49,061 nucleotides of DNA, from assembly GCA_016926505.1 (NCBI GenBank), contig JAFGOM010000093.1, positions 1 to 49,061 of the forward strand, in the 5' to 3' direction. Positions within the stretch are counted from its first letter, which is position 1. The number at the start of each line of letters is the position of its first letter. A model generated the notes under the pieces. That model was not told where the DNA came from. It ran no database searches and worked only from the letters and a program-made list of their open reading frames with translations. The position numbers were made by a program, and so were the translations under genes. The stretch is from Methanospirillaceae archaeon. Its GTDB lineage: Archaea; Halobacteriota; Methanomicrobia; Methanomicrobiales; Methanospirillaceae. This document shows positions 1 to 49,061 of the stretch, in pieces.

Positions 1-80
1 CCGAACCCGGTAGTTAAGACGCCTCACGTAGGAGCCTGTACTGAGATACGAGAGTTCTCGGGAAAACTCCCTCGCTGCTA
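1..80 (+). rRNA. 5S ribosomal RNA, 3' part (cut by window start)
   Basis: The first 80 bases carry the typical 5S features: CCGAACCCGG followed by TTAAG, a helix around GAGAGTTCTCGGG, and a closing CTCCCTCGCTGCT. The 5' part lies outside the window, so this is probably the end of an rRNA operon. The exact 3' end (about 79) is estimated, because the pairing 5' strand is not visible. Confidence 0.88.
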
Positions 81-94
81 TTGTTCACAAAAAA

Positions 95-116
95 ATTCAC
101 AGCGAATGCTTTTTTT
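95..116 (+). terminator. possible terminator after 5S rRNA
   Basis: A weak hairpin (ATTC at 95-98 with GAAT at 104-107) is followed by seven T residues at 110-116. A T-run after a stable RNA gene is the usual archaeal termination signal. The stem itself is weak, so the T-run is the main evidence. Confidence 0.5.
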
Positions 117-170
117 AATCTGCTAACGCATGGTAATACGATTGATCCAATCCGATACGGAGTATGAGAT

Positions 171-413
171 ATGGCCATCCTGACTGTTGAGAAATATGAA
201 TGGCTCGTTTATTTATTTGATGCATTATGTCTTTTTTTATTGGGTATTTTTATCATTATCATCTCACTCTCTGATCCTGACAAATCCAATGTACTGGCCA
301 TGCTTATTGCTTCCCTGACAAGTATTGTGATGTCAGTGTACTTCTTTGCCGAAGCTTTTTTTGCCAAACGAAATGAGCCCTTTTCCCTGACGAACCGGTT
401 CAGAAGATTTTAA
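171..413 (+). CDS. small two-helix membrane protein, unknown function
   Basis: This 80-residue protein is not recognised. Two hydrophobic segments are visible, about residues 12-34 and 40-63, separated by a short polar loop (DPDKSN). The C-terminus is short and basic (KRNEPFSLTNRFRRF), which suggests it faces the cytoplasm. A GGAG sits about 8 bases before the ATG. It follows the 5S rRNA gene by some 90 bases, beyond a likely terminator, so it is probably transcribed separately. Codon use looks normal for the window. A role cannot be assigned. Confidence 0.6.
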   Translation: MAILTVEKYEWLVYLFDALCLFLLGIFIIIISLSDPDKSNVLAMLIASLTSIVMSVYFFAEAFFAKRNEPFSLTNRFRRF

Positions 414-674
414 CCCTGTTTCATTCTGATTTTAGTATCACGGATTATTGGTTTTCATTGATTTTTTATTGACAACCGGTGAGTAATCTGTCAATATTAC
501 CGATTAGATTGCATTTTTATGATTCAGAACCGGATAGGTGAATCAATGATGTTGTGAGAGATACAGCTCTGCATTCTTTAAACGATGCAGTACGAGTGAG
601 TTTTCCCTTGCAGGGAAAGAAAAGAAAATTGCAATAAAAATTTCAGAGACAATAAAACAGAATAAGAGATTGGT

Positions 675-881
675 TTAGGAAGAAGAACAAGCCATCTCAA
701 TATCTTCTGCTTTGATCGTTTTTCTTCCCGCGTGTGAAGCCAGCTTTGTTGCTTCTTTTGCAATAGTTGCAATATACTCTTCGGTTTTCTGAACAAGTGC
801 TGCTGCTGCATCACTTCCGACACGATCAGCTCCATTCTGTTTGGCAATTCTAATAATTGCTGCAATAGGTAAGTCTGCCAT
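675..881 (-). CDS. archaeal histone
   Basis: This 68-residue protein is a single histone fold of the HMf/HMt family, at the normal length. It has the MADLPIAAIIRIAK helix 1, a long central helix around VQKTEEYIATIAKEATKLASHAGRKT, and the closing KAEDIEMA helix. The RVGSDAA segment at the start of the central helix and the RKT loop match DNA-contacting positions known in the family. It would dimerise and wrap DNA in the nucleoid. It has its own promoter and a clear AAGGAG ribosome binding site about 9 bases before the start. It stands alone, with no operon partner. Confidence 0.96.
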   Translation of the reverse strand: MADLPIAAIIRIAKQNGADRVGSDAAAALVQKTEEYIATIAKEATKLASHAGRKTIKAEDIEMACSSS

Positions 882-1208
882 GTATTAACTCCTTATAAGA
901 ATATATCACAAGCCATTTATTTATTACGCCAGATATGGAAAAATATACGGTACATCGTCATCAAAACAGAGGAGTTTGCGGAAAAAAATAATCCCGCACT
1001 CTATCATTGCTTACACTCTGAATTATTTAGGATAGTATCTTGAAAAATCATTTTAGATTGATAAAATCTGTTCCAAAGAAAAACCGGTTCAATGAGTGTT
1101 TGCTGCAGGTAATTTTTCTCATAAAAGGATTTTTCCGAACGATAATTCTGTAAAAAGATCCACAAATATATATTAGATATCACAAAAAAACAGAATAATG
1201 GCTTTATC
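882..1208. other. divergent intergenic region between histone gene and secreted-protein gene
   Basis: About 327 bases, AT-rich, without a convincing gene. It holds the histone promoter (915-927) on the minus strand and, on the plus strand, an AAATATATATT element near 1163-1174 that would place a transcript start just before the ATG at 1209. A 101-codon minus-strand reading frame crosses this region but overlaps the start of the next gene, has no ribosome binding site and looks spurious. Confidence 0.6.
915..927 (-). promoter_or_regulatory. TATA box of the histone gene
   Basis: On the minus strand this reads GTAATAAATAAAT, an AT-rich archaeal TATA element about 40 bases before the histone ATG. 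A start about 25 bases downstream would leave a short leader that still contains the AAGGAG ribosome binding site. Assigned by pattern only. Confidence 0.5.
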
Positions 1209-1814
1209 ATGAATAATCGAATTATTTTACTCCTGATTCTTCTCCTTTTAATTGGATTTGGTTTTTTTGTTTTTCCGGTTAGTGCTCTGGATGATATATC
1301 AATTACCATAACGGAAGATGATACCCGGTTTCTCCAGACAATGAATCAGATCTGGATTCCTGATATCTACTCAATACGGGGGAGACTGGATCTTGCAATA
1401 TGTTCTCATGATGCCTATCCCGGACTGTATAATGCAACAATTGCAGATGCCAAGGTAACCCTGATGAATAATATGCAGGAGATGCTGCCCTATAACCTCA
1501 CCAATCTGACAGACCCTCTCAGGTCAGATTATCAGAACATTACCTTTAGCAGTTTTAGGGTATTAAATCTGATTTCGCAGCTGGATCCCGATTCGTCAGG
1601 TTTTGAGGATAATGCAACGGTGCTTGCTGATATCATACCGGTATATGGGAACTGGATGGCGTACCGCACCCATTCTACCTCTTTTACCGGTAGTGTTGTA
1701 CCTCCTGATTATGCATCATTACCATCGAAACAAATTATCGATATCATGGAGGAACTTGCTGATACCGTGGCTCTCTCTGCCGATACCAGGGCTTCTGAAA
1801 TTACAGACCGGTAA
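1209..1814 (+). CDS. secreted or membrane-anchored protein, unknown function
   Basis: This 201-residue protein is not recognised. Residues 5-25 form a hydrophobic signal segment ending in VSALDD, consistent with export by Sec with or without cleavage. The rest is polar, acidic and probably helical, with several N-x-S/T sites (for example NATI, NLTN, NITF, NATV), as expected for an archaeal cell-surface protein. There is no C-terminal membrane helix. A TATA-like element lies 35-45 bases upstream. The next gene is 150 bases away and unrelated. It could be a ligand-binding or structural surface protein, but this is not shown by the sequence. Confidence 0.7.
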   Translation: MNNRIILLLILLLLIGFGFFVFPVSALDDISITITEDDTRFLQTMNQIWIPDIYSIRGRLDLAICSHDAYPGLYNATIADAKVTLMNNMQEMLPYNLTNLTDPLRSDYQNITFSSFRVLNLISQLDPDSSGFEDNATVLADIIPVYGNWMAYRTHSTSFTGSVVPPDYASLPSKQIIDIMEELADTVALSADTRASEITDR

Positions 1815-1968
1815 AATTTCTGATCTTATACCGGATTACAGGGAAAAAAATTTAGTTCAGATCTTCGGTATCTCTGGATATCACTTCTATCAGGAATGAA
1901 TTTTTTTCAGAACAGGATATCCTGCACAGATAACATATGGATTCGTGGCAATGGGATAAAGGTACATC

Positions 1969-2439
1969 ATGAAGATACAGGTAGCAGTAATCGGTTCATC
2001 AGAGGCCACCGGAGAGGAATTAAAAGCTGCATATCTTATTGGGAGTCATATTGCCATAGCAGGAGCTGTCCTTCTTTGTGGTGGTAGAGGCGGAGTAATG
2101 GAAGCAGCTGCACAAGGTGTTTCTGATCAGGGAGGTATGACGGTTGGCATTCTTCCGGGAATTGGTGATGCAAACCCGTATGTTGATATCAGGATAAGTA
2201 CTGATATGGGGAATGCACGAAATGTCATCCTCGTTCTTTCTTCTGATGTTGTGATTGCAATCGGGGGATCGTATGGGACTCTGTCTGAGATTGCCATCGC
2301 TAAAAAGGTTCATCGGCCGATATATGGATGGAAAACATGGGATATTGATGGAATTATTGCCTGCAAAACTCCCGAAGAGACTGTTTCTGCAGCACTTGCA
2401 CGGGAACTGTCATGCAAAGATACCCCTGACCAGTCCTGA
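1969..2439 (+). CDS. LOG-like Rossmann protein (TIGR00725 type)
   Basis: This 156-residue protein has the lysine decarboxylase-like/LOG Rossmann fold. It shows GGRGGVM at residues 38-44, PGIGDANPYVD near 63-73, GNARN at 81-85 and GGSYGTLSE at 99-107. The last is the counterpart of the PGGxGTxxE nucleotide-binding signature of LOG phosphoribohydrolases, which cleave nucleoside monophosphates. The first Pro of that signature is not present, and the group it resembles (TIGR00725) has no firmly assigned substrate, so the activity is left open. It is cytoplasmic and starts the plus-strand run that leads through dtdA to ftsZ, 60 bases upstream of dtdA. Confidence 0.85.
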   Translation: MKIQVAVIGSSEATGEELKAAYLIGSHIAIAGAVLLCGGRGGVMEAAAQGVSDQGGMTVGILPGIGDANPYVDIRISTDMGNARNVILVLSSDVVIAIGGSYGTLSEIAIAKKVHRPIYGWKTWDIDGIIACKTPEETVSAALARELSCKDTPDQS

Positions 2440-2499
2440 ATACACCCATATCGCTTTATTTTGTGGAATTAAAAAACGATTGTTGGATCTGAAATAACA

Positions 2500-3819
2500 A
2501 TGAAAGAACCGGATACGATACTCCTTGTCAGTTCCCGCCTGGACCCGGCAGGAACGCATATACATGATGCAATCTGCCACGAACTTAATCGCAATCCCAC
2601 CCATTTATATTCCTTCTGTCATTACCGATCTGATGAGCGTCTTCTTTACTGGAGATATGATCCTTTATTTTTTCCGGAAAATCCTCCTGATAGGATCATA
2701 TTTCTCTCGCGGCATGCCTCAAAGAATCCAAAACCTGTTCTTACCGTCCATGTGACCGGTAATTTCAAGGAGGCTGATCTTGGGGGACAACCACGTACTC
2801 TGACACCTGCAGATCCACCACTCATGTATGCCGTATTACAAAACCTTTTGCAGTATGCACCTCCCGGTTACGCGGTCTCCTATGAAGTGACCCATCACGG
2901 GCCGACCGGGTTGCCTCTTCCCTCTTTCTTTGTGGAGATAGGGAGCACAGAGACAGAATGGAATGATACTATTGCGGTTCATGCAGTTGCAAAAGCAGTT
3001 CTTCTTGCAAGGGAAGAGCTGGTTATTCCCATGGTCGGCTTTGGGGGAACTCATTATGCAACGCGTCAGACAGAAATCTCGTTTTTATCCCGTGCTGCTT
3101 TTGGTCATATCGTTCCATCCCGGCAGATTGATTCCATTGATCAGGATATGGTCAGAATGATGACAGAAATGACCCATGCAGAAGCGGCATACATTGATAA
3201 AAAATCACTTTCCGGAGAAGAGATAAAGAGGATAACCGCTCTTTTGAGTCAGATAAAACTTCCCGTTCTTGGACAGACCGATCTTTTTGCCCTGAAACAT
3301 CTTACTCTTCCGCAGTATACTGGCATTATTGCCATGGCACAAAGAGAAGTACCTGATTGTCAGGTACGGGTGCAGTCAATAGATCGTTGTTTAGAACCGG
3401 TTGTTATCAGGATTCCATCTTTGTTACTTGAACAGGCAGATAAGCTGGATCATGATAATCTGCTCGCATCTATCTCTGAGATGCCTGTTGCAACGCTCCG
3501 AAAGGGAGGTAAGAGTCTTTTGCCGGTATTTATTGTGGATAAAGAGGATGCTGGGATTGTCAGGCATGAATTAATACATCTCTGCATCTCAGTTGTACTT
3601 GCGAACACCGACGCATCGATAGACGGAGAAATTCTTACTATCAGACGTCTTAAGTTTGATCCAAAGAAGGCAGAGGAGTTTGGGATCCCTCCCGGACCTT
3701 TATACACGACCCTCCTGTCAGGGAAATCAGTCCTGTACGAAGGCAGGGAGATAACACCAGATATGGTCATGAAAACAATCGTAACCAGAATAGAGATCCC
3801 GGTGGAGAACGATGCATGA
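2500..3819 (+). CDS. dtdA: D-aminoacyl-tRNA deacylase with C-terminal extension
   Basis: This 439-residue protein is the archaeal type of D-aminoacyl-tRNA deacylase (DTD2/GEK1 family), which removes D-amino acids from mischarged tRNAs. The core domain covers about residues 1-275 and shows SRHAS at 70-74, [18 protein letters not shown] at 131-148, [10 protein letters not shown] at 182-191 and FGHIV at 201-205. Residues from about 285 to 439 form an additional domain. Its end, [16 protein letters not shown] (395-410) followed by [10 protein letters not shown], resembles the tail of RNase Z proteins. The stop overlaps the ftsZ start by ATGA, so the two are translationally coupled. No strong ribosome binding site precedes the ATG. 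Confidence 0.93.
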
Positions 3820-4907
3820 AATCAATCGTTGAAGAAGCATTATCACGGGCGAAGGAGGAATCCGAACACATTTCCAGGAATAATGATGACCTGGAGCAGG
3901 TTCTCCGGTCCTTAATGACAAGGATCACGGTAATCGGATGCGGAGGAGGAGGGTGTAACACGATACACCGCATGAAGGAAGAAGGTATCAAGGGAACTAC
4001 CCTGTATGCCATTAATACCGATGCCATGCATCTTGCAACCATCCACGCTGATGAACGGATTCTTATCGGGAGACAGAGAACAAGGGGATTAGGTGCAGGT
4101 TCCTATCCTCAGGTTGGTGAAGAAGCGGCACTTGAGAGTGAACATGATATCAGGCGTGCCGTTGATGATGCTGACATGGTTTTTGTTACTGCCGGGCTTG
4201 GAGGGGGAACCGGAACCGGTTGTGCACCTATCGTTGCACGATGTGCACGGGAAGAAGGAGCTCTCACCATTGCGGTTGTTACCCTGCCTTTTACCGCAGA
4301 AGGCAGTATCAGAATGGAGAATGCAAACGCAGGGCTGCAGCGTCTGCGTGATGTAGCAGATACCGTCATTGTTGTTCCCAATGATCGTCTTATGGAGGTT
4401 GTACCAAAACTCCCCCTGGCAGCTGCATTTAAGGTGTCTGATGAGGTACTGATGCGGGCAGTCAAGGGTATTACCGAGCTTATCACTGTTCCTGGTCTGG
4501 TAAACCTTGATTTTGCTGATGTCCGGACGGTTATGGAGAAAGGTGGCGTTGCGATGATCGGAATGGGTGAGAGTGAATCATCAGATAAGGCTTCAGATTC
4601 GGTAAAAAAAGCGATACGTTCACCTCTTCTTGATATTGACATATCCGGAGCAACAACTGCCCTGGTCAATGTTACCGGGGGTCCTGATATGACCATGGCA
4701 GAGGCTGAAGGAGTAGTATCAGCAGTCTCTGAACTGATTGATCCTGATGCACGGATTATCTGGGGAGCACAGGTAGATCCGACGATGCAGAATAAGATCC
4801 GGACTCTTCTTATCCTGACTGGTGTTCAGTCGCCACAAATATATGGGAGAAGTGAAAAAGATGTTCCCACATTACAAAAACATTTTGAGATCGACTTTTT
4901 ACGGTGA
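3816..4907 (+). CDS. ftsZ: cell division GTPase FtsZ
   Basis: This 363-residue protein is a tubulin-like GTPase that forms the division ring. After an about 35-residue charged N-terminal extension come GCGGGGCN (41-48) and the tubulin signature GGGTGTG (129-135), followed by the NDRLMEV region and the second domain. The length is normal for euryarchaeal FtsZ. The last residues, HFEIDFLR, may be the short conserved tail. It overlaps dtdA by four bases and is six bases from secE. The secE ribosome binding site GGTGAT lies across the ftsZ stop, pointing to one transcript. Euryarchaea often carry a second ftsZ, so whether this is FtsZ1 or FtsZ2 is left open. Confidence 0.97.
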
Positions 4908-4913
4908 TATCAT

Positions 4914-5105
4914 ATGGAAATAACCAAAAAAAATTATGCTAAATATTTAAACGAAGAACTGTTCCGGAAATATATCCGTGTTTTAAAACTGGCCCGAACG
5001 CCAACCCGGCAGGAATTTATCAAGATCGCCGGAGTGGCTGCTATCGGTATCCTTATCATCGGACTTATCGGTTTTATCATATTTGAGATAATGCAACTGT
5101 TGTGA
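4914..5105 (+). CDS. secE: protein translocase subunit SecE (Sec61 gamma)
   Basis: This 63-residue protein has the SecE/Sec61-gamma layout: an amphipathic N-terminal helix (KYLNEELFRKYIRVLKLARTPT), then one membrane helix at about residues 40-61. The ARTPTRQEF segment between them is the conserved hinge of the family. It clamps SecY in the membrane. The gene uses GGTGAT as ribosome binding site and sits directly before spt5, the standard archaeal order. Confidence 0.94.
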   Translation: MEITKKNYAKYLNEELFRKYIRVLKLARTPTRQEFIKIAGVAAIGILIIGLIGFIIFEIMQLL

Positions 5106-5107
5106 TC

Positions 5108-5617
5108 ATGAATTCAATTGACGATTCTTCTGATCCGGTTTCGTATGGGATACCTTCCACCAGAATTTTTGCGGTAAAAACTACGAATCGTCAGGAACGT
5201 GCGGTAGCTGACAACATTGACAAGGCAATCAGGGATGATATCGATGATATCCTGGTTACCGCTGTTATTGTACCTGATGAACTGAAAGGATATGTGCTGG
5301 TTGAATCTCCGGAACCCCTGGCACGGGTTCAGGAATTGATGGAACGCATCCCAAATGCGCGCACGGTTCTTTCAGGGGCTACTTCTCTTGAAGAGGTCGG
5401 ACATTACCTGACGCCAAAACCTGCTGTATCCGGGATTGAAGACGGCACGATTGTTGAATTGATTGCAGGTCCGTTTAAGGGAGAAAAAGCAGTCGTCAAA
5501 CGTGTTGACCCGGGTAAGGAAGAGATTACCGTCGAGCTATACGAGAGTGTTCTTCCCATTCCAATAACGGTTCGTGGTGACAATGTTCGCATTATTGACA
5601 AGGGTGAAGATCAGTAA
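5108..5617 (+). CDS. spt5: transcription elongation factor Spt5 (NusG homologue)
   Basis: The protein has an NGN domain (about residues 18-95, beginning RIFAVKTTNRQERAVADNI) and a C-terminal KOW domain (about 110-165, with DGTIVELIAGPFKGEKAVVKRVD). Together with Spt4 it closes RNA polymerase over DNA and makes elongation processive. ATG at 5108 gives a 169-residue protein. A GTG at 5102, overlapping the secE stop, would add two residues and cannot be excluded. The gene lies between secE and rpl11, as in most archaea. About 110 bases separate it from rpl11, enough for a promoter. Confidence 0.94.
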   Translation: MNSIDDSSDPVSYGIPSTRIFAVKTTNRQERAVADNIDKAIRDDIDDILVTAVIVPDELKGYVLVESPEPLARVQELMERIPNARTVLSGATSLEEVGHYLTPKPAVSGIEDGTIVELIAGPFKGEKAVVKRVDPGKEEITVELYESVLPIPITVRGDNVRIIDKGEDQ

Positions 5618-5729
5618 CCGGAAGAACACAGACCCCTGTTATACAGTACTTTTTTAACAGTATACTTCGACCTTTATCAACCCACGAGGATTATGCAGGT
5701 ACGACCTGAGCCTCACATGGGTGATAAAA

Positions 5730-6203
5730 ATGGCAGAAGTTGTCGAGGTACTAGTACCCGGCGGGAAGGCTACTGCTGGTCCACCATTAGGCCCTGCTCT
5801 GGGGCCTCTCGGTATTAATGTCAAGGCAGTTGTTGATGAAATCAACGTAAAAACCGGTTCTTTTAATGGAATGCAGGTTCCTGTCAGGATTGAGGTGGAT
5901 GCAAAGAAGAACTTCACCATCTCAGTCGGGATACCCCCTACCACAGCTCTTATTAAAAAAGAGGCTGGTATCGAGAAAGGATCAGGAGAACCCAACACCA
6001 TGGTTGTTGGAGACCTGCCGCTTGACGCCGCTGTCAGAATTGCCCAGATGAAACTGGATGCTATGCTCTCATATGATATCAGGAACGCAGTAAAAGAGGT
6101 TATTGGTACCTGTGTGAGCATGGGCGTAACAGTTGACGGCAAAGCACCGAAACAGGTGTTAGCCGATATTGATGCGGGTAGTTATGACAAGGCGTTTGTA
6201 TAG
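5730..6203 (+). CDS. rpl11: ribosomal protein L11 (uL11)
   Basis: This is a 157-residue archaeal L11 with the N-terminal [20 protein letters not shown] signature and a C-terminal RNA-binding domain containing the [12 protein letters not shown] stretch. It forms the GTPase-associated stalk base on 23S rRNA. ATG at 5730 was chosen over an in-frame GTG at 5721 because it gives the usual [12 protein letters not shown] start and places GGTGA (5720-5724) five bases upstream. It begins the L11-L1-L10-L12 operon. AT-rich stretches upstream (5650-5680) could hold the promoter. Confidence 0.97.
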
Positions 6204-6211
6204 TCAGTAAA

Positions 6212-6251
6212 CCATAGAAGATCGTAAATTTGTACGGTCGCGGAACTATGG
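6212..6251 (+). promoter_or_regulatory. RNA hairpin in front of the L1 gene, probable L1 autoregulatory site
   Basis: CCATAG (6212-6217) pairs with CTATGG (6246-6251). Inside, GATCGTA (6220-6226) pairs with TACGGTC (6233-6239) with one G-U pair. The two stems are separated by an asymmetric internal loop of AA against GCGGAA. The outer stem ends in the first two bases of the L1 ribosome binding site GGAGG (6250-6254). L1 is known to repress its own mRNA in methanogens by binding a copy of its 23S rRNA site, which is two stems around an asymmetric loop. The structure is seen directly; the assignment to L1 is inference. Confidence 0.6.
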
Positions 6252-6260
6252 AGGAGATAA

Positions 6261-6905
6261 ATGGTTCAGAGAAGCGTCATTACAGACGCATTGAAATCGG
6301 CTCGGGAGAACGCGCCTGATAGAAAATTTACCGAGAGTATTGATATCACGGTGAATTTAAAAAATATCGATATGGCGCAGCCAAAAAACCGTATTGATGA
6401 GACAATTCTTCTCCCTTTCGGTAACGGCAGAAAGGCAAAGATAGCTGTTCTTGGTGCCGGTGATATTGTAACCCAGGCGAAAGATGCAGGGGTGGATATT
6501 ATCATTGGACCTGAAGAGATTGAGCGACTCGGTGGAGAACCCCGTGAAGCCCGAAAAATTGCCAATATGTACCATTTCTTCCTCGCAGAAACCGGAGTAA
6601 TGCCACTGGTCGGAAGATGGCTCGGTCCACGACTGGGTCCCCGCGGAAGGATGCCGCAGCCAGTACCTACAGAGATGGACATTCGACCTGTTGTTGAACG
6701 TCTCAGAAACTCTGTCAGGATACGGACCAAAGATAAAACATCATTCTCTCTAAAGGTAGGAGTTACCACCATGCCTGATGAAGAGATTGTTGAGAATATC
6801 GAGGTGGTATTACGGAGAATTGAGAGTGCTCTTGAACAGGGAGCATTTCAGATTCGTTCGGTGTATGTAAAGACGACCATGGGGCCGTCTGTGAAGGTGG
6901 TGTAA
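6261..6905 (+). CDS. rpl1: ribosomal protein L1 (uL1)
   Basis: This 214-residue protein is an archaeal L1, of normal length, with two domains. Domain I is split between the termini and has the TVNLKNIDMAQPKNRIDETILLP start. The conserved GRWLGPRGRMP-type segment is seen as VGRWLGPRLGPRGRMPQPVP at about residues 117-136. L1 binds the mobile stalk of 23S rRNA and helps release deacylated tRNA; in methanogens it also represses its own operon. The start has a strong GGAGGAG ribosome binding site that overlaps the foot of the upstream hairpin. The stop overlaps the L10 start (TAATG). Confidence 0.97.
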   Translation: MVQRSVITDALKSARENAPDRKFTESIDITVNLKNIDMAQPKNRIDETILLPFGNGRKAKIAVLGAGDIVTQAKDAGVDIIIGPEEIERLGGEPREARKIANMYHFFLAETGVMPLVGRWLGPRLGPRGRMPQPVPTEMDIRPVVERLRNSVRIRTKDKTSFSLKVGVTTMPDEEIVENIEVVLRRIESALEQGAFQIRSVYVKTTMGPSVKVV

Positions 6906-7762
6906 TGGGATTATATGCTGCACACCTTCCTGAATGGAAGAAAAAAGAGATATCAACCATCAAGCGTCTGATGGAGGAGTACAAACTCGTTGGTCTTGTG
7001 GATATGTACGGAATTCCTGCTCAGCAGGTTCAGGATATCCGCCGGAATCTCCGGGAACGTGCAGAACTCCGTATGACAAGGAACACGCTTATCAGGCATG
7101 CATTAGATGAAGTCGGTGGCGGAATTGAGGAGCTCAAAGAAAGTATCCTGGGTCACTCCGCTCTCATCTTTACCAATGAAAATCCGTTTAAACTCTTTGC
7201 AACGCTTGAAAAGACGAAGACCAAGATGGCTGCACGTCCGGGTGAGAAAGCTCCGGAGGATATCGTTGTTGAGAAAGGACCGACGAGTTTCAAACCAGGT
7301 CCGATTGTCGGTGAACTTCAGCAGGCTGGTATTCCTGCAGCAATTGAAGCGGGTAAAGTAACAATCCGTGAGACAAAAACTGTTGTCAGGGCTGGAGAAG
7401 TTATCAACCGGAAATTAGCTGAAGCACTGGTAAAACTCGATATTAAACCGATGGATATCGGTCTGCTCCTGCAGGCTGCATATTATGAGAAGACACTGTA
7501 TGATCCTTCCGTCCTTGCAATTGACGAAGCTGCATTCTATCAGAAGATCCTGACTGCAGCGAGTGAGGCATATAATCTCTCGGTAAATGCCTGTATCTTT
7601 ACCGCAGATACGACAGAAGCAATTATTACCAGGGCTGCCATGCAGGCACGCAATCTTGCGATTGAGGCATCTGTATTGAGTCCTGATGTAATACAAGGAA
7701 TCCTCGGGAAAGCTCAGGGACAAGCAGTCTCGCTCAAAGCGACAATTGATAAGAAGAATTGA
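6905..7762 (+). CDS. rpl10: ribosomal protein L10 (uL10, P0)
   Basis: This 285-residue protein is the archaeal P0-type L10, which anchors L12 dimers to the ribosomal stalk. The N-terminal rRNA-binding domain spans about residues 1-110, an inserted domain about 110-185 (KGPTSFKPGPIVGELQQAGIPAAIEAG), and the C-terminal helices that bind L12 start near 215. The start codon overlaps the L1 stop codon, giving tight coupling. It lacks the short acidic tail some archaeal P0 proteins have and ends at SLKATIDKKN, so it looks slightly short compared with members of 330-340 residues. Confidence 0.96.
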   Translation: MGLYAAHLPEWKKKEISTIKRLMEEYKLVGLVDMYGIPAQQVQDIRRNLRERAELRMTRNTLIRHALDEVGGGIEELKESILGHSALIFTNENPFKLFATLEKTKTKMAARPGEKAPEDIVVEKGPTSFKPGPIVGELQQAGIPAAIEAGKVTIRETKTVVRAGEVINRKLAEALVKLDIKPMDIGLLLQAAYYEKTLYDPSVLAIDEAAFYQKILTAASEAYNLSVNACIFTADTTEAIITRAAMQARNLAIEASVLSPDVIQGILGKAQGQAVSLKATIDKKN

Positions 7763-7791
7763 AGAATTGTTTCATGAAAAGGTGATTATAA

Positions 7792-8112
7792 ATGGAATAT
7801 GTGTATGCTGCACTCCTCCTGTTTAAATCAGGAAAGGAGATATCAGAAAGTTCAGTAAAGGCAGTTCTCTCTGCCGCCGGTATTGACGTTGACGACGCCC
7901 GCATCAAGGCTTTAATTGCAGCTCTTGACGGTGTGGATATTGAGGATGCAATCAGCAAGGCAGCAGTAGCACCTGTTGCTGCAGCCGCTGTTGCAGCCGC
8001 AGCCCCTGCAGGAGCTGCAGCCGCTGCCGAAGAAGCAGCCGCTGAGCCCGAAGAGGACAAGGCAGAGAAAGAAGAGAGCGGAATGGCAGGCCTTGGTGCC
8101 CTGTTCGGCTAA
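7792..8112 (+). CDS. rpl12: ribosomal protein L12 (P1-type)
   Basis: This 106-residue protein is the archaeal stalk protein. It has an N-terminal dimerisation domain ([41 protein letters not shown]), an Ala-rich hinge (about 62-85), an acidic segment and the conserved factor-binding tail [11 protein letters not shown]. It recruits elongation and initiation factors. A GGTGAT ribosome binding site precedes the ATG. It is the last gene of the ribosomal operon, followed by a T-run. Confidence 0.97.
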
Positions 8113-8119
8113 TCCTATC

Positions 8120-8127
8120 TTTTTTTT
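8120..8127 (+). terminator. T-run terminator after the ribosomal protein operon
   Basis: Eight T residues begin eight bases after the L12 stop. Oligo-T in the non-template strand is the main archaeal termination signal, and this site closes the L11-L12 operon before the convergent phosphoesterase gene. Confidence 0.6.
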
Positions 8128-8250
8128 CAGTAAAAATTTCAAATCACAGCGGTTTCTCTTCGCTTCATTGCTTCTTATTCCTGATCATCCGGGCTGTGTG
8201 TTTGTGTGATGTGTTTGTGTCTTTGTATCAGATCTGATACAATAGAAGGG

Positions 8251-8994
8251 TTAATGTATCGCATCTGGTATTAGTTCAGGTATGGAGCCTGCATAGGTTC
8301 CGTCCGGGAGGATGACCTCAGCAGTCTCCCTGATTATCGCCCGTGAAATATGGCTGAACGGGTTATCGAGCGTTTTTCTTACGTCATATCCTGCCAGTTC
8401 ATTACAGGAGGGAATAAAGAGAACCCGGGTAGTTCTCTCTGGACAAAATCCGAGGATTACAGGGTCGAGTTCTGCCAAAAGGTAGCAGTCGGTCTTCAGA
8501 GCAATACCAACCTCGTCCCGTAATGCAAGACTTGGATGATGGTGCCCGGCGATGATAAGATGTCCCGCGAGATCAGGACCGGGACGGGTATGTCCGTGCA
8601 TAAACCCGTTTCCAAAAAGGAGTATCCCTGATGATGGGTAGAGTTCATCTGGTTGCAGGAACTGTGCGATTCCCGAATCATGGTTTCCGGGAGTAACACC
8701 AAGCCGGCAGTATTTTCGGATCTGTTCGAATAATACCGGGATTTCGTGATATTCCTGGCGTGACGTACCGGTTATCCGATGCTTGATATCACCGAGGAGG
8801 AGCACAAGATCAGGTTCGGTTTTTTTGATACAGGTTATTATCTTCTCGATCCGTTCTAAACCCCTGCTTTGAATGTGAATTCCGGAAAAAGCGAGATCGG
8901 TCTCGATTCCCATGTGGATATCTGCAAAGACCAGGATACGTTCAGTATTATGCAGAAGAATCCCGGGTCCTTCAGGAAGGAACGAGATAGTCAT
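8251..8994 (-). CDS. calcineurin-like phosphoesterase, RPA-associated type
   Basis: This 247-residue protein has all metal-binding motifs of the calcineurin-like fold: ADIHMG, LLGDIKH, TPGNHD and AGHHHP, so two metals should be bound. The substrate is unknown. It is translated from an ATG that overlaps the stop of the upstream RPA-associated protein gene (8991-8994). The same pairing is known from haloarchaea, where a phosphoesterase is encoded with RPA and an RPA-associated protein. That supports a role in single-stranded DNA metabolism, but no RPA gene is present here. It is probably cytoplasmic, with no signal peptide. Confidence 0.85.
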   Translation of the reverse strand: MTISFLPEGPGILLHNTERILVFADIHMGIETDLAFSGIHIQSRGLERIEKIITCIKKTEPDLVLLLGDIKHRITGTSRQEYHEIPVLFEQIRKYCRLGVTPGNHDSGIAQFLQPDELYPSSGILLFGNGFMHGHTRPGPDLAGHLIIAGHHHPSLALRDEVGIALKTDCYLLAELDPVILGFCPERTTRVLFIPSCNELAGYDVRKTLDNPFSHISRAIIRETAEVILPDGTYAGSIPELIPDAIH

Positions 8995-9785
8995 AAGATC
9001 CTGACATACCCGGCAGCAGGCTGGTAGATCTCATCATCAGCAATAAGTGTGCGGACTGTTGCAAGTACGGTATCTTCCGGTATCATTACCTCCTTTGCAA
9101 GGGTTATCAGATCAGAAACTGCAATTCCCCGTGGTCCGTCATTATCGGTAATGAGCGAGAGCAGTACCTGATAGACATCTGTCGGTTTAATAATCGTGCC
9201 GACCGGTTCAGATTTTGTCTCAGGAATAGGAGATAAAGCAAGTGTTATCATCTCTGTCATCTGCAGTATCTCATCACTGGTAACCCGGTTATCGGCTGGC
9301 ATCTTCCCTGTCCGATCTTTTGAAGGTGATCCTGAATGAATCTGTTCTGATAGCAGGAGGAGACGATGAAGCATGAGGTCTGCAGTCTCGAGTAACCATG
9401 AATCACGGACCCCCTTATCAACCTGCATTATTGCCGTTGCAACAAAACCAGGGAATCTGCCATCGGTATTCTTTTTTAAATCCGGTTCTGCATAGAGGGC
9501 GATGAAGACCGGAGGATTGAGATCCGCAATGGCATCATGAACCTCCTGATCTCCCGGCCGGATAGAGAAGGTAATTCCTCCGGTTGGATCTGCGACCCGT
9601 ATCGCCGTTGCCATCTGGTGGTGCCGGGTAATCTCAGTCAGTGCACCACACCAGTACAGGTTCTCTACAATTGCTCCTGAAGGGCTGTAGTATTCTGGTT
9701 TGTCAGGATCGGGTCGGTGAAAAAAAGAGCTGATATCCTGTATTTCTCGTGCAAATAAGCGTGTGTACGGGATAATGAATCTCAT
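8991..9785 (-). CDS. RPA-associated OB-fold protein (COG3390-like)
   Basis: This 264-residue protein resembles the archaeal RPA-family subunit known as RPA-associated protein. Residues about 30-125 look like an OB-fold (EYYSPSGAIVENLYWCGALTEI, then AIRVADPTGGITF and PVFIALYAEPD). The C-terminal part, from about 175, looks like a winged-helix domain (TDVYQVLLSLITDNDGPRGIAVSDLITLAKE), comparable to RPA32. It would assist single-stranded DNA binding in replication and repair. Its stop overlaps the phosphoesterase start. Upstream is a 230-base region with T-runs and AT-rich elements, so it may have its own promoter. Confidence 0.82.
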   Translation of the reverse strand: MRFIIPYTRLFAREIQDISSFFHRPDPDKPEYYSPSGAIVENLYWCGALTEITRHHQMATAIRVADPTGGITFSIRPGDQEVHDAIADLNPPVFIALYAEPDLKKNTDGRFPGFVATAIMQVDKGVRDSWLLETADLMLHRLLLLSEQIHSGSPSKDRTGKMPADNRVTSDEILQMTEMITLALSPIPETKSEPVGTIIKPTDVYQVLLSLITDNDGPRGIAVSDLITLAKEVMIPEDTVLATVRTLIADDEIYQPAAGYVRIL

Positions 9786-10018
9786 GGGTTATAAAAAGAT
9801 AAAGGCGAGTGTTTCATCATATTCTCCCAGCTCTTCGGTGATATCTTTGTTTTATCCTGCCATCGCCTTTCTTCAAAAAAACAGAGTACGGCTTTTATTA
9901 TGCGAAAGATGATAAAAAACCGGAATTTTTCAACCGATGTATCAGGAACACGAATGCCGGCAAAAAAGAGCCGGATCTCAAAATGATCCCTTTTTCCAAG
10001 CTGTATCATTCCCATCAT
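9782..10018 (-). CDS. doubtful small reading frame between dcd and the RPA-associated gene
   Basis: An open frame of 78 codons starts in an ATGA overlap with the dcd stop and ends in an ATGA overlap with the next start. No domain is recognised. The product is basic and Phe-rich, and its DNA contains a T7 run and a CCGGC/GCCGG hairpin with a T-rich loop, which look more like a terminator and promoter region than a gene. The exact fit at both ends is the only argument for it. Confidence 0.22.
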
Positions 10019-10566
10019 TTTTTATTTGCATAATACCGTGAGAGTGTTGCCTGACGCTGGTGCATGTATTTGGCGTCACCTTTGGTATTGTACGGGCAGG
10101 CAGCCCTCTCGGTAGTATAGAATACAAGTTGCCCTATTGCCATACCTGCATACATCTTCACCGGTCTCTGGTTTACATTGCACATCTCAAGCGTTATGCT
10201 TCCGCAAAAACCAGCATCAATCCATCCCCCGGTCTGATGAAGTTCGACACCGAGCCGTGCAATACTGCTTTTTCCTTCAATACTGGCAACGATATTATCA
10301 GGAAGCCCGATCACCTCAAGTGTCTCTGCAAGCACAAATTTTCCGGGAGGAAGAACAATGCTCTCTGCTTTGAGTTCCTCGGTATTGATACAGACACTCT
10401 CTTTATGGAATGGATCGATGATAGCATCACCCTCCTGGTACCAGACAAAATGGTCTCCAAGACGGATATCCAGAGAGTTTGGCTGGATAAGGTTTGGATC
10501 AAAGGGATCCACACTGATGTATCCCCGATCTATCCGATCATGAATCTGCCAGTCAACAAGGATCAT
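10015..10566 (-). CDS. dcd: dCTP deaminase
   Basis: This is a 183-residue trimeric dCTP deaminase/dUTPase-family protein. Visible motifs are [13 protein letters not shown], the catalytic and substrate region [32 protein letters not shown], and the C-terminal [19 protein letters not shown]. The enzyme converts dCTP to dUTP, or directly to dUMP in bifunctional archaeal forms, supplying dTMP synthesis. ATG at 10566 was chosen over a GTG three codons upstream because it overlaps the stop of the methyltransferase gene as ATGA and gives the normal MILVDWQI start. Confidence 0.96.
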
Positions 10567-11321
10567 TCCATACACCTTTCTGAATCAGTACTGATAAGCT
10601 TATCATCCAATCTCCTGAACTGTTCCAGGTCAGGATTAATGTGCCACTCACTCCTCCTGAGTAATCCGTGCAGGGTAGATGCTTCCCGAACCGTTAATTG
10701 TGATCTGCCGAGCACCCGTCGTATCAGTACCATGGTCATGAGACGTTTATGAATCGGATGATCAATCAGGTCAAGATACTGCTCAATATGATGATACAGA
10801 TGATCCATCTCTTTTCTCGTTGCAACAGGGTATTCTCCCCTGCCCATACCGGCCAGTTCATAACAGATGATACCGACGGCATGGGAGAGATTCAGAATCG
10901 GGTATTCTGACGATGCAGGGACGGTACAGATGATATCGCATTGTTGGACCTCATCATTATTAAGCCCCCAGTTCTCTCGGCCAAAAAGGATCGAGATTGT
11001 TCCATCAAGATCATGGATCATCTCCCGGATCTCACGCGGAACAAAGTACGGCATACGCATGGAATGACAGACTGATTTTGATACCTCTCCGGTTGTAGCG
11101 ATGAGAATATGACCATCTGAGACCAGTTCATCAAATGAGCAGATAGTGGCAGCAGAAAGAATATCACCTGCATGTGATGCCCGTGCATACGCTTCGTTCC
11201 CGATTGGACAGGGATCGATTAAAACCAGATTTTTAAATCCGAAATTTTTCATCACCCGTGCAGTAAACCCGATATTGCCCTCATAGAGGGGTTCAACAAG
11301 GACAATACGGATATCTGGCAT
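10563..11321 (-). CDS. trmJ: tRNA 2'-O-methyltransferase, TrmJ type (SPOUT)
   Basis: This 252-residue protein is a SpoU/TrmH-class knotted methyltransferase. Motif 1 is [23 protein letters not shown] near the N-terminus. Motifs 2 and 3, forming the SAM-binding knot, are [16 protein letters not shown] and [17 protein letters not shown]. The order and the C-terminal helical extension match TrmJ, which methylates the ribose at position 32 of tRNAs. The C-terminal 90 residues are helical and may mediate dimerisation or tRNA binding. It is coupled to dcd by ATGA. The GGGP synthase gene lies 20 bases upstream, so the three could be one transcript. Confidence 0.9.
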
Positions 11322-11341
11322 AGGATCGTGAGAATAACTCT

Positions 11342-12028
11342 CTACTGGATAGCCCTGACCGTTGCCTTTAAGGTCTCAACACCCTTTTCATAGACTGCAT
11401 TCCCAACAACAATGGTGTCAGCGTATCGTGACATCTCATACGCCTTTTCAGGGGAGTCAATTCCTCCGCCATAATACAGGATACTCCTGCTGATAGACTC
11501 AGATGCCTGTTTTACCACTGCCGGATCTCCATAGGTTCCACTGTACTCGATGTAAATAAGAGGGAAGGAGAAATACTGGTCGGCAACTTCACAATATGCC
11601 ATGACTTCCTTGTTTGAGAGGAAACACTGGGCTCCTGTCACCTTTGCAACCGATGAGTTGGGGTTTAAGACGATGTATGCCTCGGGGATCACCCGGTCCC
11701 AGGAAACTTTCTCCTGCATGACCCATGATTTATGTTTTCCAATGATCCATTCCAGGTTTGATGTATTGAGCACACTTGGGATGAAGAGAAGATCGATACC
11801 CTCGGCAACAACCGCATGAGGACCGGACGGTTCAACTACCAGGGGAAGACCATAGGATGAGACCTGATCCCGTAACATCTGCATATTTTCCCTGGTGATA
11901 TTGAGTGTTCCTGACAACATCAGAGCATCAGTTCCGCTGGTCGCGATCTCAACAATATCAGTGGCATGCAGTACTTTATCGGGATCCAGTTTCGTAACGT
12001 GTGCCCAGTTTTTCCATTTTGTGAACAT
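11342..12028 (-). CDS. geranylgeranylglyceryl phosphate synthase
   Basis: This 228-residue TIM-barrel enzyme joins geranylgeranyl diphosphate to sn-glycerol-1-phosphate, the first committed step of archaeal ether lipids. Visible are the N-terminal WKNWAHVTKLDPDK, EYSGTYGDP at 161-169, the phosphate-binding YYGGGIDSPEKA at 186-196 and VVGNAVYEKG. The length fits group I enzymes. The ATG is preceded by GGAGAT. It stands between topA and trmJ on the same strand, 70 bases after topA, which is a common type of housekeeping arrangement rather than a pathway operon. Confidence 0.95.
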   Translation of the reverse strand: MFTKWKNWAHVTKLDPDKVLHATDIVEIATSGTDALMLSGTLNITRENMQMLRDQVSSYGLPLVVEPSGPHAVVAEGIDLLFIPSVLNTSNLEWIIGKHKSWVMQEKVSWDRVIPEAYIVLNPNSSVAKVTGAQCFLSNKEVMAYCEVADQYFSFPLIYIEYSGTYGDPAVVKQASESISRSILYYGGGIDSPEKAYEMSRYADTIVVGNAVYEKGVETLKATVRAIQ

Positions 12029-12098
12029 GATATCTCCAGGAATCTGTCAGGGTTTCTCTCTTTTCTTGAGTAACATACAACGATTCATACACAGCAGT

Positions 12099-14894
12099 TC
12101 ATAAAAACACTTTTTGCATCGCTAAAACCCGGGTTTCCGGCAATCCTGTAAGCAGTGCAATCTCTTTCGAATCTGCATTCCTTATCGTCTTACTGTTATA
12201 GATGCCGGCACGATAGAGCCGTTCGAGAGTGGCTTGTCCGATCCCGTCTCCGGCAAGAAGTTCTGTTTTCCCTTTTTCAAAGGCAGAATTGGTAACTTTT
12301 TCCGGGACAGGCTGTCCCAGTGCTTTAGCGATCAGGGACAGGTGGCGGTAGACGGTCTCAATCGTGATTCCGGTCATGCTCGCAATATAAGGCATCGGGG
12401 TATTAATAAGGTTTTCCGGAGTAATGAACCCGGCATCCTGATATCTGGTGATACTTACTGCAGGAACTCCATAGGATCGCATCCTCTCTTTTCCGGCGAG
12501 AAGTAACGCAGAGGTATGAACCGCAGTTGCTTCATCCTCGGTCATCCCTGCATCCCGCAGTTGCCTGATCGTTGCATGTGCCAGATCATTGATCTCATTA
12601 AAACCCATCGTATGTAAGGCATTCATTACACGGGCATGACTTCTCCCTTTTTTTGGCGGGATAAGCTTCCTGATAAATTTCTTACAAAGCGATCGCTTTT
12701 TTAAGAGATCCATCACTGTTACCGCTTCTTTGGTTATTTTTTCTGCAAGTATTGCATCAATTCCGGTTTTATCAGCCAGATTATCTCCTTCCATCTTTGA
12801 GAGATCATATACCGAGAATATCCCGCTTCCGGTTATCGTGTTCCATATCTCATCAGTCATTGACGGCATCATGGCGTAGATCTCTTTTTGCTGGGAGAGA
12901 TGATGACAGAACGGACAGCCGATCTCCCAGGGTCTGGCACCCCTGGCAACAAGATTAACAAAAAAAAGACGGTGCACTTCACATACGTTTTTTGTCCGTA
13001 CTGCAAATCCCCACATACTGCCGGGCAGGCCGATGTTGAAGGTACAATCCGGATAGGCTGTGCAACCGATAAACTGAGTCTGCCCTCGTATATGATGGAT
13101 CCGTAAATCATTTCCACAGGCAGGACAGGGACCAATCGTATACTCTTCATTGGTCTGTTCCATGATCTCCCTGCCGATCTGTTCACCGTTTAACTCCAGA
13201 GCATCAAAGACACGGTGCAGCATTTTCTGTGAATCAGAGACGACCTCATCTTTTGTTATCTTCCGGTCACGGATGTTGCCCATCTCCTCTTCGAGAGCAC
13301 GTGTCATATCCGGATTTATAATGGCATCAGCATGGGATTTTAAGGATTCAGATACCGCTCTTCCGACAAGGGTGGGACGGAGTGGTGTTCCTTCGATGTA
13401 TTTCCGTGAAATGAGCTTTTGAATCACTTCATGCCTGGTACTCTTCGTTCCAAGGCCCAGCTCTTCCATCTGCTGGATAAGCTTACTCTGTGAATACCGG
13501 GCAGGAGGTAATGTCTCTTTCTCCAGAAGGTCTTTCGATCTGATAGGAAGGATCTCTCCTTTGGATACCGGGGGCAGCAGGTTATCTTTTGCTTCACTGT
13601 ACGGATATACCGTTCTCCATCCCGGCTCCTGCAGGCGGCTTCCTGTTGATGTATAGGGCTCTTTCCCGGCAGCAAGTGAGATCTTTACCGTCAGCCACAA
13701 CGCATCAGGGGAAAGGGTTGCAAGGAACCTTCTGACGATAAGTTCATACACCTTCCAGTTCTCTCCAAGCTGATCCGGTGTTGCCCTCCCGGTCGGGTGG
13801 ATGGGCGGGTGATCGGTTGAAGATTTCTTTCCCCTTGTCGGGCTCTCCCGCTTATTTTTTCTGACCCACGCAATTTCCTCGTCAAAAGACCCTCCCGAGA
13901 TATCGGTTAAAATTGCGTTAATAGAAAGAGATGGCGGATAGATGGTATTATCGGTCCTGGGATAGGAGATAAAACCGTTCATATAGAGTTCTTCGGCGAT
14001 TCGCATGGCATTTGCAGCTGAAAGTCCGAATCGACCTGCTGCAACGATAAACCCGGTAGTATCAAACGGAGTTGGTGCCAGGTCACGTCTGACCCCTTCT
14101 TTTGTCTCTAAAACGGTCAGAGGCTCTTTTGTTGCCTGGTATGCAGTTTCTGCCTCGCTTTTATCCCGGAATTTTCCATGAACATGTCTGGCAGAAAAGG
14201 GTGTATCATTTTTCTCAGTGGATACGGTCAGCTCCCAGTATGGTTCAGGGACAAAAGCCTCGATCTCATGTTCACGATCCACGATCATGGCAAGTGTCGG
14301 GCTCTGTACCCTGCCGACAGATAATATGTTATTTCCACCCCGTTTTGCTGCAAGACTGATAAAACGGGTAAGAGAAGCTCCCCACATGAGATCAATAATC
14401 TGCCGTGTCTCTCCTGCAGATGCAAGGTCAAAATCAATCCCGGTTGTGTGAGAAAATGCATCTTCAATCTCTTTTTTGGTTATCGCTGAGAATCGTGCCC
14501 GGTCAACCGGTACCGCTGCATGAGCAGACCTTACAATCTCATATGCTTCCTTTCCTATCAGTTCTCCCTCTGTATCAAAATCAGTAGCGATAGTGACACG
14601 ATTTGCCTTTTTAGAGAGTTTTTTGACAAGATTTACGATCCCTGGTTCTGTCGGCTTTTTCTGGGTTTTCGCATCGATGAGAGACCGGGGAGGGTAGGTC
14701 TCGGAACGCCAGTTGGAATATCCGGGAACAAAATCAACCTCAACGACATGACCACGCAGACCCATCACGGTGGTCTCAGAAAACTGGTAGACAGTTGTTT
14801 TTCCCTCGCGCTTCTGGGAAACTTTCCCGTTTCCCGCAAGAATCTGTGCAATTCTTGCGGCAGCGATATTCTTCTCGGCAATAATAAGATGCAT
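12099..14894 (-). CDS. topA: DNA topoisomerase I (type IA) with long C-terminal extension
   Basis: This 931-residue protein relaxes negative supercoils. The TOPRIM domain includes LIIAEKNIAAA and TDFDTEGE (D105 to E111). The catalytic tyrosine is Y311 in FISYPRTDN. A C4 zinc ribbon follows near 590-625 (CPACGNDL, then GCTAYPDC), and a second Cys-containing segment near 640-665 (CEVH, then CPFC). From about residue 680 to the end there are several helix-hairpin-helix-like stretches, such as GFNEINDLAHATIRQLRDAG and GIGQATLERLYRAGIYNSK. This extension of about 250 residues is longer than in most archaeal TopA proteins of 650-800 residues. The stop is 6 bases from the gatB-side gene's neighbour, so readthrough from gatB is likely. 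Confidence 0.95.
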   Translation of the reverse strand: MHLIIAEKNIAAARIAQILAGNGKVSQKREGKTTVYQFSETTVMGLRGHVVEVDFVPGYSNWRSETYPPRSLIDAKTQKKPTEPGIVNLVKKLSKKANRVTIATDFDTEGELIGKEAYEIVRSAHAAVPVDRARFSAITKKEIEDAFSHTTGIDFDLASAGETRQIIDLMWGASLTRFISLAAKRGGNNILSVGRVQSPTLAMIVDREHEIEAFVPEPYWELTVSTEKNDTPFSARHVHGKFRDKSEAETAYQATKEPLTVLETKEGVRRDLAPTPFDTTGFIVAAGRFGLSAANAMRIAEELYMNGFISYPRTDNTIYPPSLSINAILTDISGGSFDEEIAWVRKNKRESPTRGKKSSTDHPPIHPTGRATPDQLGENWKVYELIVRRFLATLSPDALWLTVKISLAAGKEPYTSTGSRLQEPGWRTVYPYSEAKDNLLPPVSKGEILPIRSKDLLEKETLPPARYSQSKLIQQMEELGLGTKSTRHEVIQKLISRKYIEGTPLRPTLVGRAVSESLKSHADAIINPDMTRALEEEMGNIRDRKITKDEVVSDSQKMLHRVFDALELNGEQIGREIMEQTNEEYTIGPCPACGNDLRIHHIRGQTQFIGCTAYPDCTFNIGLPGSMWGFAVRTKNVCEVHRLFFVNLVARGARPWEIGCPFCHHLSQQKEIYAMMPSMTDEIWNTITGSGIFSVYDLSKMEGDNLADKTGIDAILAEKITKEAVTVMDLLKKRSLCKKFIRKLIPPKKGRSHARVMNALHTMGFNEINDLAHATIRQLRDAGMTEDEATAVHTSALLLAGKERMRSYGVPAVSITRYQDAGFITPENLINTPMPYIASMTGITIETVYRHLSLIAKALGQPVPEKVTNSAFEKGKTELLAGDGIGQATLERLYRAGIYNSKTIRNADSKEIALLTGLPETRVLAMQKVFL

Positions 14895-14900
14895 GGGTGA

Positions 14901-16322
14901 TTATTCCTCTTTTGTAAGCCTGCTAACTAATAAGGTGTTTAACTGGGCAGGATCTGCACGTCCCCTGCTCTTTTTCATGACCTGTCCGACGAGATAATTC
15001 AGTGCTTCTTTCTTTCCATCGTAATAATCCTTTACCGCCTGCGGATTTTCTTTAATAACATCCCCGATCATCCCTGCAATCTCGTCACCTCCTGTCTTTG
15101 CAAGGCCGAGACGGGCAATAATTGCTGTTGGTGTCTCTATTGGTTTTCCTTCTGCTATCTGATCCAGCATCGCCCGAAGGATCTCAACACCACTCTTATC
15201 GGTAATTGCCTCTGTTGCAAGGTGATTAAGCAGGTCAGTGAAGTGGGATGGCGGTACCGAATCAATTGACATATCACGGTAATTCAGTTCACCGAGGAGG
15301 TAATCGGCAATCCATGTTGAGGCAAGGGCCGGGTTATTGCCTGCGACACTCTCAAAGAAGTCGGCTGTTTTCTTGGATCCGGTCAGGGTTTTTGCGTGTT
15401 CTGTGAAACATCCGTACCTGGTTTTAAACCGTTCCCGCCGTGCATCCGGCAGTTCGGGCAGTATGATTGTATCGACCCAGGATTTGACCTGCAGGGGAAG
15501 CAGATCGGGCTCGGGAAAGTACCGGTAATCATTCTCTTCTTCTTTCGATCGGGACGAGGTTGTAACTCCGCGACTCTCCAGGAAGTGCCGTGTTTCCCGT
15601 TCAACAGTAAGGCCCCTTCTGATAACGTTCTTCTGTCGGGTCACCTCAAAGAGCAGGGCTTTCTCAACCCCTTTATAACTCGAGATGTTTTTTATCTCAA
15701 CGCGGTTACTGCCCTTTATCGAGATGTTGGCATCGACCCTGAGTGATCCCTCTGCCTCACTGTCAAATACATTCAGGTACTCAAGGGTGGCTCTCATCTT
15801 GTTGAGAAGACGTCGTGCCTCTTTTGGTGATCTCAGATCCGGTTCGGTAACGATCTCGATAAGAGGTATTCCGGCCCGGTTATAATCAACCAGAGTATAT
15901 CTTCCCCGTTCCTGTGAACCCATATGAACCGATCTTCCCGGATCCTCCTCGAGATGAATTCGTGTTATCCTGATCTTTTTCTCTCCGTTATCGCCTTCGA
16001 TTAAGATATGCCCGTTCTCTGCCAGTGGTTTGTCGTACTGGGTTATCTGGTAAGCCTTGTTCAAATCAGGGTAAAAGTAGTTTTTCCGTGAAAATTCGCA
16101 CTCTGAGAGAACCTCGCAATGCAGTGCCTTTGCAACCATGAGGGCATATTCTACCGCTTTCTTATTGAGCATCGGCATGGATCCCGGCAACCCGAGGCAG
16201 ACCGGGCAGGTATGCGTGTTCGGTGCATCGCTCCGAAAATCGGTATCACACCCGCAGAAGAGTTTTGATGCAGTGTGTAACTGGCAGTGTATCTCAAGTC
16301 CGATAATTATCTCATCTGCCAT
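14901..16322 (-). CDS. gatB: Asp/Glu-tRNA amidotransferase subunit B
   Basis: This 473-residue protein is GatB of normal length. The N-terminal cradle domain carries IIGLEIHCQLHTASKLFCGC and CPVCLGLPGSMPMLNKKAVE, and EIVTEPDLRSPKEA is the kinase-active region. The C-terminal YqeY-like domain ends in MKKSRGRADPAQLNTLL. Cys residues in CGCDTDF and CPVC probably bind zinc. With GatA and GatC it converts Asp-tRNA(Asn), and possibly Glu-tRNA(Gln), to the amidated form; archaea normally use GatDE for Gln, so Asn is the likely product. Its start overlaps the gatA end by 11 bases. Confidence 0.97.
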   Translation of the reverse strand: MADEIIIGLEIHCQLHTASKLFCGCDTDFRSDAPNTHTCPVCLGLPGSMPMLNKKAVEYALMVAKALHCEVLSECEFSRKNYFYPDLNKAYQITQYDKPLAENGHILIEGDNGEKKIRITRIHLEEDPGRSVHMGSQERGRYTLVDYNRAGIPLIEIVTEPDLRSPKEARRLLNKMRATLEYLNVFDSEAEGSLRVDANISIKGSNRVEIKNISSYKGVEKALLFEVTRQKNVIRRGLTVERETRHFLESRGVTTSSRSKEEENDYRYFPEPDLLPLQVKSWVDTIILPELPDARRERFKTRYGCFTEHAKTLTGSKKTADFFESVAGNNPALASTWIADYLLGELNYRDMSIDSVPPSHFTDLLNHLATEAITDKSGVEILRAMLDQIAEGKPIETPTAIIARLGLAKTGGDEIAGMIGDVIKENPQAVKDYYDGKKEALNYLVGQVMKKSRGRADPAQLNTLLVSRLTKEE

Positions 16323-17625
16323 GTTTCATCTCCTGTTCAAAGGCATATGCAGCATCGATAATGGCCTCCTCATGAAAGTTACTCCCCATGATCTGAAAGC
16401 CGACCGGCATCTTTTCGATCATTCCACAGGGAACGGATATTGCAGGGACTCCTGCAAGGTTTGCAGGAACGGTGAGGATATCTGCAAGATACATCTGGAG
16501 CGGGTCTTTTGTCTTTTCTCCCAGACGGTACGCAATGGTTGGCATCGTCGGACCGGCGATAATATCTACCTGAGTGAGAATTCTCCTGAAGTCCTCCCGT
16601 ACCATCCGTCGTGCAGCCTGTGCTTTCTGGTAATATCTGCCATAGTAGCCTTCCGAGAGCGCAAACGTTCCGAGCATTATCCGGCGTCTGACCTCTTTTC
16701 CGAAGTGATCATGCCGGTAGTCAGAGAAGGCATCGTGCCAGCGTTTTTTCGTGTTAACGGCAGGACCATAGCGTATTCCATCGAACCTTGCAAGGTTGGA
16801 ACTTGCTTCACTCGTGCAGATAACATAGTATGCCGCAAGGGAGTACTGCATGGACGGCATCCGGCAGGGGATGAGTTCTGCTCCCATGGATGAACAGATA
16901 TCAAGTGCACCGGTAACGGTTTCCCTGACTGCCGGATCAACTCCCTCTCCAAAATACTCGTCAGGAATACCGATCTTAAGCCCATCCATAACGTCAGAAT
17001 CAGGTTCATGGTTGTAGGGCCTGTCTGCGGATGTTGCATCCCTGGGATCATGGCCGGCAATAACAGAAAAGATCCGGGAAACACCGGAAACATCCCTGGC
17101 CATCGGCCCTATTTGTTCAAGAGAATTGGCATATGCAATCAGACCAAACCGGGAGACACGTCCGTAACTTGGCTTTAATCCAACGATCCCGCAGAATGAG
17201 GCAGGACAGCGGATGGAACCCCCGGTATCTGACCCAAGAGCATACGGAACCATTCCGGCTGCCACGGCAGCGGCTGATCCTCCTGAGGATCCCCCGGGAA
17301 CCCGGCTGCTATCGTTCGGGTTTGTGGTGGGTCCGAATGCACTTGATTCTGTTGTTGTACCCATCCCGAACTCGTCCATGTTTGTCTTTCCCACGATTGC
17401 AGCACCTGCACGTCTGAGGAGGGTTATGACATGGGCATCGTAGGGAGGAATATATCCCCGTAATATTGCAGAACCACAGGTCGTCTCGATACCGGAGGTA
17501 GATATATTGTCTTTTATTGCTACCGGGACCCCTGATAAGGGACCCTCTGTATATTCTGGATCCCGAACCGTTGTGATAAAGGCATGATAGGGGTCTTCCG
17601 GATGGAATGTCATGCTTCCCATCAC
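16312..17625 (-). CDS. gatA: Asp/Glu-tRNA amidotransferase subunit A
   Basis: This 437-residue protein is an amidase-signature enzyme that releases ammonia from glutamine or asparagine. The catalytic triad can be placed as K38 (VAIKDN), S113 (PGGSSGGSA) and S137 (TGGSIRCPA), with the same spacings as in characterised GatA. The N-terminus is about 40 residues shorter than in bacterial GatA, but the start is fixed by an ATGA overlap with gatC. The order gatC-gatA-gatB fits one operon. Confidence 0.97.
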   Translation of the reverse strand: MMGSMTFHPEDPYHAFITTVRDPEYTEGPLSGVPVAIKDNISTSGIETTCGSAILRGYIPPYDAHVITLLRRAGAAIVGKTNMDEFGMGTTTESSAFGPTTNPNDSSRVPGGSSGGSAAAVAAGMVPYALGSDTGGSIRCPASFCGIVGLKPSYGRVSRFGLIAYANSLEQIGPMARDVSGVSRIFSVIAGHDPRDATSADRPYNHEPDSDVMDGLKIGIPDEYFGEGVDPAVRETVTGALDICSSMGAELIPCRMPSMQYSLAAYYVICTSEASSNLARFDGIRYGPAVNTKKRWHDAFSDYRHDHFGKEVRRRIMLGTFALSEGYYGRYYQKAQAARRMVREDFRRILTQVDIIAGPTMPTIAYRLGEKTKDPLQMYLADILTVPANLAGVPAISVPCGMIEKMPVGFQIMGSNFHEEAIIDAAYAFEQEMKHGR

Positions 17626-17891
17626 ATCACCCGGGGGGCCTTTATGTATCCCTCTTCTGTCTCCCCTGCATTGCGGAGGGCATCTTCCGAAGGAAGTGAC
17701 GGGGTAATACTATCTTCCCGAAGAATGGTGTGGAGATCCCCGGCATGGGTTCGTTCTTCTGGTAATTCCTCAAGAACAGCAAAGTAGTCAAGAATCCGGG
17801 TAAACTGATCTGAGAATTCCTTGAGCTCTGATTCATCAATTCCGACGTCAGCCAGCTTTCCGACATGCATGACGTCTTTTTCGGTAACCAT
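17622..17891 (-). CDS. gatC: Asp/Glu-tRNA amidotransferase subunit C
   Basis: This 89-residue protein is GatC. It shows the family start VTEKDVMHVGKLADVGIDESELKEFSDQFTRILDYFAVLEEL and the extended C-terminal part ILREDSITPSLPSEDALRNA that wraps around GatA and GatB. It stabilises the complex. AAGGAGG lies about 9 bases before the ATG, inside the last codons of the upstream asparagine-synthase-like gene, so that gene and gatCAB are probably co-transcribed. Confidence 0.95.
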   Translation of the reverse strand: MVTEKDVMHVGKLADVGIDESELKEFSDQFTRILDYFAVLEELPEERTHAGDLHTILREDSITPSLPSEDALRNAGETEEGYIKAPRVM

Positions 17892-17897
17892 TGGTGT

Positions 17898-18881
17898 TCA
17901 GGTCCTCCTTAAACTATTTATGTAGTCTTGAACCGACGTGTTATAACCATTATGACGGGCAAGCCGTTTTATCTCTTTCCAGATCCCTGTCCCGTATTGC
18001 ATAGCTTTTTTCTCATAATACGCAAATTCTGCAGGGATATGGCGCGCAGCTATGATCCGGAGCGGTCGTTTCCTGACTCCTTTCATGATCAGTTCACCAA
18101 CCGGTACCTGTGATGCTGCGCAGACAACACGCGTGTCAAGGTAGGGCATCGAGAGGTACGTCGCATGACAGGCAGCCGTTCTCTGGTCCCGTGATACCTG
18201 GTTTGCGAGATTGAGAAAATCCTTCTGTAATGCAGCTGCCAGGTCGTTTGAGTGCAGATGGCGGGTATATCCTCCGAAGAGTTCATCGGCACCCTGTCCG
18301 GTCAGGATCCGCCTGTATCCGAGTTCAGATGCATACTCGCTGATACAGAAAAGTGAAGTTGCGATACCGACATCAACCGGTGACCATGTGGGATCGAGGG
18401 TAACAACGATGGATAGTGCCTCCTCGATATCCCGTGGATTGATGATTCGGGTCTGGAGCGGTAAGCCGAGGTTTTGGGAGACATGCGTTGCCTGTCTGAT
18501 ATCATGGGAGTCAGTGCAGCCGACAGATAAGCAGGGCAGTCCGGCGAGGTATGCGACCAGGGTTGAGTCAACACCTCCGGAGAGAGCAGTAACGCCGGTA
18601 TCAGAACGTAACCTGACTGCGGTGATGATGGCTTCCTCGAGTGTCAGCTGCTCTGCCGGTGGTTCTATGGTGCCGATGATTCTGCCGTTATGGGAAAGTG
18701 TTCCTGCAGGACAGGGTCCCGGAATAATTCCATAATAATCGCGGGCTTTGTATTCATCCCACGAGAGATAAAATTCACCCCCGCATGCGAGTATTTTTCG
18801 CGGATTTGTTGAGAGGGTTGTGATAAGTTCAGCATTATTGAGAGGATTGCCCTTATACTCGACCCATCCGATAAGATCCAT
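17898..18881 (-). CDS. asparagine-synthase-like ATP pyrophosphatase without glutaminase domain
   Basis: This 327-residue protein has the C-terminal synthetase domain of AsnB: the PP-loop SGGVDS at 101-106 and GQGADELFGGY at 195-205. The N-terminal 80 residues are a remnant or substitute (MDLIGWVEYKGNP) and do not begin with the Cys nucleophile of glutaminase domains. It could make asparagine with free ammonia, or act on another carboxylate. Its position six bases before gatC suggests a link to the amidation of aspartate. Full AsnB proteins have about 500-600 residues, so this is a short form, although the frame is intact. Confidence 0.85.
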   Translation of the reverse strand: MDLIGWVEYKGNPLNNAELITTLSTNPRKILACGGEFYLSWDEYKARDYYGIIPGPCPAGTLSHNGRIIGTIEPPAEQLTLEEAIITAVRLRSDTGVTALSGGVDSTLVAYLAGLPCLSVGCTDSHDIRQATHVSQNLGLPLQTRIINPRDIEEALSIVVTLDPTWSPVDVGIATSLFCISEYASELGYRRILTGQGADELFGGYTRHLHSNDLAAALQKDFLNLANQVSRDQRTAACHATYLSMPYLDTRVVCAASQVPVGELIMKGVRKRPLRIIAARHIPAEFAYYEKKAMQYGTGIWKEIKRLARHNGYNTSVQDYINSLRRT

Positions 18882-19021
18882 AACAATCTCATCTGGTACA
18901 ATCTCTTTCTACTAGAATTTTTTCGTTTAAGGGATGCTCCTGATTTAGGCTTTAAGAAAACCGGATTTTTGGATCATCCCTCTCAGTATCTATTTTACCT
19001 TATGCGTTCAAACTCATAAGC

Positions 19022-19106
19022 GCGAGGGTAGCTAAGCCAGGCCAAAGGCGGCGGACTTAAGATCCGTTCTCGAAGGAGTCCGTGGGTTCGAATCCCATCC
19101 CTCGCA
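19022..19106 (+). tRNA. tRNA-Leu (anticodon TAA)
   Basis: The acceptor stem GCGAGGG (19022-19028) pairs with CCCTCGC (19099-19105), followed by discriminator A. The anticodon loop CTTAAGA gives anticodon TAA, which reads leucine TTA codons. The long variable arm (TTCTCGAAGGAG) is the class II form expected for leucine. The T-loop is TTCGAAT. CCA is not encoded. No intron is visible. Confidence 0.97.
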
Positions 19107-19307
19107 TCTGAATGGTTTTGGAGGACGTTTTTCCCTATTTCTATCAAATTTTCCTCTTTATTCATCTCTTTTCCGGTAATAATCAGTGATATCCCGGGGT
19201 TACATACGTCAGATGTGAGGATATCCCCATCGTCGCGTTCACTTTGTTCGCCCCTCATTCACGTAACCGTATATACAATTTATTCATAGTGTAATAAGGG
19301 CAGTTTT

Positions 19308-20345
19308 ATGACAGATACGCAGATCGATAATTCCGAATGTTCTGTAATCGGCTATGAAGAGGAGATAGAAACAATAACTGATGTCATAAAACGAATTGGA
19401 TCAGGTGCCCTTGAGCATATTGCTATCATCTCAGAACCCATGGGAGGGCGGACAACACTTGTTCATGAGATCCAGCGTCTTTATAAAGACCGGGTATATT
19501 ATTTCCCGCTGGAGTTTGTCATCACACAATCAAAAATTCCGGATTTTAGAGCATTGTCTGAGGATATAATCCTCATTGATAACTGCCAGTTTCTTGCAAC
19601 ATGGAAGATCGGAGGGTTTGATCTCTGTAATCATTTTCTTAATCTTTTGATCTCTTCGAAAAAACTCTTCGTGACTACATGGAATCTGTTCAGTTGGCAG
19701 TCCCTCTCTCAGGTCTTACATCTTGATGCCTATTTTCCAAAAATACTCCTCTTAAACAAAATGGATACACCGGTACTCAAGCAGGTGATACTTTCAAAAT
19801 ATAAAAAGGAAGAGATCCGGTTTCTCGATGATGGTGCTACCGAACGGTCCATGTTTTACTCGAAAATACACAAAGATGTCTCCCTGCCGTTTTACAAGGA
19901 GAAGATCTCTATTCCCTGGATAAAACTGAACTTTTCATTGATATTCTGGCAGGCACCCCGAAAAAACCGTGTTCAGATCTCAGTTGAGGATGTAATTTTT
20001 GAAAAGATAAACCGGATTGCGAGGGGAAATCCGGGAGTAGGCATCCTGCTTTGGGAAGAGGCCTTTAAGAGAAGGGAAATATCAATCGGTTCCATTCCTG
20101 AATATGCCTATTTCATCTCCCTTGACATCAATGAATCGTTTATTCTTTTTATTATCCTCTCTATGGAATGTATACATGAGATCGACCTGAAAGATGTTGC
20201 GGGTTCTGAGATAGATATTGCCCAGACACTGTATCGTCTTGTTCAGCAGGATCTCGTCATTGAGACAAACGGGTACTATCGCATCTCTCCTTTTGCCCTC
20301 GGACCGGTGATTGATTACCTGAAGAAGAACAGGAGGCTCTGGTAA
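19308..20345 (+). CDS. P-loop ATPase-like protein paired with MscS, unknown function
   Basis: This 345-residue protein resembles archaeal AAA-type ATPases. A Walker A-like EPMGGRTT stands at residues 43-50, but the usual Lys is replaced by Arg. A Walker B-like DIILID ends at 91. A Trp- and Phe-rich middle part is followed by a helix-turn-helix-like C-terminal domain (about 265-345, with IAQTLYRLVQQDLVIETNGYYRIS). No membrane helix is obvious. The MscS gene begins three bases after the stop, so the two are co-translated. A TATATA element near 19269-19274 lies 35 bases before the ATG; no ribosome binding site is seen, so the leader is short. It may sense or gate the channel, but that is inference. 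Confidence 0.75.
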   Translation: MTDTQIDNSECSVIGYEEEIETITDVIKRIGSGALEHIAIISEPMGGRTTLVHEIQRLYKDRVYYFPLEFVITQSKIPDFRALSEDIILIDNCQFLATWKIGGFDLCNHFLNLLISSKKLFVTTWNLFSWQSLSQVLHLDAYFPKILLLNKMDTPVLKQVILSKYKKEEIRFLDDGATERSMFYSKIHKDVSLPFYKEKISIPWIKLNFSLIFWQAPRKNRVQISVEDVIFEKINRIARGNPGVGILLWEEAFKRREISIGSIPEYAYFISLDINESFILFIILSMECIHEIDLKDVAGSEIDIAQTLYRLVQQDLVIETNGYYRISPFALGPVIDYLKKNRRLW

Positions 20346-20347
20346 TC

Positions 20348-21199
20348 ATGTCAGAGATCCCGTTCTCCAATGTTACCGCTGAAATTCCCATAAAAACGAT
20401 TGATGCGAATCTTATCATCTATATCTGTCTCATCATCATCATCGCGTACGTTCTTAACCGGTTTTTTGGTTATGTCCTGATGCAGGTATCTGAACGGATA
20501 GGCTCATACCGGACATCAGTAACCCTGATAATTCCGTTAGTAAAACTCCTTATCTATGCATTTGCTCTGTATTATATCATCATTGCAGTCATAGAACCTT
20601 CAATGACCCAGATTCTCGCATTTTCAGGATTTTTTGGAGCTGCAATCGGGTTTGGGTTAAAAGATCTCTTTTCTGATATTGTTGGTGGTGTCGTGATAAT
20701 ATTAGAAAAACCCTATCAAATTGGTGACAAAATCACTATTGGTGAAAAATATGGGGAAGTAAAAAATATTGGTATCCGTTCCACACGTATTGTGACTCCT
20801 GCCGATGAAATGGTGTCTATTCCGAATTTCAGCATCTTTAACCAGCCGGTTACCAGTGGAAATGACGGTGATCTTGCCATGATGGTTGAGATCGATCTCT
20901 TTATTCACCCGTGTTCTGATCCACAACCTGCGATGAAGATTCTCAAAGAAGCGCTTATCACTTCAAAGTACGTGATAATCTCAAAAAAATATCCGTATAC
21001 GGTTCTGCTCGAAGATTTTCCGTTTTACAAGCGGATACGTGCCAAAGGATATGTCAATGATCTCAGGCAGGAATTTGAGTTTACATCAGAAGTCACCAGG
21101 AGGGCATGGGTTGAGATGAGAAAGGCAGGGATAAAGCCCCCGTCAGTTATCCCATTATTATCTGATACCGATAATAATCGGAGAGAAAGCAAGGAGTAA
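20348..21199 (+). CDS. MscS-type mechanosensitive channel
   Basis: This 283-residue protein has three membrane helices (about residues 20-40, 58-82 and 88-112). The last one contains the small-residue pore segment SGFFGAAIGFGLKDLFSDIVGGV. The beta domain follows (EKPYQIGDKITIGEKYGEVKNIGIRSTRI), then the C-terminal alpha-beta domain. It would release solutes when membrane tension rises. AGGAGG at 20331-20336 is the ribosome binding site, inside the end of the ATPase gene. The protein is of standard small-MscS size with no extra sensor domain. Confidence 0.93.
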   Translation: MSEIPFSNVTAEIPIKTIDANLIIYICLIIIIAYVLNRFFGYVLMQVSERIGSYRTSVTLIIPLVKLLIYAFALYYIIIAVIEPSMTQILAFSGFFGAAIGFGLKDLFSDIVGGVVIILEKPYQIGDKITIGEKYGEVKNIGIRSTRIVTPADEMVSIPNFSIFNQPVTSGNDGDLAMMVEIDLFIHPCSDPQPAMKILKEALITSKYVIISKKYPYTVLLEDFPFYKRIRAKGYVNDLRQEFEFTSEVTRRAWVEMRKAGIKPPSVIPLLSDTDNNRRESKE

Positions 21200-21485
21200 A
21201 GACTGTCCTCATCTTTCTGCAGGTTATGGCAGTGATACCTGTCGTTATCAGGTTTTGGGTTTTTTATTTTGTCTCGATCTGCCATTATTTACCGGTTGGG
21301 CAGGGTTGTTTTATTCACCAGATGGTGTGATTTTTATTTTCATAAAATAATAAAATAGCGTCGGGGTTTATTCCCTTTATTTTTGCCGGTATATCTGCGC
21401 AAAACCAATCCCCCTGCTTCATTTTGTGGGTTATTGTGTGAGGTTTCGAGAAAGTATTTGTGCGTGCACCATGCACGTTTATGGC

Positions 21486-23507
21486 ATGCAAACCAGGATA
21501 ATCCTAGTGCTAATGAGTATTGGAATCCTGTTTGGTGGTGGTATTGCCGTAACGGTGACCGCTGCTGAACAGAATGCTACTGCTCTCTACGAAGAGGGCC
21601 TTGCCCTGTTTGAGAGTAACCAGACCAAAGAAGCAGCCCGGTTATTTGACGAGGCAATTGCAATCGATCCAAATTACGCAGATGCGTGGTTTAAGAAAGG
21701 AGGAGCAGCATTTCTTCTTCAGAATTATGAGGATGCAGTAGATGCATACACCCGGGTGACCGAACTGGATCCCGAACGGGTACAGGCATACCGCAATATT
21801 GTCTTTATCTACAATGAACAGAGGATGTTTGATGAAGCTCTTGCTGCCGCAGATAATCTTTTATCTCTCTTCCCTGATAATGACCAGACCTGGTATGACA
21901 AGGGGCGGATTCTCATGGAGATGGAAGATTATGAGAATGCAATAGCAGCATTTGATGAATCGATACGTCTGGTTCCTGAGAATGATGCTGCATATTACTG
22001 GAAAGGGATTATCTATGGCGGGATCCTTGGGGATTATGAGCAGTCGCGGGATGCAATAGAGAAGGCATACCAGATTAATCCAGAAAATTTTGCGGTCAAT
22101 TACGAGATCGGACTACTGTACCTGGATAGTGATAATCTCTACGAGGATGCCCTGGCATCCTTTAATGCAGTTCTTGAAGAAAAACCCAACTATGTACAGG
22201 GATGGTACCAAAAGGGCCGGGCAAATCTTGCTTTGGCAAATGAAGAAGAGGCAATCGAAGCATTTGCGAAAGTCGTGGAGCTCGATCCTGACAACGTGAG
22301 TGAACTTCTTGATGATGCCTGGTATTATACCGGATCGGCCCGATACGGACTTGGCAATACTGAAGAAGCGATAGAAGCCTACCGACAGGCAGCAACGCTT
22401 AATCCCGAACATGCTGCTGCGTACGTGGATATCAGTGGTATTCTCAATTCACAGGAGCGGTATGATGAAGCGATAGAAGCGACGAATGCAGCTCTTGCGA
22501 TAAACCCGGATCTCGCACCTGCATATTACAACCGCGGAGTCGCGAATATGGGTTTTGAGCGGTACGATGATGCAGCAACTGACTTTAACAAGGTAACCGG
22601 ACTTGATTCCACAAATGCGAATGCGTGGTTCTACCTTGGCAATATTTATGCTGACAAGAAGGATTTCGAGACCGCAATCATCGCCTATGATAAGGCAGCA
22701 GAGATCGATCCGACAAATATGGATGCAAAGTACTTTGCCGCAGTATCGTTAATGGAGATCGAGGACTATAACCTTGCTGAACCGGTTCTCCAGAAGGTGG
22801 TAGGCGACCCGTCTTACAAGGACAATGCCGCTGCCTGGGAGATGTATGGACGAACCCTCGGCGCAGCAGAGAAATATAATGAGGCAATAAGTACCTTTAA
22901 AAAGGCGATTGAACTGGATCCACAATACCCTCAGGCAATGATTAATCTTGGTACCATGTACAACGAGCAGAAAGAATACGAAAAGGCACTTGGTACTTTC
23001 AAGGATGCACTCGATCTCGGTACAAACCTGACCGAAGTGTACTATAACCTGGGAACAACCAGCCATAATCTGGGTTCCTATGAAGATGCTCTCGGGTATT
23101 ATGACGAAGTAATAGCCCTCGAACCTGCTCTTCGGGCGTATAACAGCAAGGGTCTCACCCTCCTTGAACTGGATCGGTACGAAGATGCTGTAGAAGCCTT
23201 TGATGAGGCAATAACATTTAACCAGCATGATGCGACGGTCTGGTTCAACAAGGGAACCGCTCTGTTTAAGGCAGGAGATCTTGAGGAAGCAAAGGAAGCA
23301 TTTCTTGAGGTTATCTCAATTAATCCTGATGATTCCGTGGCAAAAGAGACGGTAGAACAGATCGATGCGCTCCTTGCAGCACCCGATTCCGAACAGGTCG
23401 TGTCTGATGAAAATACCGTAAGTACCGAAGAAGCTGAGAGTGCCGGCGACGAAGAAGGTCTTGCAGCAAACCTGACCAAAGAGACAGGTCCGGATCTGGA
23501 AGAATAA
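21486..23507 (+). CDS. secreted TPR-repeat protein
   Basis: The protein has about 673 residues. ATG at 21486 gives a signal peptide (QTRIILVLMSIGILFGGGIAVTVTAAEQ); an in-frame ATG at 21471 and a GTG at 21426 would only lengthen the front. The rest is a chain of at least fifteen TPR units with the A-x-x-x-x-D/E-x-A-I-x-x-D-P/N pattern, such as EDAVDAYTRVTELDPE and EEAIEAYRQAATLNPE. The last 50 residues are acidic and end in NLTKETGPDLEE, with no membrane anchor. N-glycosylation sites (NAT, NQT, NLT) occur near the ends. It is probably an extracellular or pseudoperiplasmic scaffold. Its partners are unknown. Confidence 0.85.
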   Translation: MQTRIILVLMSIGILFGGGIAVTVTAAEQNATALYEEGLALFESNQTKEAARLFDEAIAIDPNYADAWFKKGGAAFLLQNYEDAVDAYTRVTELDPERVQAYRNIVFIYNEQRMFDEALAAADNLLSLFPDNDQTWYDKGRILMEMEDYENAIAAFDESIRLVPENDAAYYWKGIIYGGILGDYEQSRDAIEKAYQINPENFAVNYEIGLLYLDSDNLYEDALASFNAVLEEKPNYVQGWYQKGRANLALANEEEAIEAFAKVVELDPDNVSELLDDAWYYTGSARYGLGNTEEAIEAYRQAATLNPEHAAAYVDISGILNSQERYDEAIEATNAALAINPDLAPAYYNRGVANMGFERYDDAATDFNKVTGLDSTNANAWFYLGNIYADKKDFETAIIAYDKAAEIDPTNMDAKYFAAVSLMEIEDYNLAEPVLQKVVGDPSYKDNAAAWEMYGRTLGAAEKYNEAISTFKKAIELDPQYPQAMINLGTMYNEQKEYEKALGTFKDALDLGTNLTEVYYNLGTTSHNLGSYEDALGYYDEVIALEPALRAYNSKGLTLLELDRYEDAVEAFDEAITFNQHDATVWFNKGTALFKAGDLEEAKEAFLEVISINPDDSVAKETVEQIDALLAAPDSEQVVSDENTVSTEEAESAGDEEGLAANLTKETGPDLEE

Positions 23508-23689
23508 CCTGCTCCAAACTCTCATACAATTCTCTTTTTTTAAAAGCCCGGCTTTAATTGTTACGTTCTATTGACCAGATCGATACCATCAAGTCTTCTT
23601 CTCGTTTCACCTATAATGTACAGAAAGAGATCTGGTCAGGACCATATGATAGTGCAAATCCTGCAGATCGGCAGAAGTGGAGTGAAGAA

Positions 23690-24658
23690 ATGGAGCAGGG
23701 TCATACCATATGGATAGAACAGTACCGTCCAAAGAAACTGAGTGAAATAGTAGGGCAGGCCGACATTATCGAGCGGCTGATGAGTTACGTCGATGCTGGT
23801 TCAATGCCACACCTCCTCTTTACCGGTAATGCCGGGGTGGGAAAAACAACAGCAGCGGTCGCACTTGCGCGGGAGTTCTTTGGAGAGGACTGGCGGATGA
23901 ACTTTCGTGAACTGAATGCTTCAGATGATCGTGGCATCGATGTTGTCAGAAACCAGGTGAAACAATTTGCACGGACGTCACCGTTTGGAGGTGCAGCATT
24001 TAAGATCCTGTTTCTGGACGAGGCTGATGCACTGACCAGTGATGCACAATCTGCGCTGCGCAGGACCATGGAGACGTATGCAATGTCCTGCAGGTTTATT
24101 CTCTCCTGCAATTACTCCTCAAAGATAATCGATCCCATCCAGAGCCGTTGCGCAGTGTACCGGTTCCGGTCGCTTGATAATGAAGCGATTACAACCATGG
24201 TCCAGAGAATCGGTCATGAGCAGAACCTTGTTATTACCCCTGAGATCTCTGCTGCCATCTGTTTTGTTGCCCAGGGTGACATGAGAAAAGCCATCAATGC
24301 TCTTCAGGGTGCTGCCATCCTCTCAGCTGAAATAAACCCTGATATGATCTATGCCATTACCGCAACTGCACAGCCCGAGGAGTTGCAGGAGTTGCTGAAT
24401 CTCTGCAGGAGTGGAAACTTTGAGGGAGCAGAGCAGGTACTTGGAACATTATTGCATGAACGGGGGATTGCGCCGCAGGAGTTGCTCGGTCAGTTGTACC
24501 GGGTAGTTACCCGGATAGATCTCCTTTCTGATATCCGTCTCCTTCTTGTGGATCATATCGGTGAGACTGATTTCCGCCTGTCAGAAGGGGCTAACAGTGA
24601 TATCCAGATGGAAGCGCTGATTGCAAAGTTCGTGATGGCTTTTGAACGTTCCCGGTAA
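23690..24658 (+). CDS. rfcS: replication factor C small subunit
   Basis: This 322-residue protein is the archaeal clamp-loader small subunit. It has the RFC box [17 protein letters not shown], Walker [10 protein letters not shown] at 46-54, Walker B DEAD at 110-113 and the SRC motif at 152-154 that supplies the arginine finger. With RfcL it loads PCNA. The start at 23690 has GGAGTGA four bases upstream and gives the normal length; an open frame continues 44 codons further upstream. The mcm gene follows after 11 bases, so the two replication genes are likely one transcript. Confidence 0.96.
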
Positions 24659-24669
24659 TAATAAGCGAT

Positions 24670-26766
24670 ATGGACGTAGAGTTAACCGACAGGGATGCAG
24701 ACTGGAAACGGTTTTTAAAGGCGCGCTATAAGAAGGAACTGGAAGAGATATCCCGCGAGTATCCCTTCCGGCGATCCCTGCAGATTGATTATCATGATAT
24801 TGAGAGTTACGGGCGTGTCGGAACCCAGATGGCCGATGAGCTCCTCGAGACCCCGGGTAAGGTTATCGGGGATGTCAGGGACTGTATCCGGAACCATCAG
24901 CTGATTATCTTAAAGAAGGATAAATCGGTTCCCCTGGTGAACATCAGGTTTGTCAACCTGCCAAAGAAGATCTCAATCAGGGATATCCGTTCTGACCACA
25001 TTGGTAAGTTCATCAGTATCGAAGGGATCTTACGGAAAATAACAGAAGTAAGGCCACGGATAACGCTTGCGAAGTTCAGGTGTCCATCCGGACATATCAC
25101 ATCCCGGGTCCAGGGATACGGGAGTTTTGTCGAACCAGACGGATGTGCAACTGACGGTTGTACCCACAAGAAACTGGAACTGTTTGTGAAGCTCTCTGAG
25201 TTTGTTGATTCACAGAAGCTCAGAATACAGGAGTCTCCTGAAGGACTCAGGGGTGGCGAGCAACCGCAAACCCTTGATGTTGATCTTACCGATGACCTGT
25301 GCGGGGTTGTAGCACCCGGGGACCGGGTAATTTTACATGGTATTCTGAGATCGATGCAGCGTACATCCTACAGTACTAAGAGTACGATCTTTGATATTTA
25401 CTTAGAATGCAACTCGATTGAGATTTCAGAGAAAGAGTTTGCAGAAGTGGATATTATGGATGAGGATATCAGAAGAATAACTGAACTTGCCTCTGATCCG
25501 CTTATTTACCGGAAAGTCTCCAAATCCATCGCACCTACTGTTTTTGGTCATGATGATGTCAAGCTGGCGATCGCACTTCAGTTGTTTGGGGGTATCACAA
25601 AAGAGATGTTGGATGGCACTCATCTGCGGGGTGATATTCACATTTTACTGATTGGAGATCCCGGAGTTGCAAAATCCCAGATGATACGGTATGTCTCACG
25701 GCTGGCACCCCGATCGATCTATACCAGCGGACAGTCTTCAACATCAGCAGGATTAACTGCCACAGCAGTAAAGGACGAGTTTGGAGACGGGAGATGGACG
25801 CTTGAAGCAGGTGCGCTGGTTCTTGCAGATATGGGGGTTGCCTGCGTTGATGAGATGGATAAGATGAACAAACATGATCGGAGTTCGCTTCATGAAGCAA
25901 TGGAACAGCAGTCAATCAGCGTGGCGAAAGCCGGTATTACCGCAACGCTCCGTTCCCGATGCGCGCTTCTGGGAGCTGCAAATCCGGCAATGGGACGGTT
26001 TGATGATAATGATCCCATCGCAGATCAGATTAATATGCCCCCATCATTGCTTTCCCGGTTTGATCTGCTCTTTACCATGACTGATAAACCGCATGAAGAA
26101 AAAGACCGGGCTATCGCCAACCATATCCTGCAGTCACACAAGCTCGGAGAACTTATCGCACAATATACGTATAATTCTGAATCCGGAGTAGATGAGAGTA
26201 TCCTTGAGAAAGAAAAGAAAGGAGTAACTCCTGAGATTGATGAGGTATTGTTCAGGAAATACGTTGCATATGCGAAGAGAACCTGTTTTCCGTTGTTATC
26301 AGAGAGGGCACGGGAGATGCTGGTTAATAATTACCTCACTCTGCGTGAAATTGCACAACAGAATATGCCTGTTCCGATAACAGCCCGTCAGTTAGAGGCG
26401 ATTATCCGTCTTGCCGAGGCCAGTGCCCGTATCCGGTTATCCCCAATAATCGAAGAGAGCGATGCTGACCGTGCCATTCATATCATCAATGAGTGTCTGA
26501 AAAATGTTGCATATGATTCAAAAACCGGTGCATTCGATATTGACAGGGTTTATGTAAAATCCAAAGGGAAGCAGGATTTGATACGCACAATCAAGGAGAT
26601 AATAAAAGCAGGAGCAAAAGAAAAGGGTCACGCGAATTACCCGGAAGTTGTTGATGCGGTGATAAAATTGGGGTATGATGAAGAGGATGTAAAACGTCAG
26701 ATCGCACTCTTAAAACAGATTGGTGAGGTTTTGGAGCCAAGAAGAGGTCTTATCCGTCTCTTATAA
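24670..26766 (+). CDS. mcm: replicative DNA helicase MCM
   Basis: This 698-residue protein is a hexameric replicative helicase. The N-terminal domain has a zinc-binding group (C138, H142, C159, C164), an OB-fold and the pre-sensor linker. The AAA domain has Walker A GDPGVAKS at 329-336, Walker B VDEMDKM at 393-399, and the LLSRFDLLF arginine-finger region. The C-terminal winged helix is seen after residue 610 (KEIIKAGAKEKGHANYPEVVDAV). It follows rfcS closely, grouping clamp loading with unwinding. No intein or insertion is present. Confidence 0.97.
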   Translation: MDVELTDRDADWKRFLKARYKKELEEISREYPFRRSLQIDYHDIESYGRVGTQMADELLETPGKVIGDVRDCIRNHQLIILKKDKSVPLVNIRFVNLPKKISIRDIRSDHIGKFISIEGILRKITEVRPRITLAKFRCPSGHITSRVQGYGSFVEPDGCATDGCTHKKLELFVKLSEFVDSQKLRIQESPEGLRGGEQPQTLDVDLTDDLCGVVAPGDRVILHGILRSMQRTSYSTKSTIFDIYLECNSIEISEKEFAEVDIMDEDIRRITELASDPLIYRKVSKSIAPTVFGHDDVKLAIALQLFGGITKEMLDGTHLRGDIHILLIGDPGVAKSQMIRYVSRLAPRSIYTSGQSSTSAGLTATAVKDEFGDGRWTLEAGALVLADMGVACVDEMDKMNKHDRSSLHEAMEQQSISVAKAGITATLRSRCALLGAANPAMGRFDDNDPIADQINMPPSLLSRFDLLFTMTDKPHEEKDRAIANHILQSHKLGELIAQYTYNSESGVDESILEKEKKGVTPEIDEVLFRKYVAYAKRTCFPLLSERAREMLVNNYLTLREIAQQNMPVPITARQLEAIIRLAEASARIRLSPIIEESDADRAIHIINECLKNVAYDSKTGAFDIDRVYVKSKGKQDLIRTIKEIIKAGAKEKGHANYPEVVDAVIKLGYDEEDVKRQIALLKQIGEVLEPRRGLIRLL

Positions 26767-26852
26767 TCTTCTTTTGTGTGGTGTCTTTCCATCTCTCAGT
26801 CTCATTTTATGAAAATAGCATATTCAGGGTTTTTAACCCTTTTTTTGATTTT

Positions 26853-27674
26853 TCAGGGTTTTTCATCACATTTTATAATCGTTTTATTAACGGTCGGAAT
26901 CAGGTTCATGAGGTCACTAATAGAATAAAGCGTATAATCGGGATAAATATCGCAGGGATTATCGAAATGGTTCCGGTCTCCATATGCTGCATATGCGGTC
27001 TGCATTCCAAGGGTAAGAGAAGGGTGTACGTCACGATACAGGGAATCTCCCACGAACAACACTTGCCCGGGTGGCAGACAGAGACGCTGTAATGCAAGGA
27101 TAAAGATATCAGATTTTGGTTTTAATGTCCCGGTCATCTCCCCGGTAACAAGAATAGGAAAGAACCGGGATATCTGTAGAAGTTGTAACTTCTCTCTGGC
27201 GATGTGGGTTGCAGAATCAGTCACTATTCCGAGGGCTACCCGGTTTTTTCGTAAATATGAAAGGGTTTGTGACACTCCCGGATAGGGGTAGGTGTTGGCT
27301 TTCTTTACCGAGAGGTAGATCTCTTTACATCGCTCAAATTCTGATCGGGATGTGTTCCCGTGATGGTTCATATATTCCCAGATTATTACCGGATCTTCAA
27401 GACGCCAGATATCACGAAGAAAAAAGCGCAGCAGTTCTTTTCTGCTTCCTGATCCAAGACAGGAGATAACCGCGTCACACGCTTTTAATTTTGCTCTGAC
27501 AAAATCAAACAGGGTATTATCCAGATCAAACAGAACCGCACGGACCGGTACAGTGGCTTTTTCTTTTTTTTGCGAATAATTGTCCTGGTTTGGGGATGGA
27601 ATACCTCTCTTTTGTACACGAATACCGCATTGTGTACCTGCTTCTCGTATTCCCGGGGTGGATGTTTCCATCAT
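26853..27674 (-). CDS. HAD-family hydrolase
   Basis: This 273-residue protein has the HAD catalytic motif AVLFDLDNTLFD at about residues 45-56, motif II in GIVTDSAT, the motif III lysine in GTLKPKSDIFILAL, and motif IV VGDSLYRDV. The alpha-helical cap lies between motifs I and II. It resembles pyrimidine 5'-nucleotidase or phosphoglycolate-phosphatase-like enzymes, and the substrate is not clear. The first 43 residues are a polar extension, rich in Lys, Gln and Arg. No internal ATG, GTG or TTG is found between residue 2 and the HAD core, so either the extension is translated or there is a frameshift near the A8 tract (about 27565-27575). Confidence 0.85.
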   Translation of the reverse strand: MMETSTPGIREAGTQCGIRVQKRGIPSPNQDNYSQKKEKATVPVRAVLFDLDNTLFDFVRAKLKACDAVISCLGSGSRKELLRFFLRDIWRLEDPVIIWEYMNHHGNTSRSEFERCKEIYLSVKKANTYPYPGVSQTLSYLRKNRVALGIVTDSATHIAREKLQLLQISRFFPILVTGEMTGTLKPKSDIFILALQRLCLPPGQVLFVGDSLYRDVHPSLTLGMQTAYAAYGDRNHFDNPCDIYPDYTLYSISDLMNLIPTVNKTIIKCDEKP

Positions 27675-28460
27675 TTTCCTACCTGATTTATGGCTTCCGC
27701 ACGTTTACAGGCACCCTGATTTTGCACAATTAATGATGCACACAACAAGACCACTGTTTTTCCGGGGTGCATTTGTGAGATACCTGCAAATATCTTTATC
27801 TTTCTTTTCTGACAGATTTCTATTTTTTGAGTACTCCCCACACATCATTTCGTCACCGGTCAGCAGTAAAGGCCATGCGAAGCACCTCACCGGGTCTCCC
27901 GATTAACCGGATTGCGAAAAAGGAAAGGGCTCCTCGTCTAAAAACCATGTCTCACCTGACAGATCCGATAATGCCCCGGAAAACCCGGGGTCCGGGTTGC
28001 CGCACAACGGTCCCTGCTTTAAGTTCCTTTCTTCTCTCCTCGTATTGTAAAAAGGGCAATGAAATGTCTTGTTCTGTTAACCTGATCCATATTTTTTAGT
28101 TTCTCTGAAATGAGAAGATATCATCGGTATGAGAGAACAGGTGGATGTAATATCAGCCAGGAAAACCACAACCGGTCACTGATTCTCTCTGTCAGGTAAC
28201 AGGAGTATTCCCTGAGATATCATCAGGAGTGTAGCAGATATCAGGAGATGGTTCTGTTATGATCTGCATTCTTTTTACATTATCGTGATCTTTTTGATAA
28301 AAAGGTGACACCGGTGCCTGTTGCTTTATTCCTGCTTGAGAATGGAACCCGTATCATTGGTATGATCTCTGAAAGAGAGATAACAGGCAGGGAGCGGATC
28401 AGGTGAGAGTCGATATCGTAAAGCAAAGCTGATATTGTCTGAAATCAAAATATTCACGTA
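27675..28460. other. long intergenic region with a GC-rich structured segment
   Basis: These 786 bases hold no convincing gene. A segment at about 27850-28020 is clearly more GC-rich than its flanks and contains a strong hairpin, CCCCGG (27974-27979) with CCGGGG (27985-27990) around AAAAC. Further downstream, the motif GATATCAnnnGG or GATATCAGGAG occurs at 28117-28127, 28216-28229 and 28237-28247. The small open frames here have atypical composition. It could hold a non-coding RNA or the regulatory region of the marker 14 gene. Confidence 0.5.
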
Positions 28461-29969
28461 ATGAGTCCAAATCTCTTCAAGTCTCTCTTTACTTCTGCTC
28501 CCAAACCCCACATTGTTACCAGTCCCCCTCCCCCCCTTATTATATCCGGACCGGGACTTGAGAAACGAGAGTATGAGACAAAACCCTATTTTATCGTTGC
28601 TTCTGTTGAGATGGGTAATACCACTACCAAGTGTATTCTTACCGGTGTTGATCTGGAGAAGGGGGTCTGCTACGTGATCAATAAAACGGTTAGCATGAGC
28701 AGGGACGTCCGCAAGCCAAAACCAGGTGAAGAGATATTTGGCCAGACCCTTGATGGAACCGATCTGACCCGCGAGTCTGTCACCGAGCTTGTTCAGGAGA
28801 CTATAATTTCCTGTCACGCAGAGGCAAAACTGGATATCAGGGATGACCTGGATTTTGTGGTACGGAGTACCGGGGTTGTTGCAGCGATGGATTCACCTGA
28901 CCAGGTAGGAGATTTCGTTATTGCGCTTGCAAACGGTTGCCTTGCAGCAGGGGTTCCCCCGAAAAAGATGACTCCCCCAATGTCAAAAGCAAACCAGCAG
29001 AAAAAGTTACAGCCGTTCTCTTTTGCTGACCGTGTTAACTTTTCCGGTGCAGTTGCAGGGGTTGTCCCTCCGCGGGGAGCAACCGGTGTTGAGATGGTGG
29101 CAAACGAGATGGAAGGAGAACTTGCGATGGCAGGGATCAAAGAAGGAGCCAAATGGACCCCGGTTGATTTCAGGAACCCCTGTATTGCGATTGATTTTGG
29201 CACGACGCTTGACGGGAGGATTACCAGTAACGTTCCTCCTGATGCAAGTGATCCCTTTGCAAACACCATCGGGAATTTCTGTGGTCTTGCCGGTTCGATC
29301 CTTGATGGTATTATCCGGGGTACCGGTCTTGTTGATACCAGAACCGGAACCGCACTTGATATCTTTGGTGACAGTCCAAAAAAGATGATGGGGATAACCA
29401 GCGCGAAAAAATCGCGCATAATCGATGAGTATGTTCACCGGTGTCATGAGCTGATATCGGTGGAGGTGGTTCCTTCCCATCGGAGAAGGTACGGAAAAGT
29501 CCCTGTGTATGCAGATATCGCACATAAATCCGGTGTAACCCTTATCGGGATTGATGTCGGAGAAAACGGGGATGCGATGGACAAGCTTGAGCAGATTGGA
29601 AAGGAGATCTATCACGAACAATCCCTTGATGTCTTACGAACCGTCATTGATAAGACCGGTGCGGAGATGGCACTGCGACTTATCGATATCTCTGCCGAAT
29701 GTGGTTTTATTGCTGAGAATACATCGATAGGATTCACCGGCAGAGCTGCTATATCCGGGAATAAACCTCAATTTATCCTTGATGGCATCATCAAGCGGAA
29801 ATTGTTCCATGATCCGGTTAATCATCTGGTCTTTGTCGATGACGGACTTGCCAGGGGGGCAGCTCTCATGGGAAGATGCATGAACTCGCTCGGAAAACCA
29901 TCAATGCCGATAGGTGGAGTAACGGGGGGGAAATGTATCATGTCACGAAGGATCGCTATCGGGCGGTGA
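28461..29969 (+). CDS. methanogenesis marker protein 14
   Basis: This 502-residue protein matches methanogenesis marker 14 (TIGR03285), a family found only in methanogens. It has an ASKHA-like (actin/Hsp70-type) nucleotide-binding layout: VASVEMGNTTTKCIL (about 46-60) and, later, NPCIAIDFGTTLDGR (about 234-248), similar to activators of corrinoid proteins. The MTPPMSKANQQKKLQPFSFADRVNFSGA region is conserved. The biochemical role is not established; activation of a corrinoid or methanogenesis enzyme is a reasonable guess. The N-terminal 40 residues form a Pro-rich extension (SPPPPLIISGPG) coded by an oligo-C tract. It lies upstream of a small unnamed gene. Confidence 0.9.
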   Translation: MSPNLFKSLFTSAPKPHIVTSPPPPLIISGPGLEKREYETKPYFIVASVEMGNTTTKCILTGVDLEKGVCYVINKTVSMSRDVRKPKPGEEIFGQTLDGTDLTRESVTELVQETIISCHAEAKLDIRDDLDFVVRSTGVVAAMDSPDQVGDFVIALANGCLAAGVPPKKMTPPMSKANQQKKLQPFSFADRVNFSGAVAGVVPPRGATGVEMVANEMEGELAMAGIKEGAKWTPVDFRNPCIAIDFGTTLDGRITSNVPPDASDPFANTIGNFCGLAGSILDGIIRGTGLVDTRTGTALDIFGDSPKKMMGITSAKKSRIIDEYVHRCHELISVEVVPSHRRRYGKVPVYADIAHKSGVTLIGIDVGENGDAMDKLEQIGKEIYHEQSLDVLRTVIDKTGAEMALRLIDISAECGFIAENTSIGFTGRAAISGNKPQFILDGIIKRKLFHDPVNHLVFVDDGLARGAALMGRCMNSLGKPSMPIGGVTGGKCIMSRRIAIGR

Positions 29970-30071
29970 TCTCCGTTCCCGGTTTTTCGAGAAATAAGGT
30001 AAAAATCCCATTGATTCATCCCATTTTTTCATTGGGAAAAAAAGAGACAATACAAAGATCAGATTGCACAT

Positions 30072-30347
30072 ATGGAAGATAACATGTCACCGATAGAGAA
30101 TAATCAGGATAAAAACAGCCAGGATGAACCGTTATATGATCTCATATTCCCTCCGGGTACACCCCGTTCAATCATCAGGGATATTATCACGAAATTTGAT
30201 GTTGAGATGGTAGAGCGGACTGAGAAATTATCATTTGCGAATATGGACGGGGATGCCCGGACCCTTCTTGCGGTACGGGGTCCCTATGCAGTAATGCAGG
30301 AAGTAGAAGATTATTTTAAGGAAAAGATGGTTGAATTTGTCAGTTGA
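30072..30347 (+). CDS. small protein of unknown function with ferredoxin-like pattern
   Basis: This 91-residue protein is not firmly recognised. After about 17 polar residues the pattern is strand (LIFPPG), helix (SIIRDIITKFDV), two strands (MVERTEKLSF and TLLAVRGP), helix (VMQEVEDYFKEK) and strand (VEFVS). This recalls NIL or ACT-like ferredoxin folds, which often bind small ligands. ATG at 30084 is an alternative start with GGAAG five bases upstream. It lies about 100 bases after the marker 14 gene on the same strand and may be co-transcribed. Its end overlaps the convergent surface-protein gene by 8 bases. Confidence 0.72.
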   Translation: MEDNMSPIENNQDKNSQDEPLYDLIFPPGTPRSIIRDIITKFDVEMVERTEKLSFANMDGDARTLLAVRGPYAVMQEVEDYFKEKMVEFVS

Positions 30348-30978
30348 TCTCGTGAGATCTTCTTTTCGATCTGCATAGAAGAGAGAGTGTAGCAATACCA
30401 AGCGGAGCAATAAAAATCGAAAGTGGCGTTGATGGCACCGTTACCGGTGCTTTAATCTCTTCACTCTCATCTTTTTGATCCGGTGTCTCTGCAGGTTCTG
30501 CCGGGAAAGGCACAATCTCTCCGGTACCGGTATCGGGTACCTCTGTCGTATGTTCATCCCGGTCTGTACCCGGGGAGAGGGCAGATTTTAGAAGGTTAAA
30601 GGTCTCGGTCTGGATGAAATTCTTACCGATAACCTCTGTTCGTATCATGTAGAGATCCGGGCTCCACCCCGCAGTATCAAAGGTAAATGACCAGGTATTT
30701 TCTCTCGCATCTTTTGTCTTTTGTACCGGAACAACTCCTGATACTCCTCCCATGATGGCCGGATCAAATTTCCGGGCTGGTTTGAATGATGCCGGGTAGA
30801 CCTCGATCAGTACCTGGTTATCGGTATTAAAATTGGTAACGCCCTGTAAGGTAATCTCGTCAGATACGTTGTGATCACCAGGAGGGAGCAGGCCGGATGC
30901 GGATGCTGATGCCATGAAAATGAGGACAATACAGGAACATACAAGACTCCTGTTTACGATGTATTTTGTCATGTGCAT
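30340..30978 (-). CDS. membrane-anchored surface protein
   Basis: This 212-residue protein has an N-terminal signal peptide (about residues 10-28, ending SASASG) and an about 100-residue beta-rich domain, from GDHNVSDEITLQGVTNFN to TETFNLLKS, as seen in other Methanomicrobiales surface proteins. A Pro/Glu/Thr-rich linker (about 135-180) leads to one C-terminal membrane helix (LSIFIAPLGIATLSLL) and a basic stop-transfer tail (CRSKRRSHEIN). It is therefore anchored with most of the protein outside. The function is unknown. It is read towards the small gene at 30072 and overlaps its end by 8 bases. Confidence 0.75.
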   Translation of the reverse strand: MHMTKYIVNRSLVCSCIVLIFMASASASGLLPPGDHNVSDEITLQGVTNFNTDNQVLIEVYPASFKPARKFDPAIMGGVSGVVPVQKTKDARENTWSFTFDTAGWSPDLYMIRTEVIGKNFIQTETFNLLKSALSPGTDRDEHTTEVPDTGTGEIVPFPAEPAETPDQKDESEEIKAPVTVPSTPLSIFIAPLGIATLSLLCRSKRRSHEIN

Positions 30979-31212
30979 ATGTATTCATTACGATTTGTTT
31001 TATTTATGAGTTCCAGGTGTTTTTATTCCAAAGGGACGGGCACTACAGAATCATTGCACCGGTTCTGGTGTGATATTTCTCTTGCAGGCGCTATGCACAG
31101 ATTCAATTAAAGAAAGAACATAAAACAATAAAAGCATTTGATCTCATAAGAGACGAATAAGAAAAATAGTAGGATAGTGATATATCATGCAATATCAGAA
31201 CGGGTGAATAGA

Positions 31213-32829
31213 ATGATATTAGTCTCTAAAAATATTATTCCCTTTTTTTTGGTTATTTTCCTTATCATAATGGGAATAAGTGGCGCAGGAGAGGCAGCAC
31301 CGGTTGATGAAAAGTTTCCTGCAACAGATCTCCTGACTGCTGTTATAGGATTACTACAAAAATCTGCGACAGGAGCAGATGATTTTTCTCAAACGGTAAA
31401 AACCAGGCCGTTTCAGACTGCCGAACAGGAGAAGTGGCATACCACCATAGAATATCCTGATGACTGGCTGCAACAGGGGAATCTGCCGGGAGGTATTGAT
31501 CTTTTTGTATCTCCTGATGCAAAAAGGGGAACGTTTGTTGCCATTGCTGTTCCGGTTATTACCGGATATGAAAACACACCCCAGGGTCTGGCGCAACTGG
31601 AGAATCTTGCAACGGTAAAGGTAAAGAACAATCTTGGCCTGGAGAAGGTTTCCGGTGATGAAATCTCATTTCTTGGCCTTCCGGGAAAAGAGATCCGGTT
31701 TTCCGGTTCAGATGCTACCGGGGCTCAGATTATTGTGGGAATTGTATATACTGTGATCGATCACAGGATTTATGAGATTGATTACGGGTACCGGGATCTT
31801 TTCCATTATCCACAGACTGATGTTCCGGTCATCAGAAAGATGATTGATTCGTTTACGATTGATCTCACCCGGCCATCCGTTGTTTCGGTTTCCGAGTCGT
31901 TTGAGAATAATCCCGTCATCTATTTTCATCCCGCAACAACAGCAGCTGCAGTATCAGGGTTTACCGATGTATCGGTTGTGATGGACACGGTTCCTTCCGG
32001 TTTATCAGGATACCAGATACAGATCTCACTTTCAAATCCATCACTTGGTGAGATAACAGAAGTAAAACAACCCGGCTGGGCAGGATTATTCTCGGTTGAT
32101 CCACCGAGAGGATCATCGGTAACGGTAAAAGCTGCAGATACTGCCATGGACGTAAATCCGGGAGATACCGATATCCTTCTTGCAACGGTTACGATACAGG
32201 GAAAGCAGGAAGGTGAATGCACCATCAATCTTATCCCTGATATCGTGGATGATGATATCTCTGACCGCTATAATCCCACAACCGTGCCGGGAATATTTAC
32301 GGTCACCGGACCCGGACCCGGGCCGTCACTCTCGCTGGATCTGTATCCCGGATGGAATTGTGTCTCATCTCCCCGGCAGTTAGCCCCCGGGTATGATACT
32401 GCATCGCTATTCTCAACAATTAACACAGCCGGCAGAAGTATCTGGCTCTATGATGCCGTTACCGGCAGCTGGATAAGTGCTGATGCAGAGACGATAATAA
32501 ATCCGATGCAGGGGATCTGGATCTACTCTGAGGATCAGGCAATGGTAACCCTTATCTTTAAACCGATCCAGAAAAACCCTGAAATAACCCTTATGAGAGG
32601 ATGGAATCTCTTTGGACCCGGGATCATGGTGCCGGGGAAAGCAAAGGATGTTCTTGTTTCAATACAGTCCTCCTGGACCCAGATCCTGTCGTTTGATGCA
32701 GGCAGCCAGATCTGGGAACCTGCGATGGTAAACGGTGGAAATGGCCAGTTCTCTGATGAGCGGCTGATAAATCCCGGCCGAGGGTACTGGATTTATATGA
32801 CAGAAAAGGCACATCTTACGGAACGATAA
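31213..32829 (+). CDS. secreted multi-domain protein: PsbP-like, cohesin-like and paired GWN repeats
   Basis: This 538-residue protein begins at ATG 31213, which has GGGTGA six bases upstream; an earlier GTG at 31177 is less likely. A signal peptide (about 1-28) ends near SGAGEAA. Residues about 55-215 resemble PsbP-type domains (KWHTTIEYPDDWLQQG, then YTVIDHRIYEIDYGYRD and MIDSFTI). Residues about 225-360 resemble a cohesin-like beta-sandwich (FTDVSVVMDTVPSGLSGYQIQI). Two copies of a repeat follow, beginning YPGWNCVSSP and MRGWNLFGPG and each ending in INPxxGxWIY. There is no membrane anchor. The next gene starts after three bases, so it is the first of a three-gene unit. Confidence 0.8.
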   Translation: MILVSKNIIPFFLVIFLIIMGISGAGEAAPVDEKFPATDLLTAVIGLLQKSATGADDFSQTVKTRPFQTAEQEKWHTTIEYPDDWLQQGNLPGGIDLFVSPDAKRGTFVAIAVPVITGYENTPQGLAQLENLATVKVKNNLGLEKVSGDEISFLGLPGKEIRFSGSDATGAQIIVGIVYTVIDHRIYEIDYGYRDLFHYPQTDVPVIRKMIDSFTIDLTRPSVVSVSESFENNPVIYFHPATTAAAVSGFTDVSVVMDTVPSGLSGYQIQISLSNPSLGEITEVKQPGWAGLFSVDPPRGSSVTVKAADTAMDVNPGDTDILLATVTIQGKQEGECTINLIPDIVDDDISDRYNPTTVPGIFTVTGPGPGPSLSLDLYPGWNCVSSPRQLAPGYDTASLFSTINTAGRSIWLYDAVTGSWISADAETIINPMQGIWIYSEDQAMVTLIFKPIQKNPEITLMRGWNLFGPGIMVPGKAKDVLVSIQSSWTQILSFDAGSQIWEPAMVNGGNGQFSDERLINPGRGYWIYMTEKAHLTER

Positions 32830-32832
32830 TAT

Positions 32833-34137
32833 ATGAGTGATCATTATCTGAAGATATCTGCCCTCGTTATTCTTTCCTTCCTCCTTTTTGGCAGCGGAAT
32901 CTGCACTGCAACCCCGCCTCTCCCCTGTGAATTTTACGGCGGCGTTTTTATCAATGACATCCCCGCACCTGCAGGAACAAAAATTACCGCCCTTATTAAT
33001 GGTATCGATCACGGAGAGATAATCACTGAAAATGACGGATTTTATGGGGGTCCTGCCCTTTTTGATCGGCGTCTGACCGTTGCTGCCACCGAAGACGAGC
33101 TTGGTTCCGGTATCGGCACCATCATATTTCAGATAAACGGGATGCCGGCACGAGAGACCGCAGAGTATATCCCGGGTCTCTCCCAGGAGCTTTTACTGAC
33201 AACCGGCGGCGTGAATACGAATCCGGATATGCCTGTTTCTCCGACTGCTGTATCAACCATTCCGTATCAGCCGACACCTCCACCAGGATCCGGTTTTGAG
33301 AGTGCTACGACTTATATCGCTGATGATGGTCAGGCAAGGCTTCTGTTTGATGCAGGGTCACAGATTCTTGATAAAGGAGTAGCAATTGATCAGGTAGAGA
33401 TTATCAGAACCGATTCTGCAATGCTGCCTCCGATGTCAGAGTCCTTACAGGAAACGTTTACCGGATATGGCTATCGGATCGTTCCCGACGGGGCTGTTTT
33501 TATTCCTGAGGCTACCTTTATTATCTCTGTCCCTCCTGGCGAACTGCAGGATTATGTCAGCAATTTTGCTGTTTTAAAACTGTTCAGCCCTGCAACAGGT
33601 GGATGGCAGGATCAGAATACTGCAATTAATACGAATGCCGGTGAAGTTCATTCAACCGTTACCTGGTCTACTGCATATGCTCTCTTTGTTCAGGAAACCG
33701 GGCAGAATAAAAATCTCCCGGGAGACCCGGCGCAGGGAAGTAAACCGGATACCATGCAGGAACCGGGTACATCGATGGTACTGCCCCCCCTTCCTCCTGC
33801 CGGTACAACCCCGGTTGCTCAACAGCCTGATAAATCCCCCGGAGCGGTAATGCCTTTAAATACGCCTGATGCGATTGCATCCCCGGCTCCTGTAGTGGAG
33901 GATGGACATGAGGATATACCGCAATCAGGGGATGCAGGATTTTTCTTTGATTTTAGAAAAAGCATTGATACTCTGAAAAACCAGACATCAGGCATTATCG
34001 ATAAATTAAAGGCTGGTATGTACTCCCTGCAGGAACGGCTCTTCTCCCCGGCTGGTTATATCTTGCTTCTCTTGCTCTTCATTGCGATTGGAAATCTGGT
34101 AATATACCGCTGCTACCAGTTACGATGCAGGAAGTAG
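32833..34137 (+). CDS. secreted membrane-anchored protein, partner of the preceding gene
   Basis: This 434-residue protein has a signal peptide (residues 1-26, ending ICTATP). The next domain is FYGGVFINDIPAPAGTKITALINGIDHGEI, with the pattern of small carbohydrate-binding-like modules (G-x-PAPAG-T-x-I) known in Methanomicrobiales surface proteins. A second beta-rich domain covers about 155-295 (TTYIADDGQARLLFDAGSQ to TWSTAYALFVQE), followed by a Pro-rich linker. A single C-terminal helix (SPAGYILLLLLFIAIGNLVIY) ends in a basic tail, giving an anchored surface protein. It starts three bases after the gene before it, and the TPR gene begins one base after its end. Confidence 0.8.
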   Translation: MSDHYLKISALVILSFLLFGSGICTATPPLPCEFYGGVFINDIPAPAGTKITALINGIDHGEIITENDGFYGGPALFDRRLTVAATEDELGSGIGTIIFQINGMPARETAEYIPGLSQELLLTTGGVNTNPDMPVSPTAVSTIPYQPTPPPGSGFESATTYIADDGQARLLFDAGSQILDKGVAIDQVEIIRTDSAMLPPMSESLQETFTGYGYRIVPDGAVFIPEATFIISVPPGELQDYVSNFAVLKLFSPATGGWQDQNTAINTNAGEVHSTVTWSTAYALFVQETGQNKNLPGDPAQGSKPDTMQEPGTSMVLPPLPPAGTTPVAQQPDKSPGAVMPLNTPDAIASPAPVVEDGHEDIPQSGDAGFFFDFRKSIDTLKNQTSGIIDKLKAGMYSLQERLFSPAGYILLLLLFIAIGNLVIYRCYQLRCRK

Positions 34138-34138
34138 A

Positions 34139-34867
34139 ATGCGTTCCAGAATACAGGATATCCTCATCCGACAGGTAAACCGGACGTTACAGAAAAAAGA
34201 CTATATCGGTTGTGCCGGGAAACTTGAGAAGATTATCAGAAATGATCCGACAAATATCCAGGTTTTAAATTTACCTGGGATCTGTCATGGGTTATGCGGG
34301 AACCATGAAAAGGCACGTGATTGTTATCAACAGATCGTTTGGATACAACCTGATGTTGCCCTGCATTACAACAATCTGGGACTCTCTTATCAGAACCTGG
34401 GATGTCACGAAACCGCAGTAACCCTTTTTGACAAAGCATTATCTCTTGACCCGGATCTTTTTGAGGCACGGTATAACCGGGCAAATACCTGCCTTTGTAT
34501 CGGAAGAGTTACCGAAGCGATTGATGAGTACCTGCTCATACTTGACCGGAACAAAGGTCATCCTCTCACGCTGCTTAATCTGGGGAATGCATACGGAATT
34601 CTCGGACTTCATACTGATGCGATTGCATCATATGAAAAAGCACTGGATGCGAAGCCGGGATATACTGATGCGGTCTATAACATCGGTCATTCGTATGAAC
34701 TGATGGAACAGTACGGAGATGCTTTGGAATGGTATGAAAAGACCCTGGAGCTGGATAAAGAGTATATCGCGGCATGGAGACAAAAAGCAAAAATTCACCG
34801 GTCTTTTGGTGAGGTATGCAAGGCAGAGGAGGCAGAATCGATCCTGGCATTGTTGTCTGATTCGTAA
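34139..34867 (+). CDS. cytoplasmic TPR-repeat protein
   Basis: This 242-residue protein consists of about six TPR units, for example NNLGLSYQNLGCHETAVTLFDKALSLDPD and GNAYGILGLHTDAIASYEKALDAKPG. It has no signal peptide or membrane helix, so it is cytoplasmic. An AGGAAG ribosome binding site lies inside the end of the preceding gene, which ends only one base before this ATG. Such a protein would serve as a protein-protein adaptor, and the operon suggests it acts with the two surface proteins. Function is otherwise unknown. Confidence 0.85.
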   Translation: MRSRIQDILIRQVNRTLQKKDYIGCAGKLEKIIRNDPTNIQVLNLPGICHGLCGNHEKARDCYQQIVWIQPDVALHYNNLGLSYQNLGCHETAVTLFDKALSLDPDLFEARYNRANTCLCIGRVTEAIDEYLLILDRNKGHPLTLLNLGNAYGILGLHTDAIASYEKALDAKPGYTDAVYNIGHSYELMEQYGDALEWYEKTLELDKEYIAAWRQKAKIHRSFGEVCKAEEAESILALLSDS

Positions 34868-35233
34868 CATCTTTCCGCCCGGTCTTTTCTCTCCCCTATA
34901 CTGCCATTAATAAATCCTTACCATCAATCCTGATCTCATCTCTTAATGCCAGGTGCAACCGGTACGAGATCAGTGGTCTGATATTACCAGGATCCGGGTT
35001 GTCTTATCTTTTCGATGACCTGATGAAAGGATATCCTTGCACAGGGTTTATCCCTGACCGGTACGAGTGTGTACAAGAAACCGGTTTTTATCCCTGGGTT
35101 TTCATCCTTTCTTCATATTGCATGAAACAGATTGATACAAAAGAAGATCAAACACTACTATTGCGTACCGGTATGAAATACCACTCCGCAGGGATTATCA
35201 GTGTCTTTGGATAACAGAGAGAACGGTGGTGAG
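34868..35233 (+). other. intergenic region before the PAS-CheW gene
   Basis: About 366 bases without a convincing gene. A 71-codon plus-strand frame at 34999-35214 has no ribosome binding site and no recognisable domain. Two related short stretches, GGTTTATCCCTGACCGGTA (near 35045) and CCGGTTTTTATCCCTGGG (near 35081), are about 35 bases apart. The region may carry the promoter of the chemotaxis genes. Confidence 0.45.
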
Positions 35234-37420
35234 ATGAACGGGGGGAAAGAGAAGAACAGGGATTCATCCCCCGTTATTCCTCTCGATTATCGGAAGATTA
35301 TCTCACTTCTGTCTGAGAGCGATGATGTATCTGATCTTGATATTCCGGCCGAATGGAAACCTCTCCAGGATAAGATTCATTCTTTGCAGAAAAGAAAAAC
35401 AGAGCATGTAAATGGGTATGATGCCGTACCTGACCTCGTGAATCAATGCACGTATCCGCTTGCCATCCAGATTCGCGACGAGATCGTTTCCACAAACAGG
35501 GAATTTTCAAAAATCGCATTAAACGATTCTCTTTCTGTTCCCGGATGGATGATGGAGCGTGAGATAAACGGCCGTGAATACCAGGCATTGGATCATTCTT
35601 TTTGGATAATCTCGGTAATACCTCTGTATGACGGCACATCTCTCTCCCGGATTATAGCCCTTATCCCAAAAGATTCAGTTGTGATCTGTGAGGATTCTCT
35701 CTTTTCCCTTCTTCCGTATCCTGCTCTTCTGTTAAACAAGGCAGGTTTTATTGTCCGGGTGAATGCTGCGTTCTGTACGATGTCAGGGAAGAAGGCCCCG
35801 GAACTCATTTATCATGATCCGGTTTCAATCGGGTTTCCTGAAAGCATCAGGGAACAGTGTGATATGGTTATCAAAACAAAAACACCCTGTTCTGCCGGGA
35901 TGCAGTATTACTCTGTTTTTGGAATCTCTCATGATATTAACGTCTTCATGGCACCAATGATGGTAGTGCCCGGACAGGTTGACCGGATTTGTATTCTCAT
36001 ATCTGACAAGGATACTGCAAAATCCGGTGATTCCGGCATTTTAAAGGATACCGGTTGCACTGCATTGCGAAACCGTTTTCTTACCCTGCGTTCCGGCCTC
36101 CCTCTTGCAACCGCAGAGATTGATGATGCCGGACTGGTTCGATCGGCCAACGATCCCTTTGCCCTGATATTTGGTGTTGATCCAGAATCTCTCATCATGC
36201 GGGAGATGAATACCCTTATCCCGGATATCATTCCTGAATCTGATCCAGAACAATTATGTCCTGATAATGCCGGTATTACCCGGGAGGGTATGGTTTATCT
36301 CCCCGGATACCAGGGAATCCTTGAGATAAAAGCCCTTCGTATGCCAGATGCAGAAAAAACAGGATGCGGGATGTTTCTCTTTCTTATCCAGAAGATGCAG
36401 AAAGAGAAGGTTCCTGCCGTTGTATCCGAACCAGGTGCGGGAAGATTGCCGGATGAAGGGGATAATACCGGTGACCGGAGGATGGACTGGATTATCAGGT
36501 TCATAGCATCGTATCCTGCACCTGCTCTCATCTGCGATATCGCAGGAGTAATCCTCTCAGCAAACCAGATATGGAGCAGGTATACCGGAAAAGAACCATC
36601 AGAAATTTCCAATTTGCATGTATATGATATCCTTTCCGGAAACAAAAAAAAGATATTTCCGGTGCAGGATGGGAGTGCCGGTTCGTATACTGATACGGTT
36701 GAGATCCATCACAATGAAACGAGTTATGTGTTCCATCAGTTTTGCGTTCCCGTAGATCTCAATGACAAAAAACTCTATCTGGTTCTCTTTTCTGATATGA
36801 CCCGTGAATTTGAGTCAATACGTTCTCAATCCGCTGAGATTGCTGCGTTACAGGCAAGGATAACCGTTCTTCATGATACGATTCAATCCACAGGATCTTC
36901 CCGGGATGCGGAGACGGAACTACCAGGAGATGTTCCCGGTTCTCATGAGATCCTTGCTTTTACCATTCATGAGAGCTGGTTTGCCATTGACATTGAGATG
37001 GTACGGGAGATCATCGAGATGGTCCCGATAACCCCTCTTCCCAATACTCCTCATTACATCTGTGGAGTTATCAATCTCAGGGGAGAGATCACAACGGTCA
37101 TCAATCTCTCATCGTTAATCGGATCATCAACAGAAAAAAGAAGGGAGGAACAGAAGATCATCGTGCTTTCCCCAGACAGGACCGAACGGGTAAATCTTGG
37201 ACTTATTGTTGATGAGGTTGTCAGTGTGCAGCAGATAGAGAAAAAACAACTTAATATACTCGGAGATGATATCACTGCACATACCCGGACCGGGATCAAG
37301 GGGATAATCAGGGTGGAGCCGGATGAGAGACATGGTGCAGATGAGTCAACCGGGCTCACCAAGCTGGTTATCTGGCTGAAGATGGAGCAGATTATTGATG
37401 AGATTCGTCTGCAGAGTTAA
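35234..37420 (+). CDS. PAS-PAS-PAS-CheW fusion protein
   Basis: This protein of about 728 residues has no membrane helices. Three PAS-like domains are seen, with approximate positions 150-255 (LPYPALLLNKAGFIVRVNAAFC), 285-395 (ATAEIDDAGLVRSANDPFALIFG) and 417-535 (PAPALICDIAGVILSANQIWSRYTGKEPSE). A short coiled coil (SQSAEIAALQARITVL) leads to a C-terminal CheW domain (about 575-728), which includes FAIDIEMVREIIEMVPITPLPNTPHYICGVINLRGEITTVINL. CheW links receptors to the CheA kinase, so this is a soluble sensor-adaptor. ATG at 35234 was chosen; a GTG at 35201 with AGGGA upstream is possible. cheR follows after about 40 bases. Confidence 0.87.
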   Translation: MNGGKEKNRDSSPVIPLDYRKIISLLSESDDVSDLDIPAEWKPLQDKIHSLQKRKTEHVNGYDAVPDLVNQCTYPLAIQIRDEIVSTNREFSKIALNDSLSVPGWMMEREINGREYQALDHSFWIISVIPLYDGTSLSRIIALIPKDSVVICEDSLFSLLPYPALLLNKAGFIVRVNAAFCTMSGKKAPELIYHDPVSIGFPESIREQCDMVIKTKTPCSAGMQYYSVFGISHDINVFMAPMMVVPGQVDRICILISDKDTAKSGDSGILKDTGCTALRNRFLTLRSGLPLATAEIDDAGLVRSANDPFALIFGVDPESLIMREMNTLIPDIIPESDPEQLCPDNAGITREGMVYLPGYQGILEIKALRMPDAEKTGCGMFLFLIQKMQKEKVPAVVSEPGAGRLPDEGDNTGDRRMDWIIRFIASYPAPALICDIAGVILSANQIWSRYTGKEPSEISNLHVYDILSGNKKKIFPVQDGSAGSYTDTVEIHHNETSYVFHQFCVPVDLNDKKLYLVLFSDMTREFESIRSQSAEIAALQARITVLHDTIQSTGSSRDAETELPGDVPGSHEILAFTIHESWFAIDIEMVREIIEMVPITPLPNTPHYICGVINLRGEITTVINLSSLIGSSTEKRREEQKIIVLSPDRTERVNLGLIVDEVVSVQQIEKKQLNILGDDITAHTRTGIKGIIRVEPDERHGADESTGLTKLVIWLKMEQIIDEIRLQS

Positions 37421-37462
37421 TTGATTTACAGATTTTTGTAACAGGGTTGTGTAACCGATATC

Positions 37463-38317
37463 ATGGATATGAATAATTTATTTCCCGATTCATCATCTCT
37501 TTCAGATAAGATGAAGACTGCTGGTTTTTCTGAACTGGTAAAGGCGATTGAAGGGATGCTGAATATGCATCTTTCAAGTTACAAAGAAGATTATATCAAG
37601 CGCAGGCTTCTATCACGGATGAACTCTACGCGGACTACCAGTTACCGGGATTATCATCAGTACCTTCTTTCGACTCCTGAAGAGAAGGAGAAACTGAGAA
37701 ATGCACTGACCATCAACGTTACCAAATTTTTCCGTGACCTTGGTGTCTTTGATCTGGTTCGGAAAGAGATATTTCCTGAGATATTAAATAAAAAGCAAAA
37801 TCTTCATCTCTGGAGTGCCGGATGTTCATCAGGAGAAGAACCGTACACGTATGCGATTATCCTCTATGAATTAAATAAACTGAAACGATCCGGGTCAGTA
37901 ATAACGGCAACCGATATTGATGATACGATATTAAAGAAGGCAAAAGAAGGGATATATGAAAAAACCGCTCTCGAAAACATGCAGGAAGCACAGATATCCC
38001 GCCATTTTACCCTGCTTGAAGACGGCAGGTACTCAATTAAACCTCATATCAGGGAGATGGTCCGGTTTTCACATCATGATCTGATGAAAGGCGTACCGGT
38101 CTCACGCTTTAATGATGTTGTCTCATGCAGGAATGTAACCATCTACTTTAATGAAGATCAGAAACGTAACCTGATTCGCCTGATATATGAAGGGCTTGTG
38201 GATGGAGGGTATTATATCATGGGAATGTCTGAGTATCTCGCACGGGATATGGATATGTATTTCACCCCGTACCGGCCGATGCTTAAGGTTTTTAAAAAAA
38301 CAGAGAAGAAGTTCTGA
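37463..38317 (+). CDS. cheR: chemotaxis protein methyltransferase CheR
   Basis: This 284-residue protein is a CheR-type SAM-dependent glutamate methyltransferase acting on chemoreceptors. The N-terminal helical domain is seen at about 20-80 with YKEDYIKRRLLSRM, followed by NVTKFFRD (85-92), and the SAM-binding motif I WSAGCSSGEEPYTYA at 117-131. Later motifs include NDVVSCRNVTIYF and GGYYIMGMSEYL. In-frame ATGs lie at 37463 and 37469. It is encoded 42 bases after the CheW fusion, and together they point to receptor adaptation around that sensor. The cheA, cheY and mcp genes are not in the window. Confidence 0.95.
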   Translation: MDMNNLFPDSSSLSDKMKTAGFSELVKAIEGMLNMHLSSYKEDYIKRRLLSRMNSTRTTSYRDYHQYLLSTPEEKEKLRNALTINVTKFFRDLGVFDLVRKEIFPEILNKKQNLHLWSAGCSSGEEPYTYAIILYELNKLKRSGSVITATDIDDTILKKAKEGIYEKTALENMQEAQISRHFTLLEDGRYSIKPHIREMVRFSHHDLMKGVPVSRFNDVVSCRNVTIYFNEDQKRNLIRLIYEGLVDGGYYIMGMSEYLARDMDMYFTPYRPMLKVFKKTEKKF

Positions 38318-38338
38318 CATTTTTCTGAAAGAAATGGA

Positions 38339-38369
38339 TAACCCCGGGTTACGACACCCTTTTCGTGTT
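38339..38369. terminator. two hairpins between convergent genes, possible two-way terminator
   Basis: TAACC (38339-38343) pairs with GGTTA (38347-38351), and GACAC (38353-38357) with GTGTT (38365-38369) with one G-U pair. They fill the 50-base gap between cheR and the convergent small gene. T-rich stretches occur on both sides (CCTTTTC loop, and T8 just beyond on the plus strand, within the small gene's end). Confidence 0.4.
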
Positions 38370-38634
38370 ATCGACCGAATAACTTTCTTTTTTTTGTATC
38401 ATCAACGGGAATACCACTGAGTCGTTTTAGTTCTAAATCCCGCTCTTTCTGCTTTTTAATCTCCTGAAGCAGGATCCAGATGTTAAAACAGATGAGAATT
38501 ACTACCAGAATTGATACAATCCATGCTGCAATACCGGAAACCCTGGTCTCTTTAAGGCCCCATACCAGGTATAACATCATAACAATTGCTATGGTGTAAA
38601 ATGGTCCCCAGAGTTTGGCATTGAGGTAATTCAT
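38368..38634 (-). CDS. small two-helix membrane protein
   Basis: This 88-residue protein is not recognised. Residues 8-27 (LWGPFYTIAIVMMLYLVWGL) and 33-56 (SGIAAWIVSILVVILICFNIWIL) are membrane helices. The C-terminal 30 residues are charged and probably a cytoplasmic coiled segment (LLQEIKKQKERDLELKRLSG), with KKRKLFGR at the end. It is transcribed alone, convergent to cheR and divergent from the lipoprotein gene. The function is unknown. Confidence 0.65.
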   Translation of the reverse strand: MNYLNAKLWGPFYTIAIVMMLYLVWGLKETRVSGIAAWIVSILVVILICFNIWILLQEIKKQKERDLELKRLSGIPVDDTKKRKLFGR

Positions 38635-38714
38635 GCAGATATCTGACTTTGATGAGGTTCTTTAAATAAGTATCCATAGTATGGATGGTCCTTCCTGGTT
38701 ATACCCGCAGAGGT

Positions 38715-38725
38715 CATAAATAAAT
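38715..38725 (+). promoter_or_regulatory. TATA box of the lipoprotein gene (leaderless start)
   Basis: CATAAATAAAT is centred about 24-30 bases before the ATGs at 38744 and 38750. No ribosome binding site precedes either ATG. This spacing suggests transcription starts at or near the start codon, giving a leaderless mRNA. Confidence 0.5.
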
Positions 38726-38743
38726 CACGGTATAATCTTGGTT

Positions 38744-39913
38744 ATGAATATGAGACAATACCGAAACATTATCCCGCTCATCATTGTCTTCTCACTTCTG
38801 CTGTCCGGTTGTGGATGTGTTGAGACACCCCCGCAGCAGGGTGATTATGAACCGGGAATCGATCTCATACCTGACTCCCTGACCGGAATTTCCGGAGGGG
38901 GAACAGGCTCCTCAATACCCGGAGAGGATGGAGCTGATGGTGCATCAGGCTCAGAATCATCTGAGGATGTATTGCCGGTTCCGGTTGTGGAAGTAACTCC
39001 CAATCCGCACAGTAACGTGCAGGTACATACTCCTCAATATCAGAATCTCTATACTCAGGAGGTAATATCTCCAAGGACCGTCTTAATCCCGGTATACACA
39101 ACTGAGGAGAGGGAGTTCCTTAATTCAGGAACGGCATTCCTCTATACCGTTACGACACCACCGGTCTATGTTGTTCTCTCCTTTAAACCCAAAATGGATA
39201 CGATAACAAAGGTTTTTGACAAGAGAACCGGAGATAAGGAAGGTACCGTGAGTCTGGATATTACCCGGCCCAGTCCGTATTCATGGCTGGAGATGATTAT
39301 CTATGATACAGAAACCGGGAATCCTGTTGCCAGTGAGGGATTTGGGAAGGTCTATAATGAAGATCCGGAAAAAACCGTGGTGTTGCGGGAGAGTGGGACG
39401 TACCAGTTTGATTTCTGGGGTAGTTTCATCAACTCCACAATAACCCTGAAGATACCTCTGGAGAAGGCGACCGAGGAACAATACCAGGCAGCTCTGCGTG
39501 CTGAATCAAAAGCAAGCGGAAAACTGGGATTTGTGTACCTTATCCTTCCTGATCTGCCGGGCGGATGGTCACAGACAGGTGATTCGGAACATACCGCGAC
39601 CCTCTATAAATCTACGTTAACCAATCCTGCCGCCGGATCACGGTTCAACCAGGTAATTCAAAAGTTCCCGTCCGAGTCAGAAGCAGAGAGCGGATACAAT
39701 ACACTGAAGGATGAGATAGGACACCTGACTATCAGGACACTGTCTGTTGGAGAGGACGGAATATCGTACGAGAGTGTCAGGAAGAATGGCATCCTCTATA
39801 AAAAGGGACTCATGGTTGTCCAGCTTGACAGTTACTCCTATCCCCCTGTTCCGGTATCTGAATTAAAGAGATATGCAGAGATTATTGAAGGCAGAATTGA
39901 GAGTGAACCGTAG
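38744..39913 (+). CDS. lipoprotein, unknown function
   Basis: This 389-residue protein has a signal peptide with the lipobox LLSGC (Cys at about 23), so it is lipid-anchored outside the cell. A low-complexity linker rich in Gly, Ser, Glu and Pro (about 25-80) precedes a beta-rich middle domain (about 95-240, with PPVYVVLSFKPKMDTITKVFDKR). A C-terminal domain (about 260-385) contains LPGGWSQTGDSEHTATLYKST and the AESGYNTLKDEI segment. A TTG at 38738 and an ATG at 38750 are possible alternative starts. No enzyme motif is seen; it may bind ligands or act as a sensor at the cell surface. Confidence 0.8.
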   Translation: MNMRQYRNIIPLIIVFSLLLSGCGCVETPPQQGDYEPGIDLIPDSLTGISGGGTGSSIPGEDGADGASGSESSEDVLPVPVVEVTPNPHSNVQVHTPQYQNLYTQEVISPRTVLIPVYTTEEREFLNSGTAFLYTVTTPPVYVVLSFKPKMDTITKVFDKRTGDKEGTVSLDITRPSPYSWLEMIIYDTETGNPVASEGFGKVYNEDPEKTVVLRESGTYQFDFWGSFINSTITLKIPLEKATEEQYQAALRAESKASGKLGFVYLILPDLPGGWSQTGDSEHTATLYKSTLTNPAAGSRFNQVIQKFPSESEAESGYNTLKDEIGHLTIRTLSVGEDGISYESVRKNGILYKKGLMVVQLDSYSYPPVPVSELKRYAEIIEGRIESEP

Positions 39914-39930
39914 GATTAAGGCAAATAATT

Positions 39931-40593
39931 TTACCGGTCCGGGGCCGATCCACCGATACCTGCTTTTTTTAGGTCTTCCCTGCTGTTAATATTGGTAAAA
40001 CTTGATAGTCCGGGATCTATTTTTCGTATCTCGTTTATCGTAATTAATTTCGTATGAATCTTTTCGGCGAGGATAGAAAGCCGGGTTATGGATGAATCAC
40101 AAAGGATACGGGCCAGTGCTTCACGCTGATATACTGCATGCAACATCTCATAGATGCCGGAATCCTGTACCGGAATAACTGCTTCATAGGAGGGAATGAA
40201 CGAGAGAAGATACTCAAAAACTTCTCTCTTTATACAGGGCATATCACAGGCAACCAGAAGAATAACCGGGTACAATGCGGAGATGACACCGGCATGCAGT
40301 CCTCCGACGGGGCCGGTTCCCCTTCTGATATCAGGGATACAGCGAACGTGTGGGATATCGCTGAATCGTGTACACTGACTGCTATCACGGGTGATTAGCA
40401 GTATTTCATCGCACAGGGGAGTAAGAATTCGTATCTGTCGTTCTAAAAAGCAGTCAGAGTCCAGAGTCAGGAAGTACTTCTCGGTTCCAAAGAACCGTTT
40501 TGCCTCTCCACCAACCAGGATAAGGCAGGATACCTGTTTTTTTTGGGAATGGTTCTTTTCTTCCGGAGGGGGGTATCTGGTTTTGGTCATCAT
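39931..40593 (-). CDS. mobA: MobA-like molybdenum cofactor nucleotidyltransferase
   Basis: This 220-residue protein resembles MobA, which attaches GMP to molybdopterin for enzymes such as formylmethanofuran dehydrogenase and formate dehydrogenase. The nucleotide-binding loop is LILVGGEAKRFFGTEKYFL, a variant of LAGGxSxRMGxxK. The metal-binding VACDMPCI and the GPVGGLHAGV segment are typical. The N-terminal 20 residues are a polar extension (TRYPPPEEKNHSQKKQ); no later start lies before the loop. It lies 100 bases downstream of the alkyltransferase gene on the same strand. A related NTP transferase with another substrate is possible. Confidence 0.85.
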   Translation of the reverse strand: MMTKTRYPPPEEKNHSQKKQVSCLILVGGEAKRFFGTEKYFLTLDSDCFLERQIRILTPLCDEILLITRDSSQCTRFSDIPHVRCIPDIRRGTGPVGGLHAGVISALYPVILLVACDMPCIKREVFEYLLSFIPSYEAVIPVQDSGIYEMLHAVYQREALARILCDSSITRLSILAEKIHTKLITINEIRKIDPGLSSFTNINSREDLKKAGIGGSAPDR

Positions 40594-40695
40594 CTCTTCC
40601 CGAAAGACACAGCGTGCCGATTCAAAAGAGTTTCTTTATATTTCTCATCCGTATCAGTATCTGCAATGATGATAAAATATCGGTTATTTTCTCTT

Positions 40696-41148
40696 CTATT
40701 CATCTTTTCTCCCTGTCTTTTTTATTCTCTTCTCAAGGGCAAGAAGTTCCTCTTTAATCCGGATGTCAGGGGAGAATCCGCCGATTCCATTCTTCCCGAC
40801 GACACGGTGGCAGGGGATAACAAGAGGTGTCGGATTTCGTTTCATGGCAAGACCGACCAGACGCGGGCTGGTCGCAAGATCCCTGGCAATCAATCCATAG
40901 GATGCCGTCTCTCCATACGGAATAGAAACAACCCTCTCATAAATATGAGCATATGCACCGGAATTGAGAAGGACATCAGAGACACACCCCTGGATATCTG
41001 TTCTTTTTCCGGCAAGAAATAACCGCACCGGCAATGGAACCAAACCTGATGCACCGGTTTTGCGTGGTTTGAACCTGATATAATAGATGATTTCTCTTTC
41101 CCATTCAACTTCGACATCCCAGTACACAAAGGGACAGGATCCAATCAT
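40696..41148 (-). CDS. ogt: methylated-DNA-[protein]-cysteine S-methyltransferase
   Basis: This 150-residue protein removes alkyl groups from O6 of guanine by moving them to a cysteine. The active site PCHRVVG is near residue 112, with the helix-turn-helix segment IPYGETASYGLIARDLATSPRLVG before it and KNGIGGFSPDIRIKEELLALE after it. ATG at 41148 was chosen because it overlaps the helicase stop as ATGA; the open frame continues 23 codons upstream, inside the helicase gene. A repair enzyme coupled to a helicase suggests one DNA repair transcript. Confidence 0.95.
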   Translation of the reverse strand: MIGSCPFVYWDVEVEWEREIIYYIRFKPRKTGASGLVPLPVRLFLAGKRTDIQGCVSDVLLNSGAYAHIYERVVSIPYGETASYGLIARDLATSPRLVGLAMKRNPTPLVIPCHRVVGKNGIGGFSPDIRIKEELLALEKRIKKTGRKDE

Positions 41149-43166
41149 GCTGACCAGTCTTGTACCTGTTCCGGGAACGATTTGTCTGTTGTTATCAGCA
41201 GTTCCTCCTGCATCCATAATGGCAGCCGGTGTCTCATCCCGTCGGTGAGGTACCGGCTATCGCCGAAGATGAGTACTCCCTTATCGGTAGGGGTCCTGAT
41301 GACCCTTCCCAGGGACTGGAGTGCTTTGTTTAAGGCAGGTAATGTATAGGAGAGAAATTCTCCTTCCTCCTGAAATTTCTGCCGGTAATACCCGATGATC
41401 ATCTGCCTGACCCGGTTATAGGGAGCGAGTGGGAGTCCGATAACCATGACTCCTGCAAGCATCTCCCCCCGGTAGTCAAGACCTTCAGAGAATTTCCCTC
41501 CACAGACGGCAAATAGTATGCCATAATATCCCTTCTTAGGAAGAGAGATAAACCGCTGGAGAGTTTCCCTTGCGAGAGCAGGATCCTTTGGCTCCACGAG
41601 GAGTTCTCTTTCGATATCAGGTCCGGCGAGCCTGACGTAGGTCTCGAGTATCTGATAAGATGGGAAATATACTGCCAGGTTCCCTGCAATCCGGGAAAAA
41701 TCAATGATATACTGTCGAATCCGTTCGCTGTTCTCTTTCTCCTGGCGCTTCGAAAAGGCAGTGGTGATATCTGATGCTCCCAGTAAGAGACGGTTTTCCC
41801 GTGGAAATGTGTTGGGAAGTGTCAATGTACTGACCGGATAATTCGGATCCGCAGCTCTGAAGAAGAGATGCTGGTAACTTGTGACCGGGGAGAGGGTGCC
41901 TGATATCAGGACTGCAGAATGGTGTTGTACAACAAGGTTTGTCAATGCCAGAGAGGGATCGATATTGCGTATCTCAAGTATTATTCCATCAGCATCTTTT
42001 CGGTATACCGGCAGATATTCCGGACTTTTCATGGCAGTAGGGAAGGCTGAAAAAAAAGTGGTAAGCCGTTCCAGCCCGGTCAACCGGAATTCCCCTGCTT
42101 TTATATTCTGGTCTGCGAGGGTTTCTGATACCTCTATTAAGTCATCAATGACCTCTTCTATCGTCTCATAAAAGGATTCACGCAGAATCATCCGTAAAAA
42201 AATCCCGGGATCGAACCAGTCTTCCGTCTCTGTGGACCGTTTCAATCCGTTCATGAATGTTTTAATCTGGGGGATAAGATGGCGGATGGCATCAAGATTG
42301 TGATGACGCTTCCGGAGGGTTGCGATGTCACGTTCGGCACCTTCAAGGGTCTTTTCAGAGAGATCAACGCTTTTAATATTCTGCATACTCTCTCCGCAAT
42401 TATGCGCCTCATCGATGAGGAGAAGAATCTGATCCGGTTCATACTGGACCGAGGAGTACAGGGCTTCCCGTATCTGGTCATCAAAAAGGTGGTAATAATT
42501 ACAGATGATAACGTCAGCCTTCTGGGAGGCCTGCATCATTACTTCATACGGGCATAATCCCTTACAGGTATCTTCCAGTTCATGGGGGGGGATGGCATGG
42601 GTAAGAATGGTATCTGCCCGGTTTTTTAGGAGAGGTGACGGGCCGATTCTCAATCCCCCTCCCTTTTCTGAAGGATAGAATACTTTACTCCGAATAAAAA
42701 ACGGGCAGATGACTGGATGCTCCGGGTCATTCTGTTGTATCTGCCGCTTTATCATCGGATCCTTTGAGGGGTCAAAGTGTCCGGAGAGGGCACGATCCTT
42801 CATGAGTGAGCTGGAAAATGTTTTTACTGCTTCACATTTACGATATACATCTCCAACTCCTCCAAGGGGACACATGCTTCCTTTTCCGATAAGGTAGGAG
42901 AAAGAGAGTCCTGGTTGTTTCTCTCTGATAAGTGAGAGCTCACGGACAAATGTGGCTAATTGCGAGACGGTCCTGACTGCGATGATGATAAGACGATGAT
43001 TGCGGTTCGCAAGGAGTGCAGAGACAACACTTGATTTTCCTGATCCTGTCGGAGCATCAATGAGCAGGGTTCCTCCCTCTTCTGCAACACGCCCTGCAAC
43101 AGAGAGCATCTCTTCCTGAAACGGGCGGTAGGCCGGGTACGGAAACCACTGCAAAATATCACTCAT
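41145..43166 (-). CDS. XPD/Rad3-type ATP-dependent DNA helicase
   Basis: This 673-residue superfamily 2 helicase belongs to the XPD/DinG group, unwinding 5'-3' in repair. Visible are YRPFQEEM, Walker A DAPTGSGKSS (37-46), the DEAH box at 242-245, and the late motifs LISGTLSP and GKFSEGLDYRGEM, with QSLGRVIRTPTDKG as motif VI. Cys at 99, 111, 154, 201 and 205 lie where XPD has its iron-sulfur cluster; four of them could be ligands, but the spacing differs from well-known XPD. The alkyltransferase gene overlaps its end. Confidence 0.9.
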   Translation of the reverse strand: MSDILQWFPYPAYRPFQEEMLSVAGRVAEEGGTLLIDAPTGSGKSSVVSALLANRNHRLIIIAVRTVSQLATFVRELSLIREKQPGLSFSYLIGKGSMCPLGGVGDVYRKCEAVKTFSSSLMKDRALSGHFDPSKDPMIKRQIQQNDPEHPVICPFFIRSKVFYPSEKGGGLRIGPSPLLKNRADTILTHAIPPHELEDTCKGLCPYEVMMQASQKADVIICNYYHLFDDQIREALYSSVQYEPDQILLLIDEAHNCGESMQNIKSVDLSEKTLEGAERDIATLRKRHHNLDAIRHLIPQIKTFMNGLKRSTETEDWFDPGIFLRMILRESFYETIEEVIDDLIEVSETLADQNIKAGEFRLTGLERLTTFFSAFPTAMKSPEYLPVYRKDADGIILEIRNIDPSLALTNLVVQHHSAVLISGTLSPVTSYQHLFFRAADPNYPVSTLTLPNTFPRENRLLLGASDITTAFSKRQEKENSERIRQYIIDFSRIAGNLAVYFPSYQILETYVRLAGPDIERELLVEPKDPALARETLQRFISLPKKGYYGILFAVCGGKFSEGLDYRGEMLAGVMVIGLPLAPYNRVRQMIIGYYRQKFQEEGEFLSYTLPALNKALQSLGRVIRTPTDKGVLIFGDSRYLTDGMRHRLPLWMQEELLITTDKSFPEQVQDWSA

Positions 43167-43362
43167 CCTTATCTCATTGGATGGGATGACTGATTAGGTA
43201 TAAGGTTTCTCTGATACTATCATGTTCATCCCGGTGATATCGTTTCTTCCGGGCAAGAGTGATACTATCCTGCAGAACAGGAATAAAAAAAATCCCTTAC
43301 CGACTGGTGAAGTGAAAGAGAGAACAATAACTTACATCTCTCTGTCAGGAGACATGTACACA

Positions 43363-44706
43363 ATGGCAATACACCCAATTGAATTTCGATACGGGACTGA
43401 GCTGATGCGATCGGTCTGGAGTGAAGAACACCGGTTTGCCTGTATGATAAAAGCCGAGGTCGCGCTTGCCCGGGCAGAGGCAGATTTTGGTATGATCCCG
43501 GAAGATGCTGCAGAAACGATAAAAAATCGTGCAAAGTCGGCTTCTTTAATCCGTGCAAAGGAGATAGAAGAGGAGATCCATCATGATATGATGGCTGTGG
43601 TGCGTGCAATCTCCGAAGTATGTGACGATGCAGGGAGATGGATCCATTACGGGGCAACCTCAAATGATATACTGGATACAGCAACGGGGTTGCAGATACG
43701 TGATGCGCTGGTACTAATCAGGAAAGGATTAGAGGATCTTTTAGGTATCTTAGTATCCCTTGCAGAAGAGAATGCAGATCTTGTCTGTATTGCGAGAACC
43801 CACGGGCAGCACGGAGTACCGACTACCTACGGACTCAGGTTCGCGATCTGGGCAAGCGAGATTGGAAGGCATATCGAACGGTTAATCCAGATGAGTCCGA
43901 GGGTTTGTGTCGGTCAGATGACCGGGGCAGTCGGAACCCAGGCAGCCCTTGGTGCAGATGGAATCAAAATTCAACAAAGAATGATGGAGTACCTGTCCCT
44001 CTCTGCTGTTGATGTCTCATCGCAGATCATCCAGCGGGACCGCTACATCGAGTACTTCTGTTTTCTTGCATCTGTTGCAACCTCACTTGATAAGATTGCA
44101 ATTGAGATCCGTACCCTTCAGCGGACCGAGATCGGTGAAGTTGAGGAGTCTTTTGGGAAAAACCAGGTGGGTTCATCCACCATGCCTCATAAGAGAAATC
44201 CAATCCGGAGCGAACAGGTATCAGGTCTGGCCCGGATCGTCAGGGCAGCCGTTGAACCGGCGATGCAGAATAATACCCTCTGGGATGAGCGTGATCTGAC
44301 CAACTCGTCCTGTGAACGGGTTATCTTTCCTGAAGCAACGATTCTCTGTGATCATATAATCCATGTATGCACTGGTGTACTCAAAGGCCTTGTTCTGAAA
44401 CCTGACCGGATTCGTGAGAATCTCTTTCTCCTGCATGGGATAAATATGGCTGAATCGATCATGATCGATCTTACCCGGAAGGGAATGGGCCGCCAGGAAG
44501 CCCATGAAATTATTCGTCTTGCCTCGATGCAGGCGCTATCAGAGAAGAAGTCACTCGCCCTGATCCTGCAGGATGACCGAAAGATAATGCAGTATCTTAC
44601 CAGAGAAGAGATAGAATCCCTCCTGCAGCCTGAACAGTACCTGGGAACATCAAAAGAACAGATAGCCCGGACCATACAGAAATTACAGGTATTTCTGAAG
44701 CTTTGA
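43363..44706 (+). CDS. purB: adenylosuccinate lyase
   Basis: This 447-residue enzyme catalyses two steps of purine synthesis, splitting SAICAR and adenylosuccinate with release of fumarate. The fumarase/aspartase signature GSSTMPHKRNP is present, along with RTHGQHGVPTTYG and HYGATSNDILDT. Start 43363 gives the usual archaeal MAIHPIEFRYGTELM and has AGGAGA 10 bases upstream; an ATG at 43354 is too near that site. It is transcribed alone, divergent from the helicase gene. Confidence 0.97.
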   Translation: MAIHPIEFRYGTELMRSVWSEEHRFACMIKAEVALARAEADFGMIPEDAAETIKNRAKSASLIRAKEIEEEIHHDMMAVVRAISEVCDDAGRWIHYGATSNDILDTATGLQIRDALVLIRKGLEDLLGILVSLAEENADLVCIARTHGQHGVPTTYGLRFAIWASEIGRHIERLIQMSPRVCVGQMTGAVGTQAALGADGIKIQQRMMEYLSLSAVDVSSQIIQRDRYIEYFCFLASVATSLDKIAIEIRTLQRTEIGEVEESFGKNQVGSSTMPHKRNPIRSEQVSGLARIVRAAVEPAMQNNTLWDERDLTNSSCERVIFPEATILCDHIIHVCTGVLKGLVLKPDRIRENLFLLHGINMAESIMIDLTRKGMGRQEAHEIIRLASMQALSEKKSLALILQDDRKIMQYLTREEIESLLQPEQYLGTSKEQIARTIQKLQVFLKL

Positions 44707-44761
44707 GTGACCGAATCCCTGAAACAGAGGTAGTATATAAAAAAGAAATGAGAAGGCCGGA

Positions 44762-45424
44762 TTATGGCTTTTCAAACCGCTCTGTAAAGATTATTGCCTT
44801 TATTGAGGGGATTGTCTTAAAAGCATTGTCAATAATAAACGGTTTATAATACACCCATTTTTTATCGTAGGTTATTCCTGGTGGGAGAGTGATGGTCATC
44901 TCGTCATCATTATTGGTAACAACCAGTTTTCTCCCGCAATAGAGTTCAGTTAATCCGGCCAGCTGTTCTGTCGGATCCGTTACCTTCTCTACAATCTCGT
45001 AATGATAGGTGAGCTCTTTGCCTGCGAGTGGAAGGTTAAAATCAACAATAACCTTGTTCCCGATGGTATCGACAACGACACCTTCGCCCTTTCCGGCAAC
45101 CTGGACCGGTGTTCCGACCGAGACTTTCTGATCAAAATCCTTTTTATTGAATGATTGTAACAGATCGGGGTTGTGTTCTCCAAATCCCTTGTCAGGAGTA
45201 ACAATTACATCTCCACTGTCTCCGATCTCTTTCCCCGGCAACTCCTCGTCAAGCCCGGTGATTACCTGGTTTTGGCCGACACAAACTACAATCGGCTCAA
45301 AGATTGTCTTTTCATCTCCGATTCCATTCTCTTCTGCGATATTGCGCCAGGTAGTCTGAAATACCGTGCTGTTATACATCCCGGAGTAATTGAGTTTAAT
45401 AAAATCTCCCTTTTCAATGCCCAT
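44762..45424 (-). CDS. FKBP-type peptidyl-prolyl isomerase, long archaeal type
   Basis: This 220-residue protein catalyses prolyl cis-trans isomerisation and assists folding. The FKBP domain has IEKGDFIKLNYSGMYNSTVFQTT, GQNQVITGLDEELPGKEIGDSG and PDKGFGEHNPDLLQSFNKKDF. The insert in the flap (about 85-135), as in SlyD-like proteins, gives chaperone activity. A C-terminal domain of about 75 residues (from QLAGLTELYCGRK) is the extension of long archaeal FKBPs. ATG at 45424 was chosen because AGGAG lies seven bases upstream and MGIEKGDF is the expected start; the open frame runs 37 codons further upstream. Confidence 0.95.
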   Translation of the reverse strand: MGIEKGDFIKLNYSGMYNSTVFQTTWRNIAEENGIGDEKTIFEPIVVCVGQNQVITGLDEELPGKEIGDSGDVIVTPDKGFGEHNPDLLQSFNKKDFDQKVSVGTPVQVAGKGEGVVVDTIGNKVIVDFNLPLAGKELTYHYEIVEKVTDPTEQLAGLTELYCGRKLVVTNNDDEMTITLPPGITYDKKWVYYKPFIIDNAFKTIPSIKAIIFTERFEKP

Positions 45425-45759
45425 AACATGGCTCCTGTTCGCATATGTAATGGAAATACGTACAGATAAAGGATACGATGAATGTCTGGCTGCCGGAGTG
45501 AAAAAATAACAACCGGCTCTGGTCTTCTTATCCAAACCGGTTGCGTTGAAATTGTTTCATGCATCTTTTTTTATCAAATAAGTGGTTTTCAAAGGGATTC
45601 CGGCTGATACCATACCCCTGCAGGTATCTCAACATGATTGAAGTTTTATGCAGTGAGGAGGGGGACTTGTTTTTTTTCATTTTTTTTGGTATTGGACAGA
45701 ATCCATAATCTGGTTTGAAGTTCCATGATACACGGATATGATAATACCTGGTGATAATG
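45425..45759. other. divergent intergenic region between FKBP and CYTH genes
   Basis: These 335 bases hold no convincing gene. The FKBP ribosome binding site lies on the minus strand near 45430, with AT-rich promoter-like sequence near 45460. T8 and T7 runs occur at about 45668-45687 and 45568-45575. The end holds GGTGAT (45749-45754), the ribosome binding site of the CYTH gene. Confidence 0.5.
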
Positions 45760-46287
45760 ATGTATGAGGTTGAGATAAAAGTCAGGGTTCCTCTTATTGA
45801 TACGATACGACAGGCTATCCGGAAAGAGGGTGGTATCTTCTCTGAAGTCCTGACTGAGACCGATCACTATTACAATGCACCTCATCGTGATTTTTCACAG
45901 ACCGATGAGGCACTTCGAATACGAATAACCGAAAATAAAACAATAATAACGTATAAAGGTCCGAAAGAGACGATCCAGGGAACAAAAATACGCAAAGAGA
46001 CAAACCTGGAGATACGCTCTTTTCCTGACGCTGATTCGATTCTCACGAGTCTTGGTTTTTACCCGGTTGCAGTAGTGATAAAAAAGCGGGAGTACTGGAC
46101 GTTAGGAGATTTTTCCATTGCGTTAGACGAGGTAGCGGGTTTAGGCAGTTTCGTTGAGGTTGAACTGATCTCAGAAGATGATACTGCAGAAATGGCAGCA
46201 CGGATTGATCTTTTATCAAAAAAGCTGGGTATTTTGGGAGAGCGGATTACCGTCTCCTACCTCGAGTTGCTCTGCTCTAAACCGTGA
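45760..46287 (+). CDS. CYTH-domain protein (class IV adenylyl cyclase-like)
   Basis: This protein of about 175 residues has the CYTH beta-barrel fold. The signature ExExK is seen as VEIKV near residue 4-7, followed by ETDHYYNAP, RIRITENKTIITYKGPKE, KKREYWTLGDFSIALDEVAGLGSFVEVEL. These Glu, Lys and Arg residues line a triphosphate-binding tunnel. Archaeal members are thought to be thiamine-triphosphatase- or adenylyl-cyclase-like, and substrate is unknown here. ATG at 45757 or 45760 could be used, with GGTGAT just upstream. Its end overlaps the convergent phosphodiesterase gene by 11 bases. Confidence 0.9.
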   Translation: MYEVEIKVRVPLIDTIRQAIRKEGGIFSEVLTETDHYYNAPHRDFSQTDEALRIRITENKTIITYKGPKETIQGTKIRKETNLEIRSFPDADSILTSLGFYPVAVVIKKREYWTLGDFSIALDEVAGLGSFVEVELISEDDTAEMAARIDLLSKKLGILGERITVSYLELLCSKP

Positions 46288-46918
46288 GCAGTTCAATTTC
46301 TATCTCTTTTGGCTCTTCCCCAAAGTGGATCATGGCACAGTAGCGCTCAGCAGCCGGTCCCGGATTCACAAATTTAATACCGTTTTCTTCGTGAATTCCC
46401 CTGTTTTCATGAACGTGTGCACAACAGACAAGATCAAAATTATCTGCATACTTGCGAATCGTTGCACTTCCGACATGGTTGCCCCCGATGAAATCAAGGA
46501 TACCATACGGCGGGGTGTGACTGATAAGAACGTTATGAATGGATCGCTGCATCCGTTCCACAGGTTTTTTTAAGATATCATCGAGTTGCTTGTCAGTGTA
46601 TTCGAGAGGTGTTCCAAACGGTGTCGGATTTGACCCCCCAATCCCTACCAGGGTCAGTTTTCCCAGGTTCATTACCGATCCATGCAGGTTTACACTGCTT
46701 GAATGTTCAAGAGCTGTTACGACATCCTCCGGGTCGCAATTGCCGGGTACTGAAAAACTCGGTACATTGATACGGGAGAAACAGGTTTCCACTCCCTTTA
46801 CCGGCCCCATATTCGTAATGTCTCCAGCTATAAAGACAATATCCGGATTGAGATCCATGAAAGATCCCATCATTCCATATTCCCCGTGCAGATCTGCAAG
46901 CAGGAGAGCGTTCATCAT
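46277..46918 (-). CDS. metallophosphoesterase
   Basis: This 213-residue protein has the calcineurin-like motifs LLLADLHGEYG, FIAGDITNMG, VPGNCDPED, LISHTPPYG and CAHVHE, so a two-metal site is complete. It resembles YfcE/MJ0936-type phosphodiesterases, with cyclic nucleotides or phosphoproteins as possible substrates. The start overlaps the stop of the radical SAM gene (ATGA), so the two are co-translated. The adjacent CYTH protein, read convergently, is also a phosphate-ester protein, although a functional link is only inference. Confidence 0.9.
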   Translation of the reverse strand: MMNALLLADLHGEYGMMGSFMDLNPDIVFIAGDITNMGPVKGVETCFSRINVPSFSVPGNCDPEDVVTALEHSSSVNLHGSVMNLGKLTLVGIGGSNPTPFGTPLEYTDKQLDDILKKPVERMQRSIHNVLISHTPPYGILDFIGGNHVGSATIRKYADNFDLVCCAHVHENRGIHEENGIKFVNPGPAAERYCAMIHFGEEPKEIEIELLTV

Positions 46919-48060
46919 ACATTATTATTCGAATCAGAGGTACTAAACCTTATCTCAGGACGGTTCCATGAACCGGTGATAAACCCCTGTAATGCAAGTT
47001 TTCCGAGGGTGGTATCGGCAGCAGGGATAAGATCCCGTGAAGTTGTTCCGGCAAGGGGTGTTCCGGGCAGGGGAATAAACCGGTGAAGATGAATCTTTCC
47101 ATATCCGGCGATCCATCTGATGAGTTGTAAGGTCTCTTTCTGGTCTTCGTCTTCTTCAAAGGGAAAACCCATGATAATATCAACAACCGGTATGATATCA
47201 GCATCCCGGCAGTTTTCAACTGCGACGCAGACATCATGAACCGTGTGTCTGCGATTTAACTTCTTAAGTACCCGGTCACTGCCTGATTGTGCACCGAAAT
47301 GAAGGCGGGTATTGGCACAGTATCTCCTGATAAGGTCAAGGGACCCGGGAGTCACAAATTCCGGTCTGACCTCCGCAGGGAAGGTTCCGAAATACACTTC
47401 TTTGTTCATCTCATCGTGCAGCATGGAAAGCAGGCTCCTGATGCTTTGATAATGTGGTTCTCTCCCGTTTGATCCGTATGCAAGGGCATTGGGAGAGAGG
47501 AGTCTGACATGGTGGACGGATTTGGCTGCCTGTTGTATCGCATATAAGGAACGATGACGCATCAGATGACCAAAGATCGCCGGAGTCTGGCAATACGCAC
47601 AGGAGAAAGGGCATCCCCGGGATATCTCGATATATCCCTTTATTTTAGTATAGCAGGGAAAAGAATCAAGAATTACCGTATTGTCCAGAGGGGTGTACCG
47701 ATCTTTTGTTGCGACACCGGTTGGAAACCTGGGATTTGTTTTGTCAATCCAGGAGAGGAGGGAGGGAAGGGTGTACTCTCCTTCTCCGACAATGACATAA
47801 TCTGCAATACCGGTTATCTCCGGGTAACATGCGGTGGCATGGGGTCCTCCAACGATGGTACAGACGGGTGATTCAGCGATCTCCCGGTAATATTGTGATG
47901 CATTTATGGAATTAAGGCTGTAGCAGACAATATCGCCTTCCGGCTTTTGTACCGGTTGCAGATGGTATCCATATCGTTCACAGGCAGCATATAATGCAGC
48001 GAAACTGTTCTTTTGTGAAGAGATGGTTCGCCAGCAGACCGTTTTCATCGCATGGTACAT
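46915..48060 (-). CDS. B12-binding radical SAM protein (TIGR04013 type)
   Basis: This 381-residue protein has an N-terminal B12-binding-like Rossmann segment (about 40-105, with TIVGGPHATACYPEI and VIVGEGEYTLPSLL) and a radical SAM domain with the cluster Cys C150, C154 and C157 in SRGCPFSCAYCQTP. The C-terminal part has DIIMGFPFEEDEDQKETLQLIRW and IHLHRFIPLPGTPLAG. It resembles the MJ_1487 family of unknown reaction; methylthiolation or a methylation is conceivable. Next to the phosphodiesterase, it forms a two-gene unit. A CCATATATGG palindrome 32 bases upstream could be the TATA box of a leaderless transcript. Confidence 0.88.
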   Translation of the reverse strand: MYHAMKTVCWRTISSQKNSFAALYAACERYGYHLQPVQKPEGDIVCYSLNSINASQYYREIAESPVCTIVGGPHATACYPEITGIADYVIVGEGEYTLPSLLSWIDKTNPRFPTGVATKDRYTPLDNTVILDSFPCYTKIKGYIEISRGCPFSCAYCQTPAIFGHLMRHRSLYAIQQAAKSVHHVRLLSPNALAYGSNGREPHYQSIRSLLSMLHDEMNKEVYFGTFPAEVRPEFVTPGSLDLIRRYCANTRLHFGAQSGSDRVLKKLNRRHTVHDVCVAVENCRDADIIPVVDIIMGFPFEEDEDQKETLQLIRWIAGYGKIHLHRFIPLPGTPLAGTTSRDLIPAADTTLGKLALQGFITGSWNRPEIRFSTSDSNNNV

Positions 48061-48087
48061 TTAAGTGTTTTTACTATTCAAAAGGAA

Positions 48088-48097
48088 CCATATATGG
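48088..48097. promoter_or_regulatory. CCATATATGG palindrome at a divergent start, possible TATA box
   Basis: This perfect 10-base palindrome lies 28-37 bases before the radical SAM gene start on the minus strand. It contains the ATG (48094) of the divergent resolvase-like gene on the plus strand. It could act as TATA element for the former while covering the start codon of the latter. Confidence 0.4.
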
Positions 48098-48621
48098 TGT
48101 TTATGCCGGATTATTTCCCTGCTGTTCTTATTGGCACTGTTATTATCCTGTTCTGTTATATTGTATGGCTGCACGGGCGAATCGAGAATCGTGCCAGAAA
48201 GAAGTTTGACGCATGGTACCACGAGGAGATGCAGAGAATGGAGGAATGGCGAAGAGAAGAGATCTCTGGTATTGTCCAGGAAAAGGCCACAATTCTCTTT
48301 TTGCGCTGGCAGAAGGATGAAGAAGAGAAGATCAGGAAAGATGCCATAAAAAGAAGTCATGCGGTGGTAAAAGGCAGGATAACCGAACAATTCATTCCAT
48401 TTCTTGAGACTTTTCCTTATAATCCCCGGGATGCACGGTTTATCGGGACTCCCGTTGACCTGATTATTTTTGATGGTCTTTCTGAGGGAGCATGTCGGGA
48501 AGTTGTCTTCCTCGAGGTAAAAACCGGACCGGGAGCCGTGTTATCACGTCGTGAACGCGATCTGCGCGAGTGTATCCGGAAAAAGAATGTTTCGTATCAG
48601 GTATTTCATACCGGCCGGTAA
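48094..48621 (+). CDS. membrane-anchored endonuclease-like protein (Holliday-junction-resolvase related)
   Basis: This protein of about 175 residues has one N-terminal membrane helix (PDYFPAVLIGTVIILFCYIVWLHG), then a charged coiled coil (about 30-80, with EEMQRMEEWRREEISGIVQEK), and a C-terminal nuclease-like domain of the endonuclease family related to archaeal Holliday junction resolvases. The PD-(D/E)xK-like core may be FIGTPVDLIIFDG and VVFLEVKTGPG (E-V-K). ATG at 48094 has AAGGA seven bases upstream and was chosen over an earlier ATG at 48052. Membrane attachment is unusual for a resolvase. It may act on incoming DNA, but this is inference. Confidence 0.82.
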   Translation: MVFMPDYFPAVLIGTVIILFCYIVWLHGRIENRARKKFDAWYHEEMQRMEEWRREEISGIVQEKATILFLRWQKDEEEKIRKDAIKRSHAVVKGRITEQFIPFLETFPYNPRDARFIGTPVDLIIFDGLSEGACREVVFLEVKTGPGAVLSRRERDLRECIRKKNVSYQVFHTGR

Positions 48622-48629
48622 AACCCTGA

Positions 48630-49061
48630 TTAAACCCGGTTCATCCGTTCTTTTGTCTTTACATCCTCTTCTGCGATGGTATACAGCGTTCCGTCATAGA
48701 ATATTGCCCTGACGACAACCCGGTCGGTTCCCCGTGTTCCTGGTACGGAAACCTCTGCCAGCTTGTTTGGTTTTAACCCGATCTCTGATGTGGTGCCGTC
48801 AGATCGTGTCACAAATACCCGTACCTCTTTGACAAGGTGCTGTTCTTGTCCTCCCATAAAGGTGATGGTAATGGACTGGTCTATCGGGTTTTTCTCAATC
48901 TGTACATCTATCCTCTTATCAGGGGGAGGGAACGATACCGATTCTTCTGATACTGCTGATGATGTATCGGATTGCAGGTTCTGCCCCTGATACTGATCTG
49001 TATCCGGCCCGGTACAACCCGAAGACAGGATCAAAAGAATCCCGATACCAAGTATTATTCC
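48630..49061 (-). CDS. lipoprotein, cut by window end
   Basis: The reading frame runs to the window end. Before the first visible TTG the frame continues as GIILGIGILLILSSGC, a signal peptide core with the lipobox LSSGC, so the true start lies outside the window. After a Ser/Gln-rich linker a beta-rich domain follows (about 45-134 from the TTG), with DVQIEKNPIDQSITITFMGGQEQHLVKEVRVFVTRSDG and VVVRAIFYDGTLYTIAEEDVK. It ends at RMNRV. This is a lipid-anchored surface protein of unknown function. It is convergent to the resolvase-like gene, eight bases apart. Confidence 0.78.
   Translation of the reverse strand, partial: GIILGIGILLILSSGCTGPDTDQYQGQNLQSDTSSAVSEESVSFPPPDKRIDVQIEKNPIDQSITITFMGGQEQHLVKEVRVFVTRSDGTTSEIGLKPNKLAEVSVPGTRGTDRVVVRAIFYDGTLYTIAEEDVKTKERMNRV

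Follow-up and report, generated by a model that had tools for sequence, protein, structure and literature searches.

An MscS-type channel gene of Halobacteriota archaea is linked to a gene for a predicted AAA+/STAND-like protein with an often degenerate ATP site

A contig of a Methanospirillaceae archaeon (JAFGOM010000093.1 of assembly GCA_016926505.1; the whole stretch analyzed, 49,061 nt, is referred to as the window) carries 2 adjacent genes, A and B, which encode, respectively, a predicted AAA+/STAND-like protein with a degenerate P-loop and an MscS-type channel (Table 1). We propose, with a probability of roughly 0.6, that A, descended from an ATP-dependent switch and now often a pseudo-ATPase, is an obligate cytosolic subunit gating or assembling channel B. 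The 2 proteins would form one functional unit, with B supplying the MscS pore and A, made at the same time and place as B through translational coupling, docking on the cytoplasmic part of the channel, where it would set when B can open or whether B can assemble.

Results and discussion

Organization and co-inheritance of the gene pair

The span assigned to the 2 genes in the original prediction corresponds exactly to the 2 ORFs. The channel gene had been described as starting three bases past the stop codon of A; indeed, the spacer is 2 nt (TC) and the ATG of B is located at the third base past the stop. Such spacing is typical of the pair, with gaps of −4 to +3 nt in 70 of 70 measured loci, although start sites are predicted and taking the nearest start codon favors short gaps. 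Furthermore, at least 4 nt of the Shine-Dalgarno-like GGAGGTGAT are present near the end of A in 106 of 109 pairs, compared with 46% in a within-gene control. The C-terminal R[ML]VW of A is near-invariant (RRLW at 20331-20342 in the window), but its codons, AGGxTGGTGTGG in the relatives, double as the ribosome-binding site of B; its conservation may thus be at the DNA level, and it was set aside as a protein motif. The phylogenies of A and B have 48 of the 54 strongly supported A splits in common, with 3 conflicts, and the distances within the 2 proteins are correlated (r = 0.83, compared with no more than 0.17 in permutations). Judged from these sequence comparisons, A and B are expressed and inherited together as one unit.

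Table 1. Coordinates of the pair and of its recognizable elements in the window.
Feature	Position	Strand	Remarks
Gene A, AAA+/STAND-like P-loop protein with C-terminal winged helix, channel partner	19308..20345	+	345 aa, complete ORF
Gene B, MscS channel with three helices	20348..21199	+	283 aa, complete ORF; beta-domain 20663-20851
TATA-box-like element (archaeal) TATATACA, candidate single promoter of the pair	19270..19277	+	~38 nt upstream of the A start codon; read from sequence
Degenerate Walker A, S42 E P M G G R48 T T50	19431..19457	+	sequence, family comparison
Walker B-like strand, I87-I-L-I-D91-N92	19566..19583	+	sequence, family comparison; Asn at the catalytic Glu position
G102-G103-F104 motif of A, near-invariant	19611..19619	+	G103 109/109, F104 108/109
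T123-T-W125-N126...W130 motif, end of sensor-1 strand	19674..19697	+	T123 107/109, W125 108/109, N126 108/109, W130 109/109
G240-N-P242-G of A	20025..20036	+	family alignment; GxP-like
Winged-helix domain of A	20103..20330	+	predicted model; acidic in family, recognition helix neutral
AGGAGG, Shine-Dalgarno-like element for B	20331..20336	+	within the last codons of A (RRLW)

Distribution of the pair

Of 108 genomes of the family, 24 were shown by protein searches to contain A, with B directly after it in all 24. Profile searches extended A to 58 of the 232 genomes of the order (61 were listed before the removal of three ABC transporters) and to further families of the phylum. Conversely, a search of 231 genomes of the order at a threshold of E ≤ 1e-40 detected the B subfamily in 59. 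Across these 231 genomes, both genes co-occur in 57 and neither is found in 171, an association well in excess of chance; the 3 one-sided genomes (A only in G208, B only in G040 and G123) are all cut by contig ends. A single-sequence scan of genome contigs with A gave no match, and a profile scan of 84,980 species then yielded 95 relatives, of which 80 were kept; the latter scan was seeded by a short peptide pattern, and absence outside the matched groups is therefore unproved. All 80 kept relatives come from archaea or archaea-labeled metagenome bins, namely, Methanoregula, Methanolinea, Methanocorpusculum, Methanoculleus, Methanocalculus, Methanosarcina, Methanolobus, Methanomethylovorans, Methanothrix, Methanocella, Methanoperedens, ANME-1, ANME-2, and haloarchaea. 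Weak matches in 4 genomes and a second weak match in a fifth, which are ABC transporters or look like them, were not counted, and neither was a match in G403, a Cdc6-like ATPase.

In every fetched locus with enough downstream sequence B comes after A, with one exception in which the 2 genes are separated by an insert. In this Methanocalculus-type locus (L188, positions 2849-3997, from G119), a TnpB-type gene (382 aa) lies antisense to both A and B, which are still open. Several A copies, including ones from Methanolobus and Methanosarcina, are broken up over different reading frames, which may reflect decay or poor sequencing, and in one of these loci (L178) B is broken up as well. Several Methanoregulaceae loci contain a second, distantly related MscS gene within approximately 2 kb of the pair.

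The original prediction had called for a search for the pair in other archaeal genomes, and had named as evidence against itself either confinement to the one strain or orthologues with a normal Lys unlinked to MscS. Neither was found; the pair occurs across Halobacteriota and is always linked, so that the proposed regulatory module is well supported as a two-gene unit. Taking strict co-occurrence, coupling, and co-evolution together, the simplest account would be that A joins B in a stoichiometric complex and there licenses or gates it. Obligate linkage as such would also arise if A were a dedicated regulator or served in assembly. AAA+ relatives frequently act as remodeling machines, and the A-then-B order, translational coupling, and obligate pairing would all suit a dedicated chaperone which assists assembly or membrane targeting of B and is not a gating subunit. 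We consider this alternative unlikely, given that the source genome, which has one A gene, encodes one further MscS channel elsewhere that has no A of its own, and that remodeling requires ATP turnover, which is probably beyond many members of the A family.

Predicted structures of the 2 proteins

The identification of B as an MscS channel in the original prediction was borne out by a match to PF00924 (67.3 bits, cut-off 20.2; E = 1.3e-18), which corresponds to the MS_channel beta-domain, and by profile matches to the structures of MscM, MscS, and MscK (E about 1e-20 to 1e-23), with profile positions 16-267 aligning to MscS-type structures. Prediction and alignment place three transmembrane helices, the third of them (TM3) kinked, before the beta-domain. 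In a fused A-B model of a Methanolinea pair, helices are predicted at 359-389, 391-420, 425-438, and 444-459, with TM3 modeled at low confidence. The read-through A-stop-B chain (25 paired rows) has ordinary MscS secondary structure and a pTM of 0.66, with no confident joint fold.

None of the Pfam, NCBIfam, or PADLOC models matches A above its threshold. The window protein scores 16.5 bits against AAA_16, under the cut-off of 32.6, whereas nSTAND3 weakly matches nine other members (best E-value 6.4e-7) and TrmB weakly matches two. The AlphaFold2 model of A, obtained with 72 relatives (pLDDT 84.8, pTM 0.80), displays an AAA+ core fold with a C-terminal helical/winged-helix part, and Foldseek retrieved RuvB first (E = 3e-8), followed by the NLR RPP1, Cdc6/Orc1, and Avs4. 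The GNPG at residues 240-243, which we liken to the GxP motif of STAND proteins, and the winged helix follow the P-loop domain in the STAND manner. Thus, A is predicted to consist of an AAA+/STAND-like domain and a winged helix, and the helix-turn-helix-like C-terminal domain of the original prediction gains support, in the form of a winged helix, from the model and its similarity to RuvB.

The winged helix, the structural matches to the DNA-binding RuvB, Cdc6, and Orc1, and the weak TrmB matches could indicate that A regulates transcription of the channel gene by binding DNA. However, the winged helices of the family are acidic, with a median net charge of −5, and have a neutral recognition helix, features which weakly favor protein contacts over DNA; moreover, a transcriptional regulator would need neither translational coupling to its sole target nor constant co-loss with it. 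We regard such a role as highly improbable.

The nucleotide-binding site of A

The presence of Arg at the position of the Walker A Lys, the central observation of the original prediction, holds in the P-loop as read from the sequence. In addition, Ser replaces the first Gly of GxxxxGK[ST], and the segment SEPMGGRT thus departs from the Walker A consensus at both positions. The Walker B-like segment had been described as kept; this is correct for Asp91 but not for the adjacent AAA+ catalytic Glu, which is Asn92, so that IILIDN deviates from hhhhDE. The second acidic residue is missing in most relatives, and in nearly all of them the AAA+ Glu position is occupied by Asn, Asp, Gly, Arg, or His.

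Among 109 distinct pairs, residue 48 is Arg in 46, Lys in 36, Gln in 11, and a different residue in 16 (Glu in 8, Ile in 3, Ser in 2, and Val, Asp, and Leu in 1 each). The Arg, the conservation of which had been proposed as a check, is thus a constant feature of the clade to which the window protein belongs but not of the whole family, where it accounts for only 46 of the 109. On the A tree, built with the P-loop columns excluded, there are at least 8 changes between Lys and non-Lys, or 3 when the starred branches alone are counted, and Arg and Lys interchange several times. Near-canonical P-loops occur among the Lys types, for instance, GLPYSGKST in Methanocalculus and GYPLSGKST in Methanocella, and their presence in members of Methanocella, Methanocalculus, and Methanosarcinales makes it likely that the canonical P-loop has been lost repeatedly.

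The P-loop Lys makes contact with the beta- and gamma-phosphates, and the Ser/Thr that follows it forms a bond with the Walker B Asp (PMC9599734). Both S/T49 and D91 are retained in all 36 K-types, 26 of 46 R-types, none of the 11 Q-types, and 3 of the 16 others, these being raw counts that ignore relatedness; with relatedness taken into account, the joint loss of Lys48, S/T49, and D91 is not significant (3-4 independent pairs only, low power). It is plausible, from these residues, that about one third of the sampled members keep a Mg-nucleotide site. The R-type protein of the window retains Thr49 and Asp91, as well as Pro242, and the first 2 residues make weak nucleotide binding possible. Nucleotide sensing, as originally suggested for the module, is plausible where Lys is present and doubtful in the types with Arg, Gln, or Glu.

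If A were a working ATP-dependent switch in all lineages, with Arg and even Gln or Glu being tolerated, binding and release of ATP by A would open or close the channel. The near-canonical P-loops of the Lys types, the interchange of Arg and Lys on the tree, and the residues retained in the window protein are in line with this possibility. Nevertheless, Q-types never keep both partner residues, 20 of the 46 R-types are without at least one of S/T49 and D91, and the AAA+ Glu position is substituted in nearly all members, which makes a universal ATP switch rather unlikely.

Across all 109 sequences, conservation reaches 98% or more at eight positions (A39, G103, F104, T123, W125, N126, W130, and G240) and 99% or more at six of these (G103, F104, W125, N126, W130, and G240). 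The core that they outline, GGF/TxWN...W/G240, hardly varies in any of the P-loop types. Given that Lys48, S/T49, and D91 vary while the GGF/TxWN...W/G240 core stays, the common target of selection in A is probably not ATP turnover. We infer that A and B form a physical complex in which A has a gating or assembly role. A would have its origin in an AAA+/STAND-type ATP switch and, where the site is degenerate, as in the lineage of the window, would most likely be a non-hydrolyzing (pseudo-ATPase) regulator that uses the conserved core in place of ATP turnover. The signal to which the pair responds may be osmotic or ionic, as judged solely by analogy with the MscS family. The decayed ATP site in many lineages, that of the window included, suggests an ion channel under the control of a retired ATPase-like protein.

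Genomic neighborhood and mobility

In the window, the pair follows a tRNA-Leu gene (anticodon TAA, 19022-19106) approximately 200 nt before A and lies beside asnB-gatCAB. The pair is absent from this site in nine related genomes that have the asnB-gat block, frequently along with the same tRNA, and some of these genomes carry the pair elsewhere. Integration at the upstream tRNA-Leu was considered and rejected, as a search for a duplicated tRNA end in the window was negative; a tRNA is located within 600 nt of the pair in only 5 of 107 loci. Three Methanocorpusculum pairs are likewise downstream of a tRNA-Leu (GAG). In the A tree, the Methanocorpusculum pairs nest in the Methanoregulaceae clade, and the rows closest to them in the B tree belong to the same group, suggesting joint transfer of A and B. 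One pair, with a 4-nt overlap, resides on a plasmid of the haloarchaeon Salinirubellus (NZ_CP147842.1, 439907-441708), where it is annotated as "hypothetical protein" and "mechanosensitive ion channel family protein". A viral origin of the pair was dismissed: viral contigs and phages yielded no relatives, and the fold matches in BFVD are generic AAA ATPases.

No third neighboring gene is conserved in more than 7 of 83 loci. The two-gene format, patchy distribution, varied neighbors, signs of transfer, and the plasmid copy, together with the fold matches to RPP1 and Avs4 and the weak nSTAND3 matches in nine members, are in keeping with A being a STAND-type infection sensor and B a membrane-permeabilizing effector. 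Yet the window proteins have no PADLOC match, and those of the relatives are weak and scattered, none being better than 0.00085. There is no recurrent defense neighbor, A has no long C-terminal sensor repeats, and the pair was not found in phage or viral contigs; furthermore, STAND defense proteins normally require the P-loop. A defense function is thus quite improbable, and the defense-type gate entertained in the original prediction found no positive evidence, window A lacking a PADLOC match and the pair a conserved neighbor.

Comparison with known systems

No paper on such a pair was found among open-license papers. The parts are of known kinds, MscS and AAA+/STAND; as far as checked, their obligate pairing, in which the ATP site decays repeatedly, is undescribed. 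Tentatively, and at somewhat less than even odds, the pair could represent a new class of archaeal channel, in which an MscS pore is accompanied by an obligate AAA+/STAND-like regulatory subunit that is encoded by its own gene and has turned into a pseudo-ATPase repeatedly. Control of the channel would then have passed from ATP to a different signal, such as ionic strength, crowding, another ligand, or a partner protein. MscS channels are usually seen as self-sufficient tension valves; if our proposal is correct, one branch of them, in methanogens, methane oxidizers, and haloarchaea, would be gated or licensed from the cell interior. The partners provide a natural Lys/Arg/Gln/Glu P-loop series with which the need of the channel for ATP is directly testable.

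Among AAA+ proteins, RuvB and Cdc6/Orc1 are the best fold matches of A, sharing the AAA+ domain, lid, and winged helix, and a Cdc6-like ATPase is also a weak sequence match; unlike them, A has neither the AAA+ catalytic Glu nor a clear DNA-binding surface, and its gene context is unrelated. With STAND NTPases (nSTAND3, NB-ARC, Avs), A shares the P-loop domain and winged helix, the GxP-like GNPG, the weak nSTAND3 similarity, and the fold matches to RPP1 and Avs4, but most members have a degenerate P-loop and Walker B, and the same chain contains no sensor repeats or effector domain. To our knowledge, all known MscS-type channels work without a separate ATPase-fold partner. B resembles the channels of PF00924 in its three-helix pore part, beta-domain, and alpha/beta vestibule, and differs from them in that its subfamily never occurs without A in complete sequence. 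In the bacterial cyclic-nucleotide-gated (bCNG) channels of the MscS superfamily, a cyclic-nucleotide-binding domain fused to the channel serves as the cytosolic module; the Pfam scan detected none in window A or B. According to Caldwell et al. (2010), as cited in PMC4560390, bCNG channels join an MscS-type pore to a cytosolic ligand-binding module. The pair described here likewise combines an MscS-type pore with a cytosolic module, but the partner is a separate AAA+/STAND-like protein.
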